Source: an uncultured Spirochaetales bacterium (GTDB lineage Bacteria > Spirochaetota > Spirochaetia > Sphaerochaetales > Sphaerochaetaceae). From it: DNA of 39,437 nucleotides. The notes under the pieces are model-generated. The model made no database searches. It saw nothing but the letters and a program-made list of their open reading frames with translations, and was not told the DNA's origin. Position numbers and translations under genes: made by a program. Position 1 is the first letter of the stretch, and every line of letters starts with the position of its first letter. Below are positions 1-39,437 of this stretch, piece by piece. The stretch covers positions 1 to 39,437 of the forward strand of contig CACYEI010000066.1 in NCBI GenBank assembly GCA_902773355.1, written 5' to 3'.

Positions 1-296
1 AATCTTAATTCAAATTTAGACACTTCATTTTCATTGTCATAATTAATAAACAAATATCCACTATATTTTTCATCTATATACAAATATGCAGTACCATTTT
101 TTTCTGTTTTGTTTTTTATATCATTACAAGAAATATTTCCAACCCAAACACCAGAAAAATTCAGAATAATATCATTACTAGCGTTATTTATATCAGATTT
201 TATAATAACATTTTTTGCCACGTCATCAGAACAAGAAACAAATAAAATCAATAGAGAAAAAATAATAACTGTACAAAAATAAAATAATCTTTTCAT
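1..296 (-). CDS. Putative lipoprotein, 3' end cut by window edge
   Basis: The reading frame is open from an ATG at 296 to the left edge (98 codons, no stop), so only the N-terminal part is seen. The protein starts with Lys-Arg, then a hydrophobic stretch of about 17 residues ending FVSC at Cys22, followed by Ser-Asp-Asp. That is a lipoprotein signal with the relaxed spirochaetal lipobox (Phe at -3). The rest visible is polar, with alternating aromatic and charged residues (GVWVGNISC, YLYIDEKYSGYLFINY) suggesting a beta-rich exported domain. No family is recognised. An AGGG about ten bases upstream is a weak ribosome binding site. It diverges from the tRNA operon to its right. The lipoprotein call is fairly safe; the function is unknown. 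Confidence 0.7.
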   Translation of the reverse strand, partial: MKRLFYFCTVIIFSLLILFVSCSDDVAKNVIIKSDINNASNDIILNFSGVWVGNISCNDIKNKTEKNGTAYLYIDEKYSGYLFINYDNENEVSKFELR

Positions 297-380
297 AATC
301 GCAAACCCTAAAATAATTTTTATTAATAAATAATTAACAAGTCAATAATAAATATTTAACATATTTTAATTGATTAACTA

Positions 381-409
381 TTGAATAATTTTATTTAATA
401 GGTTATAAG
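381..409 (+). promoter_or_regulatory. Candidate sigma-70 promoter for the tRNA pair
   Basis: TTGAAT at 381-386 and TATAAG at 404-409 are separated by exactly 17 bases. This would start transcription near 416, about 16 bases before tRNA-Lys. Consensus matches are 4/6 and 5/6, and it is the best placed pair in the 297-431 gap. It may also drive maf and the ribosomal operon downstream, since no strong terminator follows the tRNAs. This is inference from sequence only. Confidence 0.5.
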
Positions 410-431
410 TTTGTACGTGAGTTGCATTAAT

Positions 432-504
432 GGGCCGCTAGCTCAGTAGGTAGAGCAACGCCCTTTTAAGGCGTGGGTCATTGGTTCGAATCCAATGCGG
501 CTCA
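432..504 (+). tRNA. tRNA-Lys (anticodon UUU)
   Basis: This is a complete cloverleaf of 73 bases. The acceptor stem GGGCCGC pairs with GCGGCTC (one G-U), followed by discriminator A. The D arm contains GCTCAGTAGGTAGAGC. The anticodon stem ACGCC/GGCGT encloses the loop CTTTTAA with anticodon TTT. The T arm has GGTTCGAATCC. The CCA end is not encoded. Only five bases separate it from the tRNA-Glu that follows. Confidence 0.97.
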
Positions 505-509
505 TGACT

Positions 510-581
510 GTCCCTTTCGTCTAGTGGTTAGGACAACGGGTTTTCATCCCGTCAACACCAGTTCGACTCTGGTAGGGGATG
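510..581 (+). tRNA. tRNA-Glu (anticodon UUC)
   Basis: This is a 72-base cloverleaf with the typical Glu D arm (TTCGTCTAGTGGTTAGGA). The anticodon stem ACGGG/CCCGT holds the loop TTTTCAT (anticodon TTC), and the T arm has AGTTCGACTCT. The acceptor GTCCCTT pairs with AGGGGAT, giving a G1-U72 wobble and another G-U within the stem; the discriminator is G and CCA is not encoded. It sits five bases after tRNA-Lys and six bases before the maf ATG, suggesting one transcript. Confidence 0.96.
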
Positions 582-587
582 TAATAC

Positions 588-1175
588 ATGGTTAATTATT
601 TTAATCCTATAGAAAAAATTGTTTTAGTAAGTCAGTCAGAATCAAGAGCAGTTTTGTTAAAAGACATGGGATTGGATGTAATCATTCATCCCTCACATAT
701 AGATGAAAGCCAAATCAAATCTCATATACCCTCTGAATTAGTTACTTCTTTAGCGTCTTTAAAAATGAAATCATACTTAAATAGTACTTATTTTACTACA
801 GAACTTACTGCTTTAAGTGCAGATACTGTTGTATGTATAAATAATACAATTTTAGGGAAAGCCAAAGATAAAGAAGAAGCTATTAAACAATTAAATTTAT
901 TAAGTAACAATACACATAAAGTATATACTGGATTCAGCCTTTACTATAAAAAAATGATTTTTAATAATTATGACGTATCAGATGTAACTTTTGAGAGAAT
1001 TGATAAAAGAATAATTATGGAATACATTGAAAGTGAAGAATGGATAGGGGCTGCAGGTTCATACAAGGTAAATGGAAATTTTAAAAAATATATAAAAAAA
1101 ATTGAAGGTGATTTAAATACAGTAGTTGGGTTGCCAATTCAAAAAATTTCTGAAATAATAAAATCATGCGTTTGA
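588..1175 (+). CDS. maf: Maf-family nucleoside triphosphate pyrophosphatase
   Basis: Maf proteins hydrolyse non-canonical or modified nucleoside triphosphates to monophosphates and are linked to cell-division arrest. The 195-residue length is normal. The N-terminal loop SQSESR stands where the family has S-x-SPRR, the catalytic-base region is SADTVV (about residues 76-81), the substrate loop is HKVYTGFS, and the C-terminal signature is GAAGSYKVNG ... EGDLNTVVGLP. Together these identify the family; which of the dTTP/UTP or m7GTP subfamilies applies is not settled. The ATG lies only six bases after the tRNA-Glu gene and has no Shine-Dalgarno sequence of its own, so translation probably begins on a tRNA-processed transcript. 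Confidence 0.93.
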   Translation: MVNYFNPIEKIVLVSQSESRAVLLKDMGLDVIIHPSHIDESQIKSHIPSELVTSLASLKMKSYLNSTYFTTELTALSADTVVCINNTILGKAKDKEEAIKQLNLLSNNTHKVYTGFSLYYKKMIFNNYDVSDVTFERIDKRIIMEYIESEEWIGAAGSYKVNGNFKKYIKKIEGDLNTVVGLPIQKISEIIKSCV

Positions 1176-1210
1176 TACATATCTAAAGCTATGTATTAAA
1201 TGTAAATTTC

Positions 1211-1252
1211 CTCCGTATGGAGAGATATAGTAGCAGGGGGTACTTAAGTACC
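1211..1252 (+). promoter_or_regulatory. rpsB leader with two inverted repeats
   Basis: The 96-base gap between maf and rpsB holds a hairpin CTCCGTATGGAG (1211-1222) and a perfect 14-base palindrome GGTACTTAAGTACC (1239-1252) ending 19 bases before the rpsB start. An AT-only inverted repeat ATACATA/TATGTAT (1175-1181 and 1190-1196) sits directly at the maf stop. Autoregulatory leaders of rpsB are known in other bacteria, where S2 represses its own messenger. Whether this is such a leader or a DNA operator cannot be told from one sequence. Confidence 0.4.
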
Positions 1253-1271
1253 AAATGTAAGGAGTCATATA

Positions 1272-2159
1272 ATGGCAGTAGTTGAAATGAAAAGTCTGCT
1301 TGAAGCAGGCGTTCATTTTGGTCATCAGACCAAACGTTGGAATCCCAAAATGGCTGAGTATATTTTCTCAGAAAGAAATGGAATTCATATCATAGATTTA
1401 TCAAAAACTACAGACTGCATAATTAAAGCTTATGATGCAGTTAGAGAACAAGTTCAAAAAGGTAAATCAGTTTTATTTGTTGGCACTAAAAAACAGGCTC
1501 AACAAACCATTCAGTCAGAAGCAGAAAGATGTAATATGCCATATGTTAATAATAGATGGCTAGGCGGTATGCTTACAAATTTTTCTACAATTAAAAAATC
1601 AATATCAAAACTAAAAAAGATTGAAAAAATGTCCTCTGATGGTTCATTTAATTCTTTAACTAAAAAGGAAGTTTCTCTTTATTCCAAAGAAAAATTAAAA
1701 TTAGAAAAAAATCTTGGTGGAATAAAAAATATGACAGAACTTCCAGGTATAATCTTTATAATTGACACTAGAAAAGAAAGTATAGCTATAGCAGAAGCTA
1801 AAAAATTAGGTATTCCAGTTGTAGCAGTAGTAGATACAAACTGCGATCCAACAGATATAACCTACCCTATTCCTGGTAATGATGATGCAATTAGAGCAAT
1901 AAGTCTTTTTGTTGAAATAATAGCAAATGCTGTATTAGATGCAGATAATGATACTGGAATACAAATTATTTCAGGTTTACCAGAAATGGATGCTGAAGAC
2001 ATAACAAATATTCCTGAAGACATCAGAATAACTAAAGATGATTATTCAGAAGAAGAAGATTTTGATGATAATATGGATAACAGCTCTGATTTTGATAAAC
2101 CAGAAGATAATGTAAACGATGAAGAATTTAACTCAAAATACTACGATAATGAGGAGTAA
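1272..2159 (+). CDS. rpsB: 30S ribosomal protein S2
   Basis: S2 joins the 30S subunit late and supports mRNA binding. The protein has the family start ([26 protein letters not shown]), the motif [11 protein letters not shown], and [12 protein letters not shown] near the end of the core. About 60 residues beyond the usual core end form a highly acidic tail rich in Asp, Glu and Asn (residues ~235-295). Similar long acidic S2 tails are familiar from treponemes. The start is set by AAGGAG eight bases upstream of the ATG. tsf follows after three bases and depends on an AGGAG within the rpsB stop region, so the two are translationally coupled. Confidence 0.97.
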
Positions 2160-2162
2160 AAT

Positions 2163-3005
2163 ATGGAAATAACAATGGATATGGTTAAAAAGCTACGTGA
2201 TGAAACGCATGCTGGCATAATGGATTGTAAAAAAGCTTTAATGCAGTCTAATGGAGATTATTCTGGAGCTGCAAAATACCTAAAAGAAGTAGGCTTGGCA
2301 GCAGTTGAAAAAAGAGCTGACAGAGCAACTGAAGAAGGAAGAATTACTTTTAAAATCAACAAGAATAAAGCAGTAATAATTAGTGTAACCTGTGAAACAG
2401 ATTTTGTTGCTAGAAATGACGAATTCAAAAAGTTAGGTGAATGTTTATGTGATTTAGTACTTGATAAAGGTTATACGGAAATTACATCAGATATGGAAGA
2501 TAAGGTAAAAGACCTTATTGCCACTATTCATGAAAATATGAGTATTAAGGCCATGCATGTTTTTAATACTAGCTCAAATGAATATGTACAAGGTTATAAC
2601 CATTCTGATGGAGCCATAGGAGTTTTAGTTTCATTTAAAGCTTCTAACAGTAACATTTTTTCTACTGATGCATTCAAAACATTAGCAAAAAATATGGCTA
2701 TGCATGTATGTGCTGCAGATCCAATATATTTAGACACAGCTTCAGTTCCTAAGGATTATGAAAACGAACAATTAGAAATCTTCCGTGTTCAGGTAAAATC
2801 TATGGATAAACCTGAAAAAGTATTAGAAGGAATTGTACGTGGAAAATTAACTAAACACTATTCTGAAATTTGTCTTATGAATCAGATAGGTCAGCTATAT
2901 AATGATGATAATTTGACCATTTCTCAAATATTGGCAAAGTTCAATAAAGACAACTCAGCAGATGTAAGTATAACTAAATTTGTCAGGCTAAGAGCTGGAG
3001 CATAA
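2163..3005 (+). CDS. tsf: Translation elongation factor Ts
   Basis: EF-Ts releases GDP from EF-Tu. The N-terminal UBA-like domain (EITMDMVKKLRDETHAGIMDCKKAL) and the conserved core TCETDFVARNDEFK (about residues 78-91) that inserts into the EF-Tu nucleotide pocket are both present, followed by the two-subdomain core (MAMHVCAADPIYL). At 280 residues it is normal for a bacterial EF-Ts. It lies between rpsB and frr; the pyrH gene that usually sits between tsf and frr is absent here, and frr follows after only four bases. Confidence 0.97.
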   Translation: MEITMDMVKKLRDETHAGIMDCKKALMQSNGDYSGAAKYLKEVGLAAVEKRADRATEEGRITFKINKNKAVIISVTCETDFVARNDEFKKLGECLCDLVLDKGYTEITSDMEDKVKDLIATIHENMSIKAMHVFNTSSNEYVQGYNHSDGAIGVLVSFKASNSNIFSTDAFKTLAKNMAMHVCAADPIYLDTASVPKDYENEQLEIFRVQVKSMDKPEKVLEGIVRGKLTKHYSEICLMNQIGQLYNDDNLTISQILAKFNKDNSADVSITKFVRLRAGA

Positions 3006-3009
3006 GAAA

Positions 3010-3564
3010 ATGCAGTCCATAATCAATAATTGTGCAGAAAAAATGGATAAAAGTGTTTCCAACTTGAATTCCGATTATTCAAACCTAAAGACAGGAAGAG
3101 CAAGTGCTTCTGTTTTTGATAAAATTAAAGTTGATTATTATGGTCAGGAAACACCATTAAGTCAGGTCTGCTCTATTTCGGTTCCAGAAGCTAGATTGGT
3201 TGTAATTCAGCCATGGGATAAGAACCTTCTTTCTGTTATAGAAAAAGCTATTCAAAAAAGTGATTTAGGATTCAATCCATCTAATGATGGTAAAATTTTA
3301 AGAATAGCATTCCCTCCTCTAACAGGTGAAAGAAGAAAAGAATTAGCCAAACAGGCTAAAACCATAGCTGAAACTTCTAAAGTTGCCATAAGAAATATTC
3401 GTAGAGATGGAATGGAAGAAATAAAAAAATTACAAAAAACAGGCTCTATTTCAGAAGATGATGAAAAACATGGTGAAGAAGAACTTCAGAAGCTAACAGA
3501 TGACCATATAAACCAGATAAACAGACTGGCTGATGATAAGGAAAAAGAAATTATTAATTTCTAA
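3010..3564 (+). CDS. frr: Ribosome recycling factor
   Basis: RRF works with EF-G to split post-termination ribosomes. The 184-residue protein shows the full family pattern: LKTGRASASVFDKIKVDYYGQETPLSQ, SVPEARLVVIQPWDK, NDGKILRIAFPPLTGERRKEL, and the C-terminal helix with KHGEEELQKLTDDHI. These build domain II and the three-helix domain I. The start has little Shine-Dalgarno character (only AAGAAA) and probably relies on coupling to tsf four bases upstream. uppS follows after nine bases. Confidence 0.97.
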   Translation: MQSIINNCAEKMDKSVSNLNSDYSNLKTGRASASVFDKIKVDYYGQETPLSQVCSISVPEARLVVIQPWDKNLLSVIEKAIQKSDLGFNPSNDGKILRIAFPPLTGERRKELAKQAKTIAETSKVAIRNIRRDGMEEIKKLQKTGSISEDDEKHGEEELQKLTDDHINQINRLADDKEKEIINF

Positions 3565-3573
3565 TCTTAAATT

Positions 3574-4269
3574 ATGCATTTAGCTATTATTATGGATGGA
3601 AATGGACGGTGGGCCAGGAAAAAAAATCTTCCTAGACCTGCTGGCCATTTGGAAGGTCTAAAAGCATGTAAAAGAATAGTAAAAGCCGCATCTGAACTAA
3701 AACTAGATTATTTAACGTTATATGTTTTTTCCACAGAGAATAAGAAGAGACCAATTCAGGAAGTAAACTATCTAATGAAATTGATAGCAAATAAACTTCC
3801 TGATGAACTTAATTTTTTCAATGAATACAATATAAAAATTTTGTTTAAAGGTGATATAAAATCTCTACCAGTAGAATCATATAAAGGTATAGAAAAAACA
3901 ATGAATTCAACAAAACAGAATACTGGACTTAATGTTGTACTTGCAATTAATTATGGTGGACAGGATGAAATAGTTAGAGCTGTGAACAGGTTCTTATCAA
4001 ATAATTTAGTAAATGTTAAGGAAACTGGAAAATTATCTATTACTGCTTTGGACATAAATGATAATTTAGATTCGCCAAATGTTCCTCCTCCAGATTTAAT
4101 TATTAGAACAGCGGGAGAGATGAGATTAAGTAACTTTCTTCTTTGGGAAAGTGCATATTCAGAGCTCTATTTTTCAGAAAAATTATGGCCTGATTGGGAT
4201 AAAACAGATTTAATTGAATGTTTGGATGTATTTTCAAAACGTACAAGAAAATTTGGGAATATTGAATAA
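3574..4269 (+). CDS. uppS: Isoprenyl (undecaprenyl) diphosphate synthase
   Basis: This cis-prenyltransferase condenses isopentenyl diphosphate onto farnesyl diphosphate to make the C55 lipid carrier for cell-wall precursors. The diphosphate-binding P-loop IIMDGNGRWA is at residues 5-14, followed by RPAGHLEGL, LTLYVFSTEN and the C-terminal signature IRTAGEMRLSNFLLWESAYSELYF (RTSGE in most bacteria). The protein begins almost at the P-loop, so it lacks the short N-terminal leader many homologues have; no upstream in-frame start is available after the frr stop. At 231 residues it is slightly short but complete. No clear ribosome binding site is present. It is cotranscribed with cdsA and dxr. Confidence 0.95.
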   Translation: MHLAIIMDGNGRWARKKNLPRPAGHLEGLKACKRIVKAASELKLDYLTLYVFSTENKKRPIQEVNYLMKLIANKLPDELNFFNEYNIKILFKGDIKSLPVESYKGIEKTMNSTKQNTGLNVVLAINYGGQDEIVRAVNRFLSNNLVNVKETGKLSITALDINDNLDSPNVPPPDLIIRTAGEMRLSNFLLWESAYSELYFSEKLWPDWDKTDLIECLDVFSKRTRKFGNIE

Positions 4270-4283
4270 TTGAATAGAATAAT

Positions 4284-5126
4284 ATGAACAATAGAAATTT
4301 TTTTAAAAGATTATTAACATGCCTTATAGGAATTCCTTCTATTATAATCATTATTTTTTTACTAAATGATTACAACTTTATTGGTTTTAGTATCTTGTGT
4401 ATCTTAATATCAATATTTGGATCAATAGAAATGAGTAAATTAGTTTTAAAAAAGATTTCAATATGGGCTTTTTTATCTGCTATACCAAATATTATTCAAT
4501 ATCTACAAAATTTGTATTATACAGATACTAGAATTAATTTTGCCTTTTTTTCGTACATAATGATAGTTATAATTTCAATGGTAGAAGAAATATTTATAAA
4601 TACAAATGAAAATTTTAAAAATTCTATTAATAATATTTCAAAAAAATTTTTGGTAATTACATACCCTTCCCTATTCATTATGTTTATAATAAAAATGTTA
4701 TCTCTTAAAATATTAAATTCATATATGTTATTGCTCTTTATTATTCTTGTTTTTACAAATGATATTTTTGCATATGTATTTGGATGCTTGTTTGGGAAAA
4801 ACAATTCAGGAATGATAAAAGTCAGCCCTAAAAAAAGTATAGCTGGATTTACAGGTGGTTTTATTTGTACTATTTTAATGACATTTTTATTAACTTATTT
4901 ATATAAAGACAAAATCTCTGATATGCATTTTATTATAAAAATTATTTTAGGCTCTGTAATATCAATTTCTGCAAATGTAGGAGACCTAATTGAAAGTGTC
5001 TTTAAACGCTCAGCAAATGTTAAAGATTCTGGAAACATATTTCCAGGTAGAGGTGGAATACTAGACAGTATTGATTCTATTATTATTTCAGCTCCTTTCT
5101 TCTATCTTATAATGGCATTATTATGA
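4284..5126 (+). CDS. cdsA: Phosphatidate cytidylyltransferase (CDP-diglyceride synthase)
   Basis: CdsA makes CDP-diacylglycerol from phosphatidic acid and CTP in the inner membrane. The sequence is very hydrophobic, with about seven to eight membrane segments, and carries the C-terminal CTP-transferase signature VFKRSANVKDSGNIFPGRGG then ILDSIDS. Compared with the PROSITE-type pattern, the conserved His (HGG) is Arg (GRGG) and the final Asp-Arg is Asp-Ser. The metal-binding Lys-Asp and final Asp are kept. I believe spirochaetal enzymes share this variant but cannot check here. Its TGA overlaps the dxr ATG by four bases (ATGA), a coupling arrangement. Confidence 0.93.
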   Translation: MNNRNFFKRLLTCLIGIPSIIIIIFLLNDYNFIGFSILCILISIFGSIEMSKLVLKKISIWAFLSAIPNIIQYLQNLYYTDTRINFAFFSYIMIVIISMVEEIFINTNENFKNSINNISKKFLVITYPSLFIMFIIKMLSLKILNSYMLLLFIILVFTNDIFAYVFGCLFGKNNSGMIKVSPKKSIAGFTGGFICTILMTFLLTYLYKDKISDMHFIIKIILGSVISISANVGDLIESVFKRSANVKDSGNIFPGRGGILDSIDSIIISAPFFYLIMALL

Positions 5127-6313
5127 TTAAAGTTATTATTTTAGGTATTACAGGAAGTATAGGTACAAATTCATTAAATGGTATAAGTTCATTTAAGAAT
5201 AATATCAAAATTATAGGTGTAAGTGCCCATAACCATTTAGATAAAGCAATAAAAATATGTCAAGATTACAATATTAATAGTCTTTGTTATGAAGACTTTA
5301 ATTCAAATGAAAAAACATGTCTAAAAAGTACTAATAACAATACAGATATTAAATTATATAGTTCCGTTATAGATATGCTTTCCTTTTTAAAACCTGATGT
5401 AATTATAAATGGTATTAGCTCCGCTGCAGGACTAAATGCAACTATAAAATGTTTTCAATCAGATTTAAAAGAAAATACAATATTAGCTTTAGCAAATAAG
5501 GAAAGCATTGTAATTGGAGGATTTAATCTTTTTAAGGAATCAAAAAAAAAGAAAATTAGAATAATACCTGTGGATAGTGAACATTCATGCCTTTATGAGT
5601 TAATTAAAGCTCATAAAAGAAAATACATTGATAAATTAATTATCACGGCAAGTGGTGGACCTTTTCTTAATTGGGATATTAAAGACTTGTCAAAAATTCA
5701 AATATCTGACGCTTTAAATCATCCAACATGGAATATGGGAAAAAAAATTACTATAGATAGTTCAACATTAGCTAATAAGGGATTAGAAGTTATTGAGGCT
5801 CATTATCTTTTCAATTTCAACAGTGATAAGATAAATGTAGTTATTAATCCAAATAGTATTGTTCACTCCATGGTGTTATGTAAGAATGGACAGATATATG
5901 CCCAATTATCCCCTCCTAGTATGATTTTTCCTATACTAAATGCAATATCAGAAAAAGATAAAACATTAAAAACAATAAATTTTTCAAAACCATTAGATTT
6001 TTCAGATGGAATTAATCTAAACTTTAGTAATGTAGATTTAATTAAATTTCCACTTTTAAAAGTGGCATATTCAACAATAGAAAATGATCAACCAAATAAT
6101 CTTAAACCACTAATCTTCTGTTGTGCAGATGAAATAGCAGTAGAACTGTTTTTAGATAATAAAATCAGTTATTTAGAAATAAGTAAATATATAGAAAAAG
6201 CATTAAAAATTAATTTTATGACAAAAAAACGAACGTTGTATGACTTGTTTGATACATATAATGAGGTAAAAAAAATAATATGCAGTTCAATTTCTCTACC
6301 TTTATCTGTTTAA
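5123..6313 (+). CDS. dxr: 1-deoxy-D-xylulose 5-phosphate reductoisomerase
   Basis: Dxr performs the committed NADPH-dependent step of the MEP isoprenoid pathway, supplying UppS in the same operon. The NADPH loop GITGSIGTNSL is at residues 8-18, NKESIVIGG lies in the middle, the metal and substrate residues are in VDSEHS (about 150-155), TASGGPF forms part of the flexible loop, and HPTWNMGKKITIDSSTLANKGLEVIEA is the long family signature. The length of 396 residues is typical. A run of nine A residues lies inside the gene near 5550. The 3' end overlaps the rseP start by 34 bases. Confidence 0.96.
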   Translation: MIKVIILGITGSIGTNSLNGISSFKNNIKIIGVSAHNHLDKAIKICQDYNINSLCYEDFNSNEKTCLKSTNNNTDIKLYSSVIDMLSFLKPDVIINGISSAAGLNATIKCFQSDLKENTILALANKESIVIGGFNLFKESKKKKIRIIPVDSEHSCLYELIKAHKRKYIDKLIITASGGPFLNWDIKDLSKIQISDALNHPTWNMGKKITIDSSTLANKGLEVIEAHYLFNFNSDKINVVINPNSIVHSMVLCKNGQIYAQLSPPSMIFPILNAISEKDKTLKTINFSKPLDFSDGINLNFSNVDLIKFPLLKVAYSTIENDQPNNLKPLIFCCADEIAVELFLDNKISYLEISKYIEKALKINFMTKKRTLYDLFDTYNEVKKIICSSISLPLSV

Positions 6314-7374
6314 TTATAGGTTTTATTGGACTGAGTATAATGATTCTTATTCATGAATTTGGTCATTTTTTATCAGCAAAATTATGTAAAATCAAAGTTG
6401 AAAGTGTTTCTTTTGGAATTGGGCCTGTTATACATTCATTTGGGAAAAAAAATACAAAATTTGAACTTAGAGCCATCCCCTTTGGAGGCTCAACTAAAAT
6501 GCTTGGAAAAGATGATCTAAAAATGGCATTAGAAAAAAAAACAAAATATATAGAACACTGTGAAGAAGGCTCTATTTATTCAGTGAGTCCAATTAAAAGG
6601 ATTATTGTTTATTTTGCAGGACCTTTTGCAAACTATATTTTTACTATTTTTTGTTTTACTCTTCTCTCATGTTTAACATCTATCAGCACTGTTTACACGT
6701 CTAAAATAAGATTAACAACAGATTCATCAAATTATAGTACTGTAGTAAGTGCAGCAGAAAAAGCTGGAATTAGCAGTGGGGAAATAATTACATCTATTGA
6801 TGGCAATATTATGAATGATTGGTCAGATATTCAGAATTACCTTTCAAAATTTGATAATAAAACAGTAACCATAACCACTGATACTGGTATATATGAAGTA
6901 ACGCCTATAAATGGTTTATATGGGCTACTACCATATGGAGAGACCTATCAGAAAAAAAAAGCGGGTAAAAACATACTACTATCTCTATATTTAGCATTAG
7001 GTGAAAGTATAGATGAAACTGCTTCTTTTATTTCATCAATCAAATCATTAATTTTAGGGAGAAAAAAAGTTAGTGAAACGTTTAATGGAACTTTATCTGC
7101 ATCTCTAACCCTAGGTGAAACAATAGAAACAGGTTTCAGCGTAGATTTTAATACAGGAATTAGAACAGTATTATATGTATTAGGTAGTGTTAGTCTTTCT
7201 TTAGGTGTAGCTAACCTTTTACCTGTAACAATTTTAGACGGTGGACTCATAGTTACAGGTCTTATAGAATTATTAATAGGAAAACCATTAAAAGCAAAAA
7301 CATATATGGCTCTGCAGATTTTAGGATTATTAACAATGTTTATACTAATCCCCATATTAATAAAACTCTTTTAG
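6280..7374 (+). CDS. rseP: Site-2 intramembrane zinc metalloprotease RseP
   Basis: RseP cleaves membrane-anchored anti-sigma factors and leftover signal peptides within the bilayer. The zinc motif HEFGH lies in the first membrane segment (about residues 25-29). FGIGP and the GGSTKMLG loop follow, then AGPFANYIF begins the second membrane segment. One periplasmic PDZ domain covers about residues 135-210 (AEKAGISSGEIITSIDG), and the third metal ligand is in NLLPVTILDGG near the C-terminus. The start chosen has GAGG about twelve bases upstream, inside dxr. The gene runs into dnaB on the opposite strand with only seven bases between the stops, so no separate terminator fits. Confidence 0.94.
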   Translation: MQFNFSTFICLIIGFIGLSIMILIHEFGHFLSAKLCKIKVESVSFGIGPVIHSFGKKNTKFELRAIPFGGSTKMLGKDDLKMALEKKTKYIEHCEEGSIYSVSPIKRIIVYFAGPFANYIFTIFCFTLLSCLTSISTVYTSKIRLTTDSSNYSTVVSAAEKAGISSGEIITSIDGNIMNDWSDIQNYLSKFDNKTVTITTDTGIYEVTPINGLYGLLPYGETYQKKKAGKNILLSLYLALGESIDETASFISSIKSLILGRKKVSETFNGTLSASLTLGETIETGFSVDFNTGIRTVLYVLGSVSLSLGVANLLPVTILDGGLIVTGLIELLIGKPLKAKTYMALQILGLLTMFILIPILIKLF

Positions 7375-7381
7375 TTATTTT

Positions 7382-8755
7382 CTAATTATCTTCATAATCA
7401 AGGAATGAAACATATTTTGATCTAAACAATAAATTAAAAGCTCCTGTACTGCCGTTTCTTTGTTTAGCAACAATTACTTTTATCTTTACGTCAGTATTTT
7501 CAGGATCAATCTGTTCATCTTTATTTTTATCAGCATTAATTCTTTTCTGTTCATCATCAAGTAATAAAACAACATCAGCATCTTGTTCTATAGAACCTGA
7601 TTCCTTCAGATCAGCAAGAATAGGTTCCCTTTCTTTACCAGCTTCTCTATTCACCTGTGCAAGACATATTAATGGAATTTTTAATTCCCTGGCCAAATTT
7701 TTAATAGATTTGGAGATTTCAGATACCTGCTCATGTCTAGCTCTTTTTCTAAGGTCAGAATCATCTACTTCTATAAGCTGTAAATAATCTATAACTATAA
7801 GTTGTACATGCTCTTCCCTAACCATCCTTCTACTTTGAGCTTTTATTTCAAGTAAACTTATATTTGGAGTATCTTGAATAAGTAAATTTGCCGCTTTATC
7901 ATACATCCTGCTAGCAGCCTGCATTATTACACTATCCTGTTCAGGAGATAATTTTCCATTTCTTAAAACCGAAGAATTAATAGAAGCTTCCCTAGATAAA
8001 AGACGTTCCATTATGATATCACCTGACATTTCAAGAGAGAAAAAACCAATCTTTACAGGATTTGTATTTCTAAATGCCATATTATGAACTATTGATAAAG
8101 CTAATGCACTTTTTCCAACTGAAGGTCTAGCACCAATAATGATAAGATCTGTTGGTTTAAATCCTCCTAGATAGAAATCTAATTTACTAAAATTTGACAT
8201 AAGTCCGCTGGCTTTTTTACCAGCCATTTTATCATGTATATCATCAAGGACACGGTATAATATATTACCTGATGGAATATATGAATCTGTACCTATATTA
8301 AGACTCATGGCAGTTAACTTCATATCTATATCATCAATAGACTTTTTTACATCTTCTGACATATCAAAAGCCTTATCAGACAAAGTCACTGCTAATTCAA
8401 GTAACTGACGTTTCAATGAATTATTTCTTATAATTTGAGCATAATAGGTGGCATTTATAGCAGATACAGAGTTAGTAAGAGAAGCAATATAGTTAACACC
8501 ACCGCAGATTTCCAAAGTACCTAACTCCGCAAGAAAATCTGTAAGTGTAACTATATCAACATTTATTCCTGGACTTTTATTTTTTAGCTTAATAATTGCA
8601 TCCCATATATTCTGATTAGAGATGACATAAAAATCATTTTTATCAAGAATATATTGGACTTCTTCTAATGCATTATTTCTTATTAATATAGATCCTAAAA
8701 GCGCCTGTTCAGCATCTTTATTATTAGGTGGGACTTTACCAAATAATTCTGCCAT
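7382..8755 (-). CDS. dnaB: Replicative DNA helicase DnaB
   Basis: DnaB is the hexameric 5'-3' helicase of the replication fork. The N-terminal domain starts with the classic VPPNNKDAEQALLGS, and the RecA-like motor has Walker A GARPSVGKSA (about residues 208-217), FFSLEM, the Walker B region LIVIDYLQL, and the sensor region QVNREAGKERE followed by GSIEQDADVV. At 457 residues it is standard with no intein. The ATG has no Shine-Dalgarno sequence: the upstream bases are a tandem repeat of a ten-base AT-rich unit. It is the last gene of the rpsF-ssb-rpsR-rplI cluster. Confidence 0.97.
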   Translation of the reverse strand: MAELFGKVPPNNKDAEQALLGSILIRNNALEEVQYILDKNDFYVISNQNIWDAIIKLKNKSPGINVDIVTLTDFLAELGTLEICGGVNYIASLTNSVSAINATYYAQIIRNNSLKRQLLELAVTLSDKAFDMSEDVKKSIDDIDMKLTAMSLNIGTDSYIPSGNILYRVLDDIHDKMAGKKASGLMSNFSKLDFYLGGFKPTDLIIIGARPSVGKSALALSIVHNMAFRNTNPVKIGFFSLEMSGDIIMERLLSREASINSSVLRNGKLSPEQDSVIMQAASRMYDKAANLLIQDTPNISLLEIKAQSRRMVREEHVQLIVIDYLQLIEVDDSDLRKRARHEQVSEISKSIKNLARELKIPLICLAQVNREAGKEREPILADLKESGSIEQDADVVLLLDDEQKRINADKNKDEQIDPENTDVKIKVIVAKQRNGSTGAFNLLFRSKYVSFLDYEDN

Positions 8756-8758
8756 ATA

Positions 8759-8778
8759 TTACTAAGTGTTACTAAGTG
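8759..8778. repeat. Two tandem copies of a 10-base unit
   Basis: TTACTAAGTG occurs twice head to tail, filling most of the 28-base gap between the rplI stop and the dnaB start. It occupies the place where the dnaB ribosome binding site should be. It may be a simple duplication without function. Confidence 0.7.
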
Positions 8779-8783
8779 TATTA

Positions 8784-9308
8784 TTACTCTTTTTCTTTCT
8801 TTTCAGGTAATTTTTCAACTGGTTCCTTAGCCGTTTCTTTAGCGGCTGCTTTAACTTCTGCTTCAGATTTAACTACTAACTTAATAGTTGATGATTCATT
8901 TTCATAAAGATGAATTTTAGCTGTATAATTACCAATCATTTTTATAGAATGTGAAGCAACTTCTATTTTTTTCTTATCAATATCAAAACCCAACTTTGAT
9001 AATTCTTCCTGAATCATTAAAGCAGTTACAGAACCAAAAAGTTTACCTGATTCACCAGCTGCTAAAACCAATTCTAATGTAACATTATCTAATCTAGTCT
9101 TTAAATCAGCGGAAGCTTCTCTTTTTGCAATCTTCCTCTTTTCTATAGCCTCTGCCCTACTTTTAAAAATTGATAAATTTGTGTTGTTGTAGATTACCGC
9201 TGCACCAGTGGGTAAAAGATAGTTACGGGCATACCCATCTTTTACTACACAGACATCTCCCTCTTCTCCAAGGTTAGGTACATCTTGATTTAGAATAATT
9301 TTCATCAT
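8784..9308 (-). CDS. rplI: 50S ribosomal protein L9
   Basis: L9 binds 23S rRNA near the L1 stalk and limits forward slippage of ribosomes. The N-terminal domain MKIILNQDVPNLGEEGDVCVVKDGYARNYLLP matches the family signature, followed by the long connecting helix rich in Lys/Arg/Ala and the C-terminal domain with ESGKLFGSVT. About 25 extra residues at the end form a charged, Lys/Glu/Ala-rich tail (KAAAKETAKEPVEKLPEKKEKE region). Two adjacent ATG codons (Met-Met) follow a GGAAGGAAAA ribosome binding site, so the true start may be one codon later. It belongs to the rpsF-ssb-rpsR-rplI-dnaB cluster. Confidence 0.96.
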   Translation of the reverse strand: MMKIILNQDVPNLGEEGDVCVVKDGYARNYLLPTGAAVIYNNTNLSIFKSRAEAIEKRKIAKREASADLKTRLDNVTLELVLAAGESGKLFGSVTALMIQEELSKLGFDIDKKKIEVASHSIKMIGNYTAKIHLYENESSTIKLVVKSEAEVKAAAKETAKEPVEKLPEKKEKE

Positions 9309-9328
9309 TTTTCCTTCCTTATAAATCC

Positions 9329-10282
9329 TTATCTAAATTTTATCCATCTTTCCATGATACCAAATAATACCAAAAAAATTAAGATTAATAAATTAAAAAT
9401 TGGAATAAACATAAAAATAAATAAAATCATTAAAACTGTAAACACAGTAAAATTTGGTCTTTTCTTTTTTATATAATAAACACATAAAGAGATACCATTA
9501 ATAAGATAAAAAGAAGCAAACCAAATAGATAAAAATAAAAAAATAAGTTGCATCCATAACTGAAAAAAATCTGTAATTATGGATATGATAAAAAGACAAC
9601 AACAGAGTAATAACAATATAAAATAATTAGAAGGAACTTTCATAAAAGAAAGATTTATTTCTTTAACTGAGTCTCCTTTAACTAAATTAGATCTGCTTAT
9701 ACTGGACTCAGATGCCAAAACTGAAAAACAAAAAGAAAACAAACTAAAAATAAAAGATATAACACAACTTATAATTCTTAAAAAATCATATGATTCAATT
9801 AACTGATAAACATAATTATTTGTAGCAGAGCCAAAATTTACTTCCAAAATGGATAACACAGTAAAGAACTCATTAGCTAATGACATTAAAAAATCTTCTG
9901 AATTAGAACTTAGATACAAGTAAAAAACAAAACCAATAGAAATTATTACAGATGATAAAGATGAAATAACTATTTTTCTCAAAACTGAATCACTGAATTT
10001 CTTTAGCGATACATATATAATTACAGAGATACAAACTTGCAAATAAAAAACAAATAAAATTAAAGAAAATCCGCTTAAACCTGCAAATAATGACCAAAAC
10101 AATACTAAAATTGACATTATTATACAAATTGATACGGATTTAATTAAATCATCATATCTTAGGCAAACCAAAAGTACAGGTATAGAAAACAGCAAAAAAC
10201 CAAAACTTAAATGAGAAAGCAAAACAGAAAAAATAATGCTTAATACTGGTAGAAAAAACCCTGCTCTTTCATTTATCCCCAT
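9329..10282 (-). CDS. Polytopic membrane protein, DUF2232-like
   Basis: This is a hydrophobic protein with roughly eight membrane segments and short loops, lying between rpsR and rplI. The same position in other treponemes holds a membrane protein that I associate with the DUF2232 (YybS-like) family; in Firmicutes yybS also lies just upstream of rplI. No catalytic motif is visible. An upstream TTG at 10297 would overlap rpsR by 14 bases; I prefer the ATG at 10282, one base after the rpsR TGA, giving 317 residues and simple translational coupling. The family call rests on context and topology rather than on a specific motif; a role in ribosome or membrane biology is unproven. Confidence 0.65.
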   Translation of the reverse strand: MGINERAGFFLPVLSIIFSVLLSHLSFGFLLFSIPVLLVCLRYDDLIKSVSICIIMSILVLFWSLFAGLSGFSLILFVFYLQVCISVIIYVSLKKFSDSVLRKIVISSLSSVIISIGFVFYLYLSSNSEDFLMSLANEFFTVLSILEVNFGSATNNYVYQLIESYDFLRIISCVISFIFSLFSFCFSVLASESSISRSNLVKGDSVKEINLSFMKVPSNYFILLLLCCCLFIISIITDFFQLWMQLIFLFLSIWFASFYLINGISLCVYYIKKKRPNFTVFTVLMILFIFMFIPIFNLLILIFLVLFGIMERWIKFR

Positions 10283-10283
10283 A

Positions 10284-10568
10284 TCACTGTTTATCAAAAG
10301 GAAGATATGCTAAAACTCTGGCTTTCTTTATTTCTGAGGCAACCATTCTCTGGTGTTTTGCACATGTTCCAGTTATTCTAGCTGGAAGTATTTTACCTCT
10401 TTCTGAAATACTTTTTTTAAGCTGTTCTGAATTTTTATAATCTGGCTCTATTTTATTTAAACAGAATCTACAGAACCTTTTTTTAAATACCATACGTTTT
10501 CCGTTATTTTTTTTATCTCTAAAACTGCCTTCAACTGACATATCTTTTTCTGAATCATCAAAACTCAT
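10284..10568 (-). CDS. rpsR: 30S ribosomal protein S18
   Basis: S18 binds with S6 on the platform of the 30S subunit. The core reads [16 protein letters not shown] ... [25 protein letters not shown] with the typical C-terminal basic helix ([13 protein letters not shown]-like ending). The C-x-x-C pair at the start is the zinc-type variant. About 28 polar residues precede the core, which is an N-terminal extension. The ATG follows TAGGAG at about eleven bases. It sits between ssb and the membrane protein, as in other treponemes. Confidence 0.96.
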
Positions 10569-10608
10569 ATTAATATATTCTCCTATTAGATTTTAATAAA
10601 ATAAAAAT

Positions 10609-11052
10609 TTAGAATGGAACTTCACTATAATCATCAAATCTTTCTGGTCCCATATCAATATTATCTGGATAATCTGCAGATTTAGTTTTAACTGAAGAAC
10701 CATTTTCAAATGTGGAATCTGTGGAATTTGATCCTAAAAGCTGAACAGTTGTTGCTTGGACATAAATTCTAGATTTAGTAGAACCATCCTGCTCCCACCT
10801 GTCTTGTCTAAGTTCTCCGTAAACACTTACTTGCTTTCCCTTTATTAAATATGGCCTTAAAGTTTCTGCAGATCTACCTAGAAGTGAAATATCAAAGTAA
10901 CCAACATCATCCACCCATGATTCACCATCTTTTTTCCTTCTATTTACAGCAATAGAAAACCTGAGGACCCCTCCTCCTGACGGAAAAGCCTTATACTCAC
11001 TGTCCTTAGTAAGCCTTCCAATTAAAACCACTACATTAACATCTATAGCCAT
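10609..11052 (-). CDS. ssb: Single-stranded DNA-binding protein
   Basis: SSB coats single-stranded DNA and recruits repair and replication enzymes. The OB-fold (residues 1-110) shows VVLIGRLTKDSEYKAF, RFSIAVNR and VYGELRQDRWEQDG. A short Ser/Asn-rich linker leads to an acidic tip ending DDYSEVPF, the partner-binding tail equivalent to DDIPF. Its 147 residues are typical. Placement between rpsF and rpsR is the widespread bacterial arrangement. A moderate AGGG ribosome binding site lies upstream. Confidence 0.96.
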   Translation of the reverse strand: MAIDVNVVVLIGRLTKDSEYKAFPSGGGVLRFSIAVNRRKKDGESWVDDVGYFDISLLGRSAETLRPYLIKGKQVSVYGELRQDRWEQDGSTKSRIYVQATTVQLLGSNSTDSTFENGSSVKTKSADYPDNIDMGPERFDDYSEVPF

Positions 11053-11109
11053 AATTATAACCCTAATAAATCATCAGATAATAAAATTATCAAACAAATA
11101 ATAAACAAA

Positions 11110-11385
11110 TTATTTAGAAACAAATAGAAACTTCAAAATTGAGCCCTGTAATAAAAATTCATTATTGATAGAATTAATACAATTAGGTTCAGCCTCTATT
11201 TCAAAATAAACATAATGACCTTTATCCTGTTTTTTTATTGGATAAGCTAAAAGCTTAACACCTAAATCTTCCTGTTTAATGATATTAACATTATTTTTGG
11301 CAAATTCATCATTAATAAAAGTCAAACCTTTATCTGTTAACTCATCATCAACAGACAGAATAACTGTGAACTCATATCCTTTCAT
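11110..11385 (-). CDS. rpsF: 30S ribosomal protein S6
   Basis: S6 pairs with S18 on the 30S platform. The 91-residue protein has the ferredoxin-like fold pattern: YEFTVILSVD at the start, then GVKLLAYPIKKQDKGHYVYFEIEAEP in the centre with the family Y-x-I-x-K signature. No long C-terminal tail is present. The ATG is preceded by a strong AAGGAGG at optimal distance, consistent with its being the first highly expressed gene of the ssb-rpsR-rplI cluster; an AT-rich 50-base gap separates it from the unrecognised gene upstream. Confidence 0.95.
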   Translation of the reverse strand: MKGYEFTVILSVDDELTDKGLTFINDEFAKNNVNIIKQEDLGVKLLAYPIKKQDKGHYVYFEIEAEPNCINSINNEFLLQGSILKFLFVSK

Positions 11386-11435
11386 AAGTTCCTCCTTACG
11401 GACAAAAATTGAATCACTAGCTGTGATTAAAGAGG

Positions 11436-12248
11436 TTAATCCATATTAGCTAAACCCAAACTAATAGTCAAGGCTGATTGTTCTTTAAATTCATCATACA
11501 AATCAGAAAACAATGAAAAAACCATATCCCCCCAAATACCGAAATTATTTGTATTTTCCTTCTTATATATCACTTCAGAATTTTTTCTTATAATCTTAAC
11601 CTGTAGAATTAAAGTATGAACAACATCATCTGATTCCTTTTTGTATTTATTCATATTAGACAAAACATCATTTAAATCAGTAAAAAAAGTATAAGTACCT
11701 TTAAAATCTTTTATTACCATTTGACCAAAAAGAAAGTCATATGATACAGAATTATCTATACTGTTTACATAAATTGACTCATTTTTGTTATCATAGTTTC
11801 TTTCAAACATTATTTCACAAGCAAGAATAGGATCTTTTTCTACAAAGAATGCTTCAGGTAACCAGTTACCAACCATATACAAAAAGGAAAACCATGAAAA
11901 AGGATAGTCTAAAGATGCTTTTCCATCTAATTTTAATGAATCAAAATCAATTGTAATACTCCATGAACTAATAACATTACCTAACTTTTGTTTAGATTCA
12001 CCAAAAAAATCAAGATTTTCCCACTCTCCCATTCTCATAGCAAATAATTTTTTTAAAAATTCATCTGGGGATATGTCAATCTTTCTTTTATTTATTTCAT
12101 AATTATTTTTTTCATCTTTAAACATTAACTGTTTAGCTGATAAAAACAACTCATCTTTTTCCTGTTCTATTTTAAACTGTCCAGAACCAAATTCAAAACA
12201 TTCATATTCAAATTCCAAAAAATTTTTTTTTGTTCTATTTCTTTTCAT
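11436..12248 (-). CDS. Unrecognised cytoplasmic protein (270 aa)
   Basis: I do not recognise a family. The protein has no signal peptide or membrane segment, is acidic and rich in Phe, Asp, Asn and Lys, and alternates short hydrophobic strands (FEYECFEFGSGQFKI; WSITIDFDSLKLDGKASL; TLILQVKIIRKNSEVIY), suggesting a mostly beta fold. The C-terminal part (FSLFSDLYDEFKEQSALTISL) looks helical. A TTG twelve bases further upstream (12260) would add four residues, but the ATG at 12248 follows GGGGTTAATT and is the better start. It lies in line with the next unknown gene and smpB, so they may form one transcript running into rpsF. Confidence 0.7.
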   Translation of the reverse strand: MKRNRTKKNFLEFEYECFEFGSGQFKIEQEKDELFLSAKQLMFKDEKNNYEINKRKIDISPDEFLKKLFAMRMGEWENLDFFGESKQKLGNVISSWSITIDFDSLKLDGKASLDYPFSWFSFLYMVGNWLPEAFFVEKDPILACEIMFERNYDNKNESIYVNSIDNSVSYDFLFGQMVIKDFKGTYTFFTDLNDVLSNMNKYKKESDDVVHTLILQVKIIRKNSEVIYKKENTNNFGIWGDMVFSLFSDLYDEFKEQSALTISLGLANMD

Positions 12249-12329
12249 AATTAACCCCAAATTAACTCAAATTTTTTCAACTAAAATTCATCTACCATTT
12301 ATAAGTGATTATTTGATTGGTAATTTAAC

Positions 12330-13373
12330 TTAATAATAAATAGCAAAAATATCCTTAACTTCATCAAGAGAAACTCCAGGAGGATTGTCAACAAATTCAG
12401 AAGAATATATTTCTTTTACTTTAGCTATAAAAATTTGATTCTTTTCTCCGTAAGGTATTAAAACCTTATCACCTTTCTTTATATTTTTATAATCATATTT
12501 ATACCATTTATTAATTGTTTCATCTTTATAATTAAATACAACATTACAGAAAACACATGATTTGTTACTTAAATAATTAACACTATAACCTGCTGTTAAA
12601 AATCTTTTTCCATATAAATAAATACTCAGTATTTTAGAACAACTACTAAGTAATTCTTCTATCTCTTCTGACAAGTCATCATCTATAATAGTAAAAGTCC
12701 TTTTTTTATCTCTATAAAATGAAAATTCAAATTTGAAAGTAGGAATATTTTCTTTTAAAAAATCATCTTCAAGTTTATTATCTTCAAAACAATCAGAAAA
12801 GTAAGTAACAGTAGCAATATTAAAAAGAATTGTTGCTGGACAAAACATATTTAATTTGATTTTTCCAGTTTTAGAAGAAGAACTGTAATTAATCATATCT
12901 TCCTCAAAATTAATTTTATATGATTCCTTAATATCGTTTTCATTATCAATATAGTCAATATTAAGTCCCTTAATTGCTCCCGTTAATATTTTTCCATATG
13001 GTCCAAAAAACTGATCTAGAATGTGTAAAAGAAAATATACGTATTCATTATAAATTCTTCCCCTGTTTTGATATATTTCATTTCCTATTTTTATTTCATA
13101 CCACCATAGACATTCATGAATTGGAACAAAAGAAAAATTGTCATTTTGAACTATTAGAGAATTTAAGATAGTTTCTATAAAAGTTGTAACATCTTCTCCA
13201 TTTACAGTACCAGAATCATAAATGGATAAACCGAAAATATCAGATCTTATATATGTACCATCATTAATAGAATATCTTAATTCATGATTTGAATATTCAA
13301 ATTCAATATATCTGTATGAGCCATTAGGAAGAAAACCTGAAAACTTCAAATACCTAAATAAATTTAATCTCAT
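12330..13373 (-). CDS. Unrecognised protein with small C-terminal beta domain (347 aa)
   Basis: No membrane segment or signal is seen. The first ~260 residues are mixed and acidic with aromatic strands (GSYRYIEFEYSNHELRYSI, LWWYEIKIGNEIYQ) and a short Ser-rich stretch around residue 163. The last ~75 residues (VFCNVVFNYKD ... YKYDYKNIKKGDKVLIPYG ... AKVKEIYSSEFVDNPPGVSLDEVKDIFAIY) resemble a small beta-barrel tail I recall from hypothetical proteins of Firmicutes, in which a GDxVxVPxG loop precedes a V-x-I-x-Y strand; that likeness is from memory. The ATG has no ribosome binding site: the upstream bases read CTCCT, the opposite of a Shine-Dalgarno. Function unknown. Confidence 0.65.
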   Translation of the reverse strand: MRLNLFRYLKFSGFLPNGSYRYIEFEYSNHELRYSINDGTYIRSDIFGLSIYDSGTVNGEDVTTFIETILNSLIVQNDNFSFVPIHECLWWYEIKIGNEIYQNRGRIYNEYVYFLLHILDQFFGPYGKILTGAIKGLNIDYIDNENDIKESYKINFEEDMINYSSSSKTGKIKLNMFCPATILFNIATVTYFSDCFEDNKLEDDFLKENIPTFKFEFSFYRDKKRTFTIIDDDLSEEIEELLSSCSKILSIYLYGKRFLTAGYSVNYLSNKSCVFCNVVFNYKDETINKWYKYDYKNIKKGDKVLIPYGEKNQIFIAKVKEIYSSEFVDNPPGVSLDEVKDIFAIYY

Positions 13374-13421
13374 TTTTAGGAGTATATTTAATAATTTCCA
13401 ATACGTAAATACAATATAAAG

Positions 13422-13883
13422 TCAGTATGAAAACAACTCTCTTTTAGCTTGTCTTTCCAAATCCCTCTGTTTAATTGCCTCTTTTTTGTCATGTAAATCT
13501 TTACCTCTACAAAGGGAAATCTGTACTTTTACTAGATTACCTTTTAAATAAATTTTTGTAGGGACTAATGTTAAACCCTTTTCTTCAACTTTTCTTCTGA
13601 ATCTTTTTATTTCCTGCTTATGAACTAAAAGAGTCCTATTCCTATCAATTTGATGATTAAAAATTGAACCCTTTTCATATGGTTGAATATGTAAACCAAT
13701 AAGTATAAGTTCTCCATTTATTATTCTGCAGTAAGAATCCGTAAATGAAAACTTGCCTGCTCTGATACTTTTTACTTCTGTCCCTGCTAAAGAAATTCCT
13801 GATTGTAAATCTTCCAAAACAATATAATTAAAATATGCCTTTTTATTTATCTGAAGAACTTTTATTGTATCACTTTTACTCAT
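13422..13883 (-). CDS. smpB: SsrA-binding protein SmpB
   Basis: SmpB carries tmRNA to stalled ribosomes for trans-translation. The 153-residue protein shows NKKAYFNYIVLEDLQSGISLAGTEVKSIRAGK at the start, SFTDSYCRIINGELILIGLHIQPYE in the OB-fold core, and the basic end GKDLHDKKEAIKQRDLERQAKREL that enters the mRNA channel. It starts at an ATG preceded by GGAG six bases upstream, located in the last codons of the PEGA/FGE-like gene; the stops and starts are three bases apart, so the two genes are coupled. The ssrA RNA itself is not in this window. Confidence 0.96.
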   Translation of the reverse strand: MSKSDTIKVLQINKKAYFNYIVLEDLQSGISLAGTEVKSIRAGKFSFTDSYCRIINGELILIGLHIQPYEKGSIFNHQIDRNRTLLVHKQEIKRFRRKVEEKGLTLVPTKIYLKGNLVKVQISLCRGKDLHDKKEAIKQRDLERQAKRELFSY

Positions 13884-13886
13884 AAA

Positions 13887-15239
13887 TTATCTCCAGGCAA
13901 CTCTAAATCCAATATAATCAGAAGTCATATTTTTAGGAAAAACCCCTATAGAGTTAATATCAATATCTGAAACTGAATTCACAAAACTTCCACCTTTAAC
14001 AACAACCTCTGTATTTAAATCAAATTCATCTAAGAAATCCTCAACTTCAGAAGAAGGTAAATAATCAGATGATGTAAATTCCCAAACACCACCAAGCATA
14101 GCTATAATTTCATCAGAATTATTTAAGATACTGTTTTTCTGAAGTTCATAATTTTTATTACTGACTGCCGCAGCCTGCATCCACTCACTGCTTGTTGGTA
14201 AAAAAACATTTTTACCTGTTTTTTCAGAGAGCCACCTACAGAATGCACAGGCACTATAATAACTTATATTTTTTATAGGTCTTACAGAACTAAAGTTAGA
14301 GAGAATTGAACTTAAATAAAAATTATCTACTAAACCTTCTTTTACCAAATTATCTAAATTATTTTTTTTCCATTCAGCATTTTCTGATAAAAAATAACTA
14401 TATAAAATTTCTGAAACCTCAACATCTGAAATATAAAATGGTTCTGGTACGTTTTCTACAAAATGCCCGCTTATATTTATCAAAGTATCATTAAAGACTT
14501 CATCTAACAAAATATCTTTATTTCCTAATACTGAAGTACTGTCTGAAACATTAAACCTATTGAAATATTTAATTGGAATTTCCTTTTCTAAATTAGAAAA
14601 ATCATAGTTGTAATTAATCAAGGAAAAAGCATTTTTAGCGTCTGAAAGCATTTCCTGAGATGTAATAAAAGAAGCAGATAAATTTAAAACTTCTATATTA
14701 AAATCATCAAAATCTGACACTGTTTTTACAAAATCTGTATATAACGGTGGATAATGATATACCGAATCATAATTTTGAATAGCAGAATAGTTAATCAAAT
14801 TTTGAAAAAATTCTTTTAGAACTGCCAAATAAATCTGATTATTTAACTTTACTGAAGAATGAATATTTTGATATCTAGGAAACAAATATGCAAAGAAAAC
14901 AGGATGTGATACTTCAACTTTAAATGAATCAACTAAAATATCATTTTTTTTATATACAATTTCATGTTCACCACTGGATATTTTAGCAGTAAAAGGCGTA
15001 CCACCAACATATTTACCATCAACATATACAGCACAATTATAAACAGAGGAAGAAAAAGTTAAACGTTTTGAGCCTTTATTTATGATATCTGGCAAAATAC
15101 CAAATAAAAATAAAAAAAGTAAAAGTCCTAGGAGATAAGCTAGCGTTAGCCATAAACCTGGTTCCAAACCAAACAATGGCTTAATTTTTACTGGATCAAC
15201 TTTTATATTACTTACATCTTTTTTCTTCTTTTTTATCAT
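13887..15239 (-). CDS. Membrane-anchored PEGA plus FGE-sulfatase-like (SUMF1) protein
   Basis: A lysine-rich N-terminus (MIKKKKKD) is followed by one membrane segment (about residues 32-50, LTLAYLLGLLLFLFLFGIL), placing the rest outside. Residues ~60-115 form a PEGA-type beta domain (AVYVDGKYVGGTPFTAKISSGEHEIVYKK). The C-terminal ~180 residues are FGE/SUMF1-like: VEVSEILYSYFL, RPIKNISYYSACAFCRWLSEKTGKNVFLPTSSEW, GGVWEFTSS, VVKGGSF and a final IGFRVAW. The active-site cysteines of true formylglycine-generating enzymes are absent from the C-terminal segment, so a binding or envelope role is more likely than catalysis. Similar SUMF1 proteins are frequent in treponemes. GGAG precedes the ATG. smpB follows after three bases. 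Confidence 0.85.
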   Translation of the reverse strand: MIKKKKKDVSNIKVDPVKIKPLFGLEPGLWLTLAYLLGLLLFLFLFGILPDIINKGSKRLTFSSSVYNCAVYVDGKYVGGTPFTAKISSGEHEIVYKKNDILVDSFKVEVSHPVFFAYLFPRYQNIHSSVKLNNQIYLAVLKEFFQNLINYSAIQNYDSVYHYPPLYTDFVKTVSDFDDFNIEVLNLSASFITSQEMLSDAKNAFSLINYNYDFSNLEKEIPIKYFNRFNVSDSTSVLGNKDILLDEVFNDTLINISGHFVENVPEPFYISDVEVSEILYSYFLSENAEWKKNNLDNLVKEGLVDNFYLSSILSNFSSVRPIKNISYYSACAFCRWLSEKTGKNVFLPTSSEWMQAAAVSNKNYELQKNSILNNSDEIIAMLGGVWEFTSSDYLPSSEVEDFLDEFDLNTEVVVKGGSFVNSVSDIDINSIGVFPKNMTSDYIGFRVAWR

Positions 15240-15266
15240 CTAATAACTCCAATAATCTAATAATAA

Positions 15267-16736
15267 CTATTTATTTACACCAAAAGAAAGATACAAGTCT
15301 ATAGCTTTAGCTGCATTTTTACCTGCACCCATAGCTGAAATAACTGTAGCAGAGCCTGTAACAGCATCACCTCCTGCATAAATTCCCTTACAAGAAGTAA
15401 ATCCGTTTTCATCAATAATAATTCCACTATTTTTATTGAATTTTAAATTGGGGTTACTGCTCTTTATTATTGGATTTGGTTTTGTACCTAAGGCCATAAT
15501 GACTAGATTGACATCAATAAGAAATTCAGTTCCATCCATAGCTATTGGGCGTTTACGCCCTTTCTCATCTGGGTCTCCTAATTTCATTTTTATACACTTA
15601 AGACCTTTTACACATCCATTTTTGCCATCATTAATACCACTATCATTAGTATTACTATCATAAGATATAATCTCTATAGGATTAGTCAAAAAAAGGAATT
15701 TAACACCTTCTTCTTTTGCATGTTTTATTTCTTCTTTTCTAGCTGGAAGTTCTACTTCAGAGCGCCTATAAATACAGAAAACGTTTTCTGCCCCTAATCT
15801 TAATGCTGTTCTGCATGCATCCATTGCAACATTACCACCACCAATTACTGCAACATTTTTTGCCTTCATAATAGGGGTATCTGAATCATCATCATATGCT
15901 TTCATTAAGTTGTTCCTGGTCAAATATTCATTAGCAGAAAAAACACCTTTCAAATTTTCACCTTTAATCCCCATAAAAACAGGCAACCCCGCACCAGTTC
16001 CAATAAAAACTGCCTCATACCCTATATCAAATAAATCATCTAATGAAAGGGTTTTTCCAATAACAACATTTGTATTAAAATGAACACCTGATTTTTTCAA
16101 ATTATTTATTTCATTATTTACAATTCTCTTAGGAAGTCTGAATTCAGGTATTCCATAAACCAAAACACCACCTAAAGCATGCATGGCTTCATATACATTT
16201 ACGTCATAACCCATCTTATTTAAATCAGAAGCACATGCTAATCCAGATGGGCCTGAACCAATTACAGCTACTTTACGCTTACCATGTTTTATAGATGTTG
16301 AATTATCAGATTTATTTTCTTCTGTTCTAATTTCTTCTTTTATGTTCTCTTCAGTTTTTAAATTCAATTCAGTGCAAGTATCAGCTACAAAACGTTCTAA
16401 AGCCCCTATGGCTACAGGTTCATATTTAATTCCCATGGTACAATTTTTTTCACACTGATTTTCCTGTGGGCATACTCTTCCACATATTGCAGGAAGTGAA
16501 GACGTTTTTAAAATAATCTTATAAGCATCATTAAATTTTTTTTCTTTAACTTTAGAAATAAAATCTGGGATATTAATATTTACAGGACATCCGCTTACGC
16601 AGGGCTTATTAATGCAATTCAAACATCTTCCAGCTTCTTCTACTGCCATATCTTCTGTATAACCTAAAGATACTTCATCAAAGTTTTTAGCTCTAAGATT
16701 TGGATCCTGAACAGGCATTTTATGTCTTTCAATCAT
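15267..16736 (-). CDS. nfnB: NfnB: NADPH/ferredoxin-linked large subunit (GltD-like)
   Basis: NfnB with NfnA forms the electron-bifurcating NADH-dependent reduced ferredoxin:NADP oxidoreductase. The N-terminal domain has the GltD-type cysteines (CLNCINKPCVSGCPVN and CGRVCPQENQCEKNC) for two [4Fe-4S] clusters; then come FAD-binding GSGPSGLACA and NADPH-binding GGGNVAMDACRTA loops, and a final GIYAGGDAVTG. A low-complexity Glu/Asn/Ser linker near residue 150 is unusual. An upstream ATG at 16787 would bury 59 bases in nfnA; the ATG at 16736 follows AGGA by nine bases and gives the usual MIERHKMPVQDP start (489 residues) with an eight-base overlap. Glutamate synthase small subunit is the alternative, but the NfnA neighbour argues against it. 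Confidence 0.92.
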   Translation of the reverse strand: MIERHKMPVQDPNLRAKNFDEVSLGYTEDMAVEEAGRCLNCINKPCVSGCPVNINIPDFISKVKEKKFNDAYKIILKTSSLPAICGRVCPQENQCEKNCTMGIKYEPVAIGALERFVADTCTELNLKTEENIKEEIRTEENKSDNSTSIKHGKRKVAVIGSGPSGLACASDLNKMGYDVNVYEAMHALGGVLVYGIPEFRLPKRIVNNEINNLKKSGVHFNTNVVIGKTLSLDDLFDIGYEAVFIGTGAGLPVFMGIKGENLKGVFSANEYLTRNNLMKAYDDDSDTPIMKAKNVAVIGGGNVAMDACRTALRLGAENVFCIYRRSEVELPARKEEIKHAKEEGVKFLFLTNPIEIISYDSNTNDSGINDGKNGCVKGLKCIKMKLGDPDEKGRKRPIAMDGTEFLIDVNLVIMALGTKPNPIIKSSNPNLKFNKNSGIIIDENGFTSCKGIYAGGDAVTGSATVISAMGAGKNAAKAIDLYLSFGVNK

Positions 16737-17586
16737 TATCAATTTTCCTAAACAAATTACATGTCTTGTCATAGACATGTTTTTCATAATCTCTATAAAT
16801 ACTATTTCTACTTATCACTTCATCAAAATTTATTTTATAGCCATCAAAATCTGGTCCATCTATACAGGCAAATTTTGTAACATATTTATCATTTTCCCAA
16901 ACAGAAAGCCTACAGCATCCACACATACCTGTTCCATCAATCATTAGTGAATTCATGGAAACAATAACAGGTATTTCATAAGGTTTTGCTGTCTGAACCA
17001 CATATTTCATCATTATGGATGGACCTATAGTTATAATTTTATCAAATCTAATACCATAATTTAGCATTTCATTTAAAGCTATTGTTACATTACCAGATTT
17101 GCCATATGAACCATCATCAGTCATAACTACAAGTGAATCAGAAATATTTTTAAATTCGTCTTCCAAAATTACCAGTTCTTTATTTCTAAAACCAATAACC
17201 GTAGTCACTTTAGAACCTGAATCATGAAATGCCTTAGCTACAGGTAAAGCTATTGCACAACCTACCCCGCCTCCTACAATACAGATATTTTTTACTTCAC
17301 TGATATCTGTGGGTAAACCTAAAGGTCCTACAAAATCCAAAATAAAATCACCTTCATTTTTCTGATTTAATTTAAAAGTGGTAGCACCTACAATTTGGAA
17401 GATTATTTTAACTGTTCCCAGTTCTTTATTAATTCCAGCTATAGTTAGTGGAATCCTTTCTCCATTATCATCAACTCTAAGAATTATAAACTGCCCTGGT
17501 AGAGCCTTTTTTACAACTAAAGGAGCAAGAATTTCCATTTGAACAACAAATTTATTAAGTTTTTTTTTCTTTACTATCTTAAACAT
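16729..17586 (-). CDS. nfnA: NfnA: ferredoxin-NADP reductase-type subunit
   Basis: This is the small partner of NfnB, carrying FAD, the NADH site and a [2Fe-2S] cluster. Residues 1-95 form the FAD barrel (GQFIILRVDDNGERIPLTIA). The nucleotide-binding half has VGGGVGCAIALPVAKAF (about residues 103-119). The C-terminus has the diagnostic cluster motif GTGMCGCCRL ... FACIDGPDFDG. At 285 residues it fits the SudB/NfnA family; the related PyrK protein lacks this ending. It is cotranscribed with the nitroreductase (six-base gap) and nfnB (overlap). Together they balance NADH, NADPH and ferredoxin in anaerobic metabolism. Confidence 0.92.
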   Translation of the reverse strand: MFKIVKKKKLNKFVVQMEILAPLVVKKALPGQFIILRVDDNGERIPLTIAGINKELGTVKIIFQIVGATTFKLNQKNEGDFILDFVGPLGLPTDISEVKNICIVGGGVGCAIALPVAKAFHDSGSKVTTVIGFRNKELVILEDEFKNISDSLVVMTDDGSYGKSGNVTIALNEMLNYGIRFDKIITIGPSIMMKYVVQTAKPYEIPVIVSMNSLMIDGTGMCGCCRLSVWENDKYVTKFACIDGPDFDGYKINFDEVISRNSIYRDYEKHVYDKTCNLFRKIDND

Positions 17587-17592
17587 ATTTTA

Positions 17593-18117
17593 TTATACAT
17601 ATCTTATGTAATCTTTTTTTCTTGGAGATGGAGCTCTAATTCCTTCTTTTTTTCCATAACCTAAAACAATATTTCCTGTGGCAAAATAATTATCTGGTAT
17701 ATTCCATTTTCTTTTTAATTCTTTTCCCAGATCAGTTTCAAAGGATTCTTTAGCACGCCAAATATAGCAAGAATCAACACCAATAGCACTTGCAGCATTT
17801 AGCATATTTCCAATAACCAAATTTGCATCCGATAATCCAAATGGTACTGATGAATCAGCAAACACTATAATAAGATTTGGGGCACCATAAAAAGTATGAA
17901 CCTCTTCTTTTCCCAGTACACTGGCATTTATTTTTTCCAATTCTGAAATCAGTTCTTCTTCCTGTACCACAACAATAATTGGAGACTGCTTTCCCATTCC
18001 CGTTGGAGCATATGTACCTGCTTCCAATATCTGATTCATTTCATCAGTACTTATTTTTTTAGATTCATATGATCTGCAAGATCTTCTATTTTTTAAACAT
18101 TCTAAAACTTGATTCAC
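17593..18117 (-). CDS. Nitroreductase-family FMN oxidoreductase
   Basis: This small (174 residue) FMN enzyme begins with the family pattern LECLKNRRSCRSYESKKIS and EAGTYAPTGMGKQSP for FMN phosphate binding, with GNMLNAASAIGVDSCYIWRA in the middle and ATGNIVLGYGKKEG near the end. It probably reduces nitro groups, quinones or flavins with NAD(P)H; the physiological substrate is not visible. It starts at GTG with AGGAG five bases upstream. It is the first gene of the nitroreductase-nfnA-nfnB unit, and a perfect TATAAT box lies about 40 bases upstream, so it probably carries the operon promoter. Confidence 0.9.
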   Translation of the reverse strand: MNQVLECLKNRRSCRSYESKKISTDEMNQILEAGTYAPTGMGKQSPIIVVVQEEELISELEKINASVLGKEEVHTFYGAPNLIIVFADSSVPFGLSDANLVIGNMLNAASAIGVDSCYIWRAKESFETDLGKELKRKWNIPDNYFATGNIVLGYGKKEGIRAPSPRKKDYIRYV

Positions 18118-18156
18118 AATAACTCCTAATTTTTTTAAATTTAATTTTGAATCTAC

Positions 18157-18185
18157 ATTATAAATTTTTCAATAAAAAATATAAA
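18157..18185 (-). promoter_or_regulatory. Candidate promoter of the nitroreductase-nfnAB operon
   Basis: On the minus strand a perfect TATAAT (18162 to 18157) lies 17 bases after TTTATA (18185 to 18180, 4/6 match). It leaves a leader of about 33 bases with an AGGAG site before the GTG start. The AT richness makes chance matches likely, so only the position and the perfect -10 support it. Confidence 0.4.
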
Positions 18186-18195
18186 AATACATCTG

Positions 18196-18223
18196 TTGAC
18201 ACTAATTTTTTAATTTATAAGAT
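18196..18223 (+). promoter_or_regulatory. Candidate promoter of the MATE gene, possibly leaderless
   Basis: A perfect TTGACA (18196-18201) is followed after 16 bases by TAAGAT (18218-18223). The expected transcription start falls at or next to the ATG at 18230, and there is no Shine-Dalgarno sequence between. A different -10 (TATAAG at 18216) would give a short 14-base spacer. Confidence 0.5.
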
Positions 18224-18229
18224 AAAAAT

Positions 18230-19591
18230 ATGGAAAAAGATATAGAAGAAAATAAATTAGGTTTTATGCCTGTAGGTAAACTACTTGCTACCATGTCTAT
18301 ACCTACTATCTTTTCAATGCTTATACAGGCTCTTTATAATATTGTAGATAGTATATTTGTGGCCAGATACTCAGAAACGGCACTAACTGCTGTTTCACTA
18401 GCTTTTCCTCTTCAAAATTTAATGTTTTCATTTGCCATAGGATCCAGTATTGGTATCTGTTCGGTTATATCTAGAAGATTAGGTTCAAAAGATATAACTG
18501 AAGCTAATAAAAGTGCAGAAACAGGTTATATAATTCAGCTCATATTTATGATATTTTTTATTGTTATTGGTTTATTTCTTTCTAAACCATTTTCCAGAAT
18601 TTATACTTCAGACACAGAACTAATAAATATGACTTCTTCTTATCTGTCAATATGCCTAATATGTTCCATAGGAGTTTTTATAGGTATTTACACGGAAAAG
18701 ACTCTACAGGCTACAGGAGACACCATACATCCTATGATTATTCAGGCATCAGGAGCCATATTTAATATTGTAGCAGATCCAATTTTAATTTTTGGTTATT
18801 TTGGTATTAATCCTATGGGTATAAAAGGTGCAGCTTATGCCACAGTGGCAGGTCAGATTTTTTCAATGATTCTAGGTTTGTTTTTTCTAAAGCGTAACAA
18901 ATATATCAATATAAATATACTTAAAGCTAAATTTTATAAAAATAATGCTGCAGATATTCTTAAGGTTGGTATTCCATCAATAGTTATGCAAGGAATTGGT
19001 ACAATCATGACCAGTCTTATGAACGCTATTTTAATTGTTTATAATGTATTAGCTACAACAGTATTTGGCGTTTATTTCAAACTTCAATCATTGGTTTTTA
19101 TGCCTGTTTTTGGTATGAACAGCGGACTTATGCCTATCTTAGGATTTAATTATGGGTCTAAAAATACAATTAGAATAAAGAAAGCACTAAAAATTGCAAT
19201 AATTTCAGCTTTTATATTTATGCTTATAGGTGCTTTAGTATTTATACTGTTCCCAACCCCCCTTCTGAAATTATTTAATGCTTCTGAAGATATGATGTCT
19301 ATAGGTACTATAGCACTAAGAATAATTGCACCTACATTTCCATTAGCTGCCATTTCTATAATTCTTGGTGCTCTGTTTCAAGCTGTAGGAGACGGATACT
19401 TAAGTATGATTACATCAATAGTCAGACAAATTTTTATTTTAATACCATCTGCATGGCTTTTAGGAAAAAGTTTTGGTTTAAATGCTATTTGGTATTCTTT
19501 TCTAATTTCTGAAATATTTGCACTAACCATGTCAATTATTTTTTATAGAGTTGAATCTAAAAAAAATATCACTTATATAGAGCATATATAA
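18230..19591 (+). CDS. MATE-family multidrug/toxin exporter
   Basis: MATE transporters use sodium or proton gradients to expel drugs or metabolites. The 453-residue protein has about twelve membrane segments in two pseudo-repeats. Conserved stretches include SIPTIFSMLIQALYNIVDSIFVARYSETALTAVSLAFPLQ at the start, QATGDTIHPM and DPILIFGYFGINPMGIKGAAYATVAGQ in the first half, and FGMNSGLMPILGFNYGSKN and AVGDGYLSM in the second, matching the DinF/NorM-like group common in clostridia and treponemes. It is a lone plus-strand gene divergent from the nitroreductase and convergent with the aldehyde dehydrogenase. Substrate unknown. Confidence 0.93.
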   Translation: MEKDIEENKLGFMPVGKLLATMSIPTIFSMLIQALYNIVDSIFVARYSETALTAVSLAFPLQNLMFSFAIGSSIGICSVISRRLGSKDITEANKSAETGYIIQLIFMIFFIVIGLFLSKPFSRIYTSDTELINMTSSYLSICLICSIGVFIGIYTEKTLQATGDTIHPMIIQASGAIFNIVADPILIFGYFGINPMGIKGAAYATVAGQIFSMILGLFFLKRNKYININILKAKFYKNNAADILKVGIPSIVMQGIGTIMTSLMNAILIVYNVLATTVFGVYFKLQSLVFMPVFGMNSGLMPILGFNYGSKNTIRIKKALKIAIISAFIFMLIGALVFILFPTPLLKLFNASEDMMSIGTIALRIIAPTFPLAAISIILGALFQAVGDGYLSMITSIVRQIFILIPSAWLLGKSFGLNAIWYSFLISEIFALTMSIIFYRVESKKNITYIEHI

Positions 19592-19609
19592 TATAGAGCT
19601 TATATAAGT
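19571..19609. repeat. AT-rich inverted repeat between convergent genes
   Basis: ACTTATATA (19571-19579) and TATATAAGT (19601-19609) are perfect inverted arms around a 21-base loop that also contains two copies of ATATAGAGC (19575-19583 and 19591-19599). It spans the MATE stop codon and touches the aldehyde dehydrogenase stop. It could act as a weak two-way terminator, but the stem has only one G-C pair per arm. Confidence 0.4.
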
Positions 19610-20973
19610 TAGATAAAACGCTTTAATATATTATATTTTTTCTTGCTGTATGGGTGATAACGCAGATTTATATCTATAATGTTTGATTTCTTAAGTATGC
19701 TTTTATAATGTGTAAAGGTTTCAAATGTTTTTTTACCATGATACTGACCCATTCCACTATCTCCTATCCCTCCAAATCCCAAATTAGAGGAAGCTAGGTG
19801 AACAATGGTATCATTTACACATCCTCCACCAAAAGATAATTCTTTTAATACTTTTTTTTCTATCTTTTTATTTGTTGTAAATAAATACAGAGCCAATGGT
19901 TTAGGTTTATTTTTCAATAAATCTATAGCATCATCTAAATAATCATATTCTATAATAGGTAAAACAGGACCAAATATTTCTTCTTTCATTATAGTAGAAT
20001 CAAATGTAACATTACTCAGCACACAGGGGGAAATAAATAAATTGTTTTCATCTGTGTAATAATCTGTTTCACATTCTCCACCTTCTTTTATAGTTTCATT
20101 AATCAACGCTACAAGTCTTTTAAAATGTTTAATATTAATTATATGTGGTATTTCTGAATAATTTATATCTAATTCTTCTTTATAGTATTTAATAAATTCA
20201 GATTTGATGCTTTTATCTATTAATAAATAATCTGGAGCTACACAAGTCTGACCTGCATTTAATATTTTTCCAAAAGCAACTCTTTTAGCGCATAATTTAA
20301 TATTTGCAGTTTTTTCTACTATAACGGGACTTTTCCCTCCTAGCTCTAAAGTTACAGGTGTAAGATTTAAAGCAGCTTTTGACATAACAAGTTTTCCAAC
20401 ACTTGGACTTCCAGTAAAAAAAATATAATCAAATTTTTCATTCAGTAAATTTGCATTTTCTTCTCTTCCACCTAATACAACTGTAACATAAGATTCAGGA
20501 AAAACTTTAGAAAGTATTTTTTTTAAACATAATGAGCTATACGAACTGTAAGCAGAAGGCTTTAAAACAACAGTATTACCTGCAGCTAAAGCTCCAATTA
20601 ATGGTAATAATGACAGCTGAAAAGGATAATTCCATGGAGACATTATTAATACCACTCCATACGGCTCAGGCATAATATATCCTTTGGATTTAAACTGAGA
20701 TAATGGCGTTTTAACTTTTTGGATTTTGGCCCATTTATCCAGCCTACTTATAGTTAAACTTAATTCAGAAAGTATAATTCCAATTTCAGTCATATAGCTT
20801 TCCATATAGTGTTTACCTAAATCTTTATTTAAAGCATCTGATATTGAATTTTTTTCATCTAACAGCACTTTTTGTAAACATATTAAATATGCTTTTCTTA
20901 AAGAAATGTTTAATGTTTCATTCAAGTTAAAAAAATCTCTTTGTTTTTGTATTATCTGATTAAAGTTTTCCAT
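19609..20973 (-). CDS. Class 3-type NAD(P)-dependent aldehyde dehydrogenase
   Basis: It oxidises aldehydes to acids or, in some relatives, works on long-chain fatty aldehydes. Sequence marks: MSPWNYPFQLSLLPLIGALAAGN and VLKPSAYS for the cofactor, FFTGSPSVGKLVM for the dinucleotide fold, the general base Glu in LELGGKSP, and the nucleophile Cys in NAGQTCVAPDY. The later signature KEEIFGPVLPI and the ending FGGIGDSGMGQYHGKKTFETFTHYKS are typical of the short (about 450 residue) class 3 branch. It diverges from a TetR regulator, whose palindrome lies near 21.1 kb, so regulation by that protein is likely. Confidence 0.93.
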   Translation of the reverse strand: MENFNQIIQKQRDFFNLNETLNISLRKAYLICLQKVLLDEKNSISDALNKDLGKHYMESYMTEIGIILSELSLTISRLDKWAKIQKVKTPLSQFKSKGYIMPEPYGVVLIMSPWNYPFQLSLLPLIGALAAGNTVVLKPSAYSSYSSLCLKKILSKVFPESYVTVVLGGREENANLLNEKFDYIFFTGSPSVGKLVMSKAALNLTPVTLELGGKSPVIVEKTANIKLCAKRVAFGKILNAGQTCVAPDYLLIDKSIKSEFIKYYKEELDINYSEIPHIINIKHFKRLVALINETIKEGGECETDYYTDENNLFISPCVLSNVTFDSTIMKEEIFGPVLPIIEYDYLDDAIDLLKNKPKPLALYLFTTNKKIEKKVLKELSFGGGCVNDTIVHLASSNLGFGGIGDSGMGQYHGKKTFETFTHYKSILKKSNIIDINLRYHPYSKKKYNILKRFI

Positions 20974-21097
20974 GAATATTTATCTCATCTATTTATAAAT
21001 TTATTTTTAAAAATTAGTATCATATGACTTTATAGTTTCACTCAAACATATTTTTAAACTTTAGTCAAAATATTTGAAATCTGAGATAATACAAGTG

Positions 21098-21125
21098 TTG
21101 ACTTTTTACTACCAAATGGTAGGAT
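21098..21125 (+). promoter_or_regulatory. Promoter with embedded palindromic operator before TetR gene
   Basis: TTGACT (21098-21103) and TAGGAT (21120-21125) are 16 bases apart. Between and overlapping them lies a 14-base inverted repeat, CTACCA-AA-TGGTAG (21109-21122), which would let a bound regulator block RNA polymerase. The site is ten bases from the TetR start and in the gap shared with the aldehyde dehydrogenase, as expected of an autoregulatory TetR operator. Confidence 0.6.
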
Positions 21126-21131
21126 AAAAAC

Positions 21132-21743
21132 ATGAATGATACTAAAAGTAAAATCATTAATTCATATTTGGTACTTGGTGCCCAAAAAGGATATGATAAT
21201 ATATCCCTATCTGAAATAGCTACATATACTGGAATAAAAAAGGCCAGCATATTCAGTCATTTTAAGAGCTATGAAGAAATAAAAACAGAATCAGTTAATT
21301 TTTTAATTTCAACTCTAAGAGAATTGAATAAAAAAAGTATTAATATACCTATAAATAATAATCACAAAATAATCCTTGAATTATCATTAAATTCATTTTT
21401 AAACACTTTGATTTCAGAACCAGTAATATATCTTATCTGTATGATTGAACAGAAAAGAACATATAATAAAGAATTTAAAAAATTATCTGATGATATAGTA
21501 TTTATGATTTACAGTCGTTTAGAAGTGGCTTTTGATCTTATGGGCTACTCTGAAAATGCTGATATTTATTCAAATATTTTAACGTCATCCGTAAATGAAA
21601 TTTTATCAAACTATTCAGCTACATTTTCTACTACATACAGAGAAGATATATTTGAAAAAAAAATATATGAAGAATATAAAAAACAGGCTTTAGAAGATTT
21701 TTCTTTTTTATTTGATGATTTTTTATTAATGATAAAAAAATGA
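21132..21743 (+). CDS. TetR/AcrR-family transcriptional regulator
   Basis: The 203-residue protein has the TetR helix-turn-helix in its first 50 residues: IINSYLVLGAQKGYDNISLSEIATYTGIKKASIFSHFKSYEEI. The remainder is an all-helical ligand-binding domain with no family-specific motif. It is divergent from the aldehyde dehydrogenase and preceded by a 14-base palindrome inside its own promoter. The likely role is repression of itself and of the aldehyde dehydrogenase until an aldehyde or related ligand binds; the ligand is inference. Its stop is one base from the argS stop on the other strand. Confidence 0.9.
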   Translation: MNDTKSKIINSYLVLGAQKGYDNISLSEIATYTGIKKASIFSHFKSYEEIKTESVNFLISTLRELNKKSINIPINNNHKIILELSLNSFLNTLISEPVIYLICMIEQKRTYNKEFKKLSDDIVFMIYSRLEVAFDLMGYSENADIYSNILTSSVNEILSNYSATFSTTYREDIFEKKIYEEYKKQALEDFSFLFDDFLLMIKK

Positions 21744-21744
21744 A

Positions 21745-23511
21745 CTACATTCTTTCCAAAAACGGAATTCCAACTAATGAAAAACCATTTTTAACCACAA
21801 CTAAAATCATCCTACATAAACAGATTCTACTAACTGTCAATGATTTATCATTTAAATTTAAGATCTGATTATCATGATAATAATGTGAAAAAGTTTTCAA
21901 TAATTCATAAAGATAAGAACAGACATAGGATGGATCATAATTCAATGCAGCTTTTTTCACCACATTTGGAAAATCTGAAATAAATTTTATAATCTGTTTT
22001 TCATCTTGTAATGACAGTTTTTCCGGAGAAAGTTTATAGCCTTTAAAATCCTCTGAAACATTATCAAACTTATTTAATACAGAACAAATTCTAGCACCCA
22101 TATATTGTAAATATGGACCTGTATTACCATTAAAATTAATTGATTCTTCAGGATTAAATGTAATATCCCTTTCAGGATTAAACTGAAGAATATAATAATT
22201 CAATGCACCTACTGCTATTTTATGTGATGTAGATTTAATATCATCAGAAGCTGTTAAATGCCCCTTTGAAATTATTTCCTTTTCAGAAATTTCTTCCAAC
22301 TCTTTTAATAAATCATCTGCATCTACAACAATACCTTCTCTACTTTTCATTTTTCCTGATGGAAGGAAGACCATTCCATAACTCAGATGATGTAGATTTT
22401 TAGCCCATTTAAAACCAAGCTTATCTAAGACGTAAAATAATACCTTAAAATGATACTTCTGCTCTGAAGCTACAACATATATCAAACTGTCAAAAGGCCA
22501 GTCCTTATGTCTCATAATGGCGGTACCTATATCCTGAGTAATGTAAATGGATGTCCCATCCTTTCTAAGCAATATTTTCTTTTCAATTCCTTTATCTTTG
22601 TCTTCTATATATATGGCTCCATCTTCCTGCTTCTGAAAGATTCCATTTTTATAACCATTAAGAACTTCATCTTTCCCTAATTTATATGTTTCACTTTCAT
22701 AGTAGTATTTATCAAAATCTATACCTGTATTCTTGTATGTTTCTTTAATTCCATCTAAAGCCCAACCATTCATTAATGACCATAATTTAACTGTTTCCGT
22801 ATCACCTTCTTCCCATTTTTTTAAAAGATTTTGAGCTTCTATTTGAGCATTTTCATTATTATTTGCCCATTCATTATACTTTACATAATATTTACCTACT
22901 AAATGGTCCCCTTTAATTCCAGAAGAATCAGGAGTTTCATTATTACCAAATAATGAATAAGCCAGCATAGATTTACAGATATGAATACCTCTGTTGTTTA
23001 TCAGATTGACTTTAAGAACATTTGCTCCATTAAATTCTAATATTTTACTTATACTGAATCCTAAACAATCATTTCTTACATGACCTAGATGAAGAGGTTT
23101 ATTTGTATTAGGGCAGCTGAATTCAACCATAATTCTTTTACCATCTAATGTTGAGTTACTGCCATATGAATTACCAGAATTAATTACATCTTCATATAAT
23201 TTATCTAACACTTTGCTTACATCTATTTTTACATTTAAATATGGCCCTAAGGCTTCTACACTACCATCAGGCTTATTTCTATCTGAATTAATAAATTCAT
23301 AAAGTAAAACAGATATCTTATCAGGTGATGTTTTTAATATCTTAGAATAAATAAACATGGGAAATGCCAAATCTCCCATTTCTGGTTTTGGCGGAATTTG
23401 AGCCACTGCTTCTGGGATATTTGAATATGTAATTTCAGATAAATCTTTTTCTGAAATAATTTTTTTAACACATTCCGTAATATATTCTTTCCATAATTGT
23501 TTATTTATCAC
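21745..23511 (-). CDS. argS: Arginyl-tRNA synthetase
   Basis: A class I synthetase charging tRNA-Arg. The protein has an N-terminal tRNA-recognition (Add1) domain, the HIGH motif as HLGH in SCPNTNKPLHLGHVRND (around residue 140), a KMSKS equivalent in PSGKMKSREGIV, and the C-terminal anticodon domain ending in GIPFLERM, the normal terminus of ArgRS. At 588 residues it is complete. The start is GTG with GAGG six bases upstream (MINKQLWK...). It is the last gene of the long minus-strand run, and its end abuts the TetR gene. Confidence 0.96.
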   Translation of the reverse strand: MINKQLWKEYITECVKKIISEKDLSEITYSNIPEAVAQIPPKPEMGDLAFPMFIYSKILKTSPDKISVLLYEFINSDRNKPDGSVEALGPYLNVKIDVSKVLDKLYEDVINSGNSYGSNSTLDGKRIMVEFSCPNTNKPLHLGHVRNDCLGFSISKILEFNGANVLKVNLINNRGIHICKSMLAYSLFGNNETPDSSGIKGDHLVGKYYVKYNEWANNNENAQIEAQNLLKKWEEGDTETVKLWSLMNGWALDGIKETYKNTGIDFDKYYYESETYKLGKDEVLNGYKNGIFQKQEDGAIYIEDKDKGIEKKILLRKDGTSIYITQDIGTAIMRHKDWPFDSLIYVVASEQKYHFKVLFYVLDKLGFKWAKNLHHLSYGMVFLPSGKMKSREGIVVDADDLLKELEEISEKEIISKGHLTASDDIKSTSHKIAVGALNYYILQFNPERDITFNPEESINFNGNTGPYLQYMGARICSVLNKFDNVSEDFKGYKLSPEKLSLQDEKQIIKFISDFPNVVKKAALNYDPSYVCSYLYELLKTFSHYYHDNQILNLNDKSLTVSRICLCRMILVVVKNGFSLVGIPFLERM

Positions 23512-23572
23512 AGTAAACCTCTCTTTTTAATATATTTTCACCATTTATGTTTATTCAAATATCCATATCTAT

Positions 23573-24280
23573 TCAAATTTTTACTGATATCTCTCCACTT
23601 GATAGTACAACTTCATTTCCGTTTTTTTCAATAACATGTAAAAAACAGCTATTATCTATAGATACAGCTTCACCTGTACTGATTTTATTACCAAGTTTAT
23701 AAATATCTACTTTCTTCCCTATAACTATATTTTTTTCAATATATTCCTTTATATAATCATCAGCTTTATTTTCAATTAAATAAATCATATTTTTAATAAA
23801 AGCATTTACTAAATCCAAAGGATCAGTATCACATTTATAATTACCATTATAAAGACTTATTGCTATATCCTTAATATCTTCAGGAAAAGAATCATTTTTT
23901 ATGGTATAATTTATACCAACACCTAAAATTATTTTGTCCTTATAAACTTCAGCTAAAATACCAGCAACTTTTTTTTCATTATAAATAATATCATTTACCC
24001 ACTTAATTTTAACATCCTTATCCGTAACATCTTTTATTGCTCTCACAAGCGCTACAGCCGCCTTAGAAGTTATTTTTAATGAATCTTCATTACTGTTTAA
24101 AACTAAAGTTAAATATATTCCACCCCTAGGAGAATGAAATGTCTTTCCTAAACGCCCTCTTCCATTAGTCTGTTCCCATGCCAAAACAACCAAACCTTCT
24201 TCTGCTCCAATATCAATCTGGTTTTTTGCTATTTCATTTGTTGAAGTTACCTTATCATAATAATCAAAACAAATATCCAT
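23573..24280 (-). CDS. birA: Biotin-[acetyl-CoA-carboxylase] ligase, no HTH domain
   Basis: It attaches biotin to carboxylases via biotinyl-AMP. The catalytic domain shows VTSTNEIAK, the biotin and ATP loop GRGRLGKTFHSPRGGIYLTL (about residues 40-59), and KWVNDI with KKVAGILAE carrying the catalytic lysine region. The usual DNA-binding N-terminal domain is missing, so it is a mono-functional ligase and not a repressor. An upstream ATG at 24310 would overlap mtaB by 47 bases; the ATG at 24280 follows GGAG by six bases and overlaps by only 17, giving 235 residues. Neighbouring E1 genes would need lipoate, not biotin, so the adjacency is not obviously functional. Confidence 0.9.
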   Translation of the reverse strand: MDICFDYYDKVTSTNEIAKNQIDIGAEEGLVVLAWEQTNGRGRLGKTFHSPRGGIYLTLVLNSNEDSLKITSKAAVALVRAIKDVTDKDVKIKWVNDIIYNEKKVAGILAEVYKDKIILGVGINYTIKNDSFPEDIKDIAISLYNGNYKCDTDPLDLVNAFIKNMIYLIENKADDYIKEYIEKNIVIGKKVDIYKLGNKISTGEAVSIDNSCFLHVIEKNGNEVVLSSGEISVKI

Positions 24281-25565
24281 AAATCTCTCCATTATCATCA
24301 CATTTATCAATTATAACATTAACTAAATCACCTGCTTTTAAAGAAATTGAATTAGTTTTATTATCATTCAAACTTACATTTAATTTAATATAATTACCTG
24401 TAATAACACTATAATATCTTTCATTATTATTTACTTCTTCAATTATTGCTTCAAGTTTTTTCCCAACCTGTCTTTTTTTGTATGCTTTATTAAATTCATC
24501 AGACATTTTTCTTAAAATACCAGCTCTTTTATCTCTTATAGCTTCACTGACCCTATCCTTAGCTGAAAACAATGGTGTATCTGGTCTGGGACTAAAAGGA
24601 AAAACATGTAAAGCAGATAATGAATTATGCTTTATAAAATCAACAGTTTGCTGAAATGCCAACTCATCTTCTGATGGTAATCCTGTAATAAAATCTGCTG
24701 AAATAAACGGATCATTTTTAGCTTTTCTTAATTTATAAATAACTTTTTCCACATCTTCAGGATAAATTTTTCTATTCACTCTTTTTAAAACTGACCAGCT
24801 TCCACTTTGGATAGGGAGATGAAAATATGGCTGAACCCTTGAATCTGAAATTATATCATAAAACGCCTCAGACATATTCTCAGGTTCTAAAGATGAAAAT
24901 CTGATTCTGACATCTTTATTTAACACATTTAATAATCTTTCTACTAAATCTGAAAGTCCCACTCCTGAATTATTAAAATAATCATCTGAATTATACTGCA
25001 TTAGATTAACACCTGTTAGAACAATTTCTTTATATCCATTATCCTGTATTTTCTTTGCTGTATCTAATATCACATTATAAGGAATACTTATACTTTTCCC
25101 TCTAGCAATTCTTACCCTGCAATATCCACATTCATTATTACACCCATCCTGAATTTTAAGATATGCTCTTACATGTGAGTTAAAAATTGAAGTACCTGCC
25201 TTATTTGATAAGGCAGAATTTAAATTTTTCAAAGTATCTTCATTAAAAAAATATTCATTTTGAATTTTTTTATCATTTGAAAAAGGCCATACATAAACAT
25301 TATCAGCTAATTTTTCTATTTCATCAGAATTTAAACGAGCATAACATCCTATAGCTATAACTGGTGCATATTTAGAGAAAAGCCTAATTTGTCTTCTGCA
25401 TTTTTGCTCAGCCTTACTTGTTACTGTACAGGTATTAACTATAATCAAATCTGCATCTTCAAAACTATCTATAATATTAAAAAAATTTTTATGTAATTTA
25501 TCTATTATACATTCAGATTCACACTGATTTAATCTACATCCTAAAGTAAATACAAAAACATTCAT
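24264..25565 (-). CDS. mtaB: tRNA t6A37 methylthiotransferase (MtaB-like)
   Basis: MtaB adds a methylthio group to t6A37 of tRNAs reading ANN codons. It is a radical-SAM enzyme with two [4Fe-4S] clusters. The N-terminal domain begins FVFTLGCRLNQCESE, with cysteines at residues 10 and 15 and further Cys in VNTCTVTSKAEQKCRRQIR. The radical-SAM triad is CNNECGYC. Then come EIVLTGVNLMQY, HLPIQSGS, and the C-terminal TRAM-like region. TLGCRLNQ and the position of the third N-terminal cysteine favour MtaB over MiaB or RimO. No ribosome binding site is visible at the ATG; the flavoprotein gene ends 15 bases upstream. Confidence 0.9.
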   Translation of the reverse strand: MNVFVFTLGCRLNQCESECIIDKLHKNFFNIIDSFEDADLIIVNTCTVTSKAEQKCRRQIRLFSKYAPVIAIGCYARLNSDEIEKLADNVYVWPFSNDKKIQNEYFFNEDTLKNLNSALSNKAGTSIFNSHVRAYLKIQDGCNNECGYCRVRIARGKSISIPYNVILDTAKKIQDNGYKEIVLTGVNLMQYNSDDYFNNSGVGLSDLVERLLNVLNKDVRIRFSSLEPENMSEAFYDIISDSRVQPYFHLPIQSGSWSVLKRVNRKIYPEDVEKVIYKLRKAKNDPFISADFITGLPSEDELAFQQTVDFIKHNSLSALHVFPFSPRPDTPLFSAKDRVSEAIRDKRAGILRKMSDEFNKAYKKRQVGKKLEAIIEEVNNNERYYSVITGNYIKLNVSLNDNKTNSISLKAGDLVNVIIDKCDDNGEIYGYLF

Positions 25566-25580
25566 AAGTAAATATTCATA

Positions 25581-26192
25581 CTATCTAATAAAATTTGTAC
25601 TAATCCTTTCTTCATCTAAAGTTATAAAACCATCTTTATTTTTCAAATCTAACATATTTACCATATTTACTGCTAGCGTTCTCATGGTCTGCATACCTTC
25701 TTCATCTTCTAGAACTTCACCCTTAAGTCTACCATGAACCGAATTCCAATATTGAGAGCTCACTACTGGCATTTCATTAATGGTAAAATATTTATTAAGC
25801 CTATCAAATGCAGCACTGGCACCACCTCTTCTACAGACAACAACAGAAGCACCAATCTTATGTTTTAATAAAGATCCTGCGGAATAAAACGCTCTATCCA
25901 AAAGTGCACACAATGCTCCATTTGGACCTGCATAATAAACAGGAGAACCAATTATTATTCCATCTGAATTAACCATTTTTTCTATCATTTTATTACAAAT
26001 ATCATCATTAAAAAAACAATGTTTTAATTCATTACATTTTTTACATGCTATACAGCCTCTTATCATCTGATTTCCTATATGAAATATTTCTGTTTCCACA
26101 TCAAATCTATTTAGCATTAATGCTATTTCATTTAAAGATAAATATGTGTTCCCATCTGGTTTAGGACTACCATTTATTAAAAGAACTTTCAT
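25581..26192 (-). CDS. Iron-sulfur flavoprotein / NAD(P)H-dependent FMN reductase family
   Basis: The protein has a flavodoxin-like fold: the FMN loop INGSPKPDGNTYLSL at residues 5-19, then GCIACKKCNELKHCFFNDDIC, a cysteine-rich stretch of the iron-sulfur flavoprotein type, then GIIIGSPVYYAGPNGALCALLDRAF for the flavin ring. Such proteins pass electrons from ferredoxin or NAD(P)H to quinones, oxygen or peroxide in anaerobes. I take the ATG at 26192 as start (203 residues) because GGAGG lies just before it; the upstream ATG at 26204 overlaps that site. It lies between the E1 beta gene (26 bases) and mtaB (15 bases). Confidence 0.88.
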   Translation of the reverse strand: MKVLLINGSPKPDGNTYLSLNEIALMLNRFDVETEIFHIGNQMIRGCIACKKCNELKHCFFNDDICNKMIEKMVNSDGIIIGSPVYYAGPNGALCALLDRAFYSAGSLLKHKIGASVVVCRRGGASAAFDRLNKYFTINEMPVVSSQYWNSVHGRLKGEVLEDEEGMQTMRTLAVNMVNMLDLKNKDGFITLDEERISTNFIR

Positions 26193-26218
26193 AATATCCT
26201 CCATTTTTATTTAAAATA

Positions 26219-27190
26219 TTATTTAAAAAACTCATTTATTATTTTTTTATAACAATTCTCTTCATCAGCTCTGATATTTTTTTCAAGCTCTTTAGAAAAA
26301 GGAACAGGTGTATCTATTCCCCCTAAAACTAAAACAGGTTTTTCTAAAGAATCAAATGCTTTTTTATCAGAATTGATTGCAGATAAAATATGTGAAGACA
26401 TAGCTAGATTTTTTCCCGCATCCTGTATTATCACCACATTTCCAATCTTTTTAACATATTGATTTATTGTTTTTACATCTAATGGTTTTAAAACTCTTAA
26501 ATCAATTACTGCAGAACTTATTCCTTTATTTTTCAGTCTTTCTGCTACTTTTAAAGAAGTTTGAACAGCTGCTGAATAAGAAATAATCAATAGATTTGGA
26601 TCTTTTCCAAAAAAATAAACCTTAGCTTTTAAACTTACATTACTTTTCTTATCTATTTTTCCAACTGAATCATATAAGATCTTGTTTTCAAAAAACAGAA
26701 CAGGATTATTATCTCTTATAGCCATTCTTAAAAGATAATAGGCATCCGATACATTTGATGGTGCAAAAATTTTAAGTCCCATTTCATTAAAAAAAACAGC
26801 TTGAGGACTTTGGGTATGTTGTGGACCATGCCCAGTACCCGAACCTTCTGGTAATCTAATTACCAAAGGGCAAGAAAACATTCCCCCGCTCATAAAATGA
26901 GTTTTTGAGGCATGATTAACTAGTGGATCTATTATTAATGTATAAAAATCAGCATACATAACTTCTACTACAGGACGTAGTCCTAACATGGCAGATCCTA
27001 CAGCTAAACCTGTAAAAGCTTCTTCTGACACAGGTGTATCCAGAACTCTTGTTGGGAATGATTTTATTAAACCTTCTGTAACCTTAAAACAGCCTCCGTA
27101 TAATCCTATATCTTCACCAATTAAAAAAACATTGTCATCAAAGGCCATTTCGTCAAAAAGCGCCTGCCTGATAGCTTCCCTATACGTCAT
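26219..27190 (-). CDS. 2-oxoacid/acetoin dehydrogenase E1 beta subunit
   Basis: With the E1 alpha partner it forms the thiamin-diphosphate-dependent first component of a pyruvate, branched-chain or acetoin dehydrogenase. Marks: MTYREAIRQALFDEM at the start, FLIGEDIGLYGGCFKVTEGL with the TPP-contacting Glu, RVLDTPVSEEAFTGLAVGSAMLGLRPVVEVMYADF, GSGTGHGPQHTQS, and DLRVLKPLD near the end. An upstream ATG at 27253 overlaps E1 alpha by 38 bases; I choose 27190, preceded by AGAGGA, giving 323 residues. No E2, E3 or lipoate gene is in the window. Substrate is undecided among pyruvate and acetoin. Confidence 0.92.
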   Translation of the reverse strand: MTYREAIRQALFDEMAFDDNVFLIGEDIGLYGGCFKVTEGLIKSFPTRVLDTPVSEEAFTGLAVGSAMLGLRPVVEVMYADFYTLIIDPLVNHASKTHFMSGGMFSCPLVIRLPEGSGTGHGPQHTQSPQAVFFNEMGLKIFAPSNVSDAYYLLRMAIRDNNPVLFFENKILYDSVGKIDKKSNVSLKAKVYFFGKDPNLLIISYSAAVQTSLKVAERLKNKGISSAVIDLRVLKPLDVKTINQYVKKIGNVVIIQDAGKNLAMSSHILSAINSDKKAFDSLEKPVLVLGGIDTPVPFSKELEKNIRADEENCYKKIINEFFK

Positions 27191-27215
27191 CTCATTCCTC
27201 TTCTGATGTATTTTT

Positions 27216-28205
27216 TTAATTATAAGATATTGAATCATAATCAGAAGAAGCATAAACCAAATCTGACAGTTCTTTAATACTTAGAATATTAGATGACAAT
27301 TTTTCAGCTTTAACACGTTCTTCATGGATAAAAGATACGCAGTTTTTTTCCATATTTTTTATTTCAGTTTCTGTCATTATTTTTTTTTCTAATAAGTATT
27401 TTTCAAAATTAACAATGGGGTCTTTATCTAGATAATATGTTTCTTCTTCTTTGGTTCTATATATTCTTTTATCATTCTTACTATGACCTTTATGTCTGTA
27501 TGTCATAACTTCCAGTAAATAAGGTTTTTTCTTTTCCTTGATATAATTAATAGCTTTTAAAGAAGAATCAAATACATTTTCAACATTATTTCCATCAATG
27601 GTTTCACCTTCCATACTGTAAGAAAGAGCCCTGGTTGAAATATTTTTTACACTCACAGCATTTCCTACATAGGTACTCATACCATATAAATTATTTTCAC
27701 AATAAAACAGCACAGGCAAATTCCAGATGGAACACAGATTCATACTTTCATGAACACTCCCTCTGCTTGATGCTCCATCCCCAAAAACAGCCACACTAAT
27801 ATTATTTAATTTTTTATATTTGAGATAAAAACCTACTCCGCATGCTAAAGGAACTCCTGAACCAACTACCGCTGATGATCCCAAATTTTTATGACTTAGA
27901 TCAGGCATATGCATACTACCACCTATACCTTTAGCTAAACCATATCTTGAGCCAAACATTTCACTGAACATTGAGAAAGGAGAAGAACCTTTGCTTAAAG
28001 TAAATCCATGACATCTATGAGTTGGAACTATCCAATCATCTTTGTCCAAAGCCATGCATAAACCTACATGGGATGCTTCCTGACCTATAGCCAAATGTGT
28101 AGTTCCATGTAGAACGCCACTAATAAAAAGCCGTTCAGTTTCCTCTTCAAAATATCTGGATAGCAGCATTAGCTCTAAAGCTAATGCTGGATTAAATTTT
28201 TTCAT
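27216..28205 (-). CDS. 2-oxoacid/acetoin dehydrogenase E1 alpha subunit
   Basis: This is the catalytic partner of E1 beta. It starts LELMLLSRYFEEETERLF, has GTTHLAIGQEASHVGLCMAL, HRCHGFTLSKG, GIGGSMHMPD, and the thiamin-diphosphate motif GDGASSRG ... CENNLYGMST (about residues 141-178). MTYRHKGHSKNDKRIYR near residue 242 corresponds to the phosphorylation-loop region of PDH E1 alpha and the acetoin enzyme. At 329 residues it matches the AcoA/PdhA group of two-gene E1s. It follows pheT after nine bases and has no Shine-Dalgarno sequence, so it probably depends on translation of pheT. Confidence 0.92.
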   Translation of the reverse strand: MKKFNPALALELMLLSRYFEEETERLFISGVLHGTTHLAIGQEASHVGLCMALDKDDWIVPTHRCHGFTLSKGSSPFSMFSEMFGSRYGLAKGIGGSMHMPDLSHKNLGSSAVVGSGVPLACGVGFYLKYKKLNNISVAVFGDGASSRGSVHESMNLCSIWNLPVLFYCENNLYGMSTYVGNAVSVKNISTRALSYSMEGETIDGNNVENVFDSSLKAINYIKEKKKPYLLEVMTYRHKGHSKNDKRIYRTKEEETYYLDKDPIVNFEKYLLEKKIMTETEIKNMEKNCVSFIHEERVKAEKLSSNILSIKELSDLVYASSDYDSISYN

Positions 28206-28214
28206 ATTTATTTT

Positions 28215-29915
28215 TTATATTATTTTTGGCAGTAAATCTAAATTAAACTCAGCACACACGGTTGGCATGGTACATCCAAAATTTTCCAATACCTGTGGAT
28301 GAATCTCTCCAAAAACACCAACACATACACCATTTATCACCACTTTAGCACATCTTCCTATAATAAATCTTGTATCGTTATCAAGTTCATTCAGTTCATA
28401 TTTATAATTTAGCAAATACATTAAATTATTAACCATACTGTTAATATCATTAAAGCCCACCGCTCTATCAGATACCAAAATTCCAAGACTGTTGATAGTT
28501 TTAGTTCCACTGTTATCTAAATCATCTTTCAAGACTATTTTACCTGTTTCATAAATTCTGTGGGGATAAACAGCGCTTAATGAACTGGCTTCACTTTTAA
28601 GTAAAGATGGTAAAACAGATGGTCTAACAACTGCATAGTTTTCACTCATAGGATTAGCTATTAACACGGTTTTATCATCATTTGTATTCATATTATGAAC
28701 ATATTCTTTTAAACTACCTAGATAATTAAAAATCATTTCCTGAAAAGACATACCTATCATAATATCTTTTATCTTTCTATTAAGATTTTCTACATAGCTT
28801 AATCTGCCTACTGTAAAATCCTTTGGTATGACAGGCTCAAAACTATTCAAATCACAGCCTATCATTATATCTTCCACAACATCAACAGCATGAAGAAAAT
28901 CGTTTCTATAAGGTGGACAAGATATATTTATAATTCCTTTATTAATATCAGATTCCAAACCCATCTTCTTTAATGCAGTTTTAATTTGAGTTAAAGACAA
29001 TTTTTCTCCCAGTGTTTTATAGACCAAATCTACAGGACATGTAATATTATCCTGAAAATAATACGGAACTGTTATTTTCTTCCCAAACTCTGTTTCTTCA
29101 TCAAAAATTACTGTAACTGGATGAATTTTAAATCCCAGATCAGACATATCACATGCCATAATATTTGCACATAAAAGAATATCTTTTAAATTTGGGCCTG
29201 AAACTTCAAGAAACAAATTTTTATCACCAATTTCAACTTCTCCAACATTTGAACTGTTTATAACTGGAGGAAAACTTAAAGCTTGATTATTTGAATCAAA
29301 TAAAAAAGGAAAAAAAGGTTTATCTTTAACTATATATCCATACTCTCTTCCCTTTTCATGCTTTTCACAAATTTCCCTTAAAGTAAGATCTTCATCCATA
29401 TGAAGAGGTACAAAATGTGTTTTATCAGGATCTACGCCATCATAATGAACTGGAAAATTTATTAGCTTATTTTTATAAATTCCCATGGCTACAGTTCTTC
29501 TTTTCCTTCCAAAATTAAAACATAGCTTTTCCTGACTTTGAATTAGAGTTTTCAATATATCTTCATCTACTGTTTTCCCATCAGCTACAAAACCACAGCT
29601 ATAAGCACGTACGTTTTTAGCATTTTTTCCAATAACTATCTCCCTACCTTCATCATCTGCACTATGATTTTTATCTGAAAAAAAACTGTATTTCTTTATT
29701 CTTTGGCTAAAATAATTTTTTATTAATCTAGAAAGACCTACGGCACTCCACAAATCAGGACGGTTTGTGTCATTTAACTCAATTTTAATTGTACCATTCT
29801 CATGTCCGTCCAACTCAGCTTTAGCATAAGGAAAAATATTTTCAAGTTCAGAATCAGTGAATTCTTTACCAAGAAGTTTAAAAAAAAGTTTCTCTGATGT
29901 TTCAATTTTTGGCAT
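28215..29915 (-). CDS. pheT: Phenylalanyl-tRNA synthetase beta subunit, archaeal/eukaryotic type
   Basis: PheT helps PheS charge tRNA-Phe and edits mischarged Tyr-tRNA. At 566 residues it is much shorter than the bacterial ~800-residue form and lacks the N-terminal EMAP-like tRNA-binding domain and C-terminal anticodon domain. Its beginning MPKIETSEKLFFKLLGKEFTD, followed by ELNDTNRPDLWSAVGLSRLI, is the archaeal layout. B3/B4 editing and B5 domains follow (PPYRNDFLHAVDVVEDIMIG; HRIYETGKIV). Spirochaetes are known to have this type, probably by ancient transfer. It overlaps pheS by 14 bases. Confidence 0.94.
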   Translation of the reverse strand: MPKIETSEKLFFKLLGKEFTDSELENIFPYAKAELDGHENGTIKIELNDTNRPDLWSAVGLSRLIKNYFSQRIKKYSFFSDKNHSADDEGREIVIGKNAKNVRAYSCGFVADGKTVDEDILKTLIQSQEKLCFNFGRKRRTVAMGIYKNKLINFPVHYDGVDPDKTHFVPLHMDEDLTLREICEKHEKGREYGYIVKDKPFFPFLFDSNNQALSFPPVINSSNVGEVEIGDKNLFLEVSGPNLKDILLCANIMACDMSDLGFKIHPVTVIFDEETEFGKKITVPYYFQDNITCPVDLVYKTLGEKLSLTQIKTALKKMGLESDINKGIINISCPPYRNDFLHAVDVVEDIMIGCDLNSFEPVIPKDFTVGRLSYVENLNRKIKDIMIGMSFQEMIFNYLGSLKEYVHNMNTNDDKTVLIANPMSENYAVVRPSVLPSLLKSEASSLSAVYPHRIYETGKIVLKDDLDNSGTKTINSLGILVSDRAVGFNDINSMVNNLMYLLNYKYELNELDNDTRFIIGRCAKVVINGVCVGVFGEIHPQVLENFGCTMPTVCAEFNLDLLPKII

Positions 29916-31452
29916 TATTTCCTCTCCTTGTTCTTACACTTTCAATATCATTAGTAAACAATTCTCTTAAATCATTTAATCCCAAATGCATAAGAGCCAT
30001 TCTATCTATCCCTAACCCCCATGCTAAAACTGGATCTTCTATGCCTAGTGGTTTGGTTACTTCCGGTCTGAAAATACCAGAACCGCCTAATTCAAACCAT
30101 CCAAGTTTTGGATGCTTTATATGAACTTCTATAGATGGTTCTGTAAAAGGGAAATATCCAGGGACATATTTTACTTCTTCTGCTCCAGCTATTTCCTCTG
30201 CAAACATTTTTAGTAAACCTAACAGGTTTTTTAAATTGACATCTTTACCTATTACTATTCCTTCTGTCTGATAAAAATCAGCCCCATGGACAGCATCTAC
30301 CTGATCATATCTAAAACATCTTACAACACCAAAATATTTTCCAGGAGATTTGGCGTTTGTCAGCTTGTGAGCAGACAAAACAGTTCCCTGACTTCTTAAA
30401 ACCTGTCTTTTAGTAAATTCATGATCAAAACTATAATTCCAACCTCTAGAACCAGTTTCTCCACCGTTTTCATGTGTTCTAGCTACATTGGAAAGATATG
30501 GTTCTTCTATTTCCTTACAATGTGAAGGTTCCTTTACATAGTAAACATCATGAATATCTCTAGCACTATGAAACTGAGGCATGAATAAAGCATCACCATT
30601 CCAAAATTCATTTTCTACTAATGGACCATCAAATTCTTCAAAACCAAGAGAGACCAATTTATCCTTAACCCATCTAATATAATCAGCATAAGGATTTGGT
30701 CTTCCAGTTATAAGTCTGGAAACAGGTGCATTTAATCCATAAGCTCTGAATGAGGCATTTTTCCATTTACCTGATGATAGTAACTCAGGTGTAAGTACGC
30801 CTATTTCTTCTCCAGTAATATTCTGCCTGATTATTTCTTCCTTTGCTTTAAATCCAAGTTCAGTCAGTCTGTAAGTAATAATTTCTCTTTCTATCACTTT
30901 AAATGGAGAATTTCCAGCTGATCTTTTTTTTGCAATACTTTTTATTAAATCCTTTTCTTTCTGATCTAAATCTTCATCATCAATAATAGATTTTTCCTTA
31001 GCTCTAACCAGCAATTTCTGTAGATTTAATATTTCTTCAGGCAAATTTTGATTAACAATATAAGCCTTATGGTCTGAAGTCATACTGATAATTTTATACT
31101 TAGCAAGTGTTCCATAAGCAGAACCTACATCACTATTATCTAAATTAAGAATATCACTTATTTCAGGAAGAGAAAGATTATTCTTTTCATTCAATAGATT
31201 AAAAAGCCTCAAAACAGGCATTCCATATTCTGCCTGAAACAATCCACTCTCTGTTAATTCATAACTGATTTTTATAATTCTTGAAATCTCAGTAATAAAA
31301 TTTTTAGCAGAAAGCCAGCTAAAAGTCTGATTACACTGACCAATATTATAATTTAATTCTTTAATCAAATCAGATGAATTTATGTCTTTATTCATCTGTG
31401 CATATCTAAGCAATTTTATTTCTAAAGGATGAAGATTTTTTACTTCAATCAT
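29902..31452 (-). CDS. pheS: Phenylalanyl-tRNA synthetase alpha subunit, archaeal/eukaryotic type
   Basis: PheS carries the class II catalytic domain. This copy is 516 residues, longer than the bacterial ~340, because the N-terminal ~200 residues are tandem winged-helix DNA/tRNA-binding domains (LHPLEIKLLRYAQMNKDINSSDL and onward) as in archaea and eukaryotes instead of a coiled coil. The catalytic core has motif 1 near GPLVENEFWNGDALFMPQFHSARDIHDVYY, motif 2 VFRVVRCFRYDQVDAVHGADFYQTEG-like, and motif 3 GLGIDRMALMHLGLNDLRELF. It begins 48 bases after the nth gene. No T-box or leader attenuator fits in that gap. Confidence 0.95.
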   Translation of the reverse strand: MIEVKNLHPLEIKLLRYAQMNKDINSSDLIKELNYNIGQCNQTFSWLSAKNFITEISRIIKISYELTESGLFQAEYGMPVLRLFNLLNEKNNLSLPEISDILNLDNSDVGSAYGTLAKYKIISMTSDHKAYIVNQNLPEEILNLQKLLVRAKEKSIIDDEDLDQKEKDLIKSIAKKRSAGNSPFKVIEREIITYRLTELGFKAKEEIIRQNITGEEIGVLTPELLSSGKWKNASFRAYGLNAPVSRLITGRPNPYADYIRWVKDKLVSLGFEEFDGPLVENEFWNGDALFMPQFHSARDIHDVYYVKEPSHCKEIEEPYLSNVARTHENGGETGSRGWNYSFDHEFTKRQVLRSQGTVLSAHKLTNAKSPGKYFGVVRCFRYDQVDAVHGADFYQTEGIVIGKDVNLKNLLGLLKMFAEEIAGAEEVKYVPGYFPFTEPSIEVHIKHPKLGWFELGGSGIFRPEVTKPLGIEDPVLAWGLGIDRMALMHLGLNDLRELFTNDIESVRTRRGNNAKN

Positions 31453-31500
31453 ATTTTACCACCAAAATATATATAAGAATAAATAGAAGTATATCAATAT

Positions 31501-32175
31501 TTATCTGGAATGTTTAACCCCTATTTTAGAACATGTCATATTTTCTGGACAGATAGAACACTTAGGAGAAACTGTAGTACAAATATTCTGTCCGTAGCTG
31601 ACCAAAAGTTCATTAAGAGAAATCCAGTATTTTTTAGGCAATATCTTCATTAATGCTTTTTCACTTTCTTCTGGAGTCCTTGTCCTTATCCATCCAAGCC
31701 TGTTGCTAATAACATGTACATGACAATCAACACATATGGCAGGGATATCAAAACCTAAATTTAAAGTTAAGTTTGCTGTTTTTATTCCTACACCAGGTAA
31801 AGATAATAGACTTTTAGAATCAGAAGGGACATGACCATTAAAATCATCTATCAGTATTCTTGAGATTTCCCTTATTCTTTTAGCTTTGGTTTTATAAAAA
31901 CCTACAGGGAAAATTATATCTGCTATTTCCTGTTCAGAGTGTAAAAGCATGTCTTTAGGATTATCCGCCATTTGAAATAATCTTTCAGAAGCATCTAAAG
32001 TTACATTATCTTTGGTTCTTAATGAAAGAATTGTAGAAATTAAGACACAGAAAGGATCTTTTTTATCTATAGCTTCAAAACTTACAGCAGGCAAAACTGC
32101 ACCTATATCTTTAAGAATCTTTGAAAATTCTTCAAAGATATTATCAAAATAACTTTCCTTCAGTTCTAAATTCAT
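31501..32175 (-). CDS. nth: Endonuclease III (DNA glycosylase/AP lyase)
   Basis: Nth removes oxidised pyrimidines and cuts the resulting AP site. The helix-hairpin-helix LLSLPGVGIKTANLTLNLGF includes the catalytic-lysine position (here GIKTAN) and CVDCHVHVISNRLG includes the catalytic Asp region. A C-terminal [4Fe-4S] motif has spacing C-x6-C-x2-C-x5-C (CTTVSPKCSICPENMTC). At 224 residues it is typical. It overlaps the upstream membrane protein gene by 32 bases and has no ribosome binding site of its own, so it depends on coupling. DNA-repair genes occur again at 35-36.6 kb. Confidence 0.94.
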   Translation of the reverse strand: MNLELKESYFDNIFEEFSKILKDIGAVLPAVSFEAIDKKDPFCVLISTILSLRTKDNVTLDASERLFQMADNPKDMLLHSEQEIADIIFPVGFYKTKAKRIREISRILIDDFNGHVPSDSKSLLSLPGVGIKTANLTLNLGFDIPAICVDCHVHVISNRLGWIRTRTPEESEKALMKILPKKYWISLNELLVSYGQNICTTVSPKCSICPENMTCSKIGVKHSR

Positions 32176-32830
32176 AAAACAAATAACCAGTCATTCCATC
32201 TAAAAATTCAGATTTATTAAAATTCAATACAGGAGATAATGATCTTACTAAGTTAGGACAGATTACACCCAAGCGCTTTTCCTTACTAACTACGTTTCTT
32301 AGCCTATAATCAAGTATGAACTTATCATCAACATCTGCATAATCCAAATCAGATAAATCATGGACTTCAATATATTTGGATGTTACAATTGCTTCAGCCC
32401 ATCCTGAATCTATATCAGAAACAAGAACAGCATCAAAAAATAATTTATCATTAGAAATACCCACTCCAACAGTAATGGTATCTGGCAGAAGTGTTTTAAC
32501 ATTTATCTCATAGTCTTCAATATATGAAGTTACTACCGGGCTAAAAAAAACCATGGCAGATTTATTTTCAGCTGTTATCTCTGTTTCCAAAACATATGGA
32601 CTAAACAAAGCGTTCTCATTCAGTGTTTTTACCCATATCAACTTTCCGTTTTTTAGTAAATCTAATCCAAAATCAAAATACTCCATGAAAGGCATGTTTA
32701 CGCTAAAACTTTGATCTTGAATAATTACTACTCTGTCAAATGTAAAATAAACTACTGCACCAAAAACTAGTAAAGCTGCAAGCAAAACAATAAAAAAAAT
32801 TCTAAAAAACTTTTTCTTTCTTCTAGCCAT
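32144..32830 (-). CDS. Membrane-anchored protein of unknown function
   Basis: A basic start (MARRKKKFFR) is followed by one membrane segment (IFFIVLLAALLVFGAVVYF, about residues 10-28). The remaining ~200 residues would lie outside and are rich in Asp, Val and Phe with many short beta strands, including SAMVFFSPVVTSYIEDYEINVKTLLPDTITVGVG. No family is recognised. It starts three bases after the STAS-kinase gene and overlaps nth by 32 bases, so it is translated from the same messenger as the signalling genes upstream. It may be the envelope sensor or target of that cassette, which is inference from context only. Confidence 0.7.
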   Translation of the reverse strand: MARRKKKFFRIFFIVLLAALLVFGAVVYFTFDRVVIIQDQSFSVNMPFMEYFDFGLDLLKNGKLIWVKTLNENALFSPYVLETEITAENKSAMVFFSPVVTSYIEDYEINVKTLLPDTITVGVGISNDKLFFDAVLVSDIDSGWAEAIVTSKYIEVHDLSDLDYADVDDKFILDYRLRNVVSKEKRLGVICPNLVRSLSPVLNFNKSEFLDGMTGYLFYEFRTEGKLF

Positions 32831-32833
32831 AAT

Positions 32834-33961
32834 CTAAATCTTTTCTAATATATCTTCTATCCTTTTTATTATATTATTTATTTTTGTTTTTGTAAGTTCA
32901 TCTTCTGAATACCTACTATAACTGTAAATCATTAATAATCTAATATAACCTAATAATGCAAACTGATTTTCATATTTATTGTATTCATCCAAACCAAAAT
33001 AACTTTTTAAAACAGAAAGATAAAAATCACGAGCAAACTCCACAGTGAAACCAAAAAATTTAAGTGTTTCATTTGGGTCAATTTCCGCAAAACCTATATA
33101 GGATATAAATATGCCACAGAACTCAAAAGCAATATTTCCATAGCTAAGTGTATCCATATCAATCAAAAGTAATTCTTCATTTTGAACTAAAATGTTATTT
33201 GTATGGAAATCTCCATGTAATAAAACTTTATCTTCAGTAATAGAACTGACATATTTTTCAATCCTATTATATAATTCATCATCTAATGTTTTCCTGCATC
33301 TTGTTAATTTAGTAAGAAAGACATCTTTTGCACTTGGTAAATTAATACCTTCCATTTTAGTATTATGCACTGCTTTTAATAAATCTGTATATTCACGTAC
33401 ATATTTTGAAAATTCATCTTTATTTTTTAACATTAATCTTGATAAAGATGTTGCATTTAAAAATTCAAAAACTGTACCAAATGTATTTCCTATTTTTACA
33501 ATATCAAAAGAAATTGCTGTGGGAATTCCATGAGAAAATGCTGTTTTAGCCAGATACCGTTCTTTTTTAATATCATCCATTACCGGTTTTTTATAAACTT
33601 TAACAATTGTTTCTGAATCTAGGATATATACTGTACCATTAGCCCCTTCCCCTAATTTTTCACAACCACTTACATCAATTTCTCTATAAGCCTTTTCAAC
33701 TGATAATAAATCAACAAATCCTGTAACTTCAAAAATATCATAAACTGAAGGTTGAACATTTATAACATTTATCTCCTTCACTTTTTTTCTGAAATATAAA
33801 AAAACCCTTAAGCCTGCACTGGAAATATAATTCAAATCCCTAAGATCAAAAATTAAAACTTCCTTTGACAAATCATCTGATTTTTTTAACTTTTCATCAA
33901 TTTCTTCTTGCACGAACTTAGCATTGTTTGAATCAAGTCTGTTTTCTAATTTAAATTCCAT
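32834..33961 (-). CDS. STAS domain fused to aminoglycoside-phosphotransferase-fold kinase
   Basis: Two domains are joined in 375 residues. Residues 1-95 are a STAS anti-sigma-factor-antagonist domain with LIFDLRDLNYISSAGLR; Ser48 corresponds to the serine phosphorylated by anti-sigma kinases in SpoIIAA-like proteins. Residues ~98-330 are a kinase-like fold: glycine-rich loop LGEGANGTVY (103-112), Lys121 in IVKVYKK, the catalytic loop HGDFHTNN (249-256), and DMD at 268-270 in the place of the DFG metal motif. All expected catalytic residues are present, so it should be an active phosphotransferase; the substrate is unknown. The C-terminal part resembles the paralogous kinase-like families of gut bacteria such as Fibrobacter. 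It lies four bases after the ATPase gene. Confidence 0.85.
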   Translation of the reverse strand: MEFKLENRLDSNNAKFVQEEIDEKLKKSDDLSKEVLIFDLRDLNYISSAGLRVFLYFRKKVKEINVINVQPSVYDIFEVTGFVDLLSVEKAYREIDVSGCEKLGEGANGTVYILDSETIVKVYKKPVMDDIKKERYLAKTAFSHGIPTAISFDIVKIGNTFGTVFEFLNATSLSRLMLKNKDEFSKYVREYTDLLKAVHNTKMEGINLPSAKDVFLTKLTRCRKTLDDELYNRIEKYVSSITEDKVLLHGDFHTNNILVQNEELLLIDMDTLSYGNIAFEFCGIFISYIGFAEIDPNETLKFFGFTVEFARDFYLSVLKSYFGLDEYNKYENQFALLGYIRLLMIYSYSRYSEDELTKTKINNIIKRIEDILEKI

Positions 33962-33965
33962 ATAC

Positions 33966-34391
33966 TTAGACCAATTTTTTCCTAATAACCAAAATATTTT
34001 TATTATCTACATACTGATAACTTACATTATCCATATATTTCTTTACCAAAAACATACCTAAGCCTCCTATTTGTCTTTCTTCAGCAGAAAGGTTTAAATC
34101 TGGTTCAGGAACATTTAACGGATTAAATTTTTTTCCATTATCTCCAAATGAAATAATAATTTCTGGCGTACTTTCTACCAAATTTACAGTAATTTCAACA
34201 TTGCCTATTTCAGGTGCATATGCATAACTTGAAATATTAGTAAATATTTCTTCTGCAGCTAATTCAAGTTCTGTTACAGTTTTCAAACTATATTTATCTT
34301 TATCAAGCTGTTCATTTATAAAATCTATAACTTTAGGCAAATTATCAATTACAGCTGAAACAGATATAATCTTTTTATTATCTTTTGACAT
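33966..34391 (-). CDS. Anti-sigma-factor-type ATPase (RsbW/SpoIIAB-like HATPase)
   Basis: This 141-residue GHKL ATPase resembles the serine kinases that phosphorylate STAS antagonists. The N-box is ELELAAEEIFTNISSYAY (about residues 42-59), G1 is DNGKKFNP, and G2 is GGLGMFLVKKYMD. A helix-rich N-terminus (IDFINEQL) precedes the N-box. The ribosome binding site is AGGTGA at five bases. It is placed between the cytidylate-kinase-like gene and the STAS-kinase fusion, so its substrate is most simply Ser48 of that STAS domain. No sigma factor gene is in the window, so what it controls is open. Confidence 0.88.
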   Translation of the reverse strand: MSKDNKKIISVSAVIDNLPKVIDFINEQLDKDKYSLKTVTELELAAEEIFTNISSYAYAPEIGNVEITVNLVESTPEIIISFGDNGKKFNPLNVPEPDLNLSAEERQIGGLGMFLVKKYMDNVSYQYVDNKNILVIRKKLV

Positions 34392-34414
34392 TTAATCACC
34401 TACATATCATATCC

Positions 34415-35059
34415 TTAAAGTATATTATCTGGCATTATATTACCTTTACCATAATCATCCAGATATTGTGAAATTAAATTAACAGCTCCATCTACACCTA
34501 TATATGAAGTATCTATACATAAATGATAATGATTACATTCACCCCATTTTTCATGTGAATAATATTCATAAAACTTACTTCTTTTTTTATCTCTATCTTC
34601 TATATGTTTTTTCATCTCTTTTTCAGTAAAGTCTGGGTGTTTTCCTATTTCAAACTTTCTTTTAATTCTTTCTTCTATCTTGGCACAAATAAATATATTG
34701 ATTGGATTTAAATCCCGTAAAACATAATCAGAACATCTTCCTATAAAAACACATGAACCTTTTTCTGCAAGTTCATGCATTTTTTTCCCTACGGCTAAAA
34801 AAACATCATCCTTACTGAAATAATAATTATGTAAATTCATATCAGGTCCGCTATAAAAACCTGAAACTGACATGGAAATAAAATCAGGTCTTTTTTCATC
34901 CATCTTATTTAAAAATGATTCATCAAAATTAGAATCTTCTGCTGTTAATGTTAAAAGCTCTTTATCATAAAATGGAATTCCATATTTGGCAGAAAGTCTT
35001 CTGCCAACCTCGTGTCCACCACTGCCAAACTGACGCCCAATAGTTATAACATGATTCAT
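34415..35059 (-). CDS. Cytidylate-kinase-like P-loop protein
   Basis: The protein (214 residues) begins VITIGRQFGSGGHEVGRRLSAKYGIPFYDKELL, the marks of the Cytidylate_kin2 group, where GRQFGSGG is the nucleotide loop. FIGRCSDYVL and FICAKIEERIKRKF with REDRDKKRSKFYEYY-like Arg-rich lid follow. These are widespread, uncharacterised relatives of CMP kinase; true Cmk would have different substrate-binding residues. AAGGAG six bases upstream lies in the last codons of the small YolD-like gene. It is the first gene of the four-gene signalling cassette. Confidence 0.85.
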   Translation of the reverse strand: MNHVITIGRQFGSGGHEVGRRLSAKYGIPFYDKELLTLTAEDSNFDESFLNKMDEKRPDFISMSVSGFYSGPDMNLHNYYFSKDDVFLAVGKKMHELAEKGSCVFIGRCSDYVLRDLNPINIFICAKIEERIKRKFEIGKHPDFTEKEMKKHIEDRDKKRSKFYEYYSHEKWGECNHYHLCIDTSYIGVDGAVNLISQYLDDYGKGNIMPDNIL

Positions 35060-35062
35060 ATC

Positions 35063-35230
35063 TTACTCCTTGAAAAAATCATTATTTACATTGTTTATAA
35101 TATCATTAAAACCAACTAAAGCAGAAAATGGAGCAAATATTTTAGCTCTTAATGAAAGTGGCATCTTTTCTCTGTTCTCTTCCCCTGTCCAGTTATAATC
35201 AATGATATCACTATAATCCCTGGGAATCAT
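35063..35230 (-). CDS. YolD-like small protein, partner of the Y-family polymerase
   Basis: A 55-codon frame starts with an ATG overlapping the polymerase TGA (ATGA at 35227-35230) and ends with TAA three bases before the cytidylate-kinase-like gene. The protein begins IPRDYSDIIDYNW and has MPLSLRAKIFAPFSALVGFNDII at residues 33-45. The pattern (R-A-x-x-F-A-P-F-A-A-L-x-G-[FY]-x-x-x-I) matches the small YolD-like proteins that accompany this polymerase type in Firmicutes, and this one is shortened at the C-terminus. The relation rests on my memory of those sequences. The gene is short enough to be missed by automatic callers. Confidence 0.75.
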   Translation of the reverse strand: MIPRDYSDIIDYNWTGEENREKMPLSLRAKIFAPFSALVGFNDIINNVNNDFFKE

Positions 35231-36591
35231 GCCTCATGTCCTCCAACCTGATTATTTCTATCCCTAATTGTTGCACCTTCTGCATAATCACCTGCTTTTA
35301 GAATGGCATTTTTTCCATATTTCTTTTTTATATTAAGCATGGTTAATTCTAAATCTTTCTGTTTTTTTTGATAACTAGAATCTGTAAATAAATCCAGCTG
35401 TTCATCTTTTTGATGTATAACATTATCTGCACTTACATATATTCGCCTTATATACAATTCTTTTTTTACTATTCTATCATATATGGAAAGAATACCATTA
35501 GATATTTTCTTCATTGATGATGTATGTGGATTTATATGGACTAATCCATGACTGTTTTTGGGAACAGTTTTACCATAATAATCTAATTCTGTCTCTCCTG
35601 TAAAAGATTCGGTAATAGATATTTTATCATAACATATAACTAAACTAAACAAATTTGATGCTAATTCCTTAGATAACAAATTCTGAGATAAAACCTCAGC
35701 CATTTCTCTGACTATTATTCTAGCTTTATCTACTGTATAAGGAACAGGAAGAACCTGACCTTCACTTAAACTTTTGGATGAAGTTTTATAGCCTTTTATA
35801 TGTTTAATAGTACAAGGTTCAATCCCCCATGCATGATCTATCAGTATTTCAGCATCTATTCCAAATGTTTTATAAAGAATATTTGAATTTATGAGAGATT
35901 TCCTTGCTAAATCTCCCATAGTATATATATTCAACTTTGACAATTTATTAGCTATTCCTTTACCTATTCCCCAAAAATCTGTTATTGGTGTATGTGTCCA
36001 AAGCTTTTGTCTATAATCTTTAATACTTAACTGCGCAATTCTCACACCATCAGAATCAGCACTAATATGTTTAGCCATAATATCCATAGCTATCTTACAT
36101 AAAAAAAGATTCTCTGATATACCTGCAGTAGCAGTTATACCAGTATTTTTCAACACATCTCTTATAACAGTTATAGTTAACTCATAAGCATTCATTTTAT
36201 ATAGCTTTAGATATGAAGTTACATCTATAAAGACTTCATCTATACTGTAAATATGGATATCTTCAGGACTGAAATATTTCAAATATATCTGATAAATCCT
36301 TGCCGAATAATTCATATACAGATTCATTCTTGGCTTAGCTATTATAAAATCAAGCTTTTCCCCTGTCCTATATTCTATTTCCTTAGCTTTTTCATAGACT
36401 TCATAAAGTCTGCATCTACCAGACAAACCATATGCCTTTAAAGCGGGAGTTACCGCTAAACATATAGTTTTCTCAGTTCTTGATTCATCAGCTACAACAA
36501 GCTTAGCAGTAAGTGGATCCAATGAACGTTCAACTGCTTCAACTGATGCATAAAATGATTTTAAATCTATAGCTATATATACACCATTAAT
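35227..36591 (-). CDS. Y-family (DinB/UmuC-type) translesion DNA polymerase, disturbed start
   Basis: This is a lesion-bypass DNA polymerase with motif I YIAIDLKSFYASVE, SIDEVFIDVTSYL (catalytic DE), helix-hairpin-helix FWGIGKGIANKL, little finger, and the ending QLDLF ... GKNAILKAGDYAEGAT ... NQVGGHEA, as in Firmicutes UmuC-like enzymes. The body is intact, but the motif I frame has no ATG or GTG. ATG at 36587-36585 is joined to the GPx stop (TAATG) and reads Met-Val-Tyr-Ile-stop because of TATATATA at 36574-36581; with one TA fewer it would read MVYIAID directly. Other options are an ATT start at 36591, used for the span here, or a TTG at 36522 that would lose the motif I aspartate. Either a phase-variable or damaged start, or a sequencing error. 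Confidence 0.8.
   Translation of the reverse strand: MNGVYIAIDLKSFYASVEAVERSLDPLTAKLVVADESRTEKTICLAVTPALKAYGLSGRCRLYEVYEKAKEIEYRTGEKLDFIIAKPRMNLYMNYSARIYQIYLKYFSPEDIHIYSIDEVFIDVTSYLKLYKMNAYELTITVIRDVLKNTGITATAGISENLFLCKIAMDIMAKHISADSDGVRIAQLSIKDYRQKLWTHTPITDFWGIGKGIANKLSKLNIYTMGDLARKSLINSNILYKTFGIDAEILIDHAWGIEPCTIKHIKGYKTSSKSLSEGQVLPVPYTVDKARIIVREMAEVLSQNLLSKELASNLFSLVICYDKISITESFTGETELDYYGKTVPKNSHGLVHINPHTSSMKKISNGILSIYDRIVKKELYIRRIYVSADNVIHQKDEQLDLFTDSSYQKKQKDLELTMLNIKKKYGKNAILKAGDYAEGATIRDRNNQVGGHEA
36574..36581. repeat. TA dinucleotide tract in polymerase start region
   Basis: TATATATA (four TA units) lies directly after the ATG-GTG of the polymerase on the minus strand. Removal of one unit would join that ATG to the polymerase frame. 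The tract is short for a classical phase-variation repeat, and TA tracts are frequent in such AT-rich DNA. Confidence 0.8.
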
Positions 36592-37135
36592 CTAATAAAT
36601 TGGAAACGGCAGCATCAACTTCAGCCATATCCACAGTTGGTTCAAAACGACTGATTACATTTCCTTTCCTATCAATTAAAAACTTGGTAAAATTCCACTT
36701 TACATATGCTTTATCACCATATTTTTTATTATTCATTTCTGCAAATTTTTTTAGACTGAGATTCTTTATACCCTTTCCAAAACTTTCAAATGGCTTCTCT
36801 GTAGCTAAATAAACAAATAAAGGATTAGCATTATCTCCATTAACATCTATCTTACCAAACTGCATAAAATCTGTTCCATACTTTAAAGTACAAAATTCAT
36901 GTATTTCATCATCTGAGCCAGGAGCCTGATTAGCAAACTGATTACATGGAAAATCTAGAATTTCAAATCCTTTATCTTTATATTTCTTATACATCTCTTC
37001 TAGTGGTTTATAATGAGGTGTAAACCCACAGCCTGTAGCTGTATTTACAATCAAAAGAACCTTTCCCTCATATTCTTTTAAATTAACTTCACCTCCTTTC
37101 CTATCTTTAACAGTAAAATTATAAATATTTGGCAT
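36587..37135 (-). CDS. Glutathione/thioredoxin peroxidase (GPx family), cysteine type
   Basis: The protein reduces peroxides using thioredoxin or glutathione. The peroxidatic Cys36 lies in NTATGCGFTPHY, in the position of selenocysteine in some GPx enzymes; no in-frame TGA is present, so it is a Cys form. Gln of DFPCNQFANQAPGS and Trp-Asn of KWNFTKFLID complete the catalytic tetrad. Length is 182 residues from the ATG at 37135, which follows GGAGG; the upstream ATG at 37150 lies before that site. Its stop overlaps the disturbed polymerase start (TAATG), so the two genes are probably one transcript for oxidative and DNA damage. Confidence 0.93.
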   Translation of the reverse strand: MPNIYNFTVKDRKGGEVNLKEYEGKVLLIVNTATGCGFTPHYKPLEEMYKKYKDKGFEILDFPCNQFANQAPGSDDEIHEFCTLKYGTDFMQFGKIDVNGDNANPLFVYLATEKPFESFGKGIKNLSLKKFAEMNNKKYGDKAYVKWNFTKFLIDRKGNVISRFEPTVDMAEVDAAVSNLLD

Positions 37136-37181
37136 AATTCCTCCATGCATATTGCTTAATTTACTTATTGTACTGTACAGA

Positions 37182-37556
37182 CTATATTTCTGCTATACAT
37201 TCTATTTCACATAAAGCACCTTTAGGTAAATCTTTAACCGAAAAACAGCTTCTAGCAGGTTTAGAAACAAAATAAGAAGCATAAACCTTATTAAATTCAT
37301 TAAAATCAGATATCTCAGCTAAAAAGCATGTAGTTTTAATAACTTTTGAAAAATCAGAACCTGCTGTCTTTAAAATCTCACCTATATTTTTACAGCTTTG
37401 TTCAGTCTGATTAGCTATCCCATCTGGGATAAGTCCTGTATCAGGATTTATAGGAAGCTGACCAGAGGTAAAAATAAAAGAATTTGATATATATGCTTGA
37501 GAGTATGGCCCTATTGCTTCAGGAGCATTTTTGGTTTTAATAACTTTCATCTTCAC
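37182..37556 (-). CDS. RidA/YjgF-family reactive imine deaminase
   Basis: RidA proteins hydrolyse reactive enamine/imine intermediates from amino-acid metabolism. The 124-residue protein has APEAIGPYSQAY at the start, FTSGQLPINPDTG, and the ending ARSCFSVKDLPKGALCEIECIAEI with the carboxylate-binding Arg and the final Glu of the family. The GTG at 37556 has AAGGA five bases upstream and an ATG two codons later is possible. It overlaps the upstream membrane protein gene by 20 bases. Confidence 0.93.
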   Translation of the reverse strand: MKMKVIKTKNAPEAIGPYSQAYISNSFIFTSGQLPINPDTGLIPDGIANQTEQSCKNIGEILKTAGSDFSKVIKTTCFLAEISDFNEFNKVYASYFVSKPARSCFSVKDLPKGALCEIECIAEI

Positions 37557-38016
37557 TTTTTTCCTTTTTAAAATATGTATTTAAAATCTTTTCTATCAGC
37601 CCAGAAGCTTCTGATAATTCAAATGAATAAATATCATTGTTAAAATCTTTGTTTTTCTTTTCAACAATTAAAAGATTAGTATATTTTTTTGAAAGTTCTT
37701 CAAGTCTTAATTTCAGTGCTGTATTAATCTTATCTTCTCTATGATCAAATAAATATAAATCTATATTTCCGATAATGCGTTTAGTATAAAATGACAACCT
37801 TTTTATTGTATTTAGTTTAATGACTTTTGTTACTGCAACATTATGACTACTTGTTATAGCTTTTATATTACTTTTATTTAATTTATCAAGTCTAAGTTTT
37901 ACTCTGTTAAGCTGATTCCCTGATACACCTACTATTGCAGATAAAAGATAAACTATAAGACAAAAGACAGCCCAAACTGAAACAGTCTGTATCATAGTGG
38001 CAAGTTCCACATTCAT
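37537..38016 (-). CDS. Small single-pass membrane protein, unknown
   Basis: One membrane segment is near the N-terminus (VWAVFCLIVYLLSAIVGVSG, residues ~14-33), followed by about 125 polar residues rich in Lys, Leu and Asn that look helical (LNRVKLRLDKLNKSNIKAI; LKLRLEELSKKYTNLLIV). No family recognised. The gene lies one base after mscS and overlaps ridA, so it is likely translated with both. A link to the mechanosensitive channel is possible from position only. Confidence 0.7.
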   Translation of the reverse strand: MNVELATMIQTVSVWAVFCLIVYLLSAIVGVSGNQLNRVKLRLDKLNKSNIKAITSSHNVAVTKVIKLNTIKRLSFYTKRIIGNIDLYLFDHREDKINTALKLRLEELSKKYTNLLIVEKKNKDFNNDIYSFELSEASGLIEKILNTYFKKEKSEDESY

Positions 38017-38017
38017 A

Positions 38018-38827
38018 TCAGCCCTCCTTCCTATAACTTACAGTAACCTGAGGATAAGGAATAGGAATATTTGCCAATCTTAAAGCCTCAAATGTCTGCT
38101 CTGTCAAATCCCAATTAACTGACCAATAGTTAGCATTTAATACCCATACACGTAATACATGAGTAACACTGCTGGCATCTGAAATATTATACCTGTCCTG
38201 CGGTGCAGGATTTTTCAATACTAATTCATGAGCATTTGCTACATCTAAAATTATAGATCTGACTTTTTCATGGTCACATGAATAATCAACACCAATAAGT
38301 ATTTCTATTCTTCTTACTTCATTTGCCGAAAAATTAACTATATTACTTGAAAAAACAGAACTATTAGGTAAATAAACATGCTTTCCATCGGGTGTATTTA
38401 AAACTGTATGAATTAAAGTTACTTCCTGTACTGTCCCTCCCAGTCCACCTATTTCAACATAATCATTTACTTTAAACGGATGTGTTGTTGCCAACATTAT
38501 TCCATTTGCCACACTTGCTATAATATTTTGTAGTGCAAGTCCTATAGCTAGTGTTATAGCAGTCACTGTTGTTAAAACACCAGTAAGGCTAAATCCAATA
38601 TAATTCAAACAATACAAAATAAGCGATAAATACAATAAAAATTTAAGTAAAGTTAAAATAAAATTAACTAATGCGTTATCAAGTGTACTGGAAACCAAAA
38701 CAGCTTTTATAAGTTTGGTCATATATTTAACTAAAATTATACCTATAAACAAAACAAGTATTGCTGTAATCAGTTTATAACCTGAATTATTTATGACACC
38801 TCTCAACTCTGAAAGTGTTTCATTCAT
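38018..38827 (-). CDS. mscS: Small-conductance mechanosensitive channel MscS
   Basis: MscS opens under membrane tension to release solutes in osmotic downshock. The protein has three membrane segments: about residues 17-35, 57-78 and the pore helix GLALQNIIASVANGIMLATTHPFKVNDYVEIGGLGGTVQEV (about 94-134). The beta domain follows with LIHTVLNTPDGKHVYLPNSSVFSSNIVN, and the C-terminal cytoplasmic cage ends IPIPYPQVTVSYR. At 269 residues it is close to E. coli MscS. AGGAG lies about ten bases upstream of the ATG. An 83-base AT-rich gap separates it from the P-type ATPase upstream; no convincing promoter was picked there. Confidence 0.94.
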   Translation of the reverse strand: MNETLSELRGVINNSGYKLITAILVLFIGIILVKYMTKLIKAVLVSSTLDNALVNFILTLLKFLLYLSLILYCLNYIGFSLTGVLTTVTAITLAIGLALQNIIASVANGIMLATTHPFKVNDYVEIGGLGGTVQEVTLIHTVLNTPDGKHVYLPNSSVFSSNIVNFSANEVRRIEILIGVDYSCDHEKVRSIILDVANAHELVLKNPAPQDRYNISDASSVTHVLRVWVLNANYWSVNWDLTEQTFEALRLANIPIPYPQVTVSYRKEG

Positions 38828-38910
38828 GTATCATAATCTCCTAAAAAAAGAAATTACAGTAAACTAACATAATATAAATCTTTGAACAAGACTTTTTAAG
38901 GTATAAAATA

Positions 38911-39437
38911 TCAACGTATAGCATTAAGAACACATAATAAAGCTATTCCTGTATCTGCAAATACGGAAAGTGACATACTAGACAAGCCTAAAATACTTAA
39001 GATTAAAACTATAGACTTAGCTAATAAAGCTAAAAAAATATTTTCCTTAGCTAGTTTCATAGTTTTTTTAGAAAGTCTTATTGATAATGGTATTTTTTCC
39101 AAATTATCATCAGTAATGACTATTCCAGAAGAATTGATTGCTTCTTCACTACCTAAAGCTCCCATAGAAATTCCAATATCAGCACACAAAAGAACAGGCG
39201 AATCGTTAATCCCATCTCCAACATATGCACAAACAGACTTTTCACCTATTTCCTTTACAAAAGATAACTTTTCATCGGGCATCATATTAAATTTATAATT
39301 TATTATCCCTAGCTCTTCTGCTGTCTTATCAGCATTATATTGCCCATCACCAGTAAGCATAATTAACTCATATCCCATTTTTTTTAATTCTTTAACTGTA
39401 ATTTTAGCATTGTCTTTTAAATTGTCTTCTACTAATA
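38911..39437 (-). CDS. Heavy-metal P1B-type ATPase, C-terminal part (5' end beyond window)
   Basis: The frame is open to the right edge: VEDNLKDNAKITVKELKKMG precedes the methionine at 39378, so the ATPase continues beyond the window. Visible are MLTGDGQYNADKTAEELGI, the hinge GDGINDSPVLLCADIGISMG, and the last two membrane segments. The end reads SVFADTGIALLCVLNAIR; the Asp-Thr-Gly in the last membrane helix is that of the Zn/Cd/Pb exporters (ZntA/CadA type) and not of the copper type. The subtype call rests on that motif alone since the CPC segment lies outside. Confidence 0.92.
   Translation of the reverse strand, partial: LVEDNLKDNAKITVKELKKMGYELIMLTGDGQYNADKTAEELGIINYKFNMMPDEKLSFVKEIGEKSVCAYVGDGINDSPVLLCADIGISMGALGSEEAINSSGIVITDDNLEKIPLSIRLSKKTMKLAKENIFLALLAKSIVLILSILGLSSMSLSVFADTGIALLCVLNAIR

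Follow-up and report, generated by a model that had tools for sequence, protein, structure and literature searches.

Partner switching is the textbook route by which bacteria free a sigma factor. The RsbU/RsbV/RsbW and SpoIIE/SpoIIAA/SpoIIAB systems of Bacillus subtilis consist of a HATPase_c_2 serine kinase, a STAS protein with a conserved serine and a SpoIIE-type phosphatase, and the same types of parts are found in the system described here. In the Rv1364c-type regulators, a sensor, a PP2C phosphatase, an RsbW-like kinase and a STAS domain are combined in one chain. The output of a partner switch can also be an enzyme, as for the diguanylate cyclases SiaD, HsbD and BgrR (PMC8457831), and enzyme outputs are thus already known and not new in themselves. 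Here we analysed a stretch of 39,437 nt from an uncultured Spirochaetales bacterium (the window), and we consider it rather probable that two adjoining genes in it belong to a partner-switching module with an enzyme as its output.

The core of this module is a fusion protein in which a STAS domain and an APH-fold kinase are encoded by a single 375-aa ORF (Table 1), as the first-pass annotation had claimed. The domain search assigned aa 3-90 to STAS (E 3.9e-13) and aa 101-285 to APH (E 1.3e-12; 48.5 bits, cutoff 23.2). The best-scoring solved relatives of the STAS part include 1th8_B (E 1.1e-11), and Ser48 aligns by eye with Ser58 of SpoIIAA. The anti-sigma factor antagonist model TIGR00377, which has a cutoff of 53.45 bits, gave 47.6 bits for the window protein and 61.6 bits for the relative L021. 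The serine and the two kinase motifs are located where the first-pass annotation had placed them, and all 88 sequences of the alignment share S48, K121, E134, H249, D251, N256 and D268. The AlphaFold2 model of the fusion protein has a mean pLDDT of 92.6 and matches APH structures with a Foldseek probability of 1.00; the top match of the kinase domain is APH(2'')-IIa (3hav, E 6.6e-11). By its Pfam score, the HGD...N and DxD motifs, the beta3 lysine and the fold, the C-terminal part is a member of the APH group.

Table 1. Position of the module genes and their functional elements in the window.
Feature	Position	Strand	Basis
STAS-APH fusion protein, 375 aa	32834..33961	-	Pfam STAS and APH; core of the module
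STAS domain, aa 1-92	33686..33961	-	Pfam; nearest solved relatives are SpoIIAA/RsbV-type antagonists
Ser48 codon, predicted phosphosite	33818..33820	-	Ser in 88/88 aligned sequences
APH-fold kinase domain, about aa 95-347	32921..33679	-	Profile match; Foldseek
HGD catalytic motif, aa 249-251	33209..33217	-	H249 and D251 in 88/88
DMD metal-binding motif, aa 268-270	33152..33160	-	D268 in 88/88, D270 in 86/88
RsbW/SpoIIAB-like HATPase_c_2 ATPase/kinase, 141 aa	33966..34391	-	Pfam 8.6e-19

The two genes belong to four minus-strand ORFs at 32144-35059, which are separated by gaps of 23, 4 and 3 bases. This arrangement, and the identity of the ATPase and of a 214-aa Cytidylate_kin2 protein (Pfam E 2.1e-47), had been read correctly from the sequence; the fourth gene encodes a membrane protein. 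The close spacing and the common strand speak for a reading in which the four genes are one cassette, with the Cytidylate_kin2 protein acting in the signalling pathway of this lineage. We regard this as very unlikely. The same-strand run extends past both ends, upstream to an ORF of 56 codons and the gene of a Y-family polymerase and downstream to nth (32-base overlap) and pheS, and the edges of a four-gene cassette are therefore arbitrary. Moreover, the genes for the Cytidylate_kin2 and the membrane protein do not co-occur with the fusion gene elsewhere: at about 95 loci, no relative of either was found in the vicinity. The Cytidylate_kin2 orthologues of five relatives lie at other, unrelated loci, and two of these five genomes (G006 and G011) showed no full-length STAS-APH. 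The membrane protein gene adjoins nth in relatives and belongs with nth. Promoter-like matches at the locus are no commoner than in shuffled sequences and terminator-like matches number three against 1.5 in shuffles, and the scan is therefore uninformative on operon limits. The GC content of the module (0.26-0.28, around 0.30 in the surroundings) is not convincing as a signal of transfer. Viral contigs yielded a single relative, which is partial and lies at the edge of its contig. A plasmid-borne origin was rejected, with no plasmid match, and so was a role in anti-phage defence, for which PADLOC gave no convincing match (best E 0.0094 over 26 residues).

Relatives of STAS-APH are present at 589 loci or more, mostly in rumen and gut Clostridia but also in some spirochaetes. 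Comparison of 85 non-redundant loci revealed STAS-APH together with the RsbW-like ATPase as the conserved unit. A HATPase_c_2 domain is encoded within 6 kb at 61 of them: at 32 loci it is fused C-terminally to STAS-APH, at 14 it is separate and at 17 it lies inside a SpoIIE protein, these sets being overlapping. Co-occurrence was thus seen with the ATPase and not with the two outer genes of the four. Near STAS-APH, a SpoIIE-type phosphatase is encoded at 36 of the 85 loci and a lone STAS protein at 44, and nearly all scored partner genes (135/137) are on the same strand as STAS-APH. No partner was found nearby at three of 56 well-flanked loci, second copies among them. The circuit parts are tied together by fusions, namely STAS-APH-ATPase, SpoIIE-ATPase, SpoIIE-HD (loci L127 and L128) and HD-APH (locus L130). 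Among the cultured carriers, Butyrivibrio sp. AC2005 (locus L095) encodes STAS-APH, the ATPase and SpoIIE.

Two types of hydrolases are recurrent neighbours. A SpoT/MESH1-like HD hydrolase is encoded at 24 of the 85 loci and a PHP phosphoesterase at 19, but never both at one locus (Fisher p 7e-4, with too few independent pairs to separate this exclusivity from phylogeny). Among spirochaetes, the HD subfamily (>270 bits) was detected in four of 61 genomes and the PHP subfamily (>300 bits) in two of 41 (G000 and G008); all these genomes carry STAS-APH. The window's genome lacks the HD subfamily and has RelA/SpoT only. The HD partner of other genomes is an HD_4 protein, in which R20, H30, H54 D55, E58 D59, D122 and N126 are invariant in 17 sequences. 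Its nearest solved relatives are Lmo0812, small alarmone hydrolases, Rel/SpoT and MESH1, and its domain and catalytic residue set make it a predicted member of the small alarmone hydrolases.

These neighbours are relevant for the question of what the APH-fold domain phosphorylates. It is unlikely that this domain phosphorylates proteins, or targets the ATPase or STAS partners, instead of a small molecule. Matches to protein-kinase-like models, RIO1 and Bud32 among them, could be taken in favour of such a role but are weak, the top profile and structure matches being small-molecule kinases (APH(2''), APH(4), choline kinase, maltokinase), and the repeated pairing and fusion with nucleotide-type phosphohydrolases also argue against it. 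A role of the attached kinase in antibiotic resistance, controlled by stress, seems extremely improbable. Although the fold is that of APH and aminoglycoside kinases are the nearest solved structures, the identity to them is only about 14-20%, the APH(6) and APH(3') models yielded 17-18 bits (cutoffs 325 and 205), no match to plasmids was obtained, and the recurrent neighbours are signalling and nucleotide-hydrolase genes.

The window's genome harbours the parts of a partner switch: an RsbW-like ATPase, STAS proteins with the conserved serine and a SpoIIE-type phosphatase. The 141-aa ATPase (68 bits, cutoff 27.4) has the complete Bergerat ATP-binding motif set, with the N-box residues E48 and N52 and the GGLG box conserved, and is the only HATPase_c_2 protein above the curated cutoff in the whole genome. 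It scores below the cutoffs of the RsbW equivalogs NF003144 (38.6 bits, cutoff 145) and TIGR01924 (34.5 bits, cutoff 155). The single SpoIIE-type phosphatase is encoded on another contig, and one lone STAS protein with the ISSAGLR motif is encoded on contig C91, 10 bases after the PHP gene. Since the parts are spread over three contigs, we infer their linkage from other genomes.

The resemblance of the ATPase to RsbW/SpoIIAB (38.6 bits with the RsbW model) raises the possibility of a conventional switch, in which STAS-APH is the anti-sigma antagonist, the ATPase sequesters a sigma factor and the role of the APH domain is to sense a metabolite or to tune the antagonist. The genome encodes four sigma factors, RpoD, an RpoS/RpoD-like protein of 292 aa and two ECF factors, and the target could be this second RpoD-family sigma factor or RpoD itself. 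In Chlamydia, RsbW can control the housekeeping sigma factor (PMC8256260), so that a transcriptional output is conceivable even with a SigB-like sigma factor missing. However, in this 97.8% complete genome no SigB/F/G-type sigma factor scored above cutoff; the best candidate was the RpoS/RpoD-like protein with 119.5 bits (TIGR02980 cutoff 234.35). No sigma-factor family was recognised among those families of recurrent neighbours at 88 loci that could be identified. Furthermore, an antagonist is already supplied by the lone STAS protein, and the catalytic residues of the kinase are conserved. A sigma factor as output therefore appears rather unlikely to us. The enzymatic output proposed earlier is favoured by the strong co-occurrence with the ATPase and the SpoIIE phosphatase, the fusions, the invariant residues and the set of sigma factors, with the Cytidylate_kin2 and membrane protein genes left outside the module.

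In the mechanism that we infer for this enzymatic output, the RsbW-like ATPase would phosphorylate Ser48 in the STAS domain, and the membrane SpoIIE-type phosphatase, encoded elsewhere in the genome, would remove the phosphate upon sensing a signal. The phosphorylation state of Ser48 would govern binding of STAS-APH to the ATPase or its release, and this may turn the attached kinase on or off. The substrate of the kinase would be a small molecule. A dedicated phosphohydrolase could counteract the kinase or work in the same pathway; here this would be the PHP phosphoesterase whose gene is next to that of the lone STAS protein, and in other genomes the SpoT/MESH1-like HD hydrolase. It is tempting to speculate that the product is a messenger or cofactor of nucleotide type with a 2'- or 3'-phosphate, and that a MESH1/SpoT-like HD or a pAp-phosphatase-like PHP hydrolase clears it. 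This would be a new nucleotide second-messenger pathway widespread in gut bacteria, which we put forward as a doubtful possibility.

The module is of interest for several reasons. In gut Clostridia and spirochaetes, a switch domain is joined to a kinase of metabolic type and accompanied by a nucleotide-phosphate hydrolase, which suggests that the circuit can turn an enzyme on or off in place of a transcription factor. Should the gating prove real, partner switching would give hundreds of gut species direct control over a metabolite, which may be a messenger. Last but not least, the natural three-domain fusions make this idea testable with one purified protein.

We found no published description of a STAS-APH module in the literature searched (STAS with APH, TIGR02172, partner switch with HATPase and SpoIIE). 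In this limited search, no known partner switch had a small-molecule kinase attached, in agreement with the earlier claim. APH domains tethered to Ser/Thr kinases are mentioned in PMC2877116, a STAS domain is not. Within NCBIfam, the kinase domain scores highest with TIGR02172 (a paralogous APH-like family of Fibrobacter succinogenes). The score is well below threshold (99.1 bits, cutoff 228.2), and the 226-position model spans the kinase region only. In contrast to the B. subtilis switches, STAS forms one protein here with an APH-fold kinase, and this chain often includes the ATPase as well. Further differences are the recurrent HD or PHP hydrolase and, in the window's genome, the lack of a SigB/F/G-type sigma factor above cutoff. 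The HD partner shares the R, H, HD, ED, D and N residue set with small alarmone hydrolases and MESH1, but differs from them in being the gene or fusion partner of a putatively STAS-gated kinase. The likeness to SiaA/SiaB/SiaC-SiaD, HsbA-HsbD and BgrV-BgrR (PMC8457831) may lie in a phosphorylation-controlled partner that regulates an enzyme making a nucleotide messenger; unlike in SiaD, HsbD and BgrR, the regulated enzyme would be covalently joined to STAS and is an APH-fold kinase instead of a GGDEF cyclase. Finally, the STAS-APH-ATPase forms resemble the Rv1364c-type regulators in uniting partner-switch parts in one polypeptide, with the APH kinase replacing the sensor and phosphatase domains.

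Within a single open reading frame, the domain search found a STAS domain followed by an APH phosphotransferase domain, as the first-pass annotation had proposed; the positions it had assigned to Ser48, the predicted phosphosite, and to the HGD (249-251) and DMD (268-270) motifs were correct. AlphaFold2 with 50 relatives gave a confident model of this STAS-APH fusion (mean pLDDT 92.6), which matched APH(2'')-IIa and other small-molecule kinases in Foldseek, and in sequence profiles the STAS part matched SpoIIAA/RsbV. Ser48, the glycines of the glycine-rich loop, K121, E134, H249, D251, N256 and D268 do not vary among the 88 aligned sequences, and D270 is retained in 86 of them. By this measure, the predicted phosphosite and the putative working kinase centre are conserved alike.

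Features of the window around the STAS-APH gene
Feature	Position	Strand	Remark
PheT/PheS pair	28215-31452	-	archaeal-type-like, a form typical of spirochaetes; PheS 516 aa with N-terminal extension, PheT 566 aa
Membrane-protein ORF, 228 aa			N-terminal hydrophobic stretch; no family match over cutoff
STAS-APH ORF, 375 aa	32834-33961	-	single uninterrupted reading frame
STAS domain of 375-aa ORF	aa 3-90	-	E 3.9e-13
APH domain of 375-aa ORF	aa 101-285	-	E 1.3e-12; C-terminal to STAS
ORF, 141 aa	upstream of STAS-APH, 4-base gap		HATPase_c_2, 8.6e-19
ORF, 214 aa			Cytidylate_kin2, 2.1e-47
ORF, 56 codons	35063-35230	-	4-base overlap with end of Y-family polymerase gene

Neighbours within 6 kb were counted at 85 non-redundant STAS-APH loci. 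HATPase_c_2 was present in some form near 61 of them (overlapping forms: 32 fused to the STAS-APH C-terminus, 14 as separate genes, 17 as part of a SpoIIE protein); by a rough estimate, the one gene of this kind in the window's 1.18 Mb genome would lie this close to a random point in about 1% of cases. A lone STAS protein was encoded near 44 loci, a SpoIIE phosphatase near 36, an HD_4 hydrolase near 24 and a PHP phosphoesterase near 19. Nearly all scored partner genes (135/137) are on the same strand, the HD and PHP genes mostly within tens of bases, and parts of the module are also linked by fusions: STAS-APH-ATPase, SpoIIE-ATPase, SpoIIE-HD (loci L127 and L128) and HD-APH (491 aa, without STAS; at L130:4367-6440 together with the 193-aa protein without Pfam match that follows it).

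The four-gene cassette of the first-pass annotation thus held for the ATPase only, since no relatives of the Cytidylate_kin2 and membrane-protein genes were found near any of the 85 loci. They occur elsewhere: at two loci (L134, L135) the membrane-protein relative adjoins nth as in the window (31501-32830), with STAS-APH absent from the stretch read, and Cytidylate_kin2 orthologues adjoin unrelated genes in five relatives (L137-L141). Therefore, the two signalling genes appear to be set between neighbours that elsewhere stand apart from both.

The hydrolases are tied to the STAS-APH kinase by neighbourhood and at the genome level. The dedicated HD subfamily (>270 bits) was found in four of 61 genomes (G007, G024, G025, G046), each a STAS-APH carrier. 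Of 41 spirochaete genomes, only two contained the PHP subfamily (>300 bits): the window's genome, G000, and G008. In six of the seven carriers one subfamily or the other was detected (G025: HD search only); the seventh, G009, has a divergent, solitary STAS-APH copy. All residues of the SpoT/MESH1 set (R20, H30, H54-D55, E58-D59, D122, N126) are present in the HD partner, which among solved structures is closest to Lmo0812, small alarmone hydrolases, Rel and MESH1. MESH1 enzymes remove phosphate from ppGpp, NADPH and CoA (PMC13221220). The PHP partner is nearest to the models of 3',5'-nucleoside bisphosphate phosphatase and RNase RNM, below both cutoffs, and is also close to metal-dependent phosphoesterases. 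These likenesses suggest that both alternatives may act on 2'- or 3'-phosphorylated nucleotides; that kinase and hydrolase form a pair acting on one such nucleotide has a modest probability.

In partner switching, STAS is bound to the ATPase while unphosphorylated and freed once it carries the phosphate; SpoIIE-type phosphatases reset it. G000 (97.8% complete) encodes exactly one HATPase_c_2 protein over the cutoff, that of the window, a single SpoIIE protein (contig C32), which has a hydrophobic segment at its N-terminal end, and one lone STAS protein (C91) with the same ISSAGLR loop as STAS-APH. Upstream of the latter gene, on the same strand and separated from it by 10 bases, is a PHP gene whose product is 53% identical to the G008 PHP protein encoded directly downstream of STAS-APH-ATPase. 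The STAS domain of STAS-APH would enter partner switching with the ATPase and the SpoIIE-type phosphatase, and the output would be the attached kinase itself. G000 encodes four sigma factors: RpoD, two of the ECF type, of which one apparently has a membrane anti-sigma gene of its own, and a protein like RpoS/RpoD that scores 119.5 bits against the SigB/F/G model (cutoff 234). The module could conceivably control the housekeeping sigma factor, as happens in Chlamydia (PMC8256260). Because STAS is covalently joined to an intact kinase, the kinase itself is the simplest output to assume. Of the enzymatic output proposed earlier, the joined kinase and its conserved catalytic residues were confirmed, and its gating we infer.

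Transporters may be further targets of partner switching, as suggested by a run of STAS, MATE-like transporter, SpoIIE and ATPase in one spirochaete (L123:5462-9398) and by a MATE-ATPase fusion directly after STAS-APH in another (L129:1690-3519). Sodium:dicarboxylate symporters near SpoIIE genes (L116:1826-3430 on C32 of G000; L102:1821-3440) carry an additional N-terminal domain of ~135 aa, which by eye resembles an ATPase-type regulatory domain and has no Pfam match.

Of the 61 spirochaete genomes sampled, seven have the full architecture; strong matches in the wider phylum were limited to 8 of 296 genomes. Relatives are encoded at at least 589 loci in the prokaryote genome collection; the majority of the 80 retained belong to rumen or gut Clostridia, some to spirochaetes, and one, Butyrivibrio sp. 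AC2005, is, judging by its title, a non-metagenome record. A partial relative lies at the end of a viral-collection contig (L142). In a quick tree with many weak branches, spirochaete sequences are nested among Clostridia and at least eight phylum-label changes are required, a distribution which would fit repeated transfer between gut bacteria. The window's branch is long and its amino-acid make-up unusual, which makes the identity of its sister uncertain.

Neither the STAS-APH fusion nor the three-domain version that includes the ATPase nor the HD/PHP partner turned up in the open-access papers searched, from which the wider literature may differ. Control of enzymes by partner switching is already known from SiaD, HsbD and BgrR (PMC8457831); these systems resemble the one proposed for STAS-APH, but their enzymes are diguanylate cyclases.
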